Source: Nitrospinae bacterium CG11_big_fil_rev_8_21_14_0_20_45_15 (GTDB taxonomy: Bacteria > Nitrospinota > Nitrospinia > Nitrospinales > VA-1). Taken from it: a stretch of 64,000 nucleotides of DNA. The translations under genes were made by a program, and so were the position numbers. Position 1 is the first letter of the stretch, and the number at the start of each line of letters is the position of its first letter. The notes under the pieces were generated by a model that saw nothing but the letters and a program-made list of their open reading frames with translations, was not told where the DNA came from and searched no databases. This document shows, piece after piece, positions 1 through 64,000 of this stretch. Location: NCBI GenBank assembly GCA_002787235.1, contig PCWG01000041.1:75713-139712 (forward strand), written 5' to 3'.

Positions 1-266
1 TCGTAAAAACATACAACCCTTTCCCCGGAGATCCACACCCACTTAATGATTGATCTTTTCATGTTCAAGCCCGATTCAACTCAATATTTCCAGACGGCTC
101 CGGGAAAGATACGTTATTTCTTGATTCCCATCGGTGGAGTGGATATACTACCGAGTCCCTTGTATCTTGTATGTATTCTCCCGCAAATGATTATGGATTG
201 CGGTGATTTTTAAATAGCATTCAACGAGGTTGACCTCGTTTATTGTAAAAATTGTAAGGAACCACT
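1..266. other. Upstream region of cysD, no recognisable gene
   Basis: No supported gene is seen here. A plus-strand frame opens at the ATG at 46 and stops at 213 (55 codons). It has no recognisable family, signal peptide or good ribosome-binding site, so I do not call it. The distal part holds the perfect palindrome listed separately and the cysD ribosome-binding site AAGGA at 256-260. Confidence 0.5.
223..240. promoter_or_regulatory. Perfect palindrome upstream of cysD, possible operator
   Basis: AACGAGGT-TG-ACCTCGTT is a perfect inverted repeat with 8-bp arms and a 2-bp centre. It ends 26 bp before the cysD start codon. It has no following T-run, so it is not a typical terminator. Its size and symmetry fit a dimeric regulator site controlling sulfate assimilation. 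No regulator gene is nearby and the binding protein is unknown. Confidence 0.4.
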
Positions 267-1070
267 ATGGATCATTTGGATCATCTGGAAAACCAAAGCA
301 TTTATATTCTTCGCGAAGCGTACAAGAATTTTAAAGACCTCGCTATGTTGTGGTCCATTGGAAAAGATTCCACAGTGCTGGTCTGGCTGGCACGGAAAGC
401 CTTTTTTGGTCACTGTCCGATTCCTCTTGTGCACATCGACACCACTTTTAAAATTCCCGCAATGATCGAGTATCGCGATCGTGTTGCCAAAGAGTGGGGA
501 CTTAACCTCGTCGTCGGCAAAAATGAAAAAGCCATCGCCGAGGGCATGAACCACACGATGGGCCGAATCACTTGTTGCGAAGCTCTCAAAACCAATGGCC
601 TGCACGCGGTCATGGAAGATAAAAAATACACCGGCCTCATCCTCGGCATCCGCAGAGATGAGGAAGGCACGCGCGCAAAAGAACGTTACTTCTCGCCGCG
701 CAACAAAGATTTTGAGTGGGATTTCAAAGACCAGCCTCCCGAGCTGTGGGATCAATTCAAAACTTCTTTTGAAGCGGGAACACATATCCGCATTCATCCC
801 ATTTTGCAATGGACGGAGCTGAACGTCTGGGAATACATTCAAAGAGAAAACATTCCCATCATTGATCTGTATTTCTCCAATGCGGAGGGCAAGCGCTACC
901 GTTCATTAGGATGCGCGCCCTGTACCCTGCCCATTGACTCCAAAGCCTCCACCGTCGCTGAAATTGTGGAGGAACTAAAAACCATTGACACCTCCGAGCG
1001 CTCTGGCAGAGCTCAGGACCAGGAAGATACTTACGCCATGCAAAAGCTTCGCGCCAAGGGGTATATGTAA
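267..1070 (+). CDS. cysD: Sulfate adenylyltransferase subunit 2 (CysD)
   Basis: This is the catalytic small subunit of ATP sulfurylase, which with CysN makes adenosine 5'-phosphosulfate from ATP and sulfate in the cytoplasm. The protein of 267 residues opens with the family N-terminus ([15 protein letters not shown]). It carries the PP-loop as SIGKDSTVL near residues 30-38, where most members have SGGKDS, and the C-terminal [10 protein letters not shown] block followed by the ERSGRAQDQ segment. It is somewhat shorter than the E. coli protein of about 300 residues, mainly at the N-terminus. AAGGA lies six bases before the ATG. One base separates its stop from the cysN start, so the two are translationally linked. 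Confidence 0.96.
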
Positions 1071-1071
1071 A

Positions 1072-2892
1072 ATGACAGATAACGGAACCGCCCTCAGTCT
1101 CTCCAATCAGTTAATGCGTCTGGTCATTGTTGGCCATGTCGATCACGGAAAATCCACCCTCGTCGGACGCTTGCTCTCAGACACGGGAAGTCTGCCCGAC
1201 GGCAAACTTGATTTTGTGAAAGAAATCTGCAAACGACAGGGGAAAACCTTCGAGTTTGCCTTTCTCCTTGACGCGCTCGAAGAGGAGCAGGAACAAGGCA
1301 TCACCATCGACACGTCGCAAATCTTCTTTAAAACCGAAAAGCGGCATTACGTCATCATCGATGCCCCCGGCCATAAGGAATTTCTCAAAAATATGGTGAC
1401 CGGTGCCTCCGAAGCGGAGGCCGCTCTCTTGTTGATCGACGCCAAAGAAGGTGTTCAGGAACAAAGCCGTCGTCATGGCTACATCCTGAAACTACTGGGC
1501 CTGACCAATGTCGTTGTGGTCGTCAACAAAATGGACCTCGTCGGTTACGATAAAGACGTCTACAATAAAATTCGCGAAGAATACAACGCCTTCCTGCATT
1601 CACTCGACATCAAAGTCGATGAGTACATCCCAGTTTCTGCAAAGCTCGGTGTCAACATTGCCGCACGTAAAGACGAGATGCCCTGGTACGAAGGCCCCAG
1701 TGTTCTGCAAATGCTGGATCAATTTGAAAAGAAACAACGCCTCAACCATCTGCCCTTTCGGATGCCCGTTCAAGACGTCTACAAATTCGACGAACGCCGA
1801 ATCATTGCAGGCCGGGTCGAAGCGGGTCAGTTGAAAAAAGGCGATCGTCTGATTTTCTCGCCGTCCAACAAAACCGGTGTGGTAAAAAGTATCGAAGCCT
1901 GGAGCGTTCCCAATCAACCCGTAACCGCTGAAGCCTCACAATCCATCGGGTTCACCCTCGACGAGCAAATCTTTGTCGAACGCGGTGATGTCGCAACCCG
2001 CACCGATCAATTGCCCATCGTCTCCAGCGTTTTCGATGTCAATATCTTCTGGATGGGAAAAAACAAACTCGTACGCGATAAAAATTACACCCTCAAACTG
2101 ACCACACAAGAAGCCCCGTGTCAGGTCGTCGAATTCAAAAAAGTCATCGACGCCTCCACACTGGAGACACTGGTGGATCAGGATTTCGTTGCCAAAAATG
2201 ACGTCGCTGAACTGACCCTGCGCGTGCAACGGCCCGTAGCCTTCGACTTGTTTGGAGAGATCGCCACCACCGGACGCTTTGTATTGGTGGATGGCTACGA
2301 TGTGTGCGGCGGCGGTATCGTCACCACCTACACACCGGCCATCAAAGAAGACAAGCTCCGCGCCGAAGTACGACAAAGAGATTTCAACTGGGTCAAAAGC
2401 GACATTCAGGCGCAAGAGCGCGCCTATCGCAACGGTCACCAGTCCGCACTCATCCTCATCACCGGTGAAGCGGGTGTCGGCAAAGCCCGGCTGGCTAAAA
2501 AGCTTGAGCGCACACTGTTCGATCACAATCATCAAAGTTATCTATTGGATGGTCGCAACGTACAGCTCGGCGTTTCCGCGAATATTGAAGGCGAACAAAA
2601 GGGTGAATCCATTCGACGCTTTGGCGAAGTCGCCCGGCTTTTTCTCGATGCCGGACACGTCGTGATCTCAACCTCGAATGTGTTCAATCAGGAAGACCAT
2701 TCCGATCTCCGTCTGCTGGCAGAGCCTTGCCCCGTCATCGAAATCCAAGTGACAGGCGTCGAGGAACCGACTGGGAATCCGGACATGACCCTGTCTCTTA
2801 CCGAAGCGCAAAATGAAGAAGCATCCGCTGAGAAAATTTGTAAATACCTGAAAGAAAAGAAAATTCTGACCGGACACAATTACTCTATTTGA
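1072..2892 (+). CDS. cysN: Sulfate adenylyltransferase subunit 1 (CysN) with degenerate APS-kinase-like tail
   Basis: This is the GTPase subunit that drives ATP sulfurylase. The N-terminal two thirds is a translation-factor-like GTPase: GHVDHGKST (P-loop), DAPGHKEF and NKMDLVG are all intact, followed by the beta-barrel domains. From about residue 460 there is a domain with APS kinase (CysC) architecture, with a P-loop-like GEAGVGKA at 465-472, DGRNVQLGV, and a [19 protein letters not shown] stretch. In CysC the P-loop ends GK-S/T and the next block reads DGDNxR; here Ser/Thr is Ala and the second Asp is Arg, so kinase activity is doubtful. I start at the ATG at 1072 because a longer in-frame start at 985 lies inside cysD and adds 29 unconserved residues. 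Confidence 0.93.
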
Positions 2893-2995
2893 GCCCGCGT
2901 CCAGAATCCAAAAATGGATTGACTTTTTCTGGAACTAATGCAGAATAAGCCCTTCATACCTAGGGTTTCAGAGGAAAAAGGAGAAAAAGAGAGCA

Positions 2996-3301
2996 ATGCC
3001 CAAGATAACCATCAACAACGCAGAAACCGGCGAAAAACACGAAATCAAAATTGGCTACGGTGCCAATTTAAGGCAGGCCATCGGTTACACCGAAGCCCAG
3101 ATATATAAAGGAGCCAACCGCGTCTTCAATTGCCGAGGCATGGGCCTGTGCGCAAAATGCATCGTAGAAGTGGAGCCCGCAGAAAATGTGAATCCTCGGA
3201 CCTTCTTCGAAAACCTGCAAAAAATTGCACCTGAGCAAAGAATGTCCTGCCGCGTGAAAGTCTACGGCGACCTCGTAGTAAAGACCGGCATCCAGGACTG
3301 A
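2996..3301 (+). CDS. 2Fe-2S ferredoxin
   Basis: A small soluble electron carrier of 101 residues. Cys46, Cys52 and Cys55 (C-x5-C-x2-C) plus Cys85 form the cluster-binding pattern of plant/adrenodoxin-type [2Fe-2S] ferredoxins. The domain starts directly after the Met with no targeting signal. A purine-rich ribosome-binding stretch (AGGAAAAAGGAG) precedes the ATG. The gene lies 103 bp after cysN on the same strand, so it may be co-transcribed and could feed electrons to sulfur assimilation. That link rests on position only; the partner enzyme is not in the window. Confidence 0.85.
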   Translation: MPKITINNAETGEKHEIKIGYGANLRQAIGYTEAQIYKGANRVFNCRGMGLCAKCIVEVEPAENVNPRTFFENLQKIAPEQRMSCRVKVYGDLVVKTGIQD

Positions 3302-3554
3302 ATTCCCGAACGGGATTCCCGAACGGAAGCTCGTTCAACCGGGGCAACGTAGCCCCTTCCAAACCGATTCAATCAATCACCGGGTCGCAATGACCCGCCA
3401 GAAAAAATAGAAACACTCCCCTACCGAATCAGAAAAATATAGTTCTCAGGTATTAGAAACGTTAATTATCACTTTCTAAACTATGCGGAGTAGTCTGCTA
3501 CTTCAGGAAGGGGGGATTACCGTCTGTACATCCAATAAGGTTTTACCCTCGTAA
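3302..3554. other. Intergenic region between convergent units
   Basis: About 250 bp without a gene. It begins with a short direct duplication of ATTCCCGAACGG at the end of the ferredoxin gene, each copy able to form a small CCCG/CGGG stem. No clear terminator with a T-run, RNA gene or coding relic was recognised in the rest. Confidence 0.4.
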
Positions 3555-4093
3555 TTATAAGGATGCATTCCTCACACATCGAATATCCAGTCCAAAATCA
3601 TTTAGCCACATCACAGTAGTGGTTAACTCCTTGGAAAAATCTGCCGAAGCAAGAATGATTTTCATCTCCAGTCCAAACTCATCTTCATGTGATTCATCCC
3701 ATCCCAAAAAATCCAATATGCTTTGTTCCGGATCCAGTTCAAGATTGTTATCGTTTAAATAGAACCTGTAAATATTTACGAGTTTGTCGAAGGTCAAGGT
3801 TGAAATCATGGATGCGTATCTGATCGCCTGAAGCTCCATGTGCCCACCGTCCTCGGTGCGCTTAAGCTCGATCACGACCAGATTTGCATTTTTATCAATC
3901 CCCAGCAGATCAATACGTCGGTGACTGTCTTTCCAATCGCCAAATTCCTCTGAAACGATCAGTGTATCTGGAGCAATCCGATTTGGGCTTTGAGTATTTT
4001 TTGCAAATCCCCTCGTTCCTTCAATCCTTGCGACTCAAATGTTGTCCTTTTGATTGCAACAATTTGGGCATCCTCAATACGGTATATAGACAT
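3555..4093 (-). pseudogene. Frameshifted, C-terminally truncated DUF91-like (PD-(D/E)XK type) nuclease relic
   Basis: Reading from the ATG at 4093, the first frame gives a start of the form MSIYRIEDAQIVAIKRTTF and then ERGDLQKILKAQI before a stop. The continuation IAPDTLIVSEEFGDWKDS, RRIDLLGIDKNANLVVIELKR and EDGGHMELQAIRYA lies in another frame, entered near 3980, consistent with loss of one base. Together these blocks match a bacterial family resembling DUF91/NucS nucleases, with the RIDLL...IELKR part as the PD-(D/E)XK core. Full members are roughly 350 residues. Here the protein ends soon after LDIRCVR, so the C-terminal half is missing too. It lies at the end of a minus-strand run and is probably non-functional. 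Family assignment is from memory of the motif order. Confidence 0.75.
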
Positions 4094-4266
4094 CAGTACT
4101 TTTTCCCTTTTTCATTTGAGCTCAATAACCCACGAATGCATTCTTATTTTCATGCGCCTGATTGTCATTTCTTCCTATTCCCAAAAATCGTACAGATTTA
4201 ATTGGATCATGGGGCATCAAACCCTTACTAAAGAACAGCTCATTGACCGGACTCGCCCGATAGAAT

Positions 4267-4485
4267 TTAAAGACTTATCATTGATTGATGACGCAGTCCA
4301 TCCGCACAAAAATCTAGGCCATTGGGCCATTCAATGTAGCGACCCTCTTCACCGATCTTGAACCGCTTGAAAAAAACAGGATCGTTCAGTTCTGCAAAAA
4401 CCCCTCCCTTAGCGATGGCTGGTTTGAAATCTGCAACGACTGTCTCTCCGTCAGAATAGGTGATCTCAATCCGAAAGTCCGGCAT
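4267..4485 (-). CDS. DUF2442 family protein
   Basis: A 72-residue protein with the compact DUF2442 layout: an N-terminal strand pair (FRIEITYSDGETVVADF), then GVFAELNDPVFFKRFKI, and a final WPNGLDFCADGL block. DUF2442 genes often sit beside a DUF4160 partner in pairs suspected to be toxin-antitoxin or host-interaction modules. No DUF4160 gene is seen here, and the next gene downstream is the frameshifted nuclease relic. The function is unknown. It may be an orphan of a partly lost module. Confidence 0.75.
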   Translation of the reverse strand: MPDFRIEITYSDGETVVADFKPAIAKGGVFAELNDPVFFKRFKIGEEGRYIEWPNGLDFCADGLRHQSMISL

Positions 4486-4499
4486 TGGTCTTGCTGTCT

Positions 4500-4640
4500 A
4501 ATTTTATTCATTCGATAGCCCTTTCATTCCCCGTGGAGAAATTTCGAATCCAAATTCGAAACGATTGCCCAACGAAGCAACATTCCCTCCACCGGGGAAG
4601 GTGGCGGCACAGCCCTTTGCCTCCCACGCAGGTGGGAGTT
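4500..4640. repeat. Cluster of short hairpins (REP-like)
   Basis: Three short imperfect or perfect hairpins lie in tandem: a perfect 7-bp stem CTCCCAC-GCAG-GTGGGAG at 4621-4638, a CCTCCACCGGGGAAGGTGG stem around 4591, and a CGAATCC...TTCGAA stem around 4545. The first abuts the stop codon of the zinc-ribbon gene and could act as its transcription end or mRNA stabiliser, but no T-run follows. The tandem spacing of G/C-rich palindromes is like REP/BIME elements. No copy of exactly this cluster was found elsewhere in the window. Confidence 0.45.
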
Positions 4641-4818
4641 AGCGCGCGTTGAAGAAGCGGTTGTCGGTTCCGCCCTCTCCGATGATGGCTTTTACTTTCT
4701 TTCGGCAACGGGGACAGTTGCCTTCGTAGGCGTTGTTCTCTTTGTTGATGTAAATCCGGCGATAGACTTTACAGCACTCGAACATCACGCCGATGAATTT
4801 TTTAGGTGGGTTTGTCAT
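4639..4818 (-). CDS. Small zinc-ribbon protein, 59 residues
   Basis: An open frame of 59 residues from the ATG at 4818 to TAA at 4639. It contains FECCKVYRRIY near residues 13-23 and CPRC at 35-38. Two Cys pairs about 20 residues apart are the usual layout of a zinc ribbon. The C-terminus is basic and Gly-rich (KKVKAIIGEGG). There is no signal peptide, so it should be cytoplasmic. It lies 71 bp downstream of the TerB-like gene on the same strand. I do not know a function; candidates are a nucleic-acid-binding or structural zinc protein. The Cys spacing and coding-like composition make it credible despite its size. Confidence 0.65.
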   Translation of the reverse strand: MTNPPKKFIGVMFECCKVYRRIYINKENNAYEGNCPRCRKKVKAIIGEGGTDNRFFNAR

Positions 4819-4889
4819 TTGCCAAGACGACCTTGAGGAGCGTTGAATAAAGCCCGAAATGAATATCTGGCATGTTCAACCGTCCCCGT

Positions 4890-5795
4890 TTAAATTTTTC
4901 TGATATGGTCCAGTGCTTTCAGTTTTGCACTTATAAAATGCGAATGGGGAATCAGCATGGCTTTGGTGATTCTCCGTATTTCTTCGGTTTCTTCGTGAGT
5001 GAGTTCGCCATCGGCGCAGGCTACGGCAAAGAAACAATCCATCACACCCAGACGATCATTGAACGAAACAAGGCGATTGACTTCTGAAATGACTTCATCG
5101 CAGTCGAACCCTTTGTCCACTTGTTCTTCCAGAACTTCTACAAACAGGATCGCTTCGTTTTCACTGAGTGACAATTTTCTGGAGACCAGTGTCCGTAAGG
5201 TATTTTTCTCATCCGGCGCAAACTCTCCATCCATTTTCGCGGCCTGTGCCAACAGAACCCCCAGCAGACAGACGAGATACAGCCGATCGTCTTGCCAATC
5301 GACCTGAAAATCTTCTCCTGATAATTTTAACTCAATTTTATGGAAAATTTCACGTTTGAAATAACGTTCCATATCCGGGTCGGGTTTGCCGAATAGGGCG
5401 GGCAGGATATTCCTTACAAATCCGCCCAATCCTCCTGTGGCACTCCTGTTCAATACCGGGCCTTCCAAAGCCCGGCTGAATTCTTGCAAAAGTTTCTCCT
5501 CATTCGCATCCAGCTCGCCATCGGCTGAAACGACCGTGCGACACGCTTCGAGCGCAGAGGCTCTTGCCTGTGCTGTGCTCAGTTCACTGCGCAATTCAGT
5601 GAACAGGGCCTCCTGTTTGTCCGAAGGCAGGGGGGCTTCCATGAAAGGTTTCAATTCCTCCCATTCCTTTACGTTCAAATTAAATTTCAACATCAGGTTT
5701 TTGATGAAGTTCAGCTCCGCTTGCGTCGCCAAACCATCGGCCCAGGCCATCACGGTTAAAACTTTCAATAGTGTCAAGCTTTTTGGAGGTGTCAT
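4890..5795 (-). CDS. TerB-like (tellurite-resistance domain) protein with two TerB repeats
   Basis: A 301-residue alpha-helical cytoplasmic protein. The N-terminal half has the TerB signature twice (AWADG near residue 18 and SADGELDANEE near 110). The C-terminal half repeats it (KMDGEFAPDEK and CADGELTHEE). Acidic DG/E pairs at helix starts are the metal-binding positions of TerB/DjlA-type domains. The linker near residue 130 is Gly/Pro rich (GGLGGFVRNILPALFG). The start lies 21 bp after the stop of the FG-GAP lipoprotein gene, implying one operon. The role in that operon is unknown; TerB domains are associated with membrane-stress and metal-response complexes. Confidence 0.8.
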   Translation of the reverse strand: MTPPKSLTLLKVLTVMAWADGLATQAELNFIKNLMLKFNLNVKEWEELKPFMEAPLPSDKQEALFTELRSELSTAQARASALEACRTVVSADGELDANEEKLLQEFSRALEGPVLNRSATGGLGGFVRNILPALFGKPDPDMERYFKREIFHKIELKLSGEDFQVDWQDDRLYLVCLLGVLLAQAAKMDGEFAPDEKNTLRTLVSRKLSLSENEAILFVEVLEEQVDKGFDCDEVISEVNRLVSFNDRLGVMDCFFAVACADGELTHEETEEIRRITKAMLIPHSHFISAKLKALDHIRKI

Positions 5796-5816
5796 TTTGC
5801 GAAGAGGCTTACCTTT

Positions 5817-7094
5817 TTATTTGAAACTGCTGATCCATAATTTAGCGGTTTTATTTTTTCCCACAATGCTCAAAATATCGAGAGAATTGTCACCGGTAAT
5901 GTCACCGAAACTCATTTCCCTGATGACCTCTGATACGGGAAGACGCCGCGCGGTCTCATTTTTAAATCGCCAATTCCCTTTGCCTGTGTAAATTTCAGGA
6001 CCCTTTGAGGTCAACAAGATGAGATCGGGAATTTTATTTTGATTGGAGTCCAGCAAATAAACCCTGCGGGTCGGTATGGTAGGCAGGTCTTCACTGACTT
6101 TTTTGACAAAATGTCCTTGCCCTGTGTTTTCCAGAAAATAGCTGTACTCATTTTTCTGATCTGTATCTTTGTCCCGCATCACTACCAGCAGAAGGTCGTT
6201 ATCGCCATCCATATCAAAATCGGCCCAGTCCACGTGCAGGGTGTGGTCGACCAGGAGGGGGAGCATATCTTCGGTGCGATCGGCGAATCTGCCGAGTCCG
6301 TTGTTGATCAAAAGGCGATCCCGGCCCTGTGCATAGGCGATGAAAATATCGGGCGTTCCGTCCTGATCATAATCGGCAATGGATAAAAACGAGATACCGG
6401 GGGGAAGGGGGGGGAGCAATAATTCGGTTTGATCCTTAAAACCACCTTTGGAGTCGTTCAAAAACAGACGCGCCTGATAAGGGGCGGGTTTTCCATCTTC
6501 CGTCAAAACGTTTTCCCCGGTGAACCACAAATCCAGATCAAAATCCCCATCGATATCGACGAACTGTGCTCGATCAAAACCCCGGGGGAGCTTCGGGAAA
6601 TAATATTCTTTTTTTTGATAAAAAACGCCCTGACCGTTGTTGAACCAGATTTCGGCGTTATTTTCACCTGAATTCTCGCGCGTCAACAAGATCAACTCCT
6701 GCCGTCCGTCCCGGTCAATGTCTCCAAAAGAAACATAGAGCACGCCTTCTGCAAGGCGTTGATTCAGGGCCGGATTTTCTTTCAGCGAAAATTTGTACTT
6801 TTCCGCTTTTCCTCCGTTCAGATAGACATCTGCATGCAAAGAATCTTTGCCATTGCGAGAAACAAGGATGATGTCAGCCAGGGAATCGGCGTTCAACCAT
6901 ACAAGTTCGGCCTGCACAATTTGCGCGGGAGGATTGGGGAGTACCCATCGGCTGATGTCTTTATAATGCTGGCGTAGAGATTGCTCTTTGCTAATAACCC
7001 GTTCTTGAGCGCATCCCCATGAAAAGGAGATTACCAGCAACACGCAAAGCAGGACTCTAGACAAACATGGATTTGGGCAATTCGGGATCGTCAA
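5817..7094 (-). CDS. FG-GAP/VCBS repeat lipoprotein
   Basis: A secreted protein built of FG-GAP/VCBS beta-propeller blades. Repeated Asp-rich turns of the form D-x-D-x-D-G (DIDRDGRQE, DIDGDFDLD, DYDQDGTPD, DFDMDGDND, DITGDNSLD) are calcium-binding loops of such propellers. Near the N-terminus a hydrophobic stretch (VLLCVLLVISFS) is followed by WGC, a likely lipidation Cys. The ATG at 7094 overlaps the upstream gene by 38 bp. A TTG at 7064 gives a more normal signal peptide of about 20 residues and overlaps that gene's stop by 8 bp, so the start is uncertain. The protein is probably anchored in the outer membrane; its ligand is unknown. Confidence 0.82.
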   Translation of the reverse strand: MTIPNCPNPCLSRVLLCVLLVISFSWGCAQERVISKEQSLRQHYKDISRWVLPNPPAQIVQAELVWLNADSLADIILVSRNGKDSLHADVYLNGGKAEKYKFSLKENPALNQRLAEGVLYVSFGDIDRDGRQELILLTRENSGENNAEIWFNNGQGVFYQKKEYYFPKLPRGFDRAQFVDIDGDFDLDLWFTGENVLTEDGKPAPYQARLFLNDSKGGFKDQTELLLPPLPPGISFLSIADYDQDGTPDIFIAYAQGRDRLLINNGLGRFADRTEDMLPLLVDHTLHVDWADFDMDGDNDLLLVVMRDKDTDQKNEYSYFLENTGQGHFVKKVSEDLPTIPTRRVYLLDSNQNKIPDLILLTSKGPEIYTGKGNWRFKNETARRLPVSEVIREMSFGDITGDNSLDILSIVGKNKTAKLWISSFK

Positions 7095-7920
7095 GGTTGA
7101 TCTCCAACCCTTCGAAAGCGGCTATACAGTTGGGGAAAATTTGCTTGCATTCAGATTCTATTCTACCAATGAATGCATCGTCATGTGCAGGATCGTGATG
7201 AAAGAGTGCCAGTTTTTTTACGTTTCCAGCTTCTGCCATTTTCACGCCCTCTTTCATCGTGCTGTGGCCCCAGCCTTTGCGAGAAAACTGTCCTTCCAGT
7301 CCATAATACTCCGCATCGGTGTACTGCGAGTCGTAAATCAAAAGATCTGCATCCTGACAAAGTTTTAAAAGGTTTTTACACAGCTTGCCTTCCGCATGCT
7401 CATTGTCTGTGGCAAATACAAGCGATTGCCCACCGCTATCCACACGGTAACCAAAGGTGCCATCGGGATGGTATAAATTCGCCAGTGTGATTTTGAAGTT
7501 TTTGCCTTCGACAACATCACCCGCCTTCAGATCGTGGTACCTCAATTTCGCCCCAAAAACTTCTTTGCGAATGGGAAAACACGGTGAAGACATCTGATTA
7601 TCCAACACTTGTTCGATGCTTTTAGAAGGCAGACTGGTGCCGCCATAAATGTCAAATTCATTGCCGGGCACATAAAAAGGCGTAAAAAACGGGAAACCCT
7701 GAATATGATCCCAGTGGACATGCGAAAAAAACAGGTTTGCCCGAACAGGCATTTCCTTCATCAGGGATTTACCCAGATTGATGATCCCCGTTCCACTATC
7801 AAAAATGATGATTTCATCACCACACCGGACTTCCACACAGGTGGTATTTCCTCCCACACTCACTGTTTCTGCGTTTCCCGACGGGAAACTTCCTCGCACT
7901 CCCCAAAACCTTACAATCAC
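7057..7920 (-). CDS. Metallo-beta-lactamase-fold hydrolase
   Basis: A 287-residue cytoplasmic MBL-fold enzyme. It shows the metal-binding HVHWDHIQG motif near residue 67, an upstream DSGTG loop, a central YHPDGTFGYRV segment, an ATDNEHAE motif and a final FHHDPAHDD. The N-terminal MIVRFWGVRGSFP with GGNTTC following is typical of a bacterial subgroup related to cAMP phosphodiesterases and PhnP-like phosphodiesterases. The substrate cannot be told. It is the first gene of a minus-strand operon with the FG-GAP lipoprotein and TerB-like protein, overlapping the former. Confidence 0.88.
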   Translation of the reverse strand: MIVRFWGVRGSFPSGNAETVSVGGNTTCVEVRCGDEIIIFDSGTGIINLGKSLMKEMPVRANLFFSHVHWDHIQGFPFFTPFYVPGNEFDIYGGTSLPSKSIEQVLDNQMSSPCFPIRKEVFGAKLRYHDLKAGDVVEGKNFKITLANLYHPDGTFGYRVDSGGQSLVFATDNEHAEGKLCKNLLKLCQDADLLIYDSQYTDAEYYGLEGQFSRKGWGHSTMKEGVKMAEAGNVKKLALFHHDPAHDDAFIGRIESECKQIFPNCIAAFEGLEINLDDPELPKSMFV

Positions 7921-8036
7921 TGAAATAGCCTCGACCCTTTTAGAATTTATCTGTGTAAATCTGGCATTATAACATTATCTTTTCTGTCTCCAACTTATTT
8001 TACATATCAGGCTCACTCTCCATTCAAATACCCCTA

Positions 8037-8860
8037 TTGCGACCGGGAAACTTCAAGCATGCCCGATATTCGTACAAATACAACACAGGCAGGCCGGAAA
8101 ACACCTTCGATTCCTTCATCCGCCCCTACCTCGATCGCCCAAACCTCCATGTTGCCAGTGACGTTTTGACCCATCAAGTATTGATTGATCCCCTAACAAA
8201 CATCGCTCATGGCATCATCGCAGAATCCTCTGGCAAAAAAATCACACTCATGGCCTCAAGAGAAATACATCTTTGCGCCGGCGTATTTGGTTCCCCTCAA
8301 CTATTGATGCTTTCAGGCATCGGCGATGCCGCAGATTTGAGTCGGCTTGGCATTCCAGTGATTTGCGATTCTCCAGGGGTTGAGAAGAACCTTCAGGATC
8401 ATCTATTGCTCACCACACTTTTCAGCTCGGCGCAACCCATCACCGGACAACCCTATAATTTGGGGGGATATACAGACAACAAATCCCGAATTGGCCTGAC
8501 AATGAGCCGTGGGAACTACACCTGCGGTCCTTCGCCCAGCGATCTGGAAAATTTCTACAGTATTTTTGTGCACGCACAAAATACCCAGAGCCTTGGCTCA
8601 ATGTGTGGCTCCAGTCAAACAATATCTACAGTCCGGTCATCAACCCACAATATTTTTCCAACTCTGTGGATATGGAGCTGTGTCGAACCGGCCTGAAAAT
8701 GGCATTGGATTTGGGAAACGGACTCAGTGCCTGGAGGAAAAAACAAATCACACCCTTTCCTTCGATTAATTTGAACGAATACATTATCAACAGTGCCTGT
8801 TCTGTTTCTCAACCTGTAGGAACCTGCAAAATGGGTGTCGATGACATGGGCCGTCGGTGA
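8037..8860 (+). pseudogene. GMC oxidoreductase (choline dehydrogenase type) remnant
   Basis: A decayed flavoenzyme. The first frame carries central GMC blocks: FIRPYLDRPNLHV, SREIHLCAGVFGSPQLLMLSGIG, and VEKNLQDHLLL. Near 8590 the frame changes. The other frame continues with PEPWLNVWLQS, SPVINPQYFSNSVDM and the C-terminal NSACSVSQPVGTCKMGVDDM, the conserved region around the GMC active site. The N-terminal FAD-binding GxGxxG part and the last C-terminal block are absent, so about half of the usual 500-550 residues remain. No start codon or ribosome-binding site of a functional gene is seen. Confidence 0.85.
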
Positions 8861-8980
8861 TGACCTGTCCCAAAGCGGAAGAAATTCTAATAGAACAGTG
8901 TTTTGAAAATTCCGGACATTTTTCTGGTCTATTGCAATAGGCCGTTGCACTCGTGAACAAATTTCCAAACTTTTCTTTCC

Positions 8981-9088
8981 TTCAGGAAAGATATTTCTAA
9001 TACGATTGTCAGCGCAGTGGGAGAGCAAGCCGCTACCACAAACGAAATGGCTCGAAATGTGAAGGTTAAATCAAATAAAAAGAAATAG
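8981..9088 (+). pseudogene. Chemoreceptor (MCP) C-terminal fragment
   Basis: In the frame ending at the TAG at 9086-9088 the sequence reads KDISNTIVSAVGEQAATTNE followed by MARNV. This is the conserved segment near the C-terminus of methyl-accepting chemotaxis proteins (I-x-x-I-x-x-AV-EEQ-x-ATT-x-EI-x-RNV), with one Glu replaced by Gly. Only about 30 residues survive, without a start. It lies right behind the GMC remnant, so the interval looks like a site of repeated gene decay or junction of deletions. Confidence 0.65.
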
Positions 9089-9119
9089 CCCTATCCTTAA
9101 TGAATAGAGCTATTTCTTT
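9071..9119 (-). terminator. Rho-independent terminator of leuCD
   Basis: A perfect 11-bp stem (AAAGAAATAGC at 9079-9089 pairing with 9109-9119) with a 19-base loop. On the minus strand the stem is followed by TTTTTATTTG, a good termination tract. It lies about 70 bp after the leuD stop. Confidence 0.8.
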
Positions 9120-9189
9120 AACTTAAAACAGTTTCTTCAAACTGGAAACATAGATGTCTCAGCCAACAGAGCCTGATATCATGGCACCT

Positions 9190-9762
9190 TCAAGCCGAGG
9201 GAATGAGCCCTGCCTTGCGAGCGTAGGCAAAAATATCACCTGCTCTGATAATCTCACTCACATCCCCCAGAGGTTTGAGTTGCCAGACTTTTGAATCCCC
9301 CCCACTGTGGTGAGTCAGCTCTCCTTTAGCAACATCAATCACCAAACGGTCCCCTGTTCGGATCGTACCAATCAGAGAAGCAGGCGTTTCAAAGGGAATG
9401 AAAAAACCCCCATCCACCGAGTTGCGGTAAAAAATCCGGGCATAGGATTCCGCCACAACAGCCTTGATTCCAGCAATTTTCAAACAAGCCGGCGCATGTT
9501 CGCGAGAAGAACCACAACCAAAATTCTTACCTCCGATGATGATTTTATGATCGGATTCAAATTTTCCATCCGCGACAAAACTCTTGCCGCCATCCGGCAG
9601 ACCCGCTCCGGCAGATGGAACGCCTGACAATGCATACTTGCCGTAGTTTTTCTTTTCTTCGGGATCGCTCAAACTATAAACCAGATGCTCGGCCGGGATG
9701 ATTTGATCCGTGTCAATGTCGTCGCCCAATACATAGGCAGTGCCTTCGATAATATCTTCCAT
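9190..9762 (-). CDS. leuD: 3-isopropylmalate dehydratase small subunit (LeuD)
   Basis: Small subunit of isopropylmalate isomerase, which interconverts 2- and 3-isopropylmalate in leucine synthesis together with LeuC. The 190-residue protein has the swivelling-domain signature: GDDIDTDQIIPAEHL near residue 13 and the substrate loop GKNFGCGSSREHAP near residue 80. This length and the YxxR/YRNSVDGG region are typical of the archaeal/HACN-like short LeuD form. It follows leuC by 45 bp on the same strand and is closed by a strong terminator. Confidence 0.93.
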   Translation of the reverse strand: MEDIIEGTAYVLGDDIDTDQIIPAEHLVYSLSDPEEKKNYGKYALSGVPSAGAGLPDGGKSFVADGKFESDHKIIIGGKNFGCGSSREHAPACLKIAGIKAVVAESYARIFYRNSVDGGFFIPFETPASLIGTIRTGDRLVIDVAKGELTHHSGGDSKVWQLKPLGDVSEIIRAGDIFAYARKAGLIPSA

Positions 9763-9807
9763 AATTCCTCTTTATTTATTCAGGCACAGTCAGACCATGC
9801 CGCAACA

Positions 9808-11106
9808 TTAATTGATGAATTCTCTGGGATCGGTGATTTTACCCGTGATCGCCGATGCGGCCGCGGTGTAAGGCGATGCCAGATAAACTTCAGACTGTTT
9901 GGAACCCATTCGCCCCGGGAAATTTCGATTGGTGGTCGAAATAACCACTTCCGTACCGTGGGTGCGACCAAACGTGTCTTTGGGTCCGCCGAGACAAGCC
10001 GCGCAGGAAGATTCCCCAATGCTTGCACCCGCATTCTTGAAAATATCCATCAACGTTTCCCCATCCCAACGTTTTTCGTACAGATCTTTTTCCACCTCCA
10101 TCGTTGCGGGAACGATGAATGTGTCTACCGCTACTTTTTTACCCTTTAATATCCTAGCGGCGGCCAGAAAATCGGTGAATTTCCCACCTGTACACGAACC
10201 AATATAGGCCCGATCAATTTTTGTGCCCGCAACCTCAGTCACCTTCGCCTTGTTGTCAGGCGAATGCGGCTTGGCGACGACAGGCTCCATCTCGCTCGCA
10301 TTGTAGACTTTATTGAAACAGTATTTCGCATCGGCATCCGCATGATGAATTTTGAAAGGCTTGTCCGTCCTCTGCTTCACGTATTCGACCGTCTTTTCAT
10401 CCGCAGGGATCAAGGCATTTTTGCCACCCGCTTCAATCGCCATGTTGCAGAGCGTCATGCGTTCTTCCATAGAAAAATTCATGATCGCATCGCCCGCCCA
10501 CTCCATTGCCCGGTAAGTCGCACCCGCCACACCGATGTCTCCGATGACTTGCAGGATGATGTCTTTCGCCATGATATAAGGAGGGAATTCGCCGGTGAAT
10601 TCAAAGCGCATGCTCTCAGGGACTTTTACCCACAATTTTCCCGTCCCCATAATGAAAGCCGCATCGGTGTTGCCGATACCTGTGGCAAACATCCCAAAAG
10701 CACCCGATGTACAGGTGTGCGAATCGGTTCCAAACAATACTTCGCCCGGACGGTTATGCCCTTCCTGTGCCAATGCAATGTGGCACACCCCTTTATAATC
10801 CTTGGTTCCCACATCGTAATAATACGGCAGGCTTTGTTCCTTCGCGAAGGCTCGCAGTATGTCTATATTGCGGTTGGCGTGCACGTCCGAAGTGAAAATA
10901 TAATGGTCGGGAATAATCACCACCTTTTCCTTATTCCACACCTTGAAGTCGGCTCCAAACTGTTCTTTGAAGATACCGATCGTTCCCGGACCACAAACAT
11001 CATGCGTCATCAGCACATCCACATCGATCCAGATATTGTCTCCGGGGGAAACGGTAGCCTGATCGGAATGATCTGCCAGTATTTTTTCAGTAAGCGTCAT
11101 GCCCAT
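9808..11106 (-). CDS. leuC: 3-isopropylmalate dehydratase large subunit (LeuC)
   Basis: Large, [4Fe-4S]-bearing subunit of isopropylmalate isomerase (aconitase superfamily). The cluster ligands are visible as the Cys in IGSCTGGKF and the C-x2-C of SSCAACLGG. The TDSHTCTSGAFGMFATG block and a C-terminal NRNFPGRMGS active-site motif are intact. The length of 432 residues fits the shorter LeuC class that pairs with the short LeuD. Two ATGs (11106 and 11100) are possible; the first has GCAGGAAC directly upstream and is used. Leader DNA upstream has an imperfect AATCCGA inverted repeat. Confidence 0.95.
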   Translation of the reverse strand: MGMTLTEKILADHSDQATVSPGDNIWIDVDVLMTHDVCGPGTIGIFKEQFGADFKVWNKEKVVIIPDHYIFTSDVHANRNIDILRAFAKEQSLPYYYDVGTKDYKGVCHIALAQEGHNRPGEVLFGTDSHTCTSGAFGMFATGIGNTDAAFIMGTGKLWVKVPESMRFEFTGEFPPYIMAKDIILQVIGDIGVAGATYRAMEWAGDAIMNFSMEERMTLCNMAIEAGGKNALIPADEKTVEYVKQRTDKPFKIHHADADAKYCFNKVYNASEMEPVVAKPHSPDNKAKVTEVAGTKIDRAYIGSCTGGKFTDFLAAARILKGKKVAVDTFIVPATMEVEKDLYEKRWDGETLMDIFKNAGASIGESSCAACLGGPKDTFGRTHGTEVVISTTNRNFPGRMGSKQSEVYLASPYTAAASAITGKITDPREFIN

Positions 11107-11139
11107 GTTCCTGCTTGCTCCTTGATTTTATAGAATCCG

Positions 11140-11185
11140 ATTCCTGAAGTATTTGCACCCCGAAACGATTCGGATTGAAGGTTTC
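11140..11185. promoter_or_regulatory. Imperfect inverted repeat in the leuC leader
   Basis: AATCCGATTC and GATTCGGATT form a 9-of-10 inverted repeat separated by about 25 bases, 35-80 bp before the leuC start on the minus strand. It could be an RNA hairpin or regulator site in the shared leuC/radical SAM promoter region. No leader peptide with Leu codons was recognised. Confidence 0.3.
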
Positions 11186-11321
11186 CTGTAAAATAGCCGT
11201 ATAGAATAAGACGTGTTGAATAAAACAGAGATGCTTTTAAAATAACATTTTATTTTCCGTCGCGATAAATATTTTTCGTTATAATGATTCTTCAGCGTCT
11301 TTCCGGAGATCGACCCCAACC

Positions 11322-12323
11322 ATGTTCAAACTTGTAGAAGAAACTTTCCGTCGCCTCAGGTACCGGCTTCCCAGCCGACCGCGACAGGTGCAGATAGAGA
11401 TCACCAACCGTTGCAACATGGATTGTCCCATGTGCCCGCGCGAAGTACTCGATATCGAGCTCGAACACATGGACTGGGAAAAATTTGTTGCCGTAGTCGC
11501 AGGTTTGCAGGGCGACGAACAAATCACCCTCACAGGCTGGGGCGAACCCTTCCTTCATCCCCGATGTTTCGACATGATCTCCCATTGCAAGGCACGCGGT
11601 CATTCGGTCATGATCACATCCAACGCCCTGTTCAGCAAACCCGAACTGGCGCAGGAAATCATCGCCTCCGGTGTCGATACCTTGACTTTTTCGCTCGACG
11701 ACGTCAATGGCAGTGCGGAAATGGGCCATCATAATGAAAAAGTACTGGCCAATATTGAAACCGTCGCCCAATTGCGTCAAAATGGAAAACCCGCTTTAAG
11801 ACTTCAAGCCACCCTGCATGCAGACTGCGAAAAAGATTTGCTGGATGTCATCAAATACGCCGGGCGACTTGGAATCCAAACTGTCAACGTTGGCAGACTC
11901 GACCGCAAATACGCACCCGAGTTAAGACGCCCGACCGCCCTTCAAGAAGCAAAGACCTTTGCAAACGCAGATGCCCTTGCCCGCTCTCTGGGTGTTCAAC
12001 TTGACTGGTTGCAATTTTCCGTTTCCAGCGGACTCACCCGCTTCTTTTATCAACTTTTACGCAAAAAACTGCACCGTTCCGGGAAATTCTGCCTGAAGAC
12101 CTTCGATTATGTTTATATCACCCGCGAAGGTTCCGTGACTCCCTGTTGCCTGCTCCCGCACGCACCGATGGGAAATATACTGACGGCTGACCTTCAGAGG
12201 ATTTGGAAGAGCGGTGACTTCAATCATTTCCGCCAGAACTATCGCGATGTTTGCGGAACTTGCGATTTATGGACCATTGAGCAAGTCCAGCCCAACGAAG
12301 AATCCCAACCTCATACTTCCTGA
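11322..12323 (+). CDS. Radical SAM/SPASM domain protein
   Basis: A 333-residue radical SAM enzyme. The cluster motif CNMDCPMC is at residues 31-38, followed by the GWGEPFLHP loop (the GGE-like SAM-binding motif). A short C-terminal SPASM region holds auxiliary cluster Cys residues (KFCLKTF, TPCCLLP, VCGTCDLW). Such proteins modify peptides, nucleotides or sugars, and the substrate cannot be deduced. It is transcribed divergently from leuC and stands alone; a precursor peptide gene was not found next to it. It is distinct from the large repeat-bearing SPASM protein at 28.7 kb. Confidence 0.88.
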   Translation: MFKLVEETFRRLRYRLPSRPRQVQIEITNRCNMDCPMCPREVLDIELEHMDWEKFVAVVAGLQGDEQITLTGWGEPFLHPRCFDMISHCKARGHSVMITSNALFSKPELAQEIIASGVDTLTFSLDDVNGSAEMGHHNEKVLANIETVAQLRQNGKPALRLQATLHADCEKDLLDVIKYAGRLGIQTVNVGRLDRKYAPELRRPTALQEAKTFANADALARSLGVQLDWLQFSVSSGLTRFFYQLLRKKLHRSGKFCLKTFDYVYITREGSVTPCCLLPHAPMGNILTADLQRIWKSGDFNHFRQNYRDVCGTCDLWTIEQVQPNEESQPHTS

Positions 12324-12435
12324 TCAAGCTCCCATTTACAATTGCATTGTCCCAGACTTTTTTAGCAGTTGCCCTTTCCAATAATCAGCCCACTTGACTG
12401 CATCTCGGCTGACCTATCTATTCTTGAAGGAATCA

Positions 12436-12473
12436 ACATAAAAAAAACCAGAGCCCTTGAGAGGCCCTGGTTT
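12436..12473 (-). terminator. Rho-independent terminator (possibly bidirectional)
   Basis: AAACCAG-x-GCC pairs with GGC-x-CTGGTTT around a short loop (12445-12473). On the minus strand it is followed by eight T residues, so it should end the Gly-rich protein transcript. On the plus strand TTTCTTCT follows, so it may also stop the radical SAM gene. Confidence 0.8.
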
Positions 12474-12530
12474 CTTCTACTTTAGAAAATCAATCAACAA
12501 GCAATGGATGCTTGATATTTTAAATCAGAA

Positions 12531-13142
12531 TCAGGATGTTTCGTTTACAGCCTGCGAAGGTGTTGCATTCGCAGTACTTGCAATGGATGGCAACGCTTGA
12601 TCTTCAAGAATAACCGTTTTAGTCGCTTGGTCCACTTGAGTGATAACCTCTGTGTTTATCTCCGCACCAATCTCATTTGCGATATTTTCCATAACATCCA
12701 AGGTCTCAAGGAACCCGGAATCGAAACTGAATCCAGCATCCCCACCACCACCAAAATCAGCACCGGGAGGCAGAGCTTCACCGAAACCGCCACCAGGACC
12801 ACCATCACCGAAACCACCATCACCACCGCCGCCAGGGCCGCCACCATCACCACCAAAGCCGCCTCCGCCAGAACCACCACCTTGTTGGCCACCTTGACCA
12901 CCTTGGCCACCTTGACCACCTTGGCCGCCTTGGCCCCCTTGGCCCCCTTGACCGCCTTGACCGCCTTGACCGCCTTGACCAGCTTGATTGGATTCTCCTC
13001 CGCCAAATCCAAAGAAATCCAAAATACCTCCCTGGGCTTCGGATCTTGAGTCAATATCCTTAAAAGCGAAGAATCCCAAAGCCATTGTTAAGCCAATGAC
13101 GAGGACTTTCTTTTTTAGGCTAATTTTATTATTCAGGCTCAC
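12531..13142 (-). CDS. Gly/Gln-rich secreted protein
   Basis: A 203-residue low-complexity protein, not recognised by family. A basic N-terminus (NNKISLKKK) precedes a hydrophobic segment (VLVIGLTMALGFFAF) and a likely signal-peptidase site near SEAQ-GG. Then come about ten GGQ triplets, a Gly/Asp/Pro-rich stretch (residues 95-140), and a C-terminal ordered part of about 55 residues ending in Thr/Ser. The start is GTG at 13142 with AAGGAG nine bases upstream. It follows the beta-barrel gene by 46 bp and ends at a good terminator, so the two form an operon. A surface or extracellular structural role is possible but unproven. Confidence 0.7.
   Translation of the reverse strand: MSLNNKISLKKKVLVIGLTMALGFFAFKDIDSRSEAQGGILDFFGFGGGESNQAGQGGQGGQGGQGGQGGQGGQGGQGGQGGQGGQQGGGSGGGGFGGDGGGPGGGGDGGFGDGGPGGGFGEALPPGADFGGGGDAGFSFDSGFLETLDVMENIANEIGAEINTEVITQVDQATKTVILEDQALPSIASTANATPSQAVNETS
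12881..12990. repeat. 9-bp tandem repeat encoding GGQ triplets
   Basis: About a dozen tandem copies of a 9-base unit of the form CCxCCTTGx (plus strand), coding Gly-Gly-Gln on the minus strand. Copies differ mostly at third codon positions. This is a likely site of length variation between strains. Confidence 0.85.
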
Positions 13143-13188
13143 TCTTTCTCTCCTTGACTCGCTATTATAAGTATCTTATGGAATTGAT

Positions 13189-14175
13189 TTAGAACGCCGC
13201 GCTCAAACCCAGTTCCCAATGATTGTTGACTGAGAATACTGCGTCTTCAGTCGATCGGTTATAGGTATGAGTGTACAGGCCCCTAAGAACCAGATTTTGC
13301 AAATAACCCATTTTCGAAATGAGCATCTTATCCAAAGCAAGTGAGTATCTCTGTTGATTGTCTTCTCGAAGACGGGTGTCAATTGCCAGTCGTGATTTGT
13401 AGTCCTTTTGGGTGTATTTCGCATCCGTAGTTAAATTAATACCATAAAACAGCGGAGTTTTAAGACCTACGTTAACAGCATGTGAACTGAGGTCAAAGTT
13501 CTTACCCTTCGCATCGTCTTTTCGGTATTGATACCCAATGGTCAGACGTCGGGTATAGTTTGAAAAGAAAATGTATTGAGCAACACCCGCTCCCGTGGTC
13601 TCAGTATTTCGGAGATTAGTGATCCAGTTGTTCGTATCCGAATAAAGGAAATGAATCGCGGTCATGCCATATTTTCTGTGCATGTAGTTAAACGAGGGCC
13701 TGAAATAGTTGATACCACTGAAGTCATCACCATTAACGATGTTATAAATGTACTTGTACATCATTTGAATATTGACCAGCGGTGAAATCTTGTATTCAGA
13801 ATTGATTCCGAACATTTGCGTGGTGATGTCTCGCGAAGAGTTCTCTTCATAGATCGTTTGATTCACATCGTAATCAAACTTGAAGGAGAGCTTGGAACTC
13901 TGTTTGTATTTGTACCCGAGATTAGAATTCCAACGGACACCGACATCATCAAAGTTTTTTCCCTGCAAGGAAAGAGGGATCGGGCCACGCTCAGGAGCAC
14001 CCAACAAGTTGTCATCCCTGATAGCGGTGACACCTGCGCTGAATGTCCAGTTTTTCCCACCTCCGGATGTTTTGATTTCTGGAGCGGCAAAGGCAACCTG
14101 TGGCAGTATCAGCGCAGAGGTCAAAAGCCCAACTGCCATCAACTTTAAAAGTCCCGTTTTCTTGATTGCATTCAT
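13189..14175 (-). CDS. Outer-membrane beta-barrel protein
   Basis: A predicted outer-membrane protein of 328 residues. A signal peptide (MNAIKKTGLLKLMAVGLLTS, cleaved near FA-AP) is followed by repeated amphipathic strands rich in Tyr, Asn and Lys. The protein ends in GLSAAF, the aromatic C-terminus recognised by the BAM machinery. I use the ATG at 14175, which has CAGGG upstream, rather than the ATG six codons earlier. It resembles DUF560-like or capsule/exopolysaccharide-associated barrels in style, but the family is not certain. It lies upstream of the Gly-rich secreted protein gene in the same operon, suggesting joint function at the cell surface. Confidence 0.75.
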   Translation of the reverse strand: MNAIKKTGLLKLMAVGLLTSALILPQVAFAAPEIKTSGGGKNWTFSAGVTAIRDDNLLGAPERGPIPLSLQGKNFDDVGVRWNSNLGYKYKQSSKLSFKFDYDVNQTIYEENSSRDITTQMFGINSEYKISPLVNIQMMYKYIYNIVNGDDFSGINYFRPSFNYMHRKYGMTAIHFLYSDTNNWITNLRNTETTGAGVAQYIFFSNYTRRLTIGYQYRKDDAKGKNFDLSSHAVNVGLKTPLFYGINLTTDAKYTQKDYKSRLAIDTRLREDNQQRYSLALDKMLISKMGYLQNLVLRGLYTHTYNRSTEDAVFSVNNHWELGLSAAF

Positions 14176-14193
14176 AAATCTACCCTGTGGCAC

Positions 14194-14463
14194 ATATAGT
14201 TATTGCCATAACCATCCAATTTTCCTTGCATGAATTATGGCAATTTGTTCACAAAGCCTCTCTCCCCCCAACACCAGAGCGAGCCTCGCATAATAATAAA
14301 CGTCTAAAAATACCAATAAAAACAATGAGAGTCAATTCAAAACTAACTCAAAACACAAATTCCCTGCCTTTATTAGTATGATTTCGCTAACTTTAACCAA
14401 CTTGAACGCATATTGTCAACTTTTTTAATTTGATTCTTTACTCCTTTTCGGATTTGTAAATCT
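14194..14463. other. Intergenic region, promoter side of the beta-barrel operon
   Basis: About 270 bp without a gene. It is AT-rich, with poly-A/T tracts near 14300-14430, and must hold the promoter for the minus-strand beta-barrel operon. No hairpin, RNA or coding relic stood out. Confidence 0.35.
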
Positions 14464-15030
14464 TCAATTTCCATCCGTCCCCAAAGCCACTCCTTCTTCA
14501 TCCAATTTCTGACTCAGGCCGTTTGCGATCAGACCTGTCAAAATACCGCCTGCCAGTGCGATGAATGAAAACAAGGGAATGAGCTTGAGAAACCCGGGCA
14601 TGGGGCCTAAAAAAGCGTAAACACAAAGAAAGGTTGTCGCTGTATGGGCGTAGGCAGATGCCACACATATTCCCACCAGACTGAACGGGCTTCTACCATT
14701 TACATAGAATGCCGCCATCACGAGGGTCGCCGACAAGGCTCCTGCCGCACTCAGGAAAAATGTCGGGGACATAAAGGTCCCAGCCAGAATGGACCCGCCA
14801 ATGACGCGCACTATGGTTACGATGAAGGCTTCTTTCAATCCCAAATAAATGAGAGCCAAAAGGGTCATGATATTGGCAAGCCCCAGTTTGATCCACGGCG
14901 AGGGCAGGGGAAGGAGGGCTTCCATGCGATGCAATACAATCGCCAGTGCCGCAAGCATGGCCATGGTCAGGATTCTACGTTCGGCAGGTGTATCAAGGGA
15001 TGGCATCATGGGCGATTGCCTGCTTTTCAC
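14464..15030 (-). CDS. Gx transporter family membrane protein (Hpre_diP_synt_I)
   Basis: A 188-residue integral membrane protein with five or six hydrophobic segments. It has the family blocks LHRMEALLPLPSPWIKLGLANI and IVRVIGGSILAGTFMSPTFFLS. This Pfam family, once annotated as heptaprenyl diphosphate synthase component I, is now often called Gx transporter and resembles ECF S-components. It is commonly linked with NusG-domain II and ApbE-type flavin transferase genes, neither of which is here. The GTG at 15030 is used; two ATGs a few codons later are alternatives. It follows the deacetylase-family gene by 64 bp. Confidence 0.82.
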   Translation of the reverse strand: MKSRQSPMMPSLDTPAERRILTMAMLAALAIVLHRMEALLPLPSPWIKLGLANIMTLLALIYLGLKEAFIVTIVRVIGGSILAGTFMSPTFFLSAAGALSATLVMAAFYVNGRSPFSLVGICVASAYAHTATTFLCVYAFLGPMPGFLKLIPLFSFIALAGGILTGLIANGLSQKLDEEGVALGTDGN

Positions 15031-15094
15031 GACGCAGGGCAGTGAACGGAATATGTTTGCAATGTTTTATCAAGCCGTTCAACCTTACGAATTG

Positions 15095-16030
15095 CTATTT
15101 TTGTAATGCCTGAATATGACTCAATACTGAATCGGCGAGGGCCTCGTGGCTGTAGCCACCTTCGAGCAGGGAAACGAGTCGGCCATCGCAAACTTCATCG
15201 GCGACTTGTGTCAGCAAGCGGGTCATTTCACCAAAACATTCGGTGGACACATTCATCTGTGCCAGAGGATCGTCTTCGTGCGCGTCAAATCCTGCGGAGA
15301 TCAAAATCAGGTCGGGCGCAAATTTTTGAATTGCGGGGATCAATTTATCGGTGACAATACTGAGATAGGTTGCATCGTCTTCAAAAGCTCGCAAGGGGAA
15401 ATTAAGGGTCGCTCCCAAGCCGTCACCACTGCCTGTTTCTTCATGGCTTCCCGTTCCCGGATAAAACGGATACTGGTGGATGCTGGAATAATACACATGG
15501 GAATCTTTGTAAAATGAATTTTGTGTTCCATTGCCGTGATGCACATCCCAATCGAAAATAAACACTCGATTCATTTCCCATTGCTGAATGGCGTAGCGTG
15601 CGGTCACAGCTATGTTGTTGAACAAGCAAAAGCCCATGCCCCGATCTCTCTCGGCATGGTGTCCGGGTGGTCGCACAGCACAAAAAGCATTCCTGCATTG
15701 CTTGTTCATGATGGCGTCCACTGCGGTGAGACCGGCCCCGGCACTCAACAGGGCGGCGGAATAGGAGTCCTGGCTGATGACGGTGTCGGAGTCCAATGAA
15801 CGCACTCCGGTCTGACAATACCGCTTCAAATCTTTCACATAGCCGGGATCGTGGTTGGCGGAAACTTGTTCGATTTCAGCGGGACGAGGGTCCAGACACA
15901 GCAGGCTGGAGTACATATCGAAAGACTCCAGACGCGCCGAAATGGCTTCCAAACGCCCGGGATTTTCGGGATGAGGCTCGGTCTCGTGTTTGAGATAAAG
16001 TGGGTGATAAATATAGCCGGTTTTATTCAT
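15095..16030 (-). CDS. Histone deacetylase/AcuC/AphA family hydrolase
   Basis: A 311-residue zinc hydrolase of the class II histone-deacetylase-like family. It has the catalytic RPPGHHAERDRGMGFCLFNN region with the His pair, the zinc-site motif DWDVHHGNGTQ, the SAGFDAHEDDP loop with the zinc Asp, and LLEGGYS near the end. All catalytic residues seem present. In bacteria such enzymes deacetylate acetyl-CoA synthetase (AcuC), acetylpolyamines or unknown small molecules. No partner acetyltransferase is nearby, so the substrate is open. Confidence 0.92.
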   Translation of the reverse strand: MNKTGYIYHPLYLKHETEPHPENPGRLEAISARLESFDMYSSLLCLDPRPAEIEQVSANHDPGYVKDLKRYCQTGVRSLDSDTVISQDSYSAALLSAGAGLTAVDAIMNKQCRNAFCAVRPPGHHAERDRGMGFCLFNNIAVTARYAIQQWEMNRVFIFDWDVHHGNGTQNSFYKDSHVYYSSIHQYPFYPGTGSHEETGSGDGLGATLNFPLRAFEDDATYLSIVTDKLIPAIQKFAPDLILISAGFDAHEDDPLAQMNVSTECFGEMTRLLTQVADEVCDGRLVSLLEGGYSHEALADSVLSHIQALQK

Positions 16031-16107
16031 TTCAATAAGAGACTAGAATAGAGTGTATGACTTTTATGATGGTTTCTTGACCTGTTCTCAGATTATCAAA
16101 CCCACCT

Positions 16108-17292
16108 ATGGATAACAATCTCATTCCAAAAAATCCTTCGGCTGTCGACAAGGTCAAGGCCTTGCAAATTCGCGCGCGCGAATTGGGTTTCAGCGGTTTT
16201 GGCATCTCTCCCGCCACATTGGGAGATGCGGGTCCCCGATTCCGGAAATGGCTGGCCGAGGGAATGGCGGGTGAAATGGGCTACATCGAACGCGGTGAGG
16301 GAAAACGTCTCGATCCCAACCTCGTCCTGCCGGGTGTTCAGAGCATCGTCTGCCTCAGCACCAACTATCTGACCGCAGACAAGGACATGAGCTTTGTTGA
16401 TGAAAAAAACACCGGAGATGTTTCTCTATATGCTTTGAACGAGGATTATCACGATCTCCTCGGTGCCCGGCTCAAGCTTTTGGAAGACGCTCTGAAGCAG
16501 GCCTTCCCTGAATGTTCAACAAGACGCTATGTCGATACAGGCCCGGTTCTGGAAAAACCTCTGGCGCAAAACGCGGGGCTGGGCTGGATTGGCAAACACA
16601 CGAATTTGATCACCGAGGGGGTGGGCTCCTGGTTTTTCCTGTCCGAGATTCTGGTGGATATCCCGTTGCCTTATTCGACCCCGGCAACGGATCATTGCGG
16701 AACCTGCACGGCCTGCATTGATGTCTGCCCCACGCGGGCGATTGTTGCGCCTTATGTTCTGGATTCCAGAAAATGCATTTCCTATCTGACGATTGAATTG
16801 AAAGGCCCGATTCCCATCGAGTTCAGAAAAGCCATCGGGTCTCATATATACGGGTGCGACGATTGTCAGATCGTATGCCCCTGGAATTCTTTCGCGCACA
16901 AAACGGAGGAACCGGCCTTCGTTGAAAGAGAGGGCACGCGCAACCTCATCGAACTCATGGGTCTGGACGATGAAGGATTCCGCAACCGATTCCGCAACAG
17001 CCCCGTGAAACGCACCAAACGCCGGGGCCTGCTGAGAAACGTCGCCATCGCTCTCGGCAATTCCGGCAACGCAGAAGCGATTCCTGTTTTGACCTCGTCT
17101 CTTGAGGATGCGGAGGCTCTCATCCGCGCTCATGCGGTTTGGGCTTTGGCAGAATTGATGGGAATGCGATCCTTGGCTGTGTTTGACCTCAAACTGAAAG
17201 CGGAGCAGGACGACATGGTTCTTGCTGAAATCGGTCTGGCAAAAATCAAATTTTCACGCTCGCCTGAATCTGGACTTCATTCGGACTTGTAA
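16108..17292 (+). CDS. queG: Epoxyqueuosine reductase QueG
   Basis: Cobalamin-dependent iron-sulfur enzyme for the last step of queuosine tRNA modification. The 394-residue protein has the N-terminal cobalamin-binding QueG domain (GFGISPATLG, DTGPVLEKPLAQNAGLGWIGKHT). A double [4Fe-4S] ferredoxin region follows (CGTCTACIDVCPTRAI and CDDCQIVCPWN with the intervening CISYLTIE). HEAT-like repeats at the C-terminus (RNVAIALGNSGNAEAIPVL, IRAHAVWALAEL) bind tRNA in known structures. It is transcribed divergently from the deacetylase-family gene and no other queuosine gene is in the window. Confidence 0.95.
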   Translation: MDNNLIPKNPSAVDKVKALQIRARELGFSGFGISPATLGDAGPRFRKWLAEGMAGEMGYIERGEGKRLDPNLVLPGVQSIVCLSTNYLTADKDMSFVDEKNTGDVSLYALNEDYHDLLGARLKLLEDALKQAFPECSTRRYVDTGPVLEKPLAQNAGLGWIGKHTNLITEGVGSWFFLSEILVDIPLPYSTPATDHCGTCTACIDVCPTRAIVAPYVLDSRKCISYLTIELKGPIPIEFRKAIGSHIYGCDDCQIVCPWNSFAHKTEEPAFVEREGTRNLIELMGLDDEGFRNRFRNSPVKRTKRRGLLRNVAIALGNSGNAEAIPVLTSSLEDAEALIRAHAVWALAELMGMRSLAVFDLKLKAEQDDMVLAEIGLAKIKFSRSPESGLHSDL

Positions 17293-17362
17293 CCGCCCCA
17301 TTAAACCTTTTCAGCAGGACGGTGTTTCAGCCCGTGCTTCCGATTTGCTTTTAAGGGGGTGT

Positions 17363-18886
17363 TTAAAATTCTGTCCACTCGGGATCTTGATGCACTTTAT
17401 CCAGATAATACCTCGCCTTGGCAAGTGTTGGCTCCAACGCAAGCGCGATCAGAAATTCTTTCTCAGCTCGCTTCAATTGACCCTTGGTGTAATAATACCC
17501 GCCCAAATTCAAATGCCCCACTGCGTAATAGGGATTGATGTGGATCGATTTTTTGAAATGTTCCACCGCGATTTCGTGCTTGCCCTTTCGGAAATGCGTC
17601 ACACCCAGATAGTCTTCCATCAGAAAATTTACCGGGGCAACTTTCAAAGCCCTTTCATAAAGGCTTTCACTCGATTTCCAGAATCCTGTCTGCCGGATGC
17701 TCAAGGACACAAAACAAATCACCACAATCCAACTTGCGGGCAAAAGCAGAGATTTTAATTTTGGCAAGTCGCGACTCGCTTGCGCAATCCCCCAGCAAAC
17801 CATAATGGCCAGTCCTATGTGGGGAATGTAGGTGTAGCGGTCGGCAATGGAATGCATGCCAATTTTCACAATCCCGATCACAGGAGCCAGTGTCACCAGA
17901 AACCACAACCAACCTGCAACCGCCCAGGGACCGTCTTTGCGATTGCGGTAAATCCAGAGAGAAATCACAGCCAGCAGGATGACGGACAGTGTCGTCTTCT
18001 GCATAAAAACGCCCCGCTCATAGGGATAGAGCACGGCAAGATTCATCGGAAATAAAAATTTCAGAATATAATCCATATACGCTGAAAGAGACTGTGCGAT
18101 GCGCTCGTCCAGCGGAAACTGGGACACGGTTCCCTGATTGCTCTGCGCATGAAAGGCAATGACAGACGCGATGAACGACAAAATAAACAGGGGAATTTTT
18201 TCTACGAACAAGGTTAAAAATTTTCGCAGAGCGGTGCCCTCTGCGTAGCGATGGAAGGGCCAGAAATCCAGAATCAGTAACAGCACCGGGAGTGTCACCG
18301 GCATGGCTTTTGCCGTGAGCCCTAGAGCCATGCACAGGGCGGTTGCGACATAGCTCGAACGTTTTTCTGTCTTGATGTAACTGGAATAAAAACACAGTGC
18401 AGAGAGATAAAAAAACGCGCTGAGCACATCTTTTCGTTCGGAAGCCCAGGCGACCGACTCCACGCGCAGGGGATGAATCGCAAATATAACCGCAACGCTC
18501 AGGCTTTCCCAGTAACGTCCTGTCACGCGCTGTAGAAAAATAAAAACCAGAATGGCGTTGCAGACGTGCAAAATCACATTCATCCAATGATGCCCTGCGG
18601 CATCGAGACCGAACAGTTCGACATCCAGCATGTGCGACATCCAGGTGAGGGGATGCCAGTTGCCTTCTTCAAAACTCGTCCAGGCCCATATAATATTGGC
18701 GCGTGAAAGTCCTTCTACAATGTGGGAATTGCCATAGACGTAGGGCTCGTCATCAAATTCGACGAAGTCATTGAAGGCCACCCCCGAATAAGTGGCAAAA
18801 ATGAGAAGGGCAAGTAAAATACAGGCGTACAGGAGGGGGACGGTCTGTGCTTGTGATGACCAGAACTTTTCAAATGACCGTTTCAT
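17363..18886 (-). CDS. Polytopic TPR protein, TMTC/GT39-like glycosyltransferase
   Basis: About 507 residues. The N-terminal and middle parts have nine or more hydrophobic segments with signatures of TMTC-type proteins: an acidic FDDEPYV loop early, SFEEGNWHPLTWMSHMLD, and HPLRVESVAWASERKDVLSA. The C-terminal 100 residues hold about two TPRs (AVEHFKKSIHINPYYAVGHL, AEKEFLIALALEP). Eukaryotic relatives are protein O-mannosyltransferases; bacterial members are only inferred to be lipid-linked-sugar glycosyltransferases. I start at the internal ATG at 18886 because the eight residues before it are unlike membrane-protein starts. It lies 113 bp downstream of ppdK, probably in the same transcript. 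Confidence 0.8.
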   Translation of the reverse strand: MKRSFEKFWSSQAQTVPLLYACILLALLIFATYSGVAFNDFVEFDDEPYVYGNSHIVEGLSRANIIWAWTSFEEGNWHPLTWMSHMLDVELFGLDAAGHHWMNVILHVCNAILVFIFLQRVTGRYWESLSVAVIFAIHPLRVESVAWASERKDVLSAFFYLSALCFYSSYIKTEKRSSYVATALCMALGLTAKAMPVTLPVLLLILDFWPFHRYAEGTALRKFLTLFVEKIPLFILSFIASVIAFHAQSNQGTVSQFPLDERIAQSLSAYMDYILKFLFPMNLAVLYPYERGVFMQKTTLSVILLAVISLWIYRNRKDGPWAVAGWLWFLVTLAPVIGIVKIGMHSIADRYTYIPHIGLAIMVCWGIAQASRDLPKLKSLLLPASWIVVICFVSLSIRQTGFWKSSESLYERALKVAPVNFLMEDYLGVTHFRKGKHEIAVEHFKKSIHINPYYAVGHLNLGGYYYTKGQLKRAEKEFLIALALEPTLAKARYYLDKVHQDPEWTEF

Positions 18887-18999
18887 TGGAATCCATGGGA
18901 CCGGGCGCAATCCCGTGCCGGACCGCGTCTTCTCACGAGGAAAGTATAGAAAAACTTGGAGAATTCAATCTTGCATTGATACCCAAACACTCTTCAACT

Positions 19000-21621
19000 T
19001 CAAGTCGATTTGATTTGAGCCTGAGCGGCACCCAGTAAAGCGGAAGAAACTCGAAAGGGGGAACAGCTGATATAATCCACTTCCAATGCGTTGAAAAATT
19101 CAATCGAACGGGTGTCAGCGGCATGTTCGCCACAAATGCCTATCTGCAACTTCTTCTTCACCAACTTTCCCTTTTCAACGCCAATTTGTATCAAACGTCC
19201 CACCCCTTTTTTATCGAGCGTCACAAAGGGATCGTCGTCCCACACTCCCTGTTCAAGATAGTAAGGCAGAAACCCGCCCGAATCGTCCCGGCTGATTCCC
19301 AGAGTGGTTTGGGTCAAATCGTTGGTGCCAAAAGAAAAGAAATCGGCTTCTTCTGCAATTTCATCGGCAGTCAAAGCCGCACGCGGCAATTCAATCATGG
19401 TGCCAATTTTGAAGGGGATTTTTATCCCGGACTTGTTTTGAACTTCCTCCGCTTCTTCAAGAATCCATTGTTTGGCGCGTTTGAATTCGGCAACGTGACT
19501 CACCAGAGGAATCATTATTTCGGGAGCCACGCGAAGGTTTTTCTTGACCAGTTTGCCGGCCGCTTCTAAAATCGCACGGGCCTGCATGCGATAAATTTCG
19601 GGATAGGTCATGCCCAGCCGACAGCCCCTGTGACCCAGCATGGGATTGATCTCACGCAGACTTGCAATTTGTTTGGCAAGTGTCCCGGCCGAGACATTCA
19701 ACTCTTTAGCCAGTCGTTTCACTTCCGTCGGTTCGCTCGACAAAAATTCATGCAAAGGCGGGTCGAGCAAACGAATGGTAACGGGCAAGCCTTCCATGGC
19801 TTTAAAAATTTCCGTGAAGTCATTGCGCTGAATCGGAAGCAGTTTTTTCAAAGCCTCCCCACGCTCTTTTTCGCTATTGGCCAGAATCATGCGCCGCACC
19901 AGCAAAATACGCTCGGTGTTAAAAAACATATGTTCCGTACGGCACAGGCCGATGCCTTCCGCACCAAACTCGCGCGCTACCAGGGCATCGTGCGGCGTAT
20001 CTGCATTGGCACGAACACTGATTTTGCGAAATTCTGCGGCCAGAGTCATCAAACGTGAGAAGGAACTCGTCATACGCGGCTGGATGAGTGGGATCTCTCC
20101 TGCGATGACACGCCCGCCTGTTCCGTCCAATGTGATGCTGTCCTTTTCGGTAATCATCACCCCGTTCAGGTGCGCCCTTTTCCGTTTCACATCCACCACA
20201 AGTCCTGCACAGGCGGCAACGCAAGGTTTTCCCATTGCGCGAGTCACTACCGCCGCGTGCGAAGTCATTCCACCTTTTGCGGTCAAAATACCTTGCGCAA
20301 CGTTCATCCCATGAATGTCTTCCGGTGTGGTTTCGGCTCGGATGAGAATGACTTTTTCTTTCCTGTCGGCATGTTCCTGCGCCGCTTCGGGAGTGAAAAC
20401 CGCCTTGCCAAAAGCCGCCCCCGGGGAAGCACCAAGGCCCTGACCCAATGCCTTTATTTTGGCCTTGGGGTCCACCATCGGATGAAAAATCTGTTCGAGT
20501 CTTTCAGGTGGAACACGCATGACCGCCTCGCGTTTGCTGATCAAACCCTCGGTCACCATATCAACGGCAATTTTGATTTCCGAGAATGCGGTGCATTGTC
20601 CCGAACGGGTCTGCAGGAAATACAGTTTTCCGCTGTCAACAACAAATTCGAGTTCCTGAATTTTTTGATAATGATTTTCCAGTTTCTGGCAGGTTTTTTC
20701 CAATGACTCAAAAACCTCCGGCATGTCCTTTTTGAGTTGGTCGATGGGTTGAAAATCATCATTAATCACACCCCCCACTCCCTGCGCCTTGACTCGGTAT
20801 TCGCCAAACAATTTTCGCTCTCCGGTAGCGGGACTGCGCGTAAACACATTGCCGCTGACAGAGTTTTCGGCTTTATTGCCAAAAACCATCGCCTGCACCG
20901 TCACTGCAACTCCACTGTCGTCTTCAGTGCCTTTGAATTTGCGCAGTGCCTTGGCGGTATCGGATTTCCAATGCCGAAAATACATCTCAATCGCCCTTTG
21001 CAATTGTTGCATGGGATCAACCGGGAGGGCAGAAGTCGCATGCTTGCTCAACAAAGATTTGATTTTCTTCAGAACGGATTGCCATTCTGCCTTGGTTCGA
21101 TCTGTACCTGTGGAGGGAGTCTCAGGTTCTTTTTGCCGAGTTATGACCGCATCGAAATAGTCACCCTTAACCCCTAGAACGGTTTCTCCAAACATGGTGA
21201 GGAAACGCGCGTAACATTCCAGGGCCAGACATTCATCCAACATTTTCACACCAAAACCATTTGCTGTCTCAGGATTAAAACCCAGATTGAGTATGGCCCC
21301 CATGCCCGGCAGTGAGAACGGCGTTCCCAATCGCACGGAGACGAATAGCGGATTTTCAGGATCGCCAAATCGGCTGTCGGTCTTCTTTTCGAGTTGATTC
21401 AAGCGGGTGCGAATTTCGCCCAAAAGTGTTGGCGGGAGTGTGAAGTCGTTTTTGAAAAAATAATTACAGGCTTCCGTCGTGATGGTGAACCCGGGGGGAA
21501 CATCGATACCCAAAGAGGCCATGTCGACGAGACTCGCTCCTTTTTCCCCTAATAAATTCTGCATATCAGCGGCACCTTCGTTTTCGTCGCCGCCAAAAAA
21601 GTATACGTATTTTTTAGACAT
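19000..21621 (-). CDS. ppdK: Pyruvate, phosphate dikinase (PpdK)
   Basis: An 873-residue enzyme interconverting pyruvate + ATP + phosphate and phosphoenolpyruvate + AMP + pyrophosphate. The N-terminal nucleotide-binding domain starts KKYVYFFGGDENEGAADMQN. The phosphohistidine motif GGMTSHAAVVTRAMGKPC is intact in the middle. The C-terminal PEP/pyruvate barrel shows RTEHMFF, LGHRGCRLG, SFGTNDLTQTTLG and the catalytic Cys in IGICGEH. The length is normal for the family. It is 77 bp downstream of glyS. The enzyme suits gluconeogenic PEP supply in autotrophs or pyrophosphate-based metabolism. Confidence 0.97.
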   Translation of the reverse strand: MSKKYVYFFGGDENEGAADMQNLLGEKGASLVDMASLGIDVPPGFTITTEACNYFFKNDFTLPPTLLGEIRTRLNQLEKKTDSRFGDPENPLFVSVRLGTPFSLPGMGAILNLGFNPETANGFGVKMLDECLALECYARFLTMFGETVLGVKGDYFDAVITRQKEPETPSTGTDRTKAEWQSVLKKIKSLLSKHATSALPVDPMQQLQRAIEMYFRHWKSDTAKALRKFKGTEDDSGVAVTVQAMVFGNKAENSVSGNVFTRSPATGERKLFGEYRVKAQGVGGVINDDFQPIDQLKKDMPEVFESLEKTCQKLENHYQKIQELEFVVDSGKLYFLQTRSGQCTAFSEIKIAVDMVTEGLISKREAVMRVPPERLEQIFHPMVDPKAKIKALGQGLGASPGAAFGKAVFTPEAAQEHADRKEKVILIRAETTPEDIHGMNVAQGILTAKGGMTSHAAVVTRAMGKPCVAACAGLVVDVKRKRAHLNGVMITEKDSITLDGTGGRVIAGEIPLIQPRMTSSFSRLMTLAAEFRKISVRANADTPHDALVAREFGAEGIGLCRTEHMFFNTERILLVRRMILANSEKERGEALKKLLPIQRNDFTEIFKAMEGLPVTIRLLDPPLHEFLSSEPTEVKRLAKELNVSAGTLAKQIASLREINPMLGHRGCRLGMTYPEIYRMQARAILEAAGKLVKKNLRVAPEIMIPLVSHVAEFKRAKQWILEEAEEVQNKSGIKIPFKIGTMIELPRAALTADEIAEEADFFSFGTNDLTQTTLGISRDDSGGFLPYYLEQGVWDDDPFVTLDKKGVGRLIQIGVEKGKLVKKKLQIGICGEHAADTRSIEFFNALEVDYISCSPFRVSSALLGAAQAQIKST

Positions 21622-21698
21622 GATTGGTTTACAACTTTATTCAAACGGTCGTTTAAATTCGCTCATCTTTGGTTTCACTCTTTGCATGAATTGAAAAT

Positions 21699-23786
21699 TC
21701 AACCCTTCTTGATTTCGATCTTTGAAAAATCCGCCAGGTCGGAGAAGAGTCCCGCAATGCCTTGCAAAAGACGCAATCGATTGTTCTTCAAGTTCTCTTC
21801 TTTCGCCATGACCATGACGCTGTCAAAAAAAGCATCCACTTCGGGTTTGATCTCGGCAATCTTTTCTAACGCCAGTGAAAATTTCTTTTCCTCAGCCAAT
21901 TTGAGAACCGGATCCTTGATATCCAGATAAGCCCCATAGAGATCTTTTTCAGCAGGCACTTCAAACAAGGCGGGATCAACTTCACCCGTTACCGGCTCTT
22001 TCAAGATGCTGACTACCCGGCGGAACGCAATCGCCAGTGCTTCAAAATAGGGCTTTTCTTTCAACTCGGAAAAAGCCGCAACTTTTTCCATCACATCCAG
22101 AGGAGAATCTATCCCGACTGCCAGCACAGCGTTCACCGCGTCATAGGAATAACCTTTCTCCTTCAGCAAGGTTCGGAACCGTTGCTGAAAAAGATCAGAA
22201 ACTTGCTGTCTTATTTCATCCTTGGAAGATTTCATCTTGTCTTCCAAACTTTTCAGTCCCAAATCAATCCAGTCCGCCAGTGAAATGTCCCAACGATGGT
22301 GAAGAATGATTTGTATGATCCCCAAAGCGTTCCTTCGCAACGCATAAGGGTCTTCGGAACCGGAAGGAATGAGTCCCACGCTGATACAACCCAGTATGGT
22401 ATCAAGCTTGTCCGCAATCGCCACCACGGCACCCGCTGGAGACAGCGGTGGCTCGTCGCCGGAAAATGCGGGTTTGTAATGCTCTTTGATGGCCTGCCCA
22501 ATCGCCGGTGCCTCTCCCGAATGGTCGGCATAATAACCGCCCGCGATGCCCTGCAATTCGGGAAATTCAAACACCATTTGTGAACACAGATCGGCTTTAC
22601 ACAATTCAGCAGATCGAACGGCAGATTTTTTATGTTCGGGGCAAACTTTATCGGCGATGGCTCCCGCCAAAGCTACGATGCGCAATAATTTTTCGTGCGA
22701 AGTCCCGAGTTTTTTCTGGAACGTGACGCCTTTGAGATCTTCGTTGAAATCCTGCAGATTTTTCTTACGATCCTCTTCGTAAAAAAACCGGGCATCCTCC
22801 AGTCGCGCTTTCAATACCCGCTGGTTGCCTTTTCTGATTTCTTCGCCTTCCCCCTGCTTCATATTGCTGATGGTGATGAAGTGGTTGAGGAGTTTGCCGT
22901 TGGCATCCACAATCGGGAAATAACGTTGATGGCGTTTCATGACGATGCTGAGTAATTCCTTGGGCAATTCCAGATACTTTTCATCAAAATTACCCAATAC
23001 CGGAACGGGATATTCGACCAGAAATGCAACTTCGCTCAGCAGGGCAGAATCTTCCTCCACACTGCCTCCCACCCCTTTTGCCAAAGCCAACGTATCTTCC
23101 CAGATTCGCTTTTTTCTTTCTTCCGGGTCGATGACTACAAAATTTTTCTCGCAGGATTCCAAATACGAAGTCAGCCCGCTTACGGGAAATTCAGCGGGTT
23201 GATAGAAACGATGCCCGCGCGAAAGATTTCCTGTTGCGGTTCCACAAACCTCAAACTGAAGAACCTTTTCCTCAAACAGAGCAACGATCCAATGCAAGGG
23301 ACGCACAAAAGGCGTCGGCTGATCGGCCCAGCGCATTTTCTTCGGGAAGGGAATTTTCTCTATTAATTGCGGTAAAAAATCTTTCAGTAAAACTTCGGCG
23401 GGTTGCCCTGTTTTCTGCACCCGGGCGCAAACCACTTGACCTTTTTCGGTGTCCTGCACTGTCAAATCGGCAGGGTCGATGCCTTTGCCTTTGGCAAAAC
23501 CAATAGCGGCGCGTGTCGGTTTTCCATCGCCATCGTATGCGGCTTGCACACTCGGACCCAGAAACACCTCTTCACTGTCGCTTTGACACACCGCGATGTC
23601 CGAAAATGCCACGGTCAAACGGCGAGGGGAACCCATGACAACCGCAGTGCCATGTTTTAATTGGTTTTTATCCAGAAAAAGCAACAATTCCGTTTTTAAA
23701 AAGTTCAGGGCAGGTTCCACATAACCTGCAGGAATTTCTTCCGATCCCAATTCCAAAAACATGTCAGCAACTTGACAATTTTGCAT
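21699..23786 (-). CDS. glyS: Glycyl-tRNA synthetase beta subunit (GlyS)
   Basis: Beta subunit of the bacterial heterotetrameric glycyl-tRNA synthetase. The 695-residue protein begins with the family block FLELGSEEIPAGYVEPAL. It contains MRWADQPTPFVRPLHWIVALF, a central VMKRHQRYFPIVD block with the HD-like region following, and a helical C-terminal anticodon-binding part (LYGAYLDIKDPVLKLAEEKKF). The first ATG at 23786 is used, although the Met at residue 9 fits family starts better. The alpha subunit gene glyQ, usually immediately upstream, is absent here; upstream is a divergent unrelated gene. Confidence 0.95.
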   Translation of the reverse strand: MQNCQVADMFLELGSEEIPAGYVEPALNFLKTELLLFLDKNQLKHGTAVVMGSPRRLTVAFSDIAVCQSDSEEVFLGPSVQAAYDGDGKPTRAAIGFAKGKGIDPADLTVQDTEKGQVVCARVQKTGQPAEVLLKDFLPQLIEKIPFPKKMRWADQPTPFVRPLHWIVALFEEKVLQFEVCGTATGNLSRGHRFYQPAEFPVSGLTSYLESCEKNFVVIDPEERKKRIWEDTLALAKGVGGSVEEDSALLSEVAFLVEYPVPVLGNFDEKYLELPKELLSIVMKRHQRYFPIVDANGKLLNHFITISNMKQGEGEEIRKGNQRVLKARLEDARFFYEEDRKKNLQDFNEDLKGVTFQKKLGTSHEKLLRIVALAGAIADKVCPEHKKSAVRSAELCKADLCSQMVFEFPELQGIAGGYYADHSGEAPAIGQAIKEHYKPAFSGDEPPLSPAGAVVAIADKLDTILGCISVGLIPSGSEDPYALRRNALGIIQIILHHRWDISLADWIDLGLKSLEDKMKSSKDEIRQQVSDLFQQRFRTLLKEKGYSYDAVNAVLAVGIDSPLDVMEKVAAFSELKEKPYFEALAIAFRRVVSILKEPVTGEVDPALFEVPAEKDLYGAYLDIKDPVLKLAEEKKFSLALEKIAEIKPEVDAFFDSVMVMAKEENLKNNRLRLLQGIAGLFSDLADFSKIEIKKG

Positions 23787-24062
23787 AAAATAGTTCGTAT
23801 GAAAGTTAGCGTCAGGGTATGAATTCCTAAATTCCCTTATTAATCATTACTCTAGGTCACCCGATCATAATGGATGGTGTTAAATTGTCAAATGAATTGC
23901 GTGCGACACCGTTTCCGCCTCAACAAAAATTAAAATTATATCATTGAAAAAAATACAGTAATCAACGTCCCTCAATACCTCCCATTGCAAAAGCCATCGT
24001 ACTGTGCGATGTTAAACAGTGATGGAAACCTACTTTGGATCCGAACCACTTCAGCCTTCCCA
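23787..24062. other. Intergenic region between divergent glyS and the STAND gene
   Basis: About 275 bp, AT-rich. It should contain both promoters. I looked for a T-box leader for glyS (conserved AGGGTGG-type loop with a terminator) and saw none. An open frame could extend the downstream gene to 23985, but that part has no family features. Confidence 0.35.
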
Positions 24063-26306
24063 ATGACGACTGCAATTCTCTTTATCTTCATTGCTCTACT
24101 TGGTGTAAGTGCTCTCAAAATTTTCACAAAACCAAGCGGCAAACATTCAGAAAAATCAAACAAATCTGAAGATACTTCAGGCAGTTTGAGATTGCCCGGA
24201 ACTCAAAAAAACTCATCCGTCAACCTGAAGCTACTGCAATCTCAAGGCGTCAAGTCATTGCGAGAGGCTGGTCTCCATCAGCTCCCCCCACCTCCCGAGC
24301 CCTATATAGGTCGTCAAAACGAAGCAAAAAATCTTCTCAAAGAAGAATTTGGCCGCCCCATCATTATTAATATTCATGGACCTCAGGGCATTGGAAAAAA
24401 AGCATTGGCTTTTAAGACAGCGCAAAAGCTCTTCTTTCAGTTTCGAGATGCCCAGATATTTTATGACATGAAAAGCAATGGCAAGGAACCCAGAGGTGTC
24501 GCACAAGCCTTGGCCCATGTCATCCAATTGTTCAACCCGAACGTCGACATTCCAGAAAACAAGATCGAGTTGGTCAAATTGTATCGCATGTCAACCAAAG
24601 GTCAGCGTATCATTCTGATCCTCGGCAATGTGAGCTCTGCAAAACAAGCGAAACCCTTATTGCTTCATAAAAATTCAGTGGTGATTCTTACTTCTGCGGA
24701 ACCCTTGAACCTTCCCAGCTGTATCTCTCAAGGTCTTGAAGAAATGGACAAGCAGGATGCATTGGATTTGGTCACTGCGCTTTGTCCGCGCGCAGGTTTT
24801 TCCAATATAGAGATTTCCAAAACCTGTAGAAATCACCCTTTTTCAATCGTCCTCATATCAAAATTTTTGACCTGCAATCCCAATATCAATCCACCGGATT
24901 TCATTAAAGCTCTGCAAAGTCAAATCAGTAGCATGGAAATAACGGGAAGCATGGGGTTCCAAAAAATTCAACTTGCCGTTTTAAGTACTTGCTATAAATT
25001 CTTACCGGCACCGATGTCCTCAAGTCTGCGAAAAATGGCCATCATTCCCGGCTCTTTCGACGACAAGGCTCAGGAGTTCATTTGTGAAGACTCGGAAGGA
25101 AAATTTCTTGCGCACCTGCATCTGATGGGATTTCTGGAATACGAAGAAAAATCAGATCGATACACCATGCCGGATCAAATTCGCACTTTTTTGCGTAAAC
25201 AGATTCAGATCGGCGAAAAATCATTAACAACGACCCGATTTTCTACCTATTACCTGACCCGGCTCGTCGCGGCACACGAATCTTTCTCGTCAGGAGATCA
25301 GGGCATCATCAAGGGAATGATAACTTTTGATCAGGAATGGGACAACATCAACCTCGGACAATCCTGGTCAGCAACCCACGTCCTGGAGAGTGAAGACTCT
25401 GCGCGCATCTGCAGTTCTTATATGGAATCGGCGGCGGAACTCTTAAGAAAACGTCAACCCCTTTCCGTTGCGATCTCCTGGTATGAGGCCGCTCTTCAAG
25501 CGGCTCAAAAACTGGGCGATACTCAGGCCGAAAAAACTCACCTGATCAATCTGGCAGAGCAATTAACCACTCAAAAAAATCATCAGCGCGCCAGTCAACT
25601 GCTGACAAAATGTCTCGAATTGGCCAAACAACTCGGAGATACCAAAACCGAGTTGGCTGTGCACCATCAATTGGGACGGGCCGCGATGGATATGAAAAAA
25701 TACGAGCAAGCCGTTGAGTATTTTAAACAAGAAATGGACTTCGTGAACGCGATGGAGGACAAACCCGGGCTCGAAGAAATTCTGGAAAATCTGGGGGAAT
25801 GCCAACACTTGATGGGCAACACCAATGAAGCCCTGAAGCTCTACGGAACCGGTCTGACTCAGGCCCAAAAAGCAAAAAACTTTCAAGTTCAGTCCCGAAT
25901 ATTTAGAAAAATCGGGCAAACGCACAACGAAAATAAAAACGGGCAAGCGGCGATACGATTTTTGGAACAGGGTCTGATTGTATCCAGGAAAAACAAATAC
26001 AAGGAAGAACAGGGCTTGATCCTTGCTCAACTCGGCGAATCCTATAATCAAATTAAGAGTCTGGATAAGGCACTGCGCAACTTTCAGCAAGCCGTAGTGA
26101 TGGCGCAACAAACCAACAATATGTTGATGGAAGGTGAAGCGATCTGGAAACTCAGTATCCTGCTGAAACAAAAAGGCGAATCCTCCGGTGCCATCCAGCA
26201 CGGCAAGTCGGCTCTAAAAATTTTTGGCGCACTGAACCATCCCTTAAAAATGGAAGCGCATAAAAAAGTTCAGGAATGGCGTGCTTCCGAAGGCGAAGTG
26301 ATCTAA
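24063..26306 (+). CDS. Membrane-anchored STAND (NB-ARC-like) ATPase with TPR repeats
   Basis: About 747 residues. The N-terminus is a single membrane segment (MTTAILFIFIALLGVSALKI). A Ser/Lys-rich linker and proline stretch (PPPPEPYIGRQNE) lead into an NB-ARC-like domain with a P-loop-like GPQGIGKK at 106-113 and the strand RIILILGNV. The Walker A Ser/Thr is replaced by Lys and the Walker B Asp by Gly, so ATP hydrolysis is doubtful. A winged-helix-like part follows, and the C-terminal half holds about seven TPRs (for example AVEYFKQEMDFVNAMED, AIRFLEQGLIVSRKNK). The domain order matches signal-transduction STAND proteins. The ATG at 24063 is chosen because it places the membrane anchor first. 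Confidence 0.78.
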   Translation: MTTAILFIFIALLGVSALKIFTKPSGKHSEKSNKSEDTSGSLRLPGTQKNSSVNLKLLQSQGVKSLREAGLHQLPPPPEPYIGRQNEAKNLLKEEFGRPIIINIHGPQGIGKKALAFKTAQKLFFQFRDAQIFYDMKSNGKEPRGVAQALAHVIQLFNPNVDIPENKIELVKLYRMSTKGQRIILILGNVSSAKQAKPLLLHKNSVVILTSAEPLNLPSCISQGLEEMDKQDALDLVTALCPRAGFSNIEISKTCRNHPFSIVLISKFLTCNPNINPPDFIKALQSQISSMEITGSMGFQKIQLAVLSTCYKFLPAPMSSSLRKMAIIPGSFDDKAQEFICEDSEGKFLAHLHLMGFLEYEEKSDRYTMPDQIRTFLRKQIQIGEKSLTTTRFSTYYLTRLVAAHESFSSGDQGIIKGMITFDQEWDNINLGQSWSATHVLESEDSARICSSYMESAAELLRKRQPLSVAISWYEAALQAAQKLGDTQAEKTHLINLAEQLTTQKNHQRASQLLTKCLELAKQLGDTKTELAVHHQLGRAAMDMKKYEQAVEYFKQEMDFVNAMEDKPGLEEILENLGECQHLMGNTNEALKLYGTGLTQAQKAKNFQVQSRIFRKIGQTHNENKNGQAAIRFLEQGLIVSRKNKYKEEQGLILAQLGESYNQIKSLDKALRNFQQAVVMAQQTNNMLMEGEAIWKLSILLKQKGESSGAIQHGKSALKIFGALNHPLKMEAHKKVQEWRASEGEVI

Positions 26307-26421
26307 TTTTACGTCTCCTCAGACTATTTAATGGGAACAAAAAAATAGCTGTCCAACCCTCAGGATTCTTGCCCTGTAAAAAAACCATCCCGTGAATGTT
26401 GACCATGTTTTTCCAGGCAAA

Positions 26422-28047
26422 ATGACCCTGCACCTGCACCTCCAGGAAATTCATCGTTTATCAAAATTTGGTTCGCTCGCTCTTCTACTCATCTTCCTTC
26501 TCACACTCCTCACAGCCTGTTCCTCCTCTGAAATTTCAGACGAGGGTCGTGTTTTTCGTCTGGCCATCAGTGCCGAACCTCCCACTCTGGATGGATCGCT
26601 CGCCACCGACAGCATCTCCGTCAATGTCCTGACCAACCTCATGGAAGGGCTCGCGCAATACGATGCGCAGTTGACCCCGCAACCCGCCATCGCCAGAAAT
26701 TGGGATATTTCACCCGACGGCAAGGTCTATCGATTTCATTTGCGTGACGATGTCTACTGGAGCGACGGCAAACCAGTGGTCGCGGGAGATTTTGAGTATT
26801 CCTGGAAACGCTTGCTCAATCCGGAAACCGCCGCCCAATACGCCTACTTTTTGTTCGATCTCGAAAATGCCTTCGAATACAACTCGGGCAAACTGAAAGA
26901 TCCTGACCAGGTAGGCGTGCGTGCGCTCGATGACCGGACGCTTGAGGTCCGCTTGAAAAAACCAGCGGTTTATTTCCCCAGCCTCACCACCTTCATGGTC
27001 ACTTTCCCACAGCGCAAGGATTTGATCGAACGGTACGGCAAGCACTGGACCGATCCCGACAAAATGGTCGTCACCGGTCCCTTCACCCTGAAAGAATGGC
27101 GGCACGAATACAAGCTGGTATTAAAAGCCAATCCACACTACTACGGCAAAGCCCCGAATGTGGACACCGTTTACTTGTATGTCGTTGAGGAACGAACCAC
27201 CGCCCTCACCCTCTACGAAACCGGGGAATTGGACATGGTCGAGCTTCCTCCCGTCGCCATACCGCATTATCAGGATCACCCGGAATATTCCAACATGCCG
27301 CAATTGCGTGGCTATTATTACGGCTTCAACACACAAAAAGCCCCCTTCCACGATGCCCGGGTTCGACAGGCCTTTGCGCTGTCCATCAACCGTTCACGAA
27401 TCCCTGTGATTTTGAAAGGCGGCGAACTGCCGACCGCCTCATGGATTCCCAAAGGGATGTTTGCCCATAATGAAAACATCGGCCTGCATTTTGATCCGGA
27501 AAAAGCCCGTCAACTGCTTGCCGATGCGGGTTTTCCAAAAGGGAACGGGTTTCCCAAAGTAACCGCCATGTACAATACCGGCGATGTCAATCGACTGATC
27601 GCCGAATTCCTGCAAGCACAATGGAAAGAACATTTGGGCGTAACAATTGAATTCGACAGTCAGGAATGGAAGGTATTTCTGGACCGCCTGCAAAACAACA
27701 CCCCCGCACTATTTCGCCTTGGCTGGGGTGCCGATTTCCCCGACCCCGACAACTTCATGAATTTGTTCCTGTCTTCAAGCGGCAACAACCGCCTGCACTG
27801 GGAAAATCCAGAATACGACGCACTCGTGGCGCGTGGTGCCGAGATTCGCGATCCTGTCCAGCGGCAAAAAATTTATGACTCCGCGCAAAGATTGCTGACT
27901 GAAAAGGACGCCGTCATGATCCCGCTATTTGTTTCAGCCATGAACCTGCTCGTCAAACCTTATGTAAAAGGCTTCGAGATGAACGCAATGGAACTGCTCT
28001 ATATAAAAAAAATAAGCATCGATCCTAAAACCAAACCAACCCATTGA
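26422..28047 (+). CDS. Oligopeptide ABC transporter substrate-binding lipoprotein (OppA-like)
   Basis: A periplasmic solute-binding protein of family 5. A signal peptide (LALLLIFLLTL) ends in the lipobox LTAC. The mature part has EPPTLDGSLATD, the conserved WSDGKPVVAGDFEYSWKR motif, and FNTQKAPFHDARVRQAFALS. These fit peptide- or nickel-binding members such as OppA/DppA/MppA. The ATG at 26422 gives an ordinary signal peptide; an ATG ten codons earlier is possible. No permease or ATPase genes adjoin it, so it must work with components encoded elsewhere or have another role such as murein peptide capture. Confidence 0.9.
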   Translation: MTLHLHLQEIHRLSKFGSLALLLIFLLTLLTACSSSEISDEGRVFRLAISAEPPTLDGSLATDSISVNVLTNLMEGLAQYDAQLTPQPAIARNWDISPDGKVYRFHLRDDVYWSDGKPVVAGDFEYSWKRLLNPETAAQYAYFLFDLENAFEYNSGKLKDPDQVGVRALDDRTLEVRLKKPAVYFPSLTTFMVTFPQRKDLIERYGKHWTDPDKMVVTGPFTLKEWRHEYKLVLKANPHYYGKAPNVDTVYLYVVEERTTALTLYETGELDMVELPPVAIPHYQDHPEYSNMPQLRGYYYGFNTQKAPFHDARVRQAFALSINRSRIPVILKGGELPTASWIPKGMFAHNENIGLHFDPEKARQLLADAGFPKGNGFPKVTAMYNTGDVNRLIAEFLQAQWKEHLGVTIEFDSQEWKVFLDRLQNNTPALFRLGWGADFPDPDNFMNLFLSSSGNNRLHWENPEYDALVARGAEIRDPVQRQKIYDSAQRLLTEKDAVMIPLFVSAMNLLVKPYVKGFEMNAMELLYIKKISIDPKTKPTH

Positions 28048-28155
28048 TTGCGTTTTTCAAACCTGAATCATGATACAATGACCCGTTCCTTCGCATAAAA
28101 ATTTGCTACCGAAACCGGACGATATTCCAGTCTTTTTCATACATAAGGGTCATTG

Positions 28156-28590
28156 ATGTCTGACGCACCTGTTTTAATCAAAAAATTTGGCTCCTATAAC
28201 CTCATCAAATGGAAGGGGACCTTTTATGGCCTGCCCCTCTCTGTCGGCCCTGTGCAAATGGACAAAGGAGATCTTTCATTGATCCCGGCATTATTCCAAG
28301 CCCAAACCATGATCGAAGTAGAAAAATTGATTGTTGATAACCGCTCTTTGATACAGAAGCACACGCAACCACTCCTCGAAGAAACCTATGGGTTTTATAA
28401 TATTGTCGTCTGGGGCGCCATCTATTATGGGATACCCAAAGTAGGAGCCTTTAATTTTACATCTCATGATGAAATCGCAGACAAAGAGGGTGTTTTCTTC
28501 AATCATTCGCTTCCCGAATTAAAAAAACAAATGGAAAACTATTGTCGAAACCAACACAAGAAAAATGCGGGACTGACGGTTACTTCTTAA
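28156..28590 (+). CDS. Small protein with two aromatic/Pro-Gly repeat modules
   Basis: A 144-residue soluble protein with no signal peptide. It consists of two diverged copies of one module: FGSYNLIKWKGTFYGLPLSV-GP near residues 9-30 and YGFYNIVVWGAIYYGIPKVG near 80-100. Each copy is followed by an Asp/Glu-rich strand and an amphipathic helix (MIEVEKLIVDN, LPELKKQMENY). The same YN-x(7-8)-[FY]-x-x-P-x-x-x-G pattern occurs 16 times in the large radical SAM protein 76 bp downstream. The ATG at 28156 has AAGGGT nearby. I do not know a function; the shared module argues that the two proteins work on the same partner. Confidence 0.75.
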   Translation: MSDAPVLIKKFGSYNLIKWKGTFYGLPLSVGPVQMDKGDLSLIPALFQAQTMIEVEKLIVDNRSLIQKHTQPLLEETYGFYNIVVWGAIYYGIPKVGAFNFTSHDEIADKEGVFFNHSLPELKKQMENYCRNQHKKNAGLTVTS

Positions 28591-28666
28591 AATACTCAAT
28601 GACGAAATTTGATTCGGTACGGCTAGCAATAGTTTTTGTTTTTTTTAGAAGCAATATGAGGTCAGC

Positions 28667-31600
28667 GTGAAATATATAGACACGGATGTCCCTTTGACAC
28701 AACTGGGTCCTCCTGAAATCATAGACATAGAACCCATCCAAACCTGCAATTTGCGTTGTCTGCAGTGCCACGTCAGCTACGAACCCCTCTCGCATACCAG
28801 GCTAGACCCCGCATTTTTAAAAAACCTGAAAGGCATCGAAAATCGCTGGGTATTATTAGGAGGGGAATACGAACCTTTTGCGCACCCGAAAATCGGGGAT
28901 ATTATTTCCGGTCTTTCTCAACTAGGGGTAAAAATCGAAGTCACCACCAACGGCACCCTGTTTACCCCCAGGCTGGAAGCGCAAATTGAAGATGCCAAAT
29001 GGGCCAACGTCGTTATTTCATTTGATGGAGCTACAAAAAAGACATTTGAATCCATCCGAAGAAACGCAAATTTTGACAAAACCATTGAAAGCATCATCAA
29101 CTTTAAAACCGCAGTCCAAACTCATCAGGGAAGAGATGTTACTTTTTCTATAAACTACACAATCCTGCGTAGAAATATTGCAGAAATACCACAAGCCGTC
29201 GGCCTGTGGGAAGGATTGGGATTTGATCACATAGGCTTCATTGCCATGGTGATCCGCAATTCAAATGAGACGTTAGAAAAAGAAAGCCCTGAACCTGTCA
29301 TGGACCAGGTCTATGAACAGTTGGATATTGCCGCCAGAAACGTCATTAAGAATAACAGCCGGATCACATTGACCAGTGCGGGTTACCTGAACCGATGGTC
29401 TGAAGTAAAAGACGAACTGCCTGTCAACTTTATGAACAGTCTGGTTGTTTCCAACCACCCCGAAACACGAACCCCATTCAATCCCAGAACATATTTTCAA
29501 AATGGAGCATTCCCCGGCATGCATGTAAATTGCCGGTCCCCCTTCAAATACGTTCGCATTTTGTACAACGGAGACGTTGAATTATGCTTCCAGTTCACAA
29601 TTGGAAGTATCTATGAAAATAATATTCTGGATATCTGGTACGGCAAAAAAGCTCAGGATGTTCGGGAACTGGTTACAAAAAATCCCGCCGTATGTTATGC
29701 CTGCGACTATTACAAATTCTGCATCAAAGCCGAAGGGGTTGATTACTCAAATCAGGACAACCACCACAATGAAAGCATGGTGTCCCAGTTTGCGAAACCC
29801 CTGTTTATACAAGAACTGGGAGCGTTTCAAATTGTAGGATACCAGAATGCTTTTTACAGCTTCCCAAAAATAATGGGGCATTTGGACCCCAGATTCTTTG
29901 ATAGGGTAAACGAGGATAAAAAAATATTTCGGGCGGATACCATCATCGACCTGAAAGACAAAATCAGAAAATTTTTTGAAAATAATGAGTTGGAATTACT
30001 CGAATCCATCACTTCTTCCCTCTTTGTTCAAGTATTCGGGAAATACAACATCATGGCATGGTGGGATGGTTATATTGGGATTCCAAAAGCCTATGGACCT
30101 GTCAAAATCAATAAACCCGGTGACCTGGATACTAAAGGAATATTTTTTGAACTATCACTTGAAAAGTTGAAATACGAAATAGAAAAATTTTCAGAGACGT
30201 TCGAATTACCAGACAAAACACCTGAATCTGTTGAATTCAAACAGCACAATATTTCTTACTGGCGTGGAAGCTATCTGGGCATTCCTCATGCTCTCGGAAC
30301 GATTGATCTGGAATCAGGCAATCTGGACAAATTAGCCGGCTCGCTCATCGGCTCCAATTTAAACGCAGTCAAAGAAAAAATCAGCCAGAAAGTTTTAGCA
30401 GAAGAAGAACGGCAAAATATCTTCAAAAATTTAAAAATTGTCCCCTACAGGAAACACAATACCTTCCACCTTTTTTCCGAGTTTTTCGCTGTACCACAGG
30501 CACTGGGCTTCGTTGACCTGCAATCGGACGAATTGAAGCAAATCAAAGGGATACTCACAGCAGACAGTCAGAGGGAACTTGAAAAGAAAATCGATCAGCA
30601 AATTTTAGTGGAAGAGGAAAGGCATCGCGCCGCCCAGAACTTGCAAATCGTCACTTACAAAGGGCACAACACCTTCCACCTGCTCTCTCAGTTTTTTGCA
30701 GTACCACAAGCCCTTGGTGCTTTCGATCCCCTCTCAGACGAACTGGAACATCTTCCCGGCGTTCTGACTGCCGGAAATCAAAAAGAAATAGAAAACAAGA
30801 TCGACCTGAAAATTATAGCGCAGGAAGAACGGCATCGTGCCGCCCAGAACTTGCAAATTGTCGCCTACAAAGAGTACAATACCTTTGAGCTGGGCTCCGA
30901 GTCCTTCGCAATACCTCAAGCCCTTGGTGCCTTCGATCCCCTTTCAGACACCCTGAAACAACTGGAAGGGATTTTAACTGCAGACAGTCCAAACGAACTT
31001 AAGGAAAAGATTGACCAAGAAATTATAGAAAAACAGGAACAACAACGTTCCACCTATAACTTGAAAATCATCGCCTACAAAGAGCACAATACCTTTCAGC
31101 TAGGCTCCAGGTTCATTGCAGTACCACAGGTACTCGGTGCTTTCGATCCCCATTCAGCCGAACTGGGAAATCTTCCCGGCGTCCTGACTGCCGACAGTCA
31201 AAACGATCTTGAAAAAAAAATAGATCAGAAAATTTCAGCTAAAGAAAAATTAAGACGCGCCGCCCAGAATTTAAAAATCGTCTCCTACAAAGAATACAAT
31301 ACCTTTAATATAGGCTCCGAGTTCTTAGCGGTGCCACAAGCCCTCGGTGCTTTTGATCCACTTTCAGATGAACTTGGAAGTTTAGCGGGCGTTCTGACTG
31401 CCGGAAATCAAAAAGAACTCGAAAACAAGATCGATCAGAAAATCGTCGCGCAAGAAGAACGACGACACGCCGTAGAAAACTTGAAAATTGTCGTCTATAA
31501 AGGACACAATACCTTCCAACTGGTTGCAGAGTTTTATGCTGTCCCTCAAGCTCTGGGTTTCGTTGACCTGCTGTCAGACGATCTGAAGCAGATCAAAGGA

Positions 31601-33181
31601 ATTCTTACTGCACCCAGCCAGAACGAACTTGAAAAAAAGATCGACCAAAAAATATCAGCGAAATTGGAACAACTTTGCACCACAGTGACCATGAAAATCA
31701 TCGCCTACAAAGGATACAATACCTTCAGCATCGACTCAAAGGTCTTCGCAATCCCGCAAGCTCTCGGTGCCTTCGATCCCCATTCAGACGAACTGGAAAA
31801 TCTCCCTGGCGTTTTAACGGCTGACACTCTGGCGAAACTCGAAATAAAGATCAACCAGAAAATTTTAGCGGAAGAAGAACAAAAGCGCATTGTCCGGGAC
31901 ATCAATATCATTGCCTATAAAGGACACAACACCTTTTGCCTCGGTGACAAGTACTATGCGGTACCACAAGCTCTCGGTGCCTTCGATCCCCATTCAGACG
32001 ACTTGAAAAACCTCCCCGGCGTTCTGACCGCCGACAATCAAAAAGAAATCGAAGATAAGATCGACCAGAAAATTGCGAAGGAAGAAGAACGACGACGCGC
32101 CGCCGCAAACCTGAAAATCATCGCTTACAAAGAACACAACACCTTCTGCCTCGGTGACAAGTACTTTGCGGTACCACAGGCACTCGGTGCCTTCGATCCC
32201 AATTCATACGAACTGGAAAATCTCCCCGGCGTTCTGACTGCCGGAAATAAAAAAGAACTCGAAAATAAGATCGACCAGAAAATTGCGAGGGAAGAAGAGC
32301 GACGACGCGCCGCTAAAAACCTGCAAATCGTTGCCTATAAAGGGCACAACATTTTCAATCTATTTTCTGAATCCTTCGCAGTGCCACAAGCACTGGGTGC
32401 TTTCGACCCCTTTTCCGACGATCTCAAAAACTTTCCCGGCATTCTCACCGCCAATAACCAGAAGAAACTCAAAAAATTAATTGATCAGAAAATTGCAAAA
32501 GAAGAAGTACGGCGACACAACGCCGAAAACTTTAAGATCGTTCCCTACGAAAGTTACAATACCTTCAGCCTGGGCAAACAGATCTTCGCCGTACCGCAAG
32601 CCCTGGGTGCTTTCGATCCTTTTTCCGACGATCTCAAAACTCTTCCCGGCATTCTGATCGCGGCCAGCCAGAAAGACATCGAAAAACAGATTGACCAACA
32701 ACTTGTTGCCAAGCAACAAGACAGCTCAAAAAATGGGACAAGTGTCAAAGACGAACAACAATCCATCCCGAAAAATCCGAATATTATTGTCTACAAAGGT
32801 TATTATACCCTCCGCCAGAATTCCAAGTACCTTGCCATTCCGCAAATACTGGGCACTTTCGATCCGCAATCCAACGATCTGATAAATCTTCCCGGGGTGC
32901 TGTCGGCTATTGATCAGAAAATACTTATGAATATGATCGACCAGAAAATTCTAGCCGAAGCGGAACGACGACGCGTCTTGGAAAACCTTAAAATTCTTAG
33001 TTATAAAGGATACAAAGTTTTTCATCTCGTCTCCGAATCTTTTGCTGTTCCCGAATCGCACGGTGATTTCGATCCGCTTTCAGAAGACTTGAAAAAAATT
33101 CCAGGCATCCTGACCGCCTACGATCAGAAGAGGCTCAAAAACAAGATTGACCAGCAAATGGATTCTGAAAAAACCGACTGA
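28667..33181 (+). CDS. Radical SAM/SPASM protein fused to 16 tandem repeat modules
   Basis: A 1504-residue protein starting at GTG, with GAGG upstream. Residues 1-375 form a radical SAM enzyme: CNLRCLQC at 27-34, GGEYEPFAHP as the SAM-binding loop, TTNGTLF, ISFDG, and a SPASM-like part with HVNCRSP, VELCFQ and CYACDYYKFC. The rest is an array of about 70-residue modules. Three are divergent (about 380-593) and thirteen are close copies starting at residues 594, 664, 734, 804, 874, 944, 1014, 1084, 1154, 1224, 1294, 1376 and 1446. The core reads Y-K-x-H-N-T-F, then FAVPQALGAFDP, LPGVLTA and a charged helix (ENKIDQKI, EEERRRAAQNL). The eleventh close copy has a 12-residue insertion. No signal peptide or membrane segment is seen. 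The substrate is unknown. Confidence 0.88.
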   Translation: MKYIDTDVPLTQLGPPEIIDIEPIQTCNLRCLQCHVSYEPLSHTRLDPAFLKNLKGIENRWVLLGGEYEPFAHPKIGDIISGLSQLGVKIEVTTNGTLFTPRLEAQIEDAKWANVVISFDGATKKTFESIRRNANFDKTIESIINFKTAVQTHQGRDVTFSINYTILRRNIAEIPQAVGLWEGLGFDHIGFIAMVIRNSNETLEKESPEPVMDQVYEQLDIAARNVIKNNSRITLTSAGYLNRWSEVKDELPVNFMNSLVVSNHPETRTPFNPRTYFQNGAFPGMHVNCRSPFKYVRILYNGDVELCFQFTIGSIYENNILDIWYGKKAQDVRELVTKNPAVCYACDYYKFCIKAEGVDYSNQDNHHNESMVSQFAKPLFIQELGAFQIVGYQNAFYSFPKIMGHLDPRFFDRVNEDKKIFRADTIIDLKDKIRKFFENNELELLESITSSLFVQVFGKYNIMAWWDGYIGIPKAYGPVKINKPGDLDTKGIFFELSLEKLKYEIEKFSETFELPDKTPESVEFKQHNISYWRGSYLGIPHALGTIDLESGNLDKLAGSLIGSNLNAVKEKISQKVLAEEERQNIFKNLKIVPYRKHNTFHLFSEFFAVPQALGFVDLQSDELKQIKGILTADSQRELEKKIDQQILVEEERHRAAQNLQIVTYKGHNTFHLLSQFFAVPQALGAFDPLSDELEHLPGVLTAGNQKEIENKIDLKIIAQEERHRAAQNLQIVAYKEYNTFELGSESFAIPQALGAFDPLSDTLKQLEGILTADSPNELKEKIDQEIIEKQEQQRSTYNLKIIAYKEHNTFQLGSRFIAVPQVLGAFDPHSAELGNLPGVLTADSQNDLEKKIDQKISAKEKLRRAAQNLKIVSYKEYNTFNIGSEFLAVPQALGAFDPLSDELGSLAGVLTAGNQKELENKIDQKIVAQEERRHAVENLKIVVYKGHNTFQLVAEFYAVPQALGFVDLLSDDLKQIKGILTAPSQNELEKKIDQKISAKLEQLCTTVTMKIIAYKGYNTFSIDSKVFAIPQALGAFDPHSDELENLPGVLTADTLAKLEIKINQKILAEEEQKRIVRDINIIAYKGHNTFCLGDKYYAVPQALGAFDPHSDDLKNLPGVLTADNQKEIEDKIDQKIAKEEERRRAAANLKIIAYKEHNTFCLGDKYFAVPQALGAFDPNSYELENLPGVLTAGNKKELENKIDQKIAREEERRRAAKNLQIVAYKGHNIFNLFSESFAVPQALGAFDPFSDDLKNFPGILTANNQKKLKKLIDQKIAKEEVRRHNAENFKIVPYESYNTFSLGKQIFAVPQALGAFDPFSDDLKTLPGILIAASQKDIEKQIDQQLVAKQQDSSKNGTSVKDEQQSIPKNPNIIVYKGYYTLRQNSKYLAIPQILGTFDPQSNDLINLPGVLSAIDQKILMNMIDQKILAEAERRRVLENLKILSYKGYKVFHLVSESFAVPESHGDFDPLSEDLKKIPGILTAYDQKRLKNKIDQQMDSEKTD
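30446..33178 (+). repeat. Tandem 210-bp coding repeats (13 close copies)
   Basis: Thirteen in-frame units with a period of exactly 210 bp from 30446 to 32755, then one spacing of 246 bp and a final shortened unit from 33002. The best conserved DNA in each unit is the part coding AVPQALGAFDP. The region coding the charged helix varies more. The pattern indicates growth by unequal crossing-over. There are no variable spacers as in CRISPR arrays. Confidence 0.93.
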
Positions 33182-33381
33182 ACGCTTTCAAGCAGGGTGT
33201 GAAATTCACCAAAAACGACCTCTTGCAAAGCAAAGTGAACTTTGATCGGTCGCCAAAATCTGCCCATCACTAAAAAGATCATTCTAAAAATCCTTTTCCC
33301 TGCCCTTTCATAAAAATAGTTTTAAATGTGCCTTTAAAGCATTTGCTGAACTGGATAAATTTATGTTAGTCTTCCCCTACT
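33182..33381. other. Intergenic region upstream of the pur operon
   Basis: About 200 bp. I looked for a purine riboswitch or PurR-like box and saw no convincing one; a 6-bp palindrome CAAAGT-GA-ACTTTG at about 33231 is too short to interpret. The promoter of purSQLF is expected here. Confidence 0.3.
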
Positions 33382-33630
33382 ATGTTGGCTCAAATCCATA
33401 TCATTCTAAAAAATGGCGTTCTTGATTCGCAAGGAAAAGCCGTTCACCATGCCCTGACCGATCTTGGCTTCAATGAAGCACTCGACGTTCGAGTGGGTCG
33501 CTATATCGAATTGAAACTCAGTGACATAACCGAGGTGGAGGCAGAGGCATTGGTCACCGATATGTGCGAGAAATTACTCGCAAATACCGTGATTGAGTCC
33601 TACCGTTTTTCTCTGGCTCCCAACCAATAA
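33382..33630 (+). CDS. purS: Phosphoribosylformylglycinamidine synthase subunit PurS
   Basis: An 82-residue dimeric accessory subunit that bridges PurQ and PurL in the FGAM synthase complex. It has the typical start IHIILKNGVLDSQGKAVHHAL, then VRVGRYIEL and the C-terminal ANTVIESYRFSL block. No strong ribosome-binding site precedes the ATG. It is the first gene of purS-purQ-purL-purF, with 12 bp to purQ. Confidence 0.93.
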   Translation: MLAQIHIILKNGVLDSQGKAVHHALTDLGFNEALDVRVGRYIELKLSDITEVEAEALVTDMCEKLLANTVIESYRFSLAPNQ

Positions 33631-33642
33631 GGACAGCTCCTT

Positions 33643-34338
33643 ATGAAATGTGGCGTCATTGTTTTTCCCGGCTCCAATTGTGATCGAGACTGTTTCCACA
33701 TTCTCTCCGACGTGATGAAATTCGAAACGGAATGGGTGTGGCATAAAGAAACCGCCGCTCTCAACCGATTCGACGTTATCGTGCTCCCCGGCGGGTTCTC
33801 CTATGGCGATTATCTGCGCGCAGGTGCCATCGCACGCTTTTCTCCCGTCATGAAATCGGTCGCCAATTTTGCCAGCGACGGCGGCAAAGTTCTGGGAATT
33901 TGTAACGGATTCCAAATCCTGACCGAAGCGGGATTGCTTCCCGGTGCCCTGCTTCAAAATGGTCAGCAAAAATTTATCTGTAAAAACGTCAGCGTTAAAA
34001 TTGAAAATTCAAATACGCCTTTTACGCGCGATGTTGCCGAAGGTGCAGTCCTCGAGATCCCCATTGCACACCATCAGGGCCGGTATTACGCAAGCCCTGC
34101 CGAACTAACACAGATGGAGCAAAACGGCCAGGTCGTCCTGCGTTATTGCAACGCCGAGGGAATCGCAGACGACAGCACAAATCCAAACGGGTCCGCCAAC
34201 AATATCGCCGGTGTTTCTAACAGGACTGGGAACGTTCTGGGCATGATGCCACATCCCGAACGATGCGCCGACCCGCAACTGCAAGGCAATATTTCGGGAC
34301 AGAAGATTTTTTCCTCTCTCATCAGTTCCTTGCAATAA
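33643..34338 (+). CDS. purQ: Phosphoribosylformylglycinamidine synthase subunit PurQ
   Basis: The glutaminase subunit of FGAM synthase, supplying ammonia from glutamine to PurL. This class I amidotransferase of 231 residues shows [10 protein letters not shown] at the start, the nucleophile elbow GICNGFQIL with its Cys, and the catalytic His-x-Glu in MPHPERC near the end. AAGGA precedes the ATG. Confidence 0.96.
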
Positions 34339-34359
34339 GCCAAGAGTCCCTTTCAAATT

Positions 34360-36597
34360 ATGACAATCCAAGACAAAACGACCCTCGAACAAGCCAAGGC
34401 CCACGGCCTGACCGATGACGAATTCCATCGTATTTGCGATCTGCTCGAACGCGTCCCCAATTTCACAGAACTGGGTGTTTTTTCTGTCATGTGGAGCGAA
34501 CATTGCAGCTACAAAAGCTCGCGGCCTTTCCTTAGAAAACTGCCGACCGAAGGCCCCCGAGTGCTTCAAGGCCCTGGAGAAAATGCAGGTGTCGTAGACA
34601 TCGGCGATGGACAGGCGGTGGTCTTCAAAATCGAAAGCCACAACCATCCTTCCTTTGTCGAGCCCCGACAGGGTGCGGCCACAGGAGTGGGCGGTATTTT
34701 GCGCGATGTCTTTACCATGGGCGCACGACCCATCGGCCTTCTCAACTCCCTGCGTTTTGGCGAGAAGGACAACCCTCGCACCCGCTACCTGCTCAACGGA
34801 GTCGTCGATGGCATCGCAGGTTACGGCAATTGCGTGGGCGTGCCCACCGTCGGTGGAGAAATTTATTTCGATAAATGTTACAACGGCAACAATCTGGTCA
34901 ATGCATTTTGCATCGGGCTGGTCGATACCGATAAAATTTTCCTTGGCAAAGCCACCGGAGCCGGCAATGCCGTGATCTATTTTGGCTCCAAGACCGGACG
35001 TGACGGAATTCATGGTGCCAGCCTGCTCGCTTCCTCAGAATTTGACGAGACCACCGAAGAAAAACGACCGACCGTGCAAGTGGGCGATCCCTTCACCGAG
35101 AAACTCCTTATAGAAGCCACACTCGAACTGCTCCAGCAAGACTGGGTTGTCGGCATTCAAGACATGGGAGCCGCAGGTCTCACCTCTTCCACCTTTGAGA
35201 TGGCCAGCCGTGGAGAAACCGGAGTCGAGCTCAACGTTTCCAAAGTGCCTTTGCGTGAAGAAGGCATGACGCCTTATGAAATCCTGCTCTCCGAATCGCA
35301 GGAACGTATGCTCGCCGTCGTCAAGGCGGAGTTCGAGGAAGACGCCATCGCCCTGCTCAAGAAATGGGATCTCGATGCCGCCGTCGTCGGTCGTGTCATC
35401 GAAGAACCCGTCGTACGCATCATCCAAAACGATCAAGTTTACGCCAATCTGCCCGTTTCCATCGTGGTGGACGGCGCACTCGATTTACGCAGAAAGACCG
35501 CAAAACCCAAATACCTGCTGGAAATAGACCACGTTGACTTGACCGAACTTCCCGAACCGGAACGCGGAGACGCCGCTTTGAAACGTCTCCTCGGTTCCCT
35601 CAACATTGCGAGCCGGGAATGGGTCTACGAACAATACGACCACATGGTGCAAACCAACACGCTGGTTTTGCCGGGCTCCGATGCCTCCGTTTTACGCATC
35701 AAAGGCAGTACCAAAGGCATCGCGCTCTCCGTCGATTGCAACTCCCGCTACTGCTTTCTTGACCCCTTCCGAGGTGCCCAGATTGCCGTCGCTGAGTGCT
35801 CCCGCAACATCGTATGCTCTGGAGCCGAACCGATTGGCCTGACCAACTGCCTCAATTTTGGCAATCCTGAAAAACCCGATATCATGTGGCAATTCGAGCA
35901 AGGCGTCCTCGGTATCGCCGAAGCCTGCAAATTTCTTGATATTCCAGTGGTCAGCGGCAATGTGAGCCTTTACAATGAAACTAAAGGCGTCGCCATTCAC
36001 CCCACTCCCACGGTCGCCGTTGTCGGTTTGATTGAAGATATCAACCATACTATGACACAATGGTTTAAACACGAAGGGGACTGCATCGCACTGATCGGCC
36101 TCACCATGGAGGAACTGGCCGCCAGCGAATACTTGAACGTGATTTTTGATGTCACACGTGGCGTGCCTCCGCTTTTGGAACTGGCACGTGAAAGAAAAAA
36201 TCAACATCTGTGTCTTGATTTGATTCGCGAAGGATTATTACACTCGGCCCACGACTGTGCCGAAGGCGGCCTCGCCGTTGCCCTGGCAGAATCCTGCTTC
36301 ACCGGACCGAAACAAACCTTTGGCGCAGAAATTTCCCTGCAATCGACCTTGAGGAAAGACGCTTTGGCATTTGGAGAATCTCAATCCAGAATCCTGATCT
36401 CTTTTGCGCCCGGTCAAAGGACTCTCATCCAAGAAAAAGCCGAGAAGGCAGGCGTGGACTTCGAAGTTTTAGGAAGTGTTAAAGGAAAGCACCTCACCAT
36501 GAAAATCAACGATGAAGAATACATCAATACAGACATTGCTGTTTTGAAAGATATATGGAAAAACGCCTTGGGGGATTATGCTCGACAAATTGCATGA
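34360..36597 (+). CDS. purL: Phosphoribosylformylglycinamidine synthase subunit PurL
   Basis: The ATP-dependent synthetase subunit of FGAM synthase, in the small (about 740-residue) form that needs PurS and PurQ. Signatures include [42 protein letters not shown]-type [14 protein letters not shown], and [14 protein letters not shown] in the second half. It ends 20 bp inside purF, indicating translational coupling. Confidence 0.97.
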
Positions 36598-37999
36598 AGA
36601 ATGTGGGGTGGTAGGCGTTTTCAATCATCCCGAAGCCGCCAATCTCACTTATCTGGGATTGTACGCCCTGCAACATCGCGGGCAGGAGAGCGCAGGCATA
36701 GCCGCAGGCGATCCCGGAGGCAAACTGCATATTGAAAAAGGCATGGGGCTGGTCGCCGATGTTTTCAACAACAACCGATTGAGCAAACTTCCCGGCATCA
36801 ACGCCATCGGACACAACCGCTATTCCACAACCGGAGACAGCGAAAGCCAAAACGCACAACCCTGCCTGATCAATTACGCCAAAGGCTCACTCGCACTCGC
36901 ACACAACGGCAACCTCGTCAACGCCATCAAAATTCGCGAAGAACTCGCACTCGGCGGAGCTATTTTCCAATCAACAAACGACAGCGAAGTCATCGTTCAC
37001 CTGATGGCTCAAGCACACGGTTCCTTTTTAGAACGCGCCACTTCCGCCCTGGGTCAGGTCAAAGGAGCGTTCTCCGTATTATTGCTCTCCGACACGCAAA
37101 TGATCGCCTCACGCGATCCGCACGGCTTCCGACCGCTCTGCCTCGGTCGACTCGACGATGCTTACATTGTTGCATCCGAATCCTGTGTGATGGATCTGAT
37201 TTCCGCCGAATACATTCGCGAAGTGGAACCCGGAGAAGTATTACTGATCGATAACAACGGACTGCAATCGTTCTTTCCGTTTCCAAAAACCGATGTCCGA
37301 CAGTGCGTCTTCGAGCATATTTATTTTTCCCGGCCCGACAGTCATCTGTTCAGTGACGACGTATACAGCATCCGCAAACAAATGGGCAAAGCCCTGTCCG
37401 AAGAAATGCCCGTCGATGCCGACATCGTGGTGCCCGTACCCGACTCCGGCGTGATCTCTGCAATGGGCTACGCCGAGGCCACCGGCATCCCCTTTGAAAT
37501 GGGATTGATCCGCAATCATTACGTCGGCCGCACCTTCATCGAACCGCAATCGAAAATTCGGGATTTCGGCGTCAAAATCAAACTCAACGCCGTCAAAAGC
37601 CTGCTCAATGGCAAACGCGTCATCGTCGTCGATGACTCCATCGTGCGCGGAACCACCAGCAAGAAAATCGTCAAAATGTTGCGCGAAGCAGGAGCCAGAG
37701 AAGTCCATATCCGCATCTGCTCACCGCCGATCCGGCATTCCTGTTTCTACGGCATCGACACCCCGGACAGCGCAGAATTGATCACCAACACACACGACGC
37801 CAATGCCCTGTGCGCCTTTTTGTCCGCAGACACCGTGTGTTACCTGAGTCAAGAACGAATGATGGACGTATTTGGAGCCAACAGAAATAATTTTTGTACC
37901 GCCTGTTTTGACGGTAATTATCCCGTGGTGGTTGAAGACAACATGAAAGAAGTTCCCCAGCTCGATCTGTTTCCCCCTGTGAGCGAAACCTCGAACTAA
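36578..37999 (+). CDS. purF: Amidophosphoribosyltransferase PurF (Fe-S type)
   Basis: Catalyses the first committed step of purine synthesis, PRPP + glutamine to phosphoribosylamine. A short propeptide (MLDKLHEE) precedes the catalytic Cys9, which must be exposed by processing as in the Bacillus enzyme. The N-terminal glutaminase part has [11 protein letters not shown] and GHNRYSTTG. The PRPP motif is [14 protein letters not shown]. Cys residues at [19 protein letters not shown] and [11 protein letters not shown] match the [4Fe-4S] ligand positions of the Bacillus-type enzyme. It overlaps purL by 20 bp. Confidence 0.97.
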
Positions 38000-38065
38000 A
38001 AAGTAAAAAGAATCAATCCATTCATTTCATAAGACGAAGATTGCCAGCGTCACTATGGATCCCAA

Positions 38066-39211
38066 GTGAAAATTTGTTTTACAGTCAACTCTTCTCCCTG
38101 GTCCGAATTCAAAGGGGGAGGCCAGATTGCCGTTCATCAACTGGCAACCGCCCTCGCGCAAATGGGGCAAGAAGTGCATGTCCTCTACTCCGCTACACCT
38201 GAAGGAGCCCTGGCCCTCGAAGTCCCCTACAAAATTCACTGGGTCCGACACTACAATTTCGCCACACTCAATCTCAATATATTTTCCTTCGCGCGCGGAC
38301 TCGAAATCCTGACCGAGAAACATAAATTCGATGTGATCCACGGCAACTCCGAAGAAGCCTTCTTCAGCGACCGCATCAGCCAGAAAATCGGGGCCAGATT
38401 CTTCTACACCTCACACGCCCCCAGCCTGCCACGCACCGACATCCTGCAAGGCATGCTGACTCAGCCGATCCGGTTTCTGAAATCCATCAACCCCCATCTG
38501 CAACGCTCCACCGCCAGCCGGGCCGACAAAATCATCGCCTTCAGCCAGTTTTCCAAAGAGCAGATCGTCACCGCCCTCGGCCCCGAGTATAGAGAAAAAA
38601 TCGAAGTCGCGACCCCCGGAGTCGACCCCGCCTGGCACGAAACCCGGCGCATCAACCCGCAACCCAAAGATTTCATATTCTGGGGACGCATGGAAAAAGA
38701 AAAAGGCCTGCCCGAACTCATCACCGCCTTCCGCGACGTCGTGAATGCCCATCCGACCGCCCGACTGCACCTCGTCGGCGAAGGCCATTATGAAGCAGAA
38801 TGCAAAGCCTTAGTGAAATCCCAACAGCTCGACGACTCCGTTTATTTTCATGGCTGGATGGAACTGTGCCAGATCAAGCAAGTCGTCAGCCAATGCCGCT
38901 TTGGCGTCTTCCCCTCACGCATCGAGAGTTTCGGACTCGCCATGGCAGAAGCCCAGGCCGTCGGCATGCCCATCATTGCCGCCCGCGCCGGAGCCCTCTC
39001 CGAATTCATCGAAGACAAGGTCAACGGCATCCTCGTCCCCCCCAACGACGCCCGCGCACTCGCCCAAGCCATGATCGACGCATTGGACAATCCCGAACCC
39101 ATGGAAAGCTACGGAGAAAAAGCCAGAACCCTCGCCCAGGAACGCTTCAACTGGAAAAAAACCGCCGAACGCACCCTCGAACTTTATCAATCATCTACAG
39201 CAAACCTTTAA
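38066..39211 (+). CDS. Glycosyltransferase family 4 protein
   Basis: A 381-residue GT-B glycosyltransferase. The N-terminal domain starts with a Rossmann strand and the GGGQIAVHQLATALA loop. The C-terminal domain has FWGRMEKEKGLPELI and the donor-binding E-x7-E motif in PSRIESFGLAMAEAQAVGMPII. No membrane segment. The GTG at 38066 is used because the ATG eleven bases upstream (38055) runs into a stop. It is 66 bp after purF and could be transcribed with it. The acceptor is unknown; cell-envelope glycan is likely. Confidence 0.88.
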   Translation: MKICFTVNSSPWSEFKGGGQIAVHQLATALAQMGQEVHVLYSATPEGALALEVPYKIHWVRHYNFATLNLNIFSFARGLEILTEKHKFDVIHGNSEEAFFSDRISQKIGARFFYTSHAPSLPRTDILQGMLTQPIRFLKSINPHLQRSTASRADKIIAFSQFSKEQIVTALGPEYREKIEVATPGVDPAWHETRRINPQPKDFIFWGRMEKEKGLPELITAFRDVVNAHPTARLHLVGEGHYEAECKALVKSQQLDDSVYFHGWMELCQIKQVVSQCRFGVFPSRIESFGLAMAEAQAVGMPIIAARAGALSEFIEDKVNGILVPPNDARALAQAMIDALDNPEPMESYGEKARTLAQERFNWKKTAERTLELYQSSTANL

Positions 39212-39326
39212 AATTAAAGCACCACGCCCCAACATAGGGGTCAAATCTATGCTTTATTATTCATAACGAGACAATAATACATTATCGAAACTTTAGACTG
39301 TTCTATTCATAGCAGGCACTGCCTGC
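39212..39326. other. Intergenic region with part of a dispersed repeat
   Basis: No gene. The right part (about 39290-39326) contains TTCTATTCATAGCAGGCACT and a following GCCTGCC palindrome, similar to the segment TCTATTTCCAGCAGGCGTTG that covers the end of nadA, so it looks like a partial copy of the same dispersed element. Confidence 0.4.
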
Positions 39327-39421
39327 CGTCATCGCGAGTCGCTGAAAGCGACGTGGCGATCCATTGCAATCATTACTTTAAAATGGATTGCCGCGTCGGC
39401 TGACGCCTCCTCGCAATGACG
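39327..39421. repeat. Imperfect inverted repeat element (GTCATTGCGAG type)
   Basis: Two arms of about 39 bases (39327-39365 and 39382-39421) pair imperfectly around a 16-base loop. The outer ends are CGTCATCGCGAG and CTCGCAATGACG, the inner ends GATCCATT and AATGGATTG. Non-coding palindromes with GTCATTGCGAG ends are common dispersed elements in many bacterial genomes, resembling MITEs. There is no ORF inside. Confidence 0.7.
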
Positions 39422-39455
39422 TGCGGGTAGGGTGTCTGAAAAACGATCTGGGTCT

Positions 39456-39545
39456 GTCATTCTGAACGCAGTGAAGAATCTCTGCTTTGGGTCTCGCGTT
39501 CGTTTGTACTACAGAGACCCTTTGCTTCACTCAGCATGATGGTTG
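39456..39545. repeat. Second inverted repeat element (GTCATTCTGA type)
   Basis: TGTCATTCTGAACGCAGTGA at the left and TTCACTCAGCATGATGG at the right form imperfect arms, with an inner GGGTCTC/GAGACCC stem. Elements starting GTCATTCTGA with an AGTGAAGAATCT segment are also widely dispersed in bacteria. It directly follows the previous element, so this gap is a landing site for such repeats. Confidence 0.6.
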
Positions 39546-39548
39546 GAT

Positions 39549-39720
39549 TGTATTTTGGTTTTCTACAAACACCCGCCAGCCAGCGTGACGCTGGACCCTA
39601 AATAAACAATTGTATTTTGGTTTTCTACAAACGCCCGCCGGAGCGGGTAACTCGGAAGAGCATTGGTTTTAAGAACACGATCCTTTGATCGCTCTATTTC
39701 CAGCAGGCGTTGCCTGCGCG
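39549..39720. repeat. Dispersed repeat, copy A, overlapping the 3' end of nadA
   Basis: A 29-bp direct repeat beginning TGTATTTTGGTTTTCTACAA occurs at 39549-39577 and again, with one change, at 39611-39639. Between them is the palindrome CCAGCG-TGA-CGCTGG plus ACCCTAAATAAA (39580-39606), which recurs identically at 41189-41215. The second half (CGCCCGCCGGAGCGG, then TTTTAAGAAC...TCTATT) also matches copy B at 41240-41310 and runs into the nadA coding end at 39669. Confidence 0.75.
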
Positions 39721-40721
39721 TAGTGGAACATTTGTTCGACGCAATGGCTGGCGTTTTTGAGGACTTCGGGGTCGAGTTCGACGATTTGGTCGGGGCGGGG
39801 ATTCTCCAGCACTTGCACGATGTCTTCGAGCGAGTTGGATTTCATATACTGGCACTGCGTGCAGGTTCCGACGAAACGTTTGTCGGGGAACTCGGATTGC
39901 AAGACATCTGTCAAACCGCACTCGGTCAACAGGAAAAAATCGGATTTGCTGGACTCGCGGACACGGTCGAGCATGCCGGTGGTGCTTCCAACGTAATCGG
40001 CTTTGTCGGCGACTGACGGTTTGCATTCGGGATGCGCGAGGATTTCTGCGTTGGGGAAATTCTGCCGGACCAGGTCGATGCTTTCCGGTCGGTATTCTTC
40101 ATGCACATAGCAGGTGCCGTTGAACACTTCGATCTGCTTGTTCACGCCTTTGTTGCGCAGGAAATTGATGGCGTTCTCGCCCATCAATTTGTCGGGAAGA
40201 AAATAAATCTTGTCGTTTTCAATGCGTTCTAAAATCAGGTTGACGTTGGAAGAGGTGACGCACACGTCGCACAGTGCTTTGACTTCGGCGGTGGTGTTGA
40301 TATAACAGACGAAGGTGTGATCGGGAAACTGTTGGCGCAGGCGGCGCACGTCTTCGCCGGTGATGCCGTCGGCTAAGGAACAACCGCCATTGAAATTGGG
40401 ATCGAGCACGGTCTTTGTGGGATTCACCAGTTTCGCGGTTTCGGCCATGAAGCGCACTGCGGCGAACACGATGATCTCGGCATTTGATTTCTGCGCGACT
40501 TTGGCAAGCCCGTAGGAATCGCCGGTGTGGTCGGCGGCTCCGTAAAATATGTAGGGCGACACGTAGTTGTGCGCCAGCACGATGGCGTTTTTTTCTTTCT
40601 TCAATGCTTCGATGCGGTTGATCACGGGCAGGCGTTCTTCGCACATCTCCATCACGAAGCGTTGTGTGGAACCACCGAGTTTGATCGACTTCAATTTTTC
40701 GTAAAGCTGGCTTGCTTCCAT
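39669..40721 (-). CDS. nadA: Quinolinate synthase NadA
   Basis: A [4Fe-4S] enzyme that condenses iminoaspartate with dihydroxyacetone phosphate in NAD synthesis. The 350-residue protein has three repeated domains with AIVLAHNYVSPYIF, HTGDSYGLAKVA, FMAETAKLVNPTKTVLDP, VCYINTTAEVKA, AHPECKPSVAD and the cluster-region FVGTCTQCQYMKSN. The ATG at 40721 is chosen; an in-frame GTG lies four codons earlier. The last 15 or so residues (ATPAGNRAIKGSCS) are coded by DNA belonging to a dispersed repeat (copy A), so the native C-terminus was probably extended or replaced. nadB and nadC are not in the window. Confidence 0.95.
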   Translation of the reverse strand: MEASQLYEKLKSIKLGGSTQRFVMEMCEERLPVINRIEALKKEKNAIVLAHNYVSPYIFYGAADHTGDSYGLAKVAQKSNAEIIVFAAVRFMAETAKLVNPTKTVLDPNFNGGCSLADGITGEDVRRLRQQFPDHTFVCYINTTAEVKALCDVCVTSSNVNLILERIENDKIYFLPDKLMGENAINFLRNKGVNKQIEVFNGTCYVHEEYRPESIDLVRQNFPNAEILAHPECKPSVADKADYVGSTTGMLDRVRESSKSDFFLLTECGLTDVLQSEFPDKRFVGTCTQCQYMKSNSLEDIVQVLENPRPDQIVELDPEVLKNASHCVEQMFHYAQATPAGNRAIKGSCS

Positions 40722-40781
40722 AATGCGGGTCACTCGTCTATAAGTATTTTTTCAATTTGTGTTTCGGATATTTTCTATCTG

Positions 40782-41159
40782 TTAACCGGGCGGCCAATGC
40801 AGGGGCCTGCCGCCGAGCAAATGGAAATGGATATGATAGACCGACTGCCCACCATCGGATCCGCAATTGGCGACGACGCGGAATCCGCTTCGATCCACAC
40901 CTTCTGCTTTGGCGATCTGATTCGCGGTTGTGTAAATCGAACCGATCAATTCCTCGTCGGCTGTTTGCAGATCGAGCAGGGTCGTAATATGTTTTTTGGG
41001 TATGATCAACAGATGCGTCGGGGCCTGGGGGTTGATGTCCCGAATCGCGAACAATCCGTCGTTCTCAAAAACTTTTTCGGCGGGTATCGTCCCTTGATTG
41101 ATTTTACAAAACAAACAATCCGCTGGCGAACCGCCAGTGGTATCTGGCTGTGCATTCAT
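40782..41159 (-). CDS. HIT family (HINT-like) nucleotide-binding protein
   Basis: A 125-residue histidine-triad hydrolase acting on nucleoside phosphoramidates or similar adducts. It has CLFCKINQGTIPAEKVFEND at residues 15-34, the THLLIIPKKHI strand, and the triad HIHFHLLGG near the end. The pair C-x2-C near the N-terminus is typical of zinc-binding HINT proteins. It lies 60 bp upstream of nadA on the same strand and is probably co-transcribed. Confidence 0.94.
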   Translation of the reverse strand: MNAQPDTTGGSPADCLFCKINQGTIPAEKVFENDGLFAIRDINPQAPTHLLIIPKKHITTLLDLQTADEELIGSIYTTANQIAKAEGVDRSGFRVVANCGSDGGQSVYHIHFHLLGGRPLHWPPG

Positions 41160-41188
41160 AAGTATCCCTTCAATTAGTGCGCAATCGA

Positions 41189-41315
41189 CCAGCGTGACGC
41201 TGGACCCTAAATAAAAAACAGTGTTTTGATTGTCTGCAAACGTCCGCCGGAGCGGAAAACACTTGAGCCTGTCAATTTTAAAGCAACGGTCTTTCGGTCG
41301 TTCTATTGGGTATTC
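41189..41315. repeat. Dispersed repeat, copy B
   Basis: Starts with the palindrome CCAGCG-TGA-CGCTGG and ACCCTAAATAAA, identical over 27 bp to copy A at 39580. It continues with CTGCAAACGTCCGCCGGAGC and a CGGTCTTTCGGTCGTTCTAT end that parallels the nadA end in copy A. Both copies have the same orientation and flank the nadA-HIT pair. There is no ORF; the rest of the gap to 41492 holds nothing recognisable. Confidence 0.7.
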
Positions 41316-41492
41316 TACTCTGATTCTAGCTTAAATTCCACGTTTGCGACGACTAAAAACCTTGCCCTACTCAAGGGTTTGTCCGCATTCACCGAAAAGA
41401 AAAGAGCGCAACAAGAGTCCGGGACGTTGACGCCTGAAATTTTTTAGACTCCTTGCTTGGAAATAACGTTGCCCTGCATTACCATTCCCTAT

Positions 41493-43139
41493 ATGAAACG
41501 AAATCATTCACTTCTTTTGCTCCTCTTGCCCCTGCTCTTTGTCGTCACCCACGGCTTGCGGCTGTCTGCCTTACCGATTTTCAACGATGAGGCGATTTAC
41601 ATCCGCTGGGCACTCCTCATTCATGAGGATATCGGCAACCTGTTCGTTTCCGCGCAGGATGGCAAATCTCCACTGTTCATGTGGCTCAATGCCTTGACGG
41701 TCGACCGATTCGACGACATTGTTTTGTCAGGTCGCATCCTATCCGTAGTGGCGGGAGGGCTCACTGCGGGTTTGATGTTTTACATCGGGCGCAGGATTTA
41801 TTCACCCGTTTGCGGTTACTTGAGTGCGCTGGTTTATCTGTCCCTGCCTTTTTTCACCTTGCACAACCGGATGGCTCTGGTCGACACACTGGGCACTTTT
41901 TTTGCGGTCGCGCTCGTCGCCCTTTTGGCCGGTGCGACGACATGGAATCGTTTTTCGCCCGTACGTTTCTTGGGGCTTGGTTTGGTGATGGGGATGGGAT
42001 TCCTCACGAAAACGCCTTTCATTATTTTGTTTCTATTGCTTCCGGTCTCGGCATTGCTGGCGGGAAAAATTCGTGAAAAATCTGTTTGGCTCAATATGAT
42101 GCTGGCGGGCCTCATTGCGTTGGCCTGTATGGCCCCTTATCTGCTTCACGAACCGAGCCAGCAGGTGGCGGGGACGGGCAAGATGCTCCACAACGCCGAT
42201 GTATTGAAGCCTCTGATCGCTTTGTTGAAACTGGACAGTCCGGTTCTCGCAGAGAACATGAAACAATTTGCGGAGTATCTCTGGGTCTACATCACCCCGC
42301 CGATTCTATTTCTGTTGTTGATCGGTGTCCTGCGGGCAGTGGGGCGACGCGACCGATTTGGAATTTTCTGTCTGGTTTGGTGGCTGGTTCCCTGTGCGGC
42401 GTTTTTGGTTTTGGGACGCGAGGTGTATTCCCGCTATTTTCTGTTTTCCATCCCGCCGCTCGTGTTTCTGGCGATGGAACCGCTCCATACCTTTTACGCG
42501 GACTTGCAGATTCGCGGAAGAAAGGAGAATCAGACACAGGCAATCGTCGCGGGACTGGTTTTGTTGGCCCTGATTCCCGCCTGGAAATTTGATTATCAGT
42601 GGATCGTTGCTCCAGAATCGACGCCGATGGCTAAGAAAGACCGCTGGCAATACCTCGAAAGTCAATATTCGGGTTATGGCATTCGCTCAGCCATCAAACA
42701 GATGAATGCCGGGCGTCAGGGCCGTCCCTTGTGGCTGTTTGTTTCGCGCACCTGGGGCATGCCCGGCGATGCCCTTTACCTTTATATGAAGGACCTTCCC
42801 GACACGCATGTGGTCGAAGCCTGGTGGGCGCATACGATGCCGATTTTCCCGGACAATGTGCAGGGGATGAATATCAACCGCTCCAAATATCAATTGAAAG
42901 TCCAGCGCACCTTGCTTTGGGAGGAATTGAAGGGGGCGGATGTTTATTTTGCGGCGCGGAACGAATTTTTCCCGCCTGAAATTGTATTGCAACGCAATCC
43001 CAATCTGGTTTTAGCGGGTTCTTATCATCCGCTGGACAGCCAACCGTCATTCAATCTGTTCAAGAAGAATGACGCCATCAAGGTTTTTATGACCCCGCGC
43101 GACCCAAAGGTTGTGGCCCCCACGGTATCTGCGCCGTAG
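41493..43139 (+). CDS. Family 39-like membrane glycosyltransferase (ArnT/PMT type)
   Basis: A 548-residue polytopic protein with about ten membrane segments. After the first helix comes the acidic loop FNDEAIYIRWALL, with the DE pair expected of GT-C enzymes. LFMWLNAL and RMALVDTLGTFFAVALVALL follow the layout of dolichyl- or polyprenyl-phosphate sugar transferases such as ArnT. The C-terminal 180 residues are periplasmic. The ATG at 41493 is used; upstream in-frame codons are not membrane-like. Its 3' end overlaps the convergent next gene by 53 bp. Confidence 0.83.
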   Translation: MKRNHSLLLLLLPLLFVVTHGLRLSALPIFNDEAIYIRWALLIHEDIGNLFVSAQDGKSPLFMWLNALTVDRFDDIVLSGRILSVVAGGLTAGLMFYIGRRIYSPVCGYLSALVYLSLPFFTLHNRMALVDTLGTFFAVALVALLAGATTWNRFSPVRFLGLGLVMGMGFLTKTPFIILFLLLPVSALLAGKIREKSVWLNMMLAGLIALACMAPYLLHEPSQQVAGTGKMLHNADVLKPLIALLKLDSPVLAENMKQFAEYLWVYITPPILFLLLIGVLRAVGRRDRFGIFCLVWWLVPCAAFLVLGREVYSRYFLFSIPPLVFLAMEPLHTFYADLQIRGRKENQTQAIVAGLVLLALIPAWKFDYQWIVAPESTPMAKKDRWQYLESQYSGYGIRSAIKQMNAGRQGRPLWLFVSRTWGMPGDALYLYMKDLPDTHVVEAWWAHTMPIFPDNVQGMNINRSKYQLKVQRTLLWEELKGADVYFAARNEFFPPEIVLQRNPNLVLAGSYHPLDSQPSFNLFKKNDAIKVFMTPRDPKVVAPTVSAP

Positions 43140-45309
43140 CCCAGCGCGCACGCACGTTTTCCCGTTCGCGTTCAAATCCTTCATAATTGAGTCCGACAGA
43201 GCGGGCGCGCTCCATATAAAAATATTCTGCGCTGACATCGTGAAGGAACGTTCCATGAATTTCGGCCAGTTGGCGGTAGATCGCGCCCTTGTTCGCCTTG
43301 GGGTTGAGGATCAAATGCTCGAACAGCGAGATCATATGATTTTCAGCCTGTTCGCGCGTTCCTATGTTTTCGGGCAAATGGAAATACGGTGCCTGGAATG
43401 TCAAATGGGGGAGACTCTTCAGAGCCATGTCGCGCAAAACATCGGCATCTTCCAATGAAACGCTGGGATCGATCATGCCGAGGATCACCAGTCGGTCGAG
43501 ATAGCTTTTGATCTGCTGATGAAAATCCGGCTTGTCCTTTTCCTCCGCCAGACTCCAGGCGCGTTGCATATGGAACAGTGCTTTCAGAGGACGATTGAGG
43601 GTGTGATTGTAGACAATCGCCAGCAAAATATGCGGTGAGGAAAGACCGGGGTCCATGTCAGCCGAGCGCAGGGCTTCTATAAAAGCCTCGCGGGCCTTGC
43701 GGTTTTCAAACAAAATCTGCGCCAGATGTCCGTGCTCCTCCGCTTTGCCATAATCAAAAAACAGAGCCTTGCGGTAGGCCACAATCGCGGACTCAATGTC
43801 CTTCTTGTCATCAAAATCACCCGCCTGCCAGCGATAATAATCCCACAAGGCCCGGCGTGTTAATTCCGGGCGCTGATCCACCGGTTGCAGAGTGCGCGAA
43901 AGCTCCCAGGCCCTCCAGTAATAATAGAGTCCGCTCTGGTCATCCTCCAGACGCGCATTGCTCATGTAAAAGGAACCAATATTGATCAAATCCAGAATCC
44001 GTATCTTACCTTCCGGCAAGGGTCGAGTGTGTGTTGCCCACAAGAGGAACAACAGCACCGCCATCACACCCGCAATGGGGCCTTTTTTCTTCTGCTGAAT
44101 ACCATCGCGTGCGGCCTTGTAAATGAAGTGAACCGTGTAGCCAGCAAACAGGCACATGAAGGGGATGATGAGCAGTCGGAATCGAGAGGTCACAAAAAAC
44201 GGCAGGAACATCAGGAAATTGGCCGCGAACAAAACGTGCAAGAGATTCCATTTTCCGCGCTCCCGCCATAGCATAAAGAATCCCATCAAACTCAGCGAAG
44301 CCAATACGCCAAAGGGAATTCCCCATTTGAGAATCGGCGAGAACTCCTGCGACAAATAAAAATTTACCGTGTTCGGCGTTTCATAATCATTGAAGTAGTA
44401 AAATGTTTTCCGTAGATAGAGCTGAAAATAGTCCCAGGGATGTTCCCCTATATTCTGCAATACAAACTGGATGACCGGTCCGGTTTCCAGAGGAACTGTT
44501 TTCACCACTTCATGAAACTGCGGAGTGAATTTGTATTCTTTTCCCGAATAGTCCGGCAGGTTCGCAAACAGAAATGTTTCGGGTCCGTCCTGATCGTAAA
44601 ATCCCCATTTGCCATGCACCGCCTTCACCCATCCCAAAAGCGGAAGAGAGGCGATGACAAAAACGATCAACCAGGGCGCGAGCCATTTTTTACCTTTCTC
44701 AGGGCGAGAGAAAAACGGGCTCCATAGAAAAGCAAGAACGGCGACAACGACCAGCAAATTATTGGTTCGCGATTGCATGAACAGAGAAAACGACAACGCG
44801 CTCAGAAGCACCGTCGGCCAGCCCGGTCGATCCATCATGCGCAGGAGCAGCCAGAGTGCCGAGAGTTCCAGAAAGGTCATGAAGGTTTCGCGATACAAGG
44901 TGCCTTCATACAACCAGTTTCCCGCATACAGGGAGAAAAAAAGAGCTCCTGTAAATGCAATTCCTGCCTTAAAATAGCGTCGGCCGATGGCATAAATCAG
45001 CAGGGATGAAGCAACTCCCATCGCGCCTTGAACACACCACACCATGCGGAGATCGACACCGAACAAGCGATAAAGGATGCCTAGAAAATATTGATATAAA
45101 GGAGAGAACTTGTTCGTTTCACCCGGTGCCACAGCCAACAAATCGCCTTCTGAAAAAGCGACCGCTCCCCTGTGGTACACCGTTTGATCCCATGCGGGTG
45201 GGACATAATCGTAAAATGGATTGCTCTGAAATTGATCCAGATACACCGCTCGCACGGTAAAGCCGCAAAGCAGGAGAATTAAGGGCAATATGAAACGAGA
45301 CAAAATCAT
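43087..45309 (-). CDS. Polytopic membrane protein with GT39-like N-terminus and TPR-like C-terminus
   Basis: A 740-residue protein. The first 430 residues have about ten hydrophobic helices. The first periplasmic loop holds VPPAWDQTVYHRGAVAF, comparable to the acidic loop of GT-C glycosyltransferases, and KFSPLYQYFLG follows. The last 300 residues are soluble and helical, with TPR-like units (AIVAYRKALFFDYGKAEEHG, AREAFIEALRSADMDPG). The likely job is transfer of sugar from a lipid carrier to a periplasmic acceptor, by analogy only. It is convergent with the previous glycosyltransferase, the two coding ends overlapping by 53 bp. Confidence 0.75.
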   Translation of the reverse strand: MILSRFILPLILLLCGFTVRAVYLDQFQSNPFYDYVPPAWDQTVYHRGAVAFSEGDLLAVAPGETNKFSPLYQYFLGILYRLFGVDLRMVWCVQGAMGVASSLLIYAIGRRYFKAGIAFTGALFFSLYAGNWLYEGTLYRETFMTFLELSALWLLLRMMDRPGWPTVLLSALSFSLFMQSRTNNLLVVVAVLAFLWSPFFSRPEKGKKWLAPWLIVFVIASLPLLGWVKAVHGKWGFYDQDGPETFLFANLPDYSGKEYKFTPQFHEVVKTVPLETGPVIQFVLQNIGEHPWDYFQLYLRKTFYYFNDYETPNTVNFYLSQEFSPILKWGIPFGVLASLSLMGFFMLWRERGKWNLLHVLFAANFLMFLPFFVTSRFRLLIIPFMCLFAGYTVHFIYKAARDGIQQKKKGPIAGVMAVLLFLLWATHTRPLPEGKIRILDLINIGSFYMSNARLEDDQSGLYYYWRAWELSRTLQPVDQRPELTRRALWDYYRWQAGDFDDKKDIESAIVAYRKALFFDYGKAEEHGHLAQILFENRKAREAFIEALRSADMDPGLSSPHILLAIVYNHTLNRPLKALFHMQRAWSLAEEKDKPDFHQQIKSYLDRLVILGMIDPSVSLEDADVLRDMALKSLPHLTFQAPYFHLPENIGTREQAENHMISLFEHLILNPKANKGAIYRQLAEIHGTFLHDVSAEYFYMERARSVGLNYEGFERERENVRARWATAQIPWGPQPLGRAGS

Positions 45310-45575
45310 TTATGAAAGCAAATCGAAATTAAGGTTATATTGATTGAATCGCCGCACCGACAATACGTTGCGACTCTTTAAATTTAACGGCAACGGTACC
45401 CCAAATGCTGAGTAAAGAAAACATTGAACTAAAAGGCAAAATAAATTTAACACCTATTCTTCCTTGCGTTCTTGAGCGATGTGGGATACTTTTCCAACTT
45501 GCCTTATAATATTGAACATTAATAGCAAAGTAATGCAAACCACTTTGTTTTATCCCTTGATACAGGAATTTTAAT
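45310..45575. other. Intergenic region with a doubtful small minus-strand frame
   Basis: About 265 bp. A minus-strand frame (45335-45538) reads KASWKSIPHRSRTQGRIGVK and ends IVGAAIQSI, faintly like the TonB C-terminal domain (W-x(9)-QG-x-x-x-V-x-F ... AA-x-x-I). It has no ribosome-binding site or membrane anchor, so it would be a relic at best. The ribosome-binding site CAGGAA for the next gene is at the right end. Confidence 0.3.
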
Positions 45576-47156
45576 ATGGCGGATCTAACCCGAGAAGAAG
45601 TTGAAGAAAAACTTGAGGAATACGCAGAATTATTAAAAGCCCAAGCCGAAGCCGAAGCTGAAGAAGACGAGTTTGTCGATGAGCTGGAAGACGACGAAGA
45701 TATTGATGAAGAAGACGATGAAGAGGCTGAGGAAATCGCCGACGATGAGGAAGAGGGAGAAGTTGCCGAACCGGAAGATACCGAATTAGACGACAGCGAA
45801 ACCGCAGAAGCCGGTACCGATCTGGAAGTGGTGGAAGAACCCGAAGAAGTCGTGCCCGGCCCTCTGGAAAATATCGATCTTTCAGGACTCGACCTTTCAG
45901 GACTTGATTTTTACGGCATCAGCCTCGATGGTTCCAATCTGACAGATTGTAATTTGCGAGCTTCCGATCTTTCCCACTGCTCTCTCGACACCGCCGATTT
46001 GACGGGTGCCCAGTTAAAAGAGGCCAATATGGAGGCGGCCAGCATCCGCGCTGGTGAATTGGTTTCTACCAACTTTGAAGATGCGAATGTAGAGAATGCG
46101 GATTTTAGCGGATCGAATCTGAAATTTGCCGTTTTTCAAAATGCCAATCTGCGCGGCACTAAATTTGTGCAGGCCGATCTTTCGGAAGCAAATTTTGAAG
46201 AAGCCAATATGACGCGCACCGATTTTTCCAAGGCGACGCTCATCTCCACGCAAATCCAGAATGCGGACGTGTCCCGTTCAAAATTCAATGGTGCCAATTT
46301 AAGCAATGCCAACTTGACCGATTCTAAAATCAACATGGCAGGTTTTTTTGAATCCAATCTGCAAAACACTCAATTTGTGCGTGTGCAGTTGAAGGGGACC
46401 AAATTATGCGGGGCCAATCTGACCCGTGCCAATTTCTCCCGAGCCGATCTCACCAGTGCCGATCTTTCTGAGGCCATTGTGCATCATGTAGAATTTACGC
46501 GTGCAAAACTGGATGGAGCCATACTTCGGCGCACTGACTTGAAGGGTTCCAATTTGAGCGAAGCAACTCTCAGCGTATCCGATTTGACCGATGCCAGCCT
46601 GGTCGATGTCAACCTGCGTGGTGCCGACCTGGGACGCATCAAGCTCGTTTCGGCAAAACTTTCCGGGGCGCAATTGAGTGGTGCCAACCTCAACAAGGCC
46701 AAGATGGAAAAAGTGGATCTGACGGGTGCCGATTTGAGTGGAGCCGAACTTGCCGGCGCGGATTGCAGGAATGCACAGTTTGAAGGCACCGACCTCAGTC
46801 GAGCCAATTTGAGCGAAGCCATGCTGACAAATGCAAATTTAAACAATGCCTTCCTGCTTGGAGCCGACTTGAGAAAAGCGGATCTTTCTTCTGCTCAACT
46901 GGAGAATGCCCAGCTGGCTGGTGCAAAGTTTACGCGCTCCAATCTTCAAAACGCAAATTTTAAAAACTGCGATCTCCGCAGAACCAATCTCGAATACGCT
47001 AACCTGACGGGTGCCTCTCTGGAAAGTTCTGACTTAACGGGATCGAAAATGGGCGAAGCCATTTGCAAAAATGCCAATTTTACTTCTGCAAAGATGGACT
47101 CCATTGACACGACAGATACTAATTTTGAAGGTGCCAAGGGAGTTTCCATTTCTTAA
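45576..47156 (+). CDS. Pentapeptide-repeat protein with acidic N-terminal tail
   Basis: A 526-residue protein. Residues 1-95 are extremely acidic (runs of Glu/Asp such as DELEDDEDIDEEDDEE) and probably disordered. From about residue 98 to 520 there is an almost unbroken series of pentapeptide repeats A-[DN]-[LFM]-[ST]-x (for example ANLSNANLTDS, ADLSEANFEEANM), about 80 units. These fold into a right-handed quadrilateral beta-helix. No signal peptide or membrane segment. Related proteins mimic DNA (gyrase protection) or act as scaffolds; the acidic tail could strengthen DNA mimicry, but this is inference. Single gene followed by a strong terminator. Confidence 0.9.
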   Translation: MADLTREEVEEKLEEYAELLKAQAEAEAEEDEFVDELEDDEDIDEEDDEEAEEIADDEEEGEVAEPEDTELDDSETAEAGTDLEVVEEPEEVVPGPLENIDLSGLDLSGLDFYGISLDGSNLTDCNLRASDLSHCSLDTADLTGAQLKEANMEAASIRAGELVSTNFEDANVENADFSGSNLKFAVFQNANLRGTKFVQADLSEANFEEANMTRTDFSKATLISTQIQNADVSRSKFNGANLSNANLTDSKINMAGFFESNLQNTQFVRVQLKGTKLCGANLTRANFSRADLTSADLSEAIVHHVEFTRAKLDGAILRRTDLKGSNLSEATLSVSDLTDASLVDVNLRGADLGRIKLVSAKLSGAQLSGANLNKAKMEKVDLTGADLSGAELAGADCRNAQFEGTDLSRANLSEAMLTNANLNNAFLLGADLRKADLSSAQLENAQLAGAKFTRSNLQNANFKNCDLRRTNLEYANLTGASLESSDLTGSKMGEAICKNANFTSAKMDSIDTTDTNFEGAKGVSIS

Positions 47157-47224
47157 AGATTTTGGAATCCGTTGGTAATTTTTGCAGAGCCGTTCTCTCT
47201 CCCGGAAGATGCGCTTTTTCAATT

Positions 47225-47265
47225 AAAATTATTATCCCTTTTTCCCTCAAGGGATAATAATTTTT
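47225..47265 (+). terminator. Rho-independent terminator, bidirectional type
   Basis: A perfect 15-bp stem, AAAATTATTATCCCT at 47225-47239 pairing with 47250-47264 around a 10-base loop, followed by T. It lies 70 bp after the pentapeptide-repeat gene. The symmetric A/T flanks would allow action on either strand. Confidence 0.85.
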
Positions 47266-47516
47266 ATCCATATCTGGGTTCCCGCAAGCCACTGACAAAA
47301 TCTGATTTAGATAATTCTTTCAATATTTTATCAGATTGTTAGTGTGAATTGTCCTGCCAGTTCATTCCCCTTTCTTTCACACGCATAAAAATAAACGTGG
47401 ACAGGTTCTAAAAAGTCCGTGATACTTAGGTTTTCAGAGAAGGTAATTATAGAGTTTTTGTCCGATCCAGATGTTGTTGATCACAATTTTTCCCGTATCT
47501 GAGTAGGAATCTTTGG
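47266..47516. other. Intergenic region upstream of the pseudo-receiver gene
   Basis: About 250 bp without a gene. AATCTGAT and ATCAGATT near 47299 and 47329 form a distant 8-bp inverted repeat of unclear meaning. The ribosome-binding site GTAGGAA sits just before the next ATG. Confidence 0.35.
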
Positions 47517-48470
47517 ATGACAAACCGTTACGCAGAAAAATCGGTCATCATTGCTGACAATTCATCGGTGATGACGCGAATTATTGAAAATCATTTGGTT
47601 AAGATGGGCTTTGCAAAAGATAACATCGTCACCGCCAAAGATGGACATCAAGCCCACCTCATCATCGGACTCAAGGATTTTGAGCTCGCTATCACGGGTT
47701 ACCATATGGAATTGGTGAACGGATTGGAATTGCTCAAAAAAATCCGGAACGACTCCAACGAAAAAATCAAAAATCTTTTTTACTTTATGATCACGGCAGA
47801 ACGTAAAGAAGAAATTATTGAAGAGTTGATGGCCGCTGGTTGCAATTGTTATTTGAGCAAGCCTTTCACCTACAATCAGCTCGAAAAAAAAATCAAACAA
47901 ATTTTCCCGGAAGAAGAACCTTCCCCTGAACCACAAAGCTCAGGAACGCATACCATCAGCCCCAAAATTACGTCCGCATTCATCGAAAGTGCGATTGAGT
48001 CCTTGAGTCAGTATATGGTTTCCGCCGTGGCTGAAGAGCCCATTGACTCCATCGTCGGCGATTTATATTTTGGATCACTCATTGAGCTCAACGATAATGT
48101 GCATCGTGTGAGGATCAATATCGCTCTGTATTTTCCAAAGGATGTGGCTTGCGCGATTTACGAGGGGATTTTTGGAGAAGTTGATCTGGAACAAGTCTGT
48201 GGAGTGGTTCAGGAGCTCGGCAATATCATCGCCGGAATTGTGAAGCCAAAGATTTCTCATCTGACTCAGGAAGTCGTCTCTCTGGTCAATCCTGACGCTG
48301 TTGATGACGCGGAATTGAGTTTTGAATTAGGTTTGCCGCAGGCAAAAATGGGGGATGATGAATGGAAATTTGAGTTGAACAACGATTCCAGTACCGAACA
48401 AATCATCATTCCTTTTGAAATCAACGGCGGTTCCGTTCTCATGAAGTTGCATTTTGAAAAAATAGACTGA
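47517..48470 (+). CDS. Pseudo-receiver fused to CheX-like phosphatase domain
   Basis: A 317-residue two-domain protein. Residues 9-130 have the receiver fold with one acidic-pocket Asp (ADN at 13-15), the switch Thr93 (MITAE) and Lys115 (SKPF). The phosphoacceptor position is Gly61 (AITGYHM) where CheY-like proteins have Asp, so it cannot be phosphorylated in the normal way. Residues 150-317 resemble CheX/CheC-type domains, with E233-x-x-N236 (VQELGNIIAG) matching the phosphatase motif. This suggests a dephosphorylating enzyme whose receiver half serves for docking. No chemotaxis genes are adjacent. Confidence 0.82.
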   Translation: MTNRYAEKSVIIADNSSVMTRIIENHLVKMGFAKDNIVTAKDGHQAHLIIGLKDFELAITGYHMELVNGLELLKKIRNDSNEKIKNLFYFMITAERKEEIIEELMAAGCNCYLSKPFTYNQLEKKIKQIFPEEEPSPEPQSSGTHTISPKITSAFIESAIESLSQYMVSAVAEEPIDSIVGDLYFGSLIELNDNVHRVRINIALYFPKDVACAIYEGIFGEVDLEQVCGVVQELGNIIAGIVKPKISHLTQEVVSLVNPDAVDDAELSFELGLPQAKMGDDEWKFELNNDSSTEQIIIPFEINGGSVLMKLHFEKID

Positions 48471-48496
48471 ATCCTTCTCCTTTCCCATCCCGCCTT

Positions 48497-49759
48497 TCAA
48501 ACAAACACGCCTGCAATGCAACCGGTTGCGAGGGTTGCCAGAAACGCTGTCCACAATCCCTTCAGTCCCAGTTCGCTGAAATCCTTGATCCGTTCAGGAA
48601 CCAAGGCCGATAGCCCGCCGACAAAAATTCCAAAACTCGCAATATGAACAAATCCGCACAGCGCATAGGACAGAATAATCGCCGAACGCGATGAAAAAAC
48701 CGGAGTCTCTCCTGTCTGCATGGCCGCTAATTGAAAGTAAGACACTACTTCTGTTTCGATCAGCCGTGTGCCCAGAATTTGCGCTCCCATTTCCCATTCT
48801 TCCGGCCGCAGTCCCATCAAGACCACAAAGGGCCAGGCCAGCCAACCCAATACTTTTGCCAATGATAAATTTGCGCTGAAAAAACCAAAAACCAAATCGG
48901 CCACCGCTGACAAGCCCAAGACAATGATCAATGCCGAAGCAATGCCGAGGCTCATTGATACCCCTTGACTGCCACCTTCCAAAAGTGCGGAAACCACATT
49001 TGCCTGTGTTTTGTCTTCAGTCGAATCGGGAACTTTGCCTAACGTTTCCGGCACGCTATCTTCTGGAAGATATAATTTTGCGATCAACACCGCACAGGGA
49101 ATGGAGATCAGGGATGCAGAGACCAGATGCCCTGCAATGTTAGGCACCGCATCCTTCAGTGCCAAAACGTAAATCCCCATCACTGTACCGGCAACGGTTG
49201 CCATCATGCAGGTGAGAAGTGTCAACAATTCCGAGCGTGTCATTTTTTCCAGAAAAGGACGAATGGCAATGCCCGATTCGATCCCTACAAAAATACTGGC
49301 TCCGGCCGAGAGTGCTTCGGCTCCCGAGATTCTCATGAATCGATAAAATCCTTTGGCCAAAAAATTTACGATGCGCGGCATGATGTTGAGGTAATACAGG
49401 GCAGAAACCAAAGCGGAAAAAAATATCACGGAAGGCAATACTTGAAACGCGAGAACAAAACCCACCGAAGCGGTACCATCCGGCAAGGTCTGTCCCGGAC
49501 CCAGTGCCAAGGGGCCAAATAAAAATTGCGCGCCTTTTTGTGAGGCGACGATCAATGCCAGCAGGGCATTGTTCACCCATTCCAGAACCGAGCGAGATCC
49601 AGGAAACATAAAAATAAGCCCGCCCAAACCCCAGGCCAAAAGCACCGAACCGCGCACGGTTCGCCATCCCGGTGTTCCACGCCCACCGGTCAACCAGGCC
49701 AGCAGGGCTATGAGAACAAAACCGCCCAATGAGATGAAACGCCAACTCAAATCAGTCAT
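48497..49759 (-). CDS. Concentrative nucleoside transporter (NupC/CNT family)
   Basis: A 420-residue inner-membrane symporter taking up nucleosides with H+ or Na+. Signatures of the CNT core domain are visible: PSVIFFSALVSALYYLNIM, the GIESGIAIRPFLEKMTRSEL segment, ATVAGTVMGIY, and LSYALCGFVHIASFGIFVGG. About ten hydrophobic helices are present. It is the second gene after the SemiSWEET gene, 18 bp apart on the same strand, so import of nucleoside and sugar may be co-regulated. Confidence 0.93.
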   Translation of the reverse strand: MTDLSWRFISLGGFVLIALLAWLTGGRGTPGWRTVRGSVLLAWGLGGLIFMFPGSRSVLEWVNNALLALIVASQKGAQFLFGPLALGPGQTLPDGTASVGFVLAFQVLPSVIFFSALVSALYYLNIMPRIVNFLAKGFYRFMRISGAEALSAGASIFVGIESGIAIRPFLEKMTRSELLTLLTCMMATVAGTVMGIYVLALKDAVPNIAGHLVSASLISIPCAVLIAKLYLPEDSVPETLGKVPDSTEDKTQANVVSALLEGGSQGVSMSLGIASALIIVLGLSAVADLVFGFFSANLSLAKVLGWLAWPFVVLMGLRPEEWEMGAQILGTRLIETEVVSYFQLAAMQTGETPVFSSRSAIILSYALCGFVHIASFGIFVGGLSALVPERIKDFSELGLKGLWTAFLATLATGCIAGVFV

Positions 49760-49777
49760 AAGTAATGGGAATCTCGA

Positions 49778-50032
49778 TCATTTGAATTTCAGCTTCATTG
49801 CTAAAATGGACAATGCCAAAATCAGCGTGATGCTATTGGCAAAAATCATCGGCCCGGAACCAATCATCAATCCGTACATCAGCCAACATAGGACGCCGAG
49901 CGAAAAGACGAGAAACATTGCGAAGGATATGTCTTTTGCCGAACGGGAATACCAGATTTTTGTAACTTGCGGCACGAAGGCTACCGTCGTCAGTGTCGCG
50001 GCCAAATATCCCAATATTGTAATTGAGTCCAT
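49778..50032 (-). CDS. SemiSWEET sugar transporter
   Basis: An 84-residue protein with three membrane helices (one MtN3/saliva unit) that dimerises to form a sugar pore. The start LGYLAATLTTVAFVPQVTKI contains the conserved T-x-x-F-x-PQ motif. A following SAKDISFAMFLVFSLGVLCW segment and a final helix complete the unit. The ATG at 50032 gives the normal length; six extra codons upstream are unneeded. It is followed closely by the nucleoside transporter gene. Confidence 0.92.
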   Translation of the reverse strand: MDSITILGYLAATLTTVAFVPQVTKIWYSRSAKDISFAMFLVFSLGVLCWLMYGLMIGSGPMIFANSITLILALSILAMKLKFK

Positions 50033-50148
50033 AATGTGTTGTCCGGCCACGGTAGACAGGGATAACTATCTACTTGAAGAAACTGGGGGTTTAGATCATA
50101 ATCGCGACGATACGTATCGAACAAAAAACAGGCATGTAATCTATCACA

Positions 50149-51075
50149 ATGACGAAGTCGCAAAAAGAAAAACCGCCATTCGTTACTCTGGCGTATCTTT
50201 TGGGCCTGTTTTCTATTGTCCTTATCAGCTCTTGCGCGGAAATGTACATTCCCATGCCCGAGGAAATAAGGGCTCGCAATTCTTCCCAAACTCCTCAATC
50301 GACGAAGACGGTCACTGCCACAGCGAAGCCCCCTCACGCTGTTCCCGCTTTACCGCCGATGAAATGTCTTGTCGTGTACTCTCCCTTATCACTGGATCGC
50401 GCGAAATCTCTGGAAACTGAAATTGCGCGTGACACGGTCATAGACACGTTGAAGGAAAATGGCATACCGACTCATAATAAAATCCTTGGGAAAATGATCG
50501 AGCAAGAAACGAAAACGGATGAGTTTTCTGTGGCGGACGAAGAACTGATCGTCAGAGCGCGGCAAAGAGGGGTCAACTGTCTCACGATCTACCATTTGGA
50601 ATGGGGACCAGAGGATAGGGACATCGCGCAGGTTGTTTTTAGAGCGAAGGCCTACAATGTGAATTCAGGCAAGCTTTTGGGAATCACCGAAAATTTTGGA
50701 GAGGCTCCTGCTCTTATAGGGACTCAAATGCTTGATTCACCCTGGATGCTCGCGGCAGTGAGAGCGGCTCAAAAGGGAACGAATGCTTTGACTGAAAAAA
50801 TAAACCCGCCAAAAATGGACCCGGCTTATTTCTTGATCTTCACAGGTTTCAACGATACAGAAATGAATGGCATCCACGAAACAATAGTGGAACTGAGCAA
50901 TGCTAAAGTGATTGATCTGCGTCGCAACGTGCAAACTTTGCAAATTAAAATTTCAGTTACCAACTCAGATTTAAATGAATTGGACGTTCAAATTAAAAAC
51001 AGATTTCGGCAACTCAACTTCCCCTTGAGAACAAAGCAGGCTACGGGGAACAGTCTCCATTACATCCGCGAATAA
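50149..51075 (+). CDS. Lipoprotein of unknown function
   Basis: A 308-residue predicted lipoprotein, not recognised by family. A basic N-terminus is followed by a hydrophobic segment (LAYLLGLFSIVLI) and the lipobox SSC at residue 29. A Thr/Pro/Ala-rich linker (residues 44-70) precedes a mixed alpha/beta domain. The early part (VVYSPLSLDRAKSLETEIAR to GVNCLTIYHLEW) and the later part (FTGFNDTEMNGIHETIVELS to LQIKISVTNSDLNELDVQIK) each look like small alpha/beta units; the last resembles the repeat of DUF6175/LpoB-like proteins only vaguely. Its place is the inner leaflet of the outer membrane or the periplasm. Single gene. Confidence 0.65.
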   Translation: MTKSQKEKPPFVTLAYLLGLFSIVLISSCAEMYIPMPEEIRARNSSQTPQSTKTVTATAKPPHAVPALPPMKCLVVYSPLSLDRAKSLETEIARDTVIDTLKENGIPTHNKILGKMIEQETKTDEFSVADEELIVRARQRGVNCLTIYHLEWGPEDRDIAQVVFRAKAYNVNSGKLLGITENFGEAPALIGTQMLDSPWMLAAVRAAQKGTNALTEKINPPKMDPAYFLIFTGFNDTEMNGIHETIVELSNAKVIDLRRNVQTLQIKISVTNSDLNELDVQIKNRFRQLNFPLRTKQATGNSLHYIRE

Positions 51076-51182
51076 AACAATGGTAATGGCTCCGTAAATA
51101 ACATCTATTATTCTTTGGGAACGATTATTTTCAAATCAATAACCGTTCCTTATCCTTATCGCCTCATACCCCCTTCATAGCC

Positions 51183-51692
51183 ATGGAAAATTGCCCTTGT
51201 GGAAGTTTGTTCCCCTACAACGATTGTTGCGCCCTTTTGATTCAAGGAGGAGGATACGCCGACACGGCGGAAGACCTCATGCGATCGCGTTACTCCGCCT
51301 TCGTTAAAAAGAAATGGGATTATCTGGCGCGCACCTCATTGCATTCCTCAAAAAGTGCCGAAGACTACCAACAGTCCAGTGAAAATACAAATTGGCAACG
51401 TCTGGAAATTCATGGCAGTCAAGGCGGGAACCACGATGACGCCAAGGGACAGATCGAATTTTCTGCCTGGTATTCGGATGGCAAAAGCGAGAAAGTTCTC
51501 AGGGAGCACTCTCATTTTGAAAAAAAAGAAGGCCGTTGGTATTACGACGAGCAAGGCTCCCACACCGTTACTCCCTCGGCCAAACGAGCGGCTCCGCAAA
51601 AGACCGTGGTGCGTAGCGATCCCAAAACAGGCAGAAACGACCCTTGCCCTTGTCAAAGTGGTAAGAAGTATAAAAAATGTTGCGGGAAATAA
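51183..51692 (+). CDS. YchJ family SEC-C motif protein
   Basis: A 169-residue cytoplasmic zinc protein of the UPF0225/YchJ family. It has an N-terminal SEC-C-like motif ([13 protein letters not shown]), the family block [21 protein letters not shown] with the NTF2-like core following, and a C-terminal SEC-C motif [18 protein letters not shown]. The SEC-C zinc motif is the one found at the end of SecA, where it contacts SecB or ribosomes. The cellular role of YchJ is unknown. It is convergent with the sensor kinase gene. Confidence 0.93.
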
Positions 51693-51730
51693 CCGTCGGG
51701 GATTTTTTTACAAATGATACGGTTCAAAAA

Positions 51731-52807
51731 TCATTCGGGGAGAATGACTGCAAATAGACTTCCTTTTCCCATTTCACTGCAACACATGATATTGCCGCGA
51801 TGGTGATTAGCAATTTTTTGGCAACTGGCAAGACCGATCCCGCTACCGTCAAATGTACTTTTGCTCACCAGACGTTTGAAGGGTTTAAAAATTTCATCGC
51901 TGTACTTTTCATCGAAACCGATTCCGTTGTCTTTGATCGTAATTTTCCAAAAACCATTGCCAATCGCCTTGGCTTCAATATCCACCCGAGGAGGTTCTTC
52001 ATTGCGATGAAATTTTAAGGCATTGCTTATCAGATTCTGGAACAACTGGATCAATAAAAATGGCATTCCTTTCACAACAGGCAGTTTGCCCACGCGAATA
52101 TCACCTCGGGTCTCCTGTATTTGTAATTCCAGATTATTGACAACCCTTTCGAGAATGTCATTCAGATCGACGGACTCAAAAGATTCGGTTTCTTTATTGA
52201 TCCGGGAATATTCAAGCAGACTGTCCGTAAGCTTGGACAACTGCATGGCCATGCCCTGTATATTTGTGATGTATTGGATTCCGCGCTCATCCAAAATATT
52301 TTTAAAATCTTCCTTCAAAAAATCTCCCATATTTTGTATTTTTCTCAGCGGTGCCTTGAGGTCGTGAGAAGCTATCCCTGCGAATATTTCAAGATCCCTG
52401 TTGCTTCGCTCCAACTCCTTTTTCTGCTGGTCCAGTTGCACAAAAACATTCACCTTGCTTAACAGGATATGATCATCGACGGGTTTGAAAAGATAATCCA
52501 CGGCACCGGCCTGATAGCCTCTGAAAATCAGTTTGTCCGTCGAACCCATCGCCGTAAGAAATATCAAGGGAGTTTTTCGGGTTTCTTTCTGACCGCGAAT
52601 CAGTTCAGCCAATTCATAACCATCCATTTCGGGCATCATCACATCCAGAATGATCAGGGCAAACTCGTGATTGAGCAGACTTCTCAAGGCATCGTTTCCG
52701 TTCGTAACCGTAACGATTTCGATGCTTAAATCTTCAAGCACTTTTTCAAGAGCGATCAGATTCTCACGCCGGTCATCAACGATCAGAATTTTAGATTTTT
52801 CAACCAT
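51731..52807 (-). CDS. Receiver-histidine kinase (REC-HisKA-HATPase)
   Basis: A 358-residue cytoplasmic kinase. The N-terminal receiver is intact (VDDRREN, phosphoacceptor in LIILDVMMPEMDG, LTAMG, FKPVDD). A coiled linker (LQQKKELERSNRDLEIF) leads to the H-box ASHDLKAPLRKIQ, the N-box QNLISNALKFH, and G-boxes DNGIGF and GSGIGLASC. No membrane segment. This REC-first layout is common in phosphorelay intermediates and phytochrome-like pathways. The ATG at 52807 avoids 15 unconserved residues. It lies 136 bp downstream of the large hybrid kinase, which could pass phosphate to it. Confidence 0.92.
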   Translation of the reverse strand: MVEKSKILIVDDRRENLIALEKVLEDLSIEIVTVTNGNDALRSLLNHEFALIILDVMMPEMDGYELAELIRGQKETRKTPLIFLTAMGSTDKLIFRGYQAGAVDYLFKPVDDHILLSKVNVFVQLDQQKKELERSNRDLEIFAGIASHDLKAPLRKIQNMGDFLKEDFKNILDERGIQYITNIQGMAMQLSKLTDSLLEYSRINKETESFESVDLNDILERVVNNLELQIQETRGDIRVGKLPVVKGMPFLLIQLFQNLISNALKFHRNEEPPRVDIEAKAIGNGFWKITIKDNGIGFDEKYSDEIFKPFKRLVSKSTFDGSGIGLASCQKIANHHRGNIMCCSEMGKGSLFAVILPE

Positions 52808-52943
52808 AAGATTTCTTTCCTTCAGTCCCGCATCCGTCCTGCCCGAACTCAAACACAGCTTGCTAGGTTGATTTTCTAAACATTAAATCCCACCCACCTT
52901 CAAAAAAATTCTTGCCGACCCCTGTTTGCTTTTTACGATTTGT

Positions 52944-55900
52944 TTATTTTCTTGAACCTAATAAACGATTGGAGTTGGCGGACTCCAACCAAAAAGCGAT
53001 CATTGCAAACAAACTGTTTTCGTCTACGGGTTTTGCAATGTAGTCGTTCGCTCCCGCAGTGAGGCAGATCTCGCGATCGGTTTCCATTGCCTTGGCGGTT
53101 ACCGCAATGACGGGCAAGTCTTTCTTCTTTTCGCGAATCCTTCGTATGGTTTCATAGCCATCCATCTCCGGCATCATGATATCCATCAATACTAAATCTA
53201 TATTTGGAATTTCTTCCAAACACCTCAAAGCCCTTGAACCACTATCGGCTTTTATTGGCAATGCGCCCAGTTCCTGCAAAAGTTGGGAGAGGGCAAATAC
53301 ATTCCTCATATCATCATCAACGACCAGTATTTTTTTATCTTTGAGGAGTGATTTATCGAAACCGTAAATCGCTTTTTTCTGGCTGTCCAATGGCGTTGCC
53401 TGACCTGCTTTATGCGTTATAACCACGGCCTTTTCCGACACCACAACATCAGGTTGTTCGGGCCCCCCACCGTTGGAATCCGACTTCAAAGGCAGAAAAA
53501 GTGTGAAAGTGGAACCCTTCCCAACCTCACTTTTGATGTGTATTTCGCCACCCAGCAAGTGTGACAACTCATTTGAAATGGACAATCCCAGCCCTGTCCC
53601 ACCGTATTTTCTTGCGACACCTTCATCTCCCTGACGAAAGGCTTCAAAAATCAACTCCTGCTTGTCAGGATGAATCCCTATTCCCGTATCCGTAACCGCA
53701 ATGGCTATCGTGTTTCGCTGATTCAGCCCCGCAGCAGACAAGACTACCTGATCTGCAGGACGGCTAAAATCGACGCTCACACTCCCCACTGCCGTAAACT
53801 TGATGGCATTTGAAAGAAGATTGCTCAAGATTTGGTACAAGCGAGACTTGTCAGTGATTACAGAGGACGGCAGGTTTTTATTCAGCGAAACATTCAACTT
53901 CAAACCTTTTTCTTTTGCGACATGCACAAAATCGTGCTGAAGGGTATCCACTATTTCACGAATCGATACCTCCTCAAGCTCAACAGTCGTCATTCCCGCT
54001 TCAATTTTTGACAGGTCGAGAATCTCGTTGATCAAGTCGAGTAAATTTCTTCCTCCTTTGTTTATATAGGAGGCGGCTTCGACCTGTTCCTGCGTTAAAT
54101 TTCCATCTTTATTTTTTGCAAGATTATTAGAGAGCAAAAGCATACTGTTCAGAGGTGTCCGTAATTCGTGCGACATATTGGCCAAAAATTCTGACTTGTA
54201 TTGATTCGCCAACTCCAGATCTTTGGCTTTTTTCTCAAGCTCTTCCTTGGCTTTTTGGATTTCCTGACTCTTGATTTCTATTTCGTTTTTTTGTTCATGC
54301 AAACGAATCGATCTTTGCTCCAGCTCTTCATAGGCCAACTGAAGCTCCTGTGTTTTCCGCCGCATTTCACGGGACAGGGATTGCGATTGCTCCAAAAGTT
54401 CAACCGTTCTGTTCTGATTATTGATGTTGTTGATAATGACACCGATGCGTTCAGCCACCTTAGAGAACAATCTCTCATGCAAGACCGTAAAATCCCCCGG
54501 CGTGGCCAATTCGATGACACCAAACAACATACCTTCAAACATAACCGGAATCACAATGACGCTTTGCAAGATCACCTCTACCGATCCTGAAACCACTTTG
54601 ATGCAATCTTCGCCCTTCATGCTCAACTTGAGCTTTCTTTCTTCCACACCACACTGACCGATCAACCCCTCCCCCATTTTATATTGACCCGACGGGGGTT
54701 TCCTGTTGTGATAGGCGTAGGAACTGTACAACTTTAAAACAGGGTACTCCGCATCCTGAATTTTCACATAGAAAGCTCCCGCATAAGCAGAAGTCATAGG
54801 AACCAATTGACCCAACAAACGGGAACCCAGTTCCTCAAGGTTCTCCTTACCTTCGATCTGCATCATGACCTGGTTGAGATTGCTTTTTAACCAGCTCTCC
54901 TCCACCAATTTATTTCTTTCCTCCTCCAGCCGCAAAGCATTCTCTTTCAAACGATCTTCATTTTCCTTCAATCCGGTGGTCAATTTTTTCAAATTAGAGC
55001 GCAAGCGATCCATCGTCGTGCCCAGCAATTCAGCTTCAGCACTGCCTCTGATTTTTATGTCACCTTCATAATTACCTTCTGCAAGGGTATCTGCAATTGC
55101 AACGATCTCCGTCAGAGGGCGTGTCAACAGGCGCGAAAAATAAATGGCAACCAACGCTGAAATTAAAATCAGCGAAACCGCCAGCCAGATAATATTTTCA
55201 AGAACCTGACGGCTCGAAATCGCAAACTCGGAGAACGGCTTTACCTTCACCAGGCCAATAAAACGCCGAGGATCAAGCGGGTCAAAATTTACTTTCTGAA
55301 AATAAAGGATGGGTGCCTGGTGGGTCGCAGACTTACTTTTATACCAGATTTGATTACGCAGATTTTCGGGCGCATACATCGCTTTCAAATCTGGAAATTC
55401 TCGCTGGATCAGATAGGGTCTTCCCAGATCGAACCCGAAAGATTTGTATTTGTCCGGGTGAGAAAGAAAATCGCCCGCAGAATTGGTCACAAAATAATCA
55501 TCACCATTTCTGGCCAGACGATCCAAAATCAAACCAAAATCCAAATCGATAACCACAATGCCAAAAACAGACCCTGTTGCATCGTTAAAAACAGGTGCCG
55601 CCAATCGCATGACAGGTTTGTGCGGAACCACCACTTTATTGAATTCACGATTCAAGGTAACTTCGGAAAGGTACAACTGACCCTTTTGCAGTAAAAGGGT
55701 CTTTTTCACATATTCGGTATTGCCCTTTTTCTGTAAATTCTGGATTTCCGTGGAAACAATAGTTGCGTCCCTCTGTTCCACGCGAACGATCTCACGTCCG
55801 TTATCATTCACTCCAATGAAACGTACCTGCACATAATCGGGGTTGCCCCGAATCAGTTCTTTGAAAGTGTCCACCAGGCGATTTTTCCAGATCGCCTCGG

Positions 55901-56519
55901 TCGACCCATCAAAAGGATCGACACCGTTGGCTGATTGCGCACGAATGATTCCTTGAACAGGGGGTGTTTTAGTCAAAAATTGCACATCATGACGAACCGC
56001 TTTCAATCTCGCCAGCACATGATGCCCGTCCATTTCCAGTTCATTGCCAAGGATTTCAATTTCTTTTCCGATCAGGGCTTCGTTTGCGGTCTTGAAAGAA
56101 ACCACCCCAATCACCGTGGCGGTGACCAAAACCAAAGTGAAGGCCAGGATACCGATTCGAAAAGCGATCCCTGTTTTCGGTGCGACAAAACCAGCCGTTT
56201 TGGAAATCGAAAAATAGCAGGGGAAGACCGTGGCCCAAATCGCAAGCAAACTGAGCCCGCGATTGATCAAAACTTTCCATTCCTCGCCAGTGCCTTCTGG
56301 CGAAAGGAAATACCCAAAAACGGTGAGAACACTTCCGATCAAACCCGCAAAAACAACATGAGAGCTTTGTCGGCTATACCAGGCCAGCAAAACGGGCAAA
56401 ATATACAGCACCCCGCCCGCCACACCCAGCTCGACGAATGCGTCTACCAGGAAAATGGCAACCAGTAAAATCATTCCCGCCACTGTAGGAAATGCGTTCT
56501 TTGTGGTAGAGGCTTCCAT
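52944..56519 (-). CDS. Large membrane hybrid histidine kinase (MASE-like, Cache, HAMP, GAF, HK, REC)
   Basis: A 1191-residue sensor. N-terminal helices (FPTVAGMILLVAIFLVDAFV to about residue 125) look like a MASE-type membrane sensor. After another helix (GILAFTLVLVTATVIGVVSF) comes a periplasmic Cache-like domain of about 300 residues, then a helix and HAMP (RPLTEIVAIADTLAEGNY). A GAF domain (YAGAFYVKIQ, MGEGLIGQCG) and a coiled coil follow. The kinase core has SHELRTPLNSM, NLLSNAIKF, DTGIGI and GGTGLGLSIS. The C-terminal receiver has LVVDDD and LMDIMMPEMDGYE. I use the ATG at 56519; an in-frame start at 56687 adds 56 residues with no domain features. Confidence 0.92.
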   Translation of the reverse strand: MEASTTKNAFPTVAGMILLVAIFLVDAFVELGVAGGVLYILPVLLAWYSRQSSHVVFAGLIGSVLTVFGYFLSPEGTGEEWKVLINRGLSLLAIWATVFPCYFSISKTAGFVAPKTGIAFRIGILAFTLVLVTATVIGVVSFKTANEALIGKEIEILGNELEMDGHHVLARLKAVRHDVQFLTKTPPVQGIIRAQSANGVDPFDGSTEAIWKNRLVDTFKELIRGNPDYVQVRFIGVNDNGREIVRVEQRDATIVSTEIQNLQKKGNTEYVKKTLLLQKGQLYLSEVTLNREFNKVVVPHKPVMRLAAPVFNDATGSVFGIVVIDLDFGLILDRLARNGDDYFVTNSAGDFLSHPDKYKSFGFDLGRPYLIQREFPDLKAMYAPENLRNQIWYKSKSATHQAPILYFQKVNFDPLDPRRFIGLVKVKPFSEFAISSRQVLENIIWLAVSLILISALVAIYFSRLLTRPLTEIVAIADTLAEGNYEGDIKIRGSAEAELLGTTMDRLRSNLKKLTTGLKENEDRLKENALRLEEERNKLVEESWLKSNLNQVMMQIEGKENLEELGSRLLGQLVPMTSAYAGAFYVKIQDAEYPVLKLYSSYAYHNRKPPSGQYKMGEGLIGQCGVEERKLKLSMKGEDCIKVVSGSVEVILQSVIVIPVMFEGMLFGVIELATPGDFTVLHERLFSKVAERIGVIINNINNQNRTVELLEQSQSLSREMRRKTQELQLAYEELEQRSIRLHEQKNEIEIKSQEIQKAKEELEKKAKDLELANQYKSEFLANMSHELRTPLNSMLLLSNNLAKNKDGNLTQEQVEAASYINKGGRNLLDLINEILDLSKIEAGMTTVELEEVSIREIVDTLQHDFVHVAKEKGLKLNVSLNKNLPSSVITDKSRLYQILSNLLSNAIKFTAVGSVSVDFSRPADQVVLSAAGLNQRNTIAIAVTDTGIGIHPDKQELIFEAFRQGDEGVARKYGGTGLGLSISNELSHLLGGEIHIKSEVGKGSTFTLFLPLKSDSNGGGPEQPDVVVSEKAVVITHKAGQATPLDSQKKAIYGFDKSLLKDKKILVVDDDMRNVFALSQLLQELGALPIKADSGSRALRCLEEIPNIDLVLMDIMMPEMDGYETIRRIREKKKDLPVIAVTAKAMETDREICLTAGANDYIAKPVDENSLFAMIAFWLESANSNRLLGSRK

Positions 56520-56691
56520 AAACGTACCCGTAGGGTTGTCTCGCTGAATCCATAAATTTATATCTGATGAATGGAAATATTGTATCAGAAGTGCGATAAA
56601 AAAGGAGTTTTTTTGAGTTCTGTCATAGGGTTGGACCAGCATCCTCATCGCTGTTTTACTTATCGCCCTTGACTTCTCTCCTCTCAAATGT

Positions 56692-56721
56692 AAAATAAGA
56701 CTAGACCTCTAGTCTTATTTT
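56692..56721. promoter_or_regulatory. Perfect 13-bp palindrome upstream of the DUF4143 ATPase gene
   Basis: AAAATAAGACTAG-ACCT-CTAGTCTTATTTT is a perfect inverted repeat (13-bp arms, 4-bp centre) ending 49 bp before the ATPase start and about 170 bp before the kinase start on the other strand. It could be an operator for a dimeric regulator or, given the A/T flanks, a bidirectional terminator. Its place in a divergent promoter region favours an operator. Confidence 0.45.
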
Positions 56722-56770
56722 AAGTCTCTCTAAATAATAATTTAAATTAATATATTTAAAACCTACTCCA

Positions 56771-58195
56771 ATGCGAAAAATCCCACCCGAACAGATCATA
56801 AAAAAAGTTTCACAGACCAACTCACATTGGGAAAACGGTCAAATTGACGAAGACATTGGACAAATGAAAAAGCGAAAGTATTTCGAGCTTTTTTATCCAT
56901 TAGTCACCACTGATGTACAACGCGCTGTCGTACTCATGGGACCCAGGCGGGTGGGCAAAACAATCATTCTTTGGCAAACAATTCAAAAACTCATCGATAG
57001 TGGAAAGACACCTCAAGATATTATCTATCTCTCATTAGACACTCCACTTTTTCATTCCTTCTCTCTGGAAGATCTTTTGGATATCTACAGAGAAATTGTC
57101 GATGACCTGTCTGGGAAAATAGTAATTTTCGATGAAATCCAATATTTGAAAAATTGGGATATCCAGCTCAAAGTTCTGGTAGACAATTACAAAAAAACAA
57201 AATTTATCGCATCCGGTTCAGCGGCAGGTGCATTGAAACGAAAAAGTCAGGAATCGGGTGCCGGGCGCTTTACCGATTTCATGCTACCTCCTCTCACTTT
57301 TTATGAATTTCTCGATCTTCGGGATTTAACAGAGTCTTTTTTTCCCAAAGGAAACGATGCGATAAAAAACATCGATGAGTTAAACCATCAATTCATCAAC
57401 TACCTCAATTACGGTGGTTTTCCCGAGGCAATATTTAACAGGGCAATTCAAAAAGATCCACAACGTTTCATTCGTAGCGACATCATTGATAAAGTTTTGT
57501 TGCGGGATTTACCCTCACTCTACGGTATTCAGGACACTCAGGAGCTGAACCGACTCTTTTCTACACTCGCCTACCAAACGGGCAACGAAATTAGCCTGAC
57601 GGACCTAAGCAAACATTCCGGCGTAGCAAAAGATACCATCAAACGATATCTTGAGTATCTGGAAGCGGCTTTTTTAATCCAGACAGTCAAGCGCGTGGAC
57701 GACCACTGTAAAACCTTCAAACGTAGAAACTATTTCAAAGTCTATCTGACCAATCCATCCATGTACTCGGCTATCTACAACCCCGTCTCCGAAGACGATC
57801 CCGAGACTCTTGGAAGCCTTGTTGAGACCGCAATATTCAGCCAATACATGCACAGTTCAACAGCAATGCAAAAGATTCATTACGCCCGATGGAAAAGCGG
57901 TAAAGGAGAGGTTGATTTGGTGGCCCTCAAAGATAACGGGAAACCCGATTTTTGCGTTGAGGTCAAATGGAGTGACCGAAATGTTGACAAACCCCAGCGT
58001 TTTTCCAATCTGATTGAATTCTGCAAACGTAACCAAATTGAGAAAGCAGTGATTACCACTAAAACACGTTCTCAAAAAGTAACATTTGACCATATCAATT
58101 TTGAATTTACGCCTTCCGCAAAAGCTTGTTATTTTATAGGAATCAATGCCAGTGATGCAGAAGCCCGCTTAATGAAAACCATCCATTCCTATTAA
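56771..58195 (+). CDS. AAA_14/DUF4143 family ATPase
   Basis: A 474-residue cytoplasmic ATPase. The AAA_14 domain has Walker A GPRRVGKT near residue 57, Walker B KIVIFDEIQYLKNWD near 117, and the sensor strand FIASGSAAGALKR. LPPLTFYEFLDL and the YGGFPEA motif mark the lid. A winged-helix part (DLSKHSGVAKDTIKRYLEYL) and the C-terminal DUF4143 nuclease-like domain follow, with RWKSGKGEVDLV and CVEVKWSDR resembling the PD-(D/E)XK pattern (E-V-D and E-V-K). Such genes are usually solitary and often spread horizontally. The function is unknown. Upstream lies a strong palindrome. Confidence 0.9.
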   Translation: MRKIPPEQIIKKVSQTNSHWENGQIDEDIGQMKKRKYFELFYPLVTTDVQRAVVLMGPRRVGKTIILWQTIQKLIDSGKTPQDIIYLSLDTPLFHSFSLEDLLDIYREIVDDLSGKIVIFDEIQYLKNWDIQLKVLVDNYKKTKFIASGSAAGALKRKSQESGAGRFTDFMLPPLTFYEFLDLRDLTESFFPKGNDAIKNIDELNHQFINYLNYGGFPEAIFNRAIQKDPQRFIRSDIIDKVLLRDLPSLYGIQDTQELNRLFSTLAYQTGNEISLTDLSKHSGVAKDTIKRYLEYLEAAFLIQTVKRVDDHCKTFKRRNYFKVYLTNPSMYSAIYNPVSEDDPETLGSLVETAIFSQYMHSSTAMQKIHYARWKSGKGEVDLVALKDNGKPDFCVEVKWSDRNVDKPQRFSNLIEFCKRNQIEKAVITTKTRSQKVTFDHINFEFTPSAKACYFIGINASDAEARLMKTIHSY

Positions 58196-58204
58196 TTTTA
58201 AACG

Positions 58205-59779
58205 CTAGTACAAATCCCAGTCGCCCTGGCGATAGTAGGTGGTGAGGACATGGTTGATGCGGGTGTTGACTTCAATCCCGGCTTCGCGCTCGAACAGGCC
58301 CTTACCGAAATGCGTCATGGAAATCATGGCATCGCGGTTGATGAAGCGGGTTTCCAAGCCTGCAAACTCCAGTTGATTCAGGCGATCCTTCAACTCCTTC
58401 GCGGTCATGCGTTCTTTCTTCACGCCAATGTTCCATCCCCAGCGACCGAGGGTCGGCACGGAATTCTGAAAGGGCACGATTGTGAATCCGCCGGCTTCCA
58501 TGGTCTTTTTGATGCACACGAAGGCATCGGGCGAGTACAGCGGGCTTCCGCTTTGGGTGACGACGACGCCATAGGGCTTGAGGTGCTGATAAACTCTGGT
58601 ATAAAATCCCTGACTGTATAACAAGGATAGCGATACTGTTTTGGGATCGGGCAAATCGACGATCACCGCATCGTACAATTGCTCGGCATTCTCGATGAAT
58701 TGATAGGCGTCTTGCGAAATCACCTTTGTGCGCGGGTCGTCGAGCGCACCTTTGTTGATGGTTTTAAAAATGGGATGCTCGCGCGCCAGCCGGGTCATGG
58801 CGGGATCGAGATCGACGACGGTGAGGGTTTCCACATCGGCGTATTTCAGAATTTCTCGGGCGGCGAGTCCGTCGCCACCGCCGAGCAGTAGGATGTCTTT
58901 GCGTTCTTTGAGCAGGGACAGGGCAGGGTGGACTAACGGCTCGTGGTAGCGTTCTTCATCGTAGGTGCTGAATTGCTCGCTCCCGTTCAGGAACAGCCAG
59001 TAATTTTCCTTCCACTGCGTCACTACAATTTTCTGATACTGGGTTTGTTCTTCGTAGACGATTTTGTCTTTGTACTTGTGTTGCTCACCATAAAGGATGA
59101 TGGGCTTGGCAAAATACGCGGCGAGCAGGATCAGCCCTCCGATGCCAAAATAAGCCAGTTTCAGCAGGACGGGCCGTTTCGTCAAACTGGCGAAAGGGAA
59201 GAGGATGAGTCCTCCCGCAAGCCAGTTCATGCCGCCCAGCACCATCGGCGTGTAGGTCAAACCCAACACCGGCAGGAAGAAAAAACCAAACAGCGCGCCC
59301 CCGGCAAGGGCTCCGTAATAGTCGTATTCCATCACCGAGGAAATATTGATTCGCAGGGTCTCAAAGCGTTCGTTGATCCGTGCCACCAGCGGCACTTCCA
59401 GTCCGATGAGGAATCCCACGGCGCAGGCTGAAAAATAAACGGCGGTGCCGGAATGGGTGGTGAAGGCGGAGGCCCAAAAACAGATCAAAGCGGAAAGGGC
59501 GCAGAACAAGGAAAGCCCCAGTTCGGTCAGCACGTAATAATCCATCAAATGATCGATCAGACGGCGACTGAATCGACTGCCCACGCCCATGGCGAACAGC
59601 ATCAGCGAAATCACCATCGTCCACTGCAAAATGGCATTGCCGAGCAGATAACTCGCTAATGTGGCCAGGGTGTATTCCGTCGCGGTTGCGGCCGCGCCGG
59701 TAGCGAACATGCAAATTTTGAGGGTGGTGGAAAGCGAAACTGCGGTGGATTTGCCTATCGGCGAGGGGATGGTTTCCAT
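58205..59779 (-). CDS. Membrane-fused spermidine synthase-like protein
   Basis: A 524-residue protein. The first 230 residues carry about seven hydrophobic helices with ATATEYTLATLASYLLGNAI and YDYYGALAGGALFGFFFLP. The C-terminal half is a polyamine synthase-like Rossmann domain with NGSEQFSTYDEERYHEPLVH, the SAM-binding GGGDGLAAREILKY and a VIVDLPDPKTVSLSLLYS active-site loop. The key Asp residues of aminopropyltransferases seem kept. It is the last gene of a run lipoprotein, DUF350 protein, synthase, with 22 bp to the preceding gene. Equivalent genes are known beside DUF350 proteins in other bacteria. The product is probably a polyamine or related compound. Confidence 0.88.
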   Translation of the reverse strand: METIPSPIGKSTAVSLSTTLKICMFATGAAATATEYTLATLASYLLGNAILQWTMVISLMLFAMGVGSRFSRRLIDHLMDYYVLTELGLSLFCALSALICFWASAFTTHSGTAVYFSACAVGFLIGLEVPLVARINERFETLRINISSVMEYDYYGALAGGALFGFFFLPVLGLTYTPMVLGGMNWLAGGLILFPFASLTKRPVLLKLAYFGIGGLILLAAYFAKPIILYGEQHKYKDKIVYEEQTQYQKIVVTQWKENYWLFLNGSEQFSTYDEERYHEPLVHPALSLLKERKDILLLGGGDGLAAREILKYADVETLTVVDLDPAMTRLAREHPIFKTINKGALDDPRTKVISQDAYQFIENAEQLYDAVIVDLPDPKTVSLSLLYSQGFYTRVYQHLKPYGVVVTQSGSPLYSPDAFVCIKKTMEAGGFTIVPFQNSVPTLGRWGWNIGVKKERMTAKELKDRLNQLEFAGLETRFINRDAMISMTHFGKGLFEREAGIEVNTRINHVLTTYYRQGDWDLY

Positions 59780-59801
59780 GACGGGTGTCAGGACAAAGAC
59801 T

Positions 59802-60647
59802 CTACAAACACCAGGAAATCAGAAAAGAGGAGCCGATATAAGAACTCGCTTCAAGAAACCCGGCTCCGAGATTGGGCTTTTCCTGCCCGACCAGCTCATC
59901 GCACAAACTTCTGCCGGGAAGAAGAATCCGGTCGGTCAGCAGTCGTGACACGGGAAGAAGGATCAGACCCAGAATCATGAACCCTGCAAAAATTTCCAGA
60001 TTTTCAGTCCAGGAAACAAAATGCTCAGACGATGCGGCGCGAAGCAAGTTTCCTATCGCGATGATCGCCCCGGCGAAGGCAACACCTACCGCCACGTTGT
60101 CTTTTTCAATATGCTCATGGACATCGTAACTCACAATGCTGTTGTAATATTTCCCCAAACCGACCAGCACGGCTTGCCCCATTGCCCAAAACGCCAGCGT
60201 GGTCAATACCGAGCCACCCAGACCGTAAACCGCTCCGTAGATGTTGAGACCCGATGCGACGTAAACCGCGAATTCGACCGCGCCGGTTCCGCAATTCTGA
60301 TCTTCGATGATTTCTTTTTTGATTTCAAAACGCGACAAAATAAAGTTGTCGTTGATGCGCGAGGACACATACAGCAGGATGATGATGAGCGGACCGTAGA
60401 TGGCAAAATCCATCAAATCCTCACTCAGCCCAACGGAAGGGCCAGCGATCAGACCGCCAATGGCGATGATCAATCCAAGATAATAGCCACTGAGCGTCAG
60501 GGCGAGGGCGCAATTGTCTTTTTCCACCAACTCATTCGCAATGTCATAATCCCTGCGAAAAAACAGGAAGGACTTGTGCCCCACAATGAACACCGCCAAA
60601 CAGGCCACAATGTACACGGCGGAAGTTAAAATATGATCAAGTTCCAT
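59802..60647 (-). CDS. DUF350 (YjfL-like) membrane protein, two units
   Basis: A 281-residue inner-membrane protein with about eight helices, made of two DUF350 units. The repeated marker is NCALALTLSGYYLGLIIAIGG in the first half and NVAVGVAFAGAIIAIGNLLR in the second, each preceded by an acidic E-x-D pair. DUF350 proteins such as YjfL are of unknown activity and occur with spermidine synthase-like, PspA-like and DUF1190/YgiB genes. The ATG at 60647 is preferred; a GTG at 60656 nearly abuts the stop of the lipoprotein gene, so coupling is likely either way. Confidence 0.85.
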   Translation of the reverse strand: MELDHILTSAVYIVACLAVFIVGHKSFLFFRRDYDIANELVEKDNCALALTLSGYYLGLIIAIGGLIAGPSVGLSEDLMDFAIYGPLIIILLYVSSRINDNFILSRFEIKKEIIEDQNCGTGAVEFAVYVASGLNIYGAVYGLGGSVLTTLAFWAMGQAVLVGLGKYYNSIVSYDVHEHIEKDNVAVGVAFAGAIIAIGNLLRAASSEHFVSWTENLEIFAGFMILGLILLPVSRLLTDRILLPGRSLCDELVGQEKPNLGAGFLEASSYIGSSFLISWCL

Positions 60648-60656
60648 AAGGATCAC

Positions 60657-61364
60657 TCATTTGCCGAAGCTCAGACCTCTGCTCCTGAAAGTGTTTTTGC
60701 TACGACCGATCCGGCGATTGACCTTGTCCTCGAATCGGCCTGCTGATGCCGACTTGCGCGCCGCACGTCGTGCATAAAAATCGGGCTTTTGTTTTTTCGT
60801 CGCCGTGCCCGTGGTGCCGTATTCCCTGTTGGCCCCAAAATAGGGCTGACGCGATTGCAGACTGGAGCGATAATCGTCGTAATGTCCACGCCCCATTCCC
60901 ATTCCCGCCCAATTCATCACCTGCGACATCAGCATGTATTTGCCGTAAAATTCCCAGAAACTGTTACCGCTCTGGTCTTGCCGCCAGTTGCCATACTGCG
61001 GATTGCCCACGTATTGGTAACCATTGGGGAAAGGCGTGTTCGTGATCTCGCCTTTTTCATTTTTTGAAACCAGAACCATCCCCAGATAAGGCTCGTATTT
61101 ATTATAAATTTCTTCACTGACCTCTTCGAACGGACGAATGTCCTGTTCCTCGCCAATATCCACACGATACTGGTGAAAATAGGTCGGTACAAAATTGCCT
61201 TCTTCCTTCATATCATTGAGAATAACGGAGTACTCTGGTTGCGCCTGCAATTCCTTCTGGAAACGTGCAACCGGATCGGAGCCGCCACCGTCGCCACATG
61301 AAGACAACGCAAGCCCCAAGCCCAGAACCACTGCCATCAAAATATTTCGATTTTTGAAAATCAT
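60657..61364 (-). CDS. Lipoprotein, YgiB/DUF1190-like in architecture
   Basis: A 235-residue predicted lipoprotein. The signal peptide (MAVVLGLGLALSSC) ends in a clear lipobox with Cys at residue 23, followed by GDGGGSDP. A folded central part with many Tyr and Pro residues leads to a FWEFYGKYMLMSQVMNW segment. The tail is rich in Arg, Lys, Ser and Gly and ends RSRGLSFGK. This order, lipobox, hydrophobic Met/Trp segment, basic Ser/Gly tail with a final Gly-aromatic-Gly, recalls YgiB/DUF1190, which also sits in DUF350 operons. It is first in the run with the DUF350 and spermidine synthase-like genes. The similarity is architectural, not proven. Confidence 0.7.
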   Translation of the reverse strand: MIFKNRNILMAVVLGLGLALSSCGDGGGSDPVARFQKELQAQPEYSVILNDMKEEGNFVPTYFHQYRVDIGEEQDIRPFEEVSEEIYNKYEPYLGMVLVSKNEKGEITNTPFPNGYQYVGNPQYGNWRQDQSGNSFWEFYGKYMLMSQVMNWAGMGMGRGHYDDYRSSLQSRQPYFGANREYGTTGTATKKQKPDFYARRAARKSASAGRFEDKVNRRIGRSKNTFRSRGLSFGK

Positions 61365-61486
61365 AAGTGCCTGTACATGTTTCTCTAAAATTTCAACCCA
61401 CCATCACACTAACCAAGATAAGAGCCACTGTCAAGCAGACTACGCCCTATACCGAGCCGAACCGGATGGGGCATACAGGAATTTGC

Positions 61487-61518
61487 CGATCACCCCCGCC
61501 ACAAGGGCGGGTGGATCG
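61487..61518. repeat. G/C-rich hairpin beside the truncated recombinase
   Basis: CGATCACCCCCGCC and GGCGGGTGGATCG pair around ACAAG with one mismatch or bulge. It starts only eight bases beyond the recombinase stop codon. No T-run follows on either strand, so it is more like a palindromic repeat than a terminator. It may mark the breakpoint that removed the recombinase C-terminus. Confidence 0.5.
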
Positions 61519-61525
61519 TCATTTT

Positions 61526-62350
61526 TCAGAGGGTACAGCGGCCCAGAGTCTGTTGAATAAAAACAGGGTCCTCACCTTTTTGAAGGAGAGATGCCGCAAA
61601 GGATTGTCGCAAGGTGTGAGGAGTGACAGGTTTCGCAACATCCGAAACATGCAGTGCCGCCTTGAAAAATTTGGCAACCGACCGAGTCGTCAGCTGTCCG
61701 CCTTTTTCACTGGGGAATAAGAAATCGTGACCCGTCTTTTTGCCGATTTGCCGTGACAAGGCGTTCTTCAAATCCAGATCAAAAGTCGTGGTCCTGCCTT
61801 TGATGATTTTATTGCCAGGAACGTAGAGCAAACCCTTTTCGAGATTGATATGCGCCACACGCACGTCTACCACTTCAGAAACTCGCAAGCCCGCGCTGTA
61901 CATCAGTTCCAGCATGAGTCGGTGTTTGGGATTCTCAGCCGACATGGCAATTTCATGCGCCTCTTGCTCTGTCAACAGTTCCGGCTCTCCGCGTTTTTTA
62001 GGAGGTCTTTTGAAACCATTCAAATCCAGAGGTTCTTCCAATAATTCTCTGGCCAGAAAGTCCAAAGCCGTCACCGTTTGATCCACCGTCGAGCGTGAAG
62101 CACCGCGTTCAACCAATTCCTGCAAATAAGCAAAAATCGACTCAGCAGAAACCGCTTCCGGCCCCTGCGGGTGGATGAATCGGGTAAAAGAACACAATCG
62201 GCCCATATAGGCGCGAATTGTCTGCGGTTGATAATGACACAACTCCAACTGCAATTTGATGACATTAAAAACATCATCAAAAGGACTCGGTCCGATCTTC
62301 TTGAGCGTATACGTTCGAGTGGAAACGGAAGGAGCAACCAACGTGTTCAT
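61526..62350 (-). pseudogene. Tyrosine recombinase (Xer/phage integrase family), lacking its catalytic C-terminus
   Basis: The 274 codons cover a SAM-like N-terminal DNA-binding domain (HYQPQTIRAYMGRLCSFTRF) and most of the catalytic domain: Arg in YSAGLRVSEVVDVRV, a Lys strand in NKIIKGRTTTFDLD, and HTLRQSFA with the His-x-x-Arg pair. The reading then ends at IQQTLGRCTL and stop. Family members continue LGH-x-S-x-x-TT-x-x-Y, with the third His and the Tyr nucleophile about 20 residues on. Neither is present, and no other frame downstream restores them. As it stands it could bind DNA but not cut it. No attachment site or accompanying mobile genes are seen. Confidence 0.85.
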
Positions 62351-62406
62351 CTTGAGAATCTCCTGGGAAACAAATTTACGGCGAATACCGATTGGGAAAG
62401 GTCCTT

Positions 62407-62476
62407 AAAAAAGCGCATTCAACAACAAAAATTCAATACATCTAAAGCTAATATATTCAATTACTTGCGCTTTTTC
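62407..62476 (-). terminator. Possible long-loop terminator of msrP
   Basis: AAAAAGCGCA (62408-62417) and TGCGCTTTTT (62466-62475) form a perfect 10-bp stem with a loop of nearly 50 bases. On the minus strand the stem ends in a run of T. It is about 50 bp after the msrP stop. The long loop makes it less certain. Confidence 0.4.
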
Positions 62477-62522
62477 AAGTTTTTTCTGAAAATAATCTGC
62501 AATTAAGGAGAGAAATCAACAA

Positions 62523-63509
62523 TCAGAGGTACAAATGCGACACAAACTCGCCATAACCGTTGAATTTTTGCGTCGCATACACGTCGCCCGATCCGATCAT
62601 CTTTTCCCGTTTCTGCGACCAGCGCGGGTGCGCGACGAGTGGGTCCACATTGGCGGTGAAATCGTATTCGTTGGGAATGAGCGTGTTCCAGAAAGTAGCC
62701 GGGCGGCTGTCTGTGAACTTGATTTCGACGATTGACTTGATGCTCTTGAAACCATATTTCCAGGGCGTAACCAGTCGAATGGGAGCCCCATGCTGGGCCG
62801 GTTGTTGATGCCCATAGATTCCGGTCGATAAAAACGTCAGCTCATTTTCCGCTTCCTCAATCGTCAACGCTTCTCGATAAGGCCAAGGCAAATCGACCAC
62901 AGAGTCTTGTCCCTGTGCCACAGCCGGATCATAAAAACTGGTGAACTCAACGTATTTCGCTGACGCTTCCGGCTCCACCTTTGCCATCAGCCCACTGAAT
63001 GCAAAACCATTCCAGGGAACCACCATCGCCCAGGTTTCGACACAACGATGACGATACACCCGCTCCTCAATCGGCATCATCTTGATGAGTTCATCCACAT
63101 CCAGAAGCAACGGATTTTTTACCAATCCGCTGACCTTGACCTGCCAGGGACGCGTTTCGAATGCATCCACATTTTCCCAGACCTTGTTTTTCTCCGATGT
63201 GAATTCATAAAAATTATTGTACTTCAGAGCCGCAACTTCGGAAGAAATCGGACGCGAGACCGGGTAGTCCAAATTTCTTTTGAGATTGGGAACCGGAGGG
63301 AAATCCGTTTTCAATCGGGAAGGTTCATTATCGAACAGGCCAAAGGAACCCGTGTTCGCCATGGCCGACTCAGGCAACAACGCGCCCGCAATACCGCCCA
63401 CAGCAAAACCCATCAACTGCAAAAATTCTCGGCGGTTCTGGTACACCGTTTCCGGTGTGATCTCTCGTTGCGGGGAATTCCAGCCCTTCGGCAAAATGAT
63501 GTGACTCAT
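62523..63509 (-). CDS. msrP: Protein-methionine-sulfoxide reductase catalytic subunit MsrP (YedY)
   Basis: A periplasmic molybdopterin enzyme that repairs oxidised methionines in envelope proteins. The 328-residue precursor has a twin-arginine signal (NRREFLQLMGFAVGGIAGA). Its mature part shows KYNNFYEFTSEK, the molybdenum-ligand Cys in YRHRCVETWAMVVPW, HGAPIRLVTPWKYGFKSIK and the C-terminal NEYDFTANVDP with PRWSQ. All match the family. The usual membrane haem partner msrQ is not adjacent; the next gene downstream is the truncated recombinase. The electron donor must come from elsewhere. Confidence 0.95.
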   Translation of the reverse strand: MSHIILPKGWNSPQREITPETVYQNRREFLQLMGFAVGGIAGALLPESAMANTGSFGLFDNEPSRLKTDFPPVPNLKRNLDYPVSRPISSEVAALKYNNFYEFTSEKNKVWENVDAFETRPWQVKVSGLVKNPLLLDVDELIKMMPIEERVYRHRCVETWAMVVPWNGFAFSGLMAKVEPEASAKYVEFTSFYDPAVAQGQDSVVDLPWPYREALTIEEAENELTFLSTGIYGHQQPAQHGAPIRLVTPWKYGFKSIKSIVEIKFTDSRPATFWNTLIPNEYDFTANVDPLVAHPRWSQKREKMIGSGDVYATQKFNGYGEFVSHLYL

Positions 63510-63591
63510 TGCAAAGTTCCTTGAAAAGGTATCCTGTAATTATATCGACAAGTTCAGCATCTTCAACAGGAAAATTTGTTATAATCCAGGC

Positions 63592-64000
63592 ATGTCTAAA
63601 CACGTCATCTGGATTCTAATCATCGCCTTCTTAACCCTCACAGGGTACACCGATTTTGCTTTCGGAAACGAGATCAAAAGACAATTTTTTCATCCCTCCT
63701 CCCTCATCAGTTTTGAAAATTCCAAAACAGAATTGAAAGAAATTTATCTCAAAGGGAACCATAGAGAAACCTTGCATTGCGGCTGTACTTTCGATGAACT
63801 CCTGCAAGTTTCGTCCAACATCTGCGCCCACAGCCCCCAATCATTCGCCACACAACCTGCAAGCAAAGAATTTGTCGAATGGGTCCACGCCATGCCCTTG
63901 CAAGAGATCGGCGAAAAATTAAAATGCCGTACAGAAAAATCATGCTCCACCGCAACCGCACCTCAGAACAGCGATCGCCCCTGTTGCAACCAGGTCTCCC
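63592..64000 (+). CDS. Endonuclease I (EndA)-like nuclease, partial (cut by window end)
   Basis: An open frame from the ATG at 63592 to the window edge, 136 codons so far. A signal peptide (VIWILIIAFLTLTGYTDFAF) is followed by LKEIYLKGNHRETLHCGCTF and later EFVEWVHAMPLQEIGEKLKC. The order K-x-x-x-x-x-Y, CGC, then EW-x-H-A/V-x-P fits the start of periplasmic endonuclease I/Vibrio Dns enzymes, where the His in EWEHVVPA is catalytic. Here Glu-Trp-Val-His replaces Glu-Trp-Glu-His. Many Cys residues suggest disulfides. The gene is divergent from msrP. The ribosome-binding site is weak, with AGG immediately before the ATG. Confidence 0.65.
   Translation, partial: MSKHVIWILIIAFLTLTGYTDFAFGNEIKRQFFHPSSLISFENSKTELKEIYLKGNHRETLHCGCTFDELLQVSSNICAHSPQSFATQPASKEFVEWVHAMPLQEIGEKLKCRTEKSCSTATAPQNSDRPCCNQVS

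Follow-up and report, generated by a model that had tools for sequence, protein, structure and literature searches.

The question raised by this locus is why a radical SAM enzyme should carry a long tail of repeated modules, and whether those modules are acted upon by the enzyme or serve it in some other way. We consider it probable, at roughly 0.6, that the protein is a radical SAM enzyme which takes part in making surface glycans, and that its tail modules form a non-catalytic recruitment array and are not its substrate. An earlier note on this DNA had proposed that the repeats are a multivalent scaffold or carrier, or are themselves modified; scaffold or carrier is the better suggestion, and modification is poorly supported by the evidence presented here.

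The gene lies near the middle of the window, the term used here for the whole 64,000-nucleotide stretch of DNA that was analyzed. Its features, and that of the small gene preceding it, are as follows:

28156-28590, + strand: upstream two-module ORF, with the tail C-R-x-x-H-[RK]-K (HMM; likely ATG start at 28156)
28667-33181, + strand: radical SAM/SPASM head and 16-module array, 1504 aa, GTG start (sequence, Pfam, HMM)
28667-29791, + strand: radical SAM/SPASM catalytic head, residues ~1-375 (Pfam PF04055 and PF13186; identity to the heads of relatives)
28745-28768, + strand: C-x3-C-x2-C cluster motif, residues 27-34, then the CHVSY signature (sequence; cysteines invariant in four heads)
29531-29722, + strand: SPASM region, Cys 289, 307, 343, 346 and 352 (Pfam and cysteine positions)
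29822-30394, + strand: divergent modules 1-3, residues 386-433, 457-507 and 524-576 (HMM)
30446-32701, + strand: modules 4-14, residues 594-1345, regular 70-aa array (HMM and pitch; median pairwise dN/dS 0.23)
32792-33160, + strand: modules 15-16, residues 1376-1428 and 1446-1498, beyond a 12-residue insertion (HMM)

The catalytic head

The reading frame at 28667-33181 is intact, with no internal stop codons. Pfam matches above cut-off were obtained for Radical_SAM (PF04055) at head residues 21-149 (E = 7e-10; 39.8 bits against a cut-off of 29.5) and for SPASM (PF13186) at residues 289-347 (E = 3e-9; 37.6 bits against 21.5), which identify the product as a member of the radical SAM superfamily with a SPASM domain. 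The cluster motif reads C27-x3-C31-x2-C34, exactly where the earlier note had placed it together with a set of SPASM-like cysteines. SPASM cysteines 289, 307, 343 and 346 are invariant in the four heads compared, and Cys 352 is missing from one of them. The window head has five of the seven canonical SPASM motif cysteines and no further cysteine beyond those of the cluster motif, so that a single, twitch-like auxiliary cluster is more likely than the two auxiliary clusters of a canonical seven-cysteine SPASM domain. The head starts ~26 residues ahead of the cluster motif, leaving no space for an N-terminal peptide-recognition (RRE) domain; some RiPP maturases lack an RRE. NCBIfam maturase models scored far under their cut-offs against the window protein.

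In structural comparisons made with a partial model, the head matched the sugar-related enzymes DesII and BlsE and the peptide enzymes SuiB and SkfB to a similar degree, and the substrate of the head must therefore be argued from context and not from fold. The premise of the earlier note that known SPASM enzymes act on peptides or proteins does not hold for all SPASM/twitch enzymes: the twitch enzyme BtrN has an aminocyclitol as the substrate that it oxidises, and the substrate of MoaA is GTP (PMC9012708).

The module array and the upstream two-module gene

From residue 386 onward the tail consists of 16 modules, all detected by HMM with domain E < 1e-14. The first three are divergent, and the other 13, spanning residues 594 to 1498, are close copies. 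The array has a pitch of 70 residues except at the first two gaps (71 and 67) and at the single 12-residue insertion (82). At lags of 70 and 140 residues the self-similarity scores are 2.06 and 1.75, respectively, as compared to a maximum never above -0.62 in the shuffle control (300 shuffles, 110 lags), and a DNA-level repeat with a 210-bp period and 10 copies was found independently. The HMM and the lag-70 signal bear out the division into three divergent and thirteen close modules at a ~70-residue period that had been read from the sequence earlier. Pairwise comparison of the modules gave a median dN/dS of 0.23 and a median dS of 1.44; the array is thus old and held by purifying selection, and is not the product of recent stutter. 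There are 3 cysteines among the 1121 residues of the tail, which makes thioether chemistry there implausible. The module arrays of other proteins mostly have a pitch of 60-65 residues, shorter than the constant 70 of the window protein.

Directly before the radical SAM gene is a gene absent from the earlier note, an ORF at 28153-28590 (145 aa) which consists of only two modules (residues 12-60 and 79-131, read from 28153). A second such pair is present in the same genome on contig C38, where a 145-aa two-module ORF is followed by a radical SAM/SPASM protein bearing four modules and a head with 52% identity to the window head. Module 1 of the window radical SAM protein and module 1 of the C38 paralogue are reciprocal best matches. 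Leaving aside modules of its own protein, the second module of each small ORF has its counterpart in the other ORF as its closest match, alone or in a tie, and this is also true of module 1 in the radical SAM pair. Given these cross-locus matches, the ancestral unit is most simply an ORF pair with few modules, and the 13-copy block would most simply be an expansion particular to the window protein.

The C38 paralogue sits inside a Wzm/Wzt-GT-sulfotransferase cluster, in which modules are also carried by a sulfotransferase (four), a GT2 (five), a GT2-module-GT1 fusion (five) and a GT2 (one). Contig C38 additionally encodes a 2680-aa ORF (L022:4822-12864, - strand) that, judged by eye, resembles a beta-propeller, TPR and apparently two CHAT-protease-like regions.

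The module family

The module is ~53 aa long and has conserved aromatic positions. No convincing match was found when 39 diverse modules were compared to Pfam (best single-member E = 0.031, one member) and NCBIfam (best E = 0.078, one member), and nothing significant was found when a module profile was compared to the PDB (best E = 0.13). These profile searches, which the earlier note had proposed as a check, thus gave no known repeat family for the module. An AlphaFold2 model of three modules, with the window sequences alone as input, was predicted with a pLDDT of 87 and a pTM of 0.49. In this model each module is predicted to begin with three strands, which a short turn region separates from a fourth; a single long helix then leads into the next module; the fold prediction suggested earlier is therefore a confident one, of strands and a long helix, with no match in the PDB under E = 0.049 by Foldseek. 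The low pTM is as expected for what may be beads on flexible or helical linkers. A hemopexin-like beta-propeller fold, the top Foldseek lead, was rejected (E ~0.05, TM-score 0.11-0.14, no sequence match). When the head and the first three modules were modeled together the barrel was acceptable and the tail was of low confidence owing to the shallow alignment, and no inter-domain conclusions are drawn from this model.

When the fetched loci were searched with an iterated HMM, ~150 modules were gathered, borne by about 55 proteins of several phyla. Within the small phylum to which the window belongs, 3 of 77 genomes had the module; it was also found in 9 of 246 genomes of the Nitrospirota (the phylum of Candidatus Magnetominusculus), 3 of 345 genomes of the phylum of Syntrophus and 1 of 385 genomes of an alphaproteobacterial sample, plus two Azospirillum plasmids. 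There were no matches among 369 genomes of the Gammaproteobacteria (the class of Accumulibacter), a search made without a positive control inside the class. Phages and viral contigs gave no match, and a phage or viral origin of the module was rejected on this basis. The module is rare, patchy and cross-phylum in its distribution, like horizontally moving surface-polysaccharide loci.

The partners of the module are about ten kinds of enzyme, almost all of them involved in glycan assembly. Among transferases they include GT2, GT1/GT4, double GT2, Sulfotransfer_1, Methyltransf_24 and Methyltransf_11 proteins; the others are a protein fused to APS kinase, a CDP-glycerol glycerophosphotransferase-like protein (Glyphos_transf), a membrane acyltransferase (Acyl_transf_3) and two kinds of radical enzyme, a B12-binding radical SAM enzyme and the radical SAM/SPASM proteins. 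The module is also present on the exporter ATPase Wzt, placed between ABC_tran and Wzt_C (L148). The search for domain partners advised by the earlier note has thereby yielded a set of surface-glycan assembly enzymes. Glycosyltransferases carry up to 11 modules, and at least three radical SAM/SPASM-module fusions exist besides the window protein. The earlier note had recognized no described system of this layout, and this part of the claim holds: no family model recognizes the repeat, and our literature searches turned up no account of such a system. With these other fusions the protein does not stand alone, but its layout is real and rare, and neither the libraries nor the papers searched describe it.

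Modules on enzymes of the same locus are no more alike than modules from different loci (mean identity 0.228 versus 0.226), giving no sign of a single common ligand per pathway. A locus-specific code, in which the modules of one cluster share a ligand, was accordingly rejected.

Several other proteins in these loci may be noted. A 345-aa protein (L137:5055-6092) has two modules followed by a coiled-coil-like stretch, with no catalytic domain found; it adjoins a module-bearing methyltransferase and Wzt and is a candidate pure scaffold or ruler. Module-bearing glycosyltransferases are encoded on plasmids of Azospirillum lipoferum and A. ramasamyi (L087:5750-7270 and L176:7805-9325), and their near neighbors include a further radical SAM gene, sulfotransferases and an APS kinase fusion; the module-bearing glycosyltransferase of A. 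lipoferum 4B is AZOLI_RS30765. In Nitrospirota polysaccharide clusters, a small conserved ORF of ~164 aa containing YDLFVTHAWRFHEDWTKF (L140:8759-9250, L143:9419-9916 and L144:8806-9300) lies between the genes for a module-bearing GT2 and the B12-radical-SAM enzyme; the L144 copy has a weak ThsB/TIR-like match (PF08937, E = 1.8e-4).

Relatives of the head and the Wzm/Wzt clusters

Wzt homologues were found at 17 of 24 module loci as compared to 0 of 32 control loci, figures which are descriptive and not a test of independent samples, as some of the 24 loci share a genome or belong to closely related organisms; the remaining 7 of the 24 are without a Wzt homologue. A Wzm/Wzt cluster with glycosyltransferases surrounds the C38 paralogue and the relatives in L143, L144 and L148, and no Wzm or Wzt gene was found within the window.

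The four module-bearing heads (window, C38, and L143 and L144 from Nitrospirota) form one clade (support 98/99) that spans two phyla, with the window head being 34% identical to the two Nitrospirota heads. They carry different numbers of modules: two in L143, one in L144, four in C38 and 16 in the window. In both L143 and L144 the radical SAM/SPASM gene directly follows wzt. Among the Nitrospirota genomes sampled, the head was matched strongly (E < 1e-100) in 2 of 9 that bear the module and in 0 of 237 others (chance 0.0012). The head was absent at E 1e-25 from 12 of the 16 module-bearing genomes searched, and none of 59 relatives has a member of the head family. A pattern scan of genome contigs for close head relatives returned 28 loci, none of them close (best 28-38% identity over part of the head) and none with modules.

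A fifth strong relative of the head, G1408 (L148:13626-16199, E = 1.5e-100), carries ankyrin repeats and no module, and the Wzt, methyltransferase and B12-radical SAM proteins of its cluster are all module-bearing. The ~240 N-terminal residues of this protein are without assignment, and its ankyrin array is C-terminal. Ankyrin repeats are a standard protein-binding scaffold. That the same kind of enzyme can naturally bear either of two repeat scaffolds is, of all the clues, the strongest one for a recruiting role of the tail.

Setting and origin of the window copy

The gene neighbors of the window copy are a solute-binding protein gene on one side and purS on the other, with no polysaccharide cluster. 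The GC content over 28.0-33.5 kb is 40-46%, versus 50-55% in the pur genes, and an ATPase/TPR-like ORF farther upstream is also AT-rich. In those relatives for which the purS region was fetched, purS-purQ-purL is present and the radical SAM pair is absent. The window copy, which retains all conserved head cysteines, looks to have been acquired or transposed out of a cluster, and is an expanded orphan away from the usual gene cluster. Elsewhere in the window, a 773-aa ORF at 23985-26306 (+ strand), with a membrane-helix-like N terminus, TPR repeats and what looks like a P-loop ATPase region, adjoins the solute-binding protein gene and is regulator-like, and a small predicted protein at 12531-13142 (- strand) has a hydrophobic N terminus and a long Gly-Gln (GGQ) repeat followed by a Gly-rich stretch.

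Proposed function and alternatives

Judging from context, the head would perform radical chemistry on a sugar or a lipid-linked glycan, such as oxidation, epimerisation or dehydration. The module would be a small non-catalytic recognition domain, a common address tag of the surface-glycan pathway enzymes and Wzt, that may gather the enzymes on the assembly complex or along the growing chain, through contacts with partner proteins or with the chain itself. Many weak contacts could produce a high local concentration and processive modification; several modules would supply avidity, and sixteen a long multivalent arm. The window array may have grown from a few modules to 16 to suit a long polymer or to act as a hub. 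We put forward tentatively, at somewhat less than even odds, that the module is a general address domain for surface-glycan assembly and the 16-module protein a hub or processive polymer-modifying enzyme. On that view, enzymes from about ten unrelated families, along with the exporter ATPase, would use the domain to enter a single assembly line in the cytoplasm, or to follow one chain.

A variant of the recruitment reading that names the ligand would make the modules carbohydrate-binding, each gripping a polysaccharide repeat unit while the 16-fold array walks the polymer. In its favor, the fused enzymes have only a glycan substrate in common, the module in Wzt follows the ATPase and adjoins the known glycan-reading domain Wzt_C, the module has conserved aromatic positions, and long arrays occur on glycosyltransferases also. 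However, the head relative in a Wzt cluster bears ankyrin repeats, which are normally protein-binding, neither a carbohydrate-binding fold nor any PDB match below E 0.049 was obtained, and modules within one locus are not more alike than others. We regard this variant as rather unlikely, and lean slightly toward protein docking over glycan binding as the role of the module. A further reading, which we hold to be clearly improbable, takes the window copy for an orphan gained by horizontal transfer that no longer has a part in glycan assembly, its array having expanded neutrally or for a new role: the position of the copy outside any polysaccharide cluster, its low GC content and its absence, with that of the head family, from relatives would fit such a history, but the 4.5-kb ORF is intact with all conserved head cysteines, and the module dN/dS of ~0.23 with high dS indicates an old and constrained array.

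A reading in which the repeats, or the small two-module protein, are what the head modifies, with the tail as substrate scaffold in a RiPP-like or protein modification system, appears more improbable still. SPASM enzymes are often peptide maturases, SuiB and SkfB are among the best matches of the head model, and in both places where the genome encodes the enzyme a two-module ORF lies ahead of it. This reading is opposed by the occurrence of the module mostly without the head (missing from 12 of 16 module-bearing genomes searched), by the variable number of modules on heads (1, 2, 4 or 16, or 0 in the ankyrin-bearing relative in a Wzt cluster), by the scarcity of cysteine in the tail (3 in 1121 residues) and by the lack of N-terminal room on the head for a peptide-recognition domain, and these points make the earlier suggestion of modified repeats less likely. 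The recruitment array remains our preferred reading of the tail.

Comparison with known systems

Two matters that are poorly understood meet in this locus: the action of radical SAM enzymes on polymeric surface glycans, and the coordination of cytoplasmic enzymes on one chain prior to export. A shared module marks which enzymes belong to one pathway and predicts their physical association, and it points to radical-modified polysaccharides in little-studied phyla. The question is open to experiment, since the module occurs in strains of Azospirillum that are in culture. In C. jejuni HS:19 a radical SAM gene is reported near a capsule locus that has sulphation genes (PMC8743553).

The window head resembles the radical SAM/SPASM-twitch enzymes (BlsE, DesII and BtrN; SuiB and SkfB) in its CX3CX2C barrel and SPASM region, with structural matches at E = 1e-13 to 1e-7 and weak sequence matches, and differs from them in its five of seven SPASM motif cysteines and its repeat tail. 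It belongs to a CHVSY subfamily of its own, with at most ~33% identity (partial alignment) to the outside heads of the tree set. Wzt_C (PF14524), a non-catalytic domain on the exporter ATPase, adjoins the module in L148, and no sequence relation between the two was found.

Polysaccharides that leave the cell through Wzm/Wzt are put together by enzyme complexes inside the cytoplasm. Multi-enzyme complexes with extended scaffold proteins are established in Wzm/Wzt-dependent O-antigen assembly, and in the Klebsiella and E. coli systems coiled-coil proteins serve as both scaffold and ruler, with a Wzt domain reading the finished chain end (PMC11231755). The Wzm/Wzt pathway is also the point of likeness with WbdD, WbbB and the K. 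pneumoniae O4/O7 proteins, in which catalytic domains alternate or combine along the chain with non-catalytic regions, acting as spacers or scaffolds, through which a complex of several proteins is formed (PMC11231755). Some module proteins likewise appear to have coiled-coil-like stretches. Unlike a single coiled-coil ruler, the scaffold element seen here is a small repeated domain distributed over many separate enzymes and Wzt. The kind of enzyme is known; what is new is the module family and its pathway-wide distribution.
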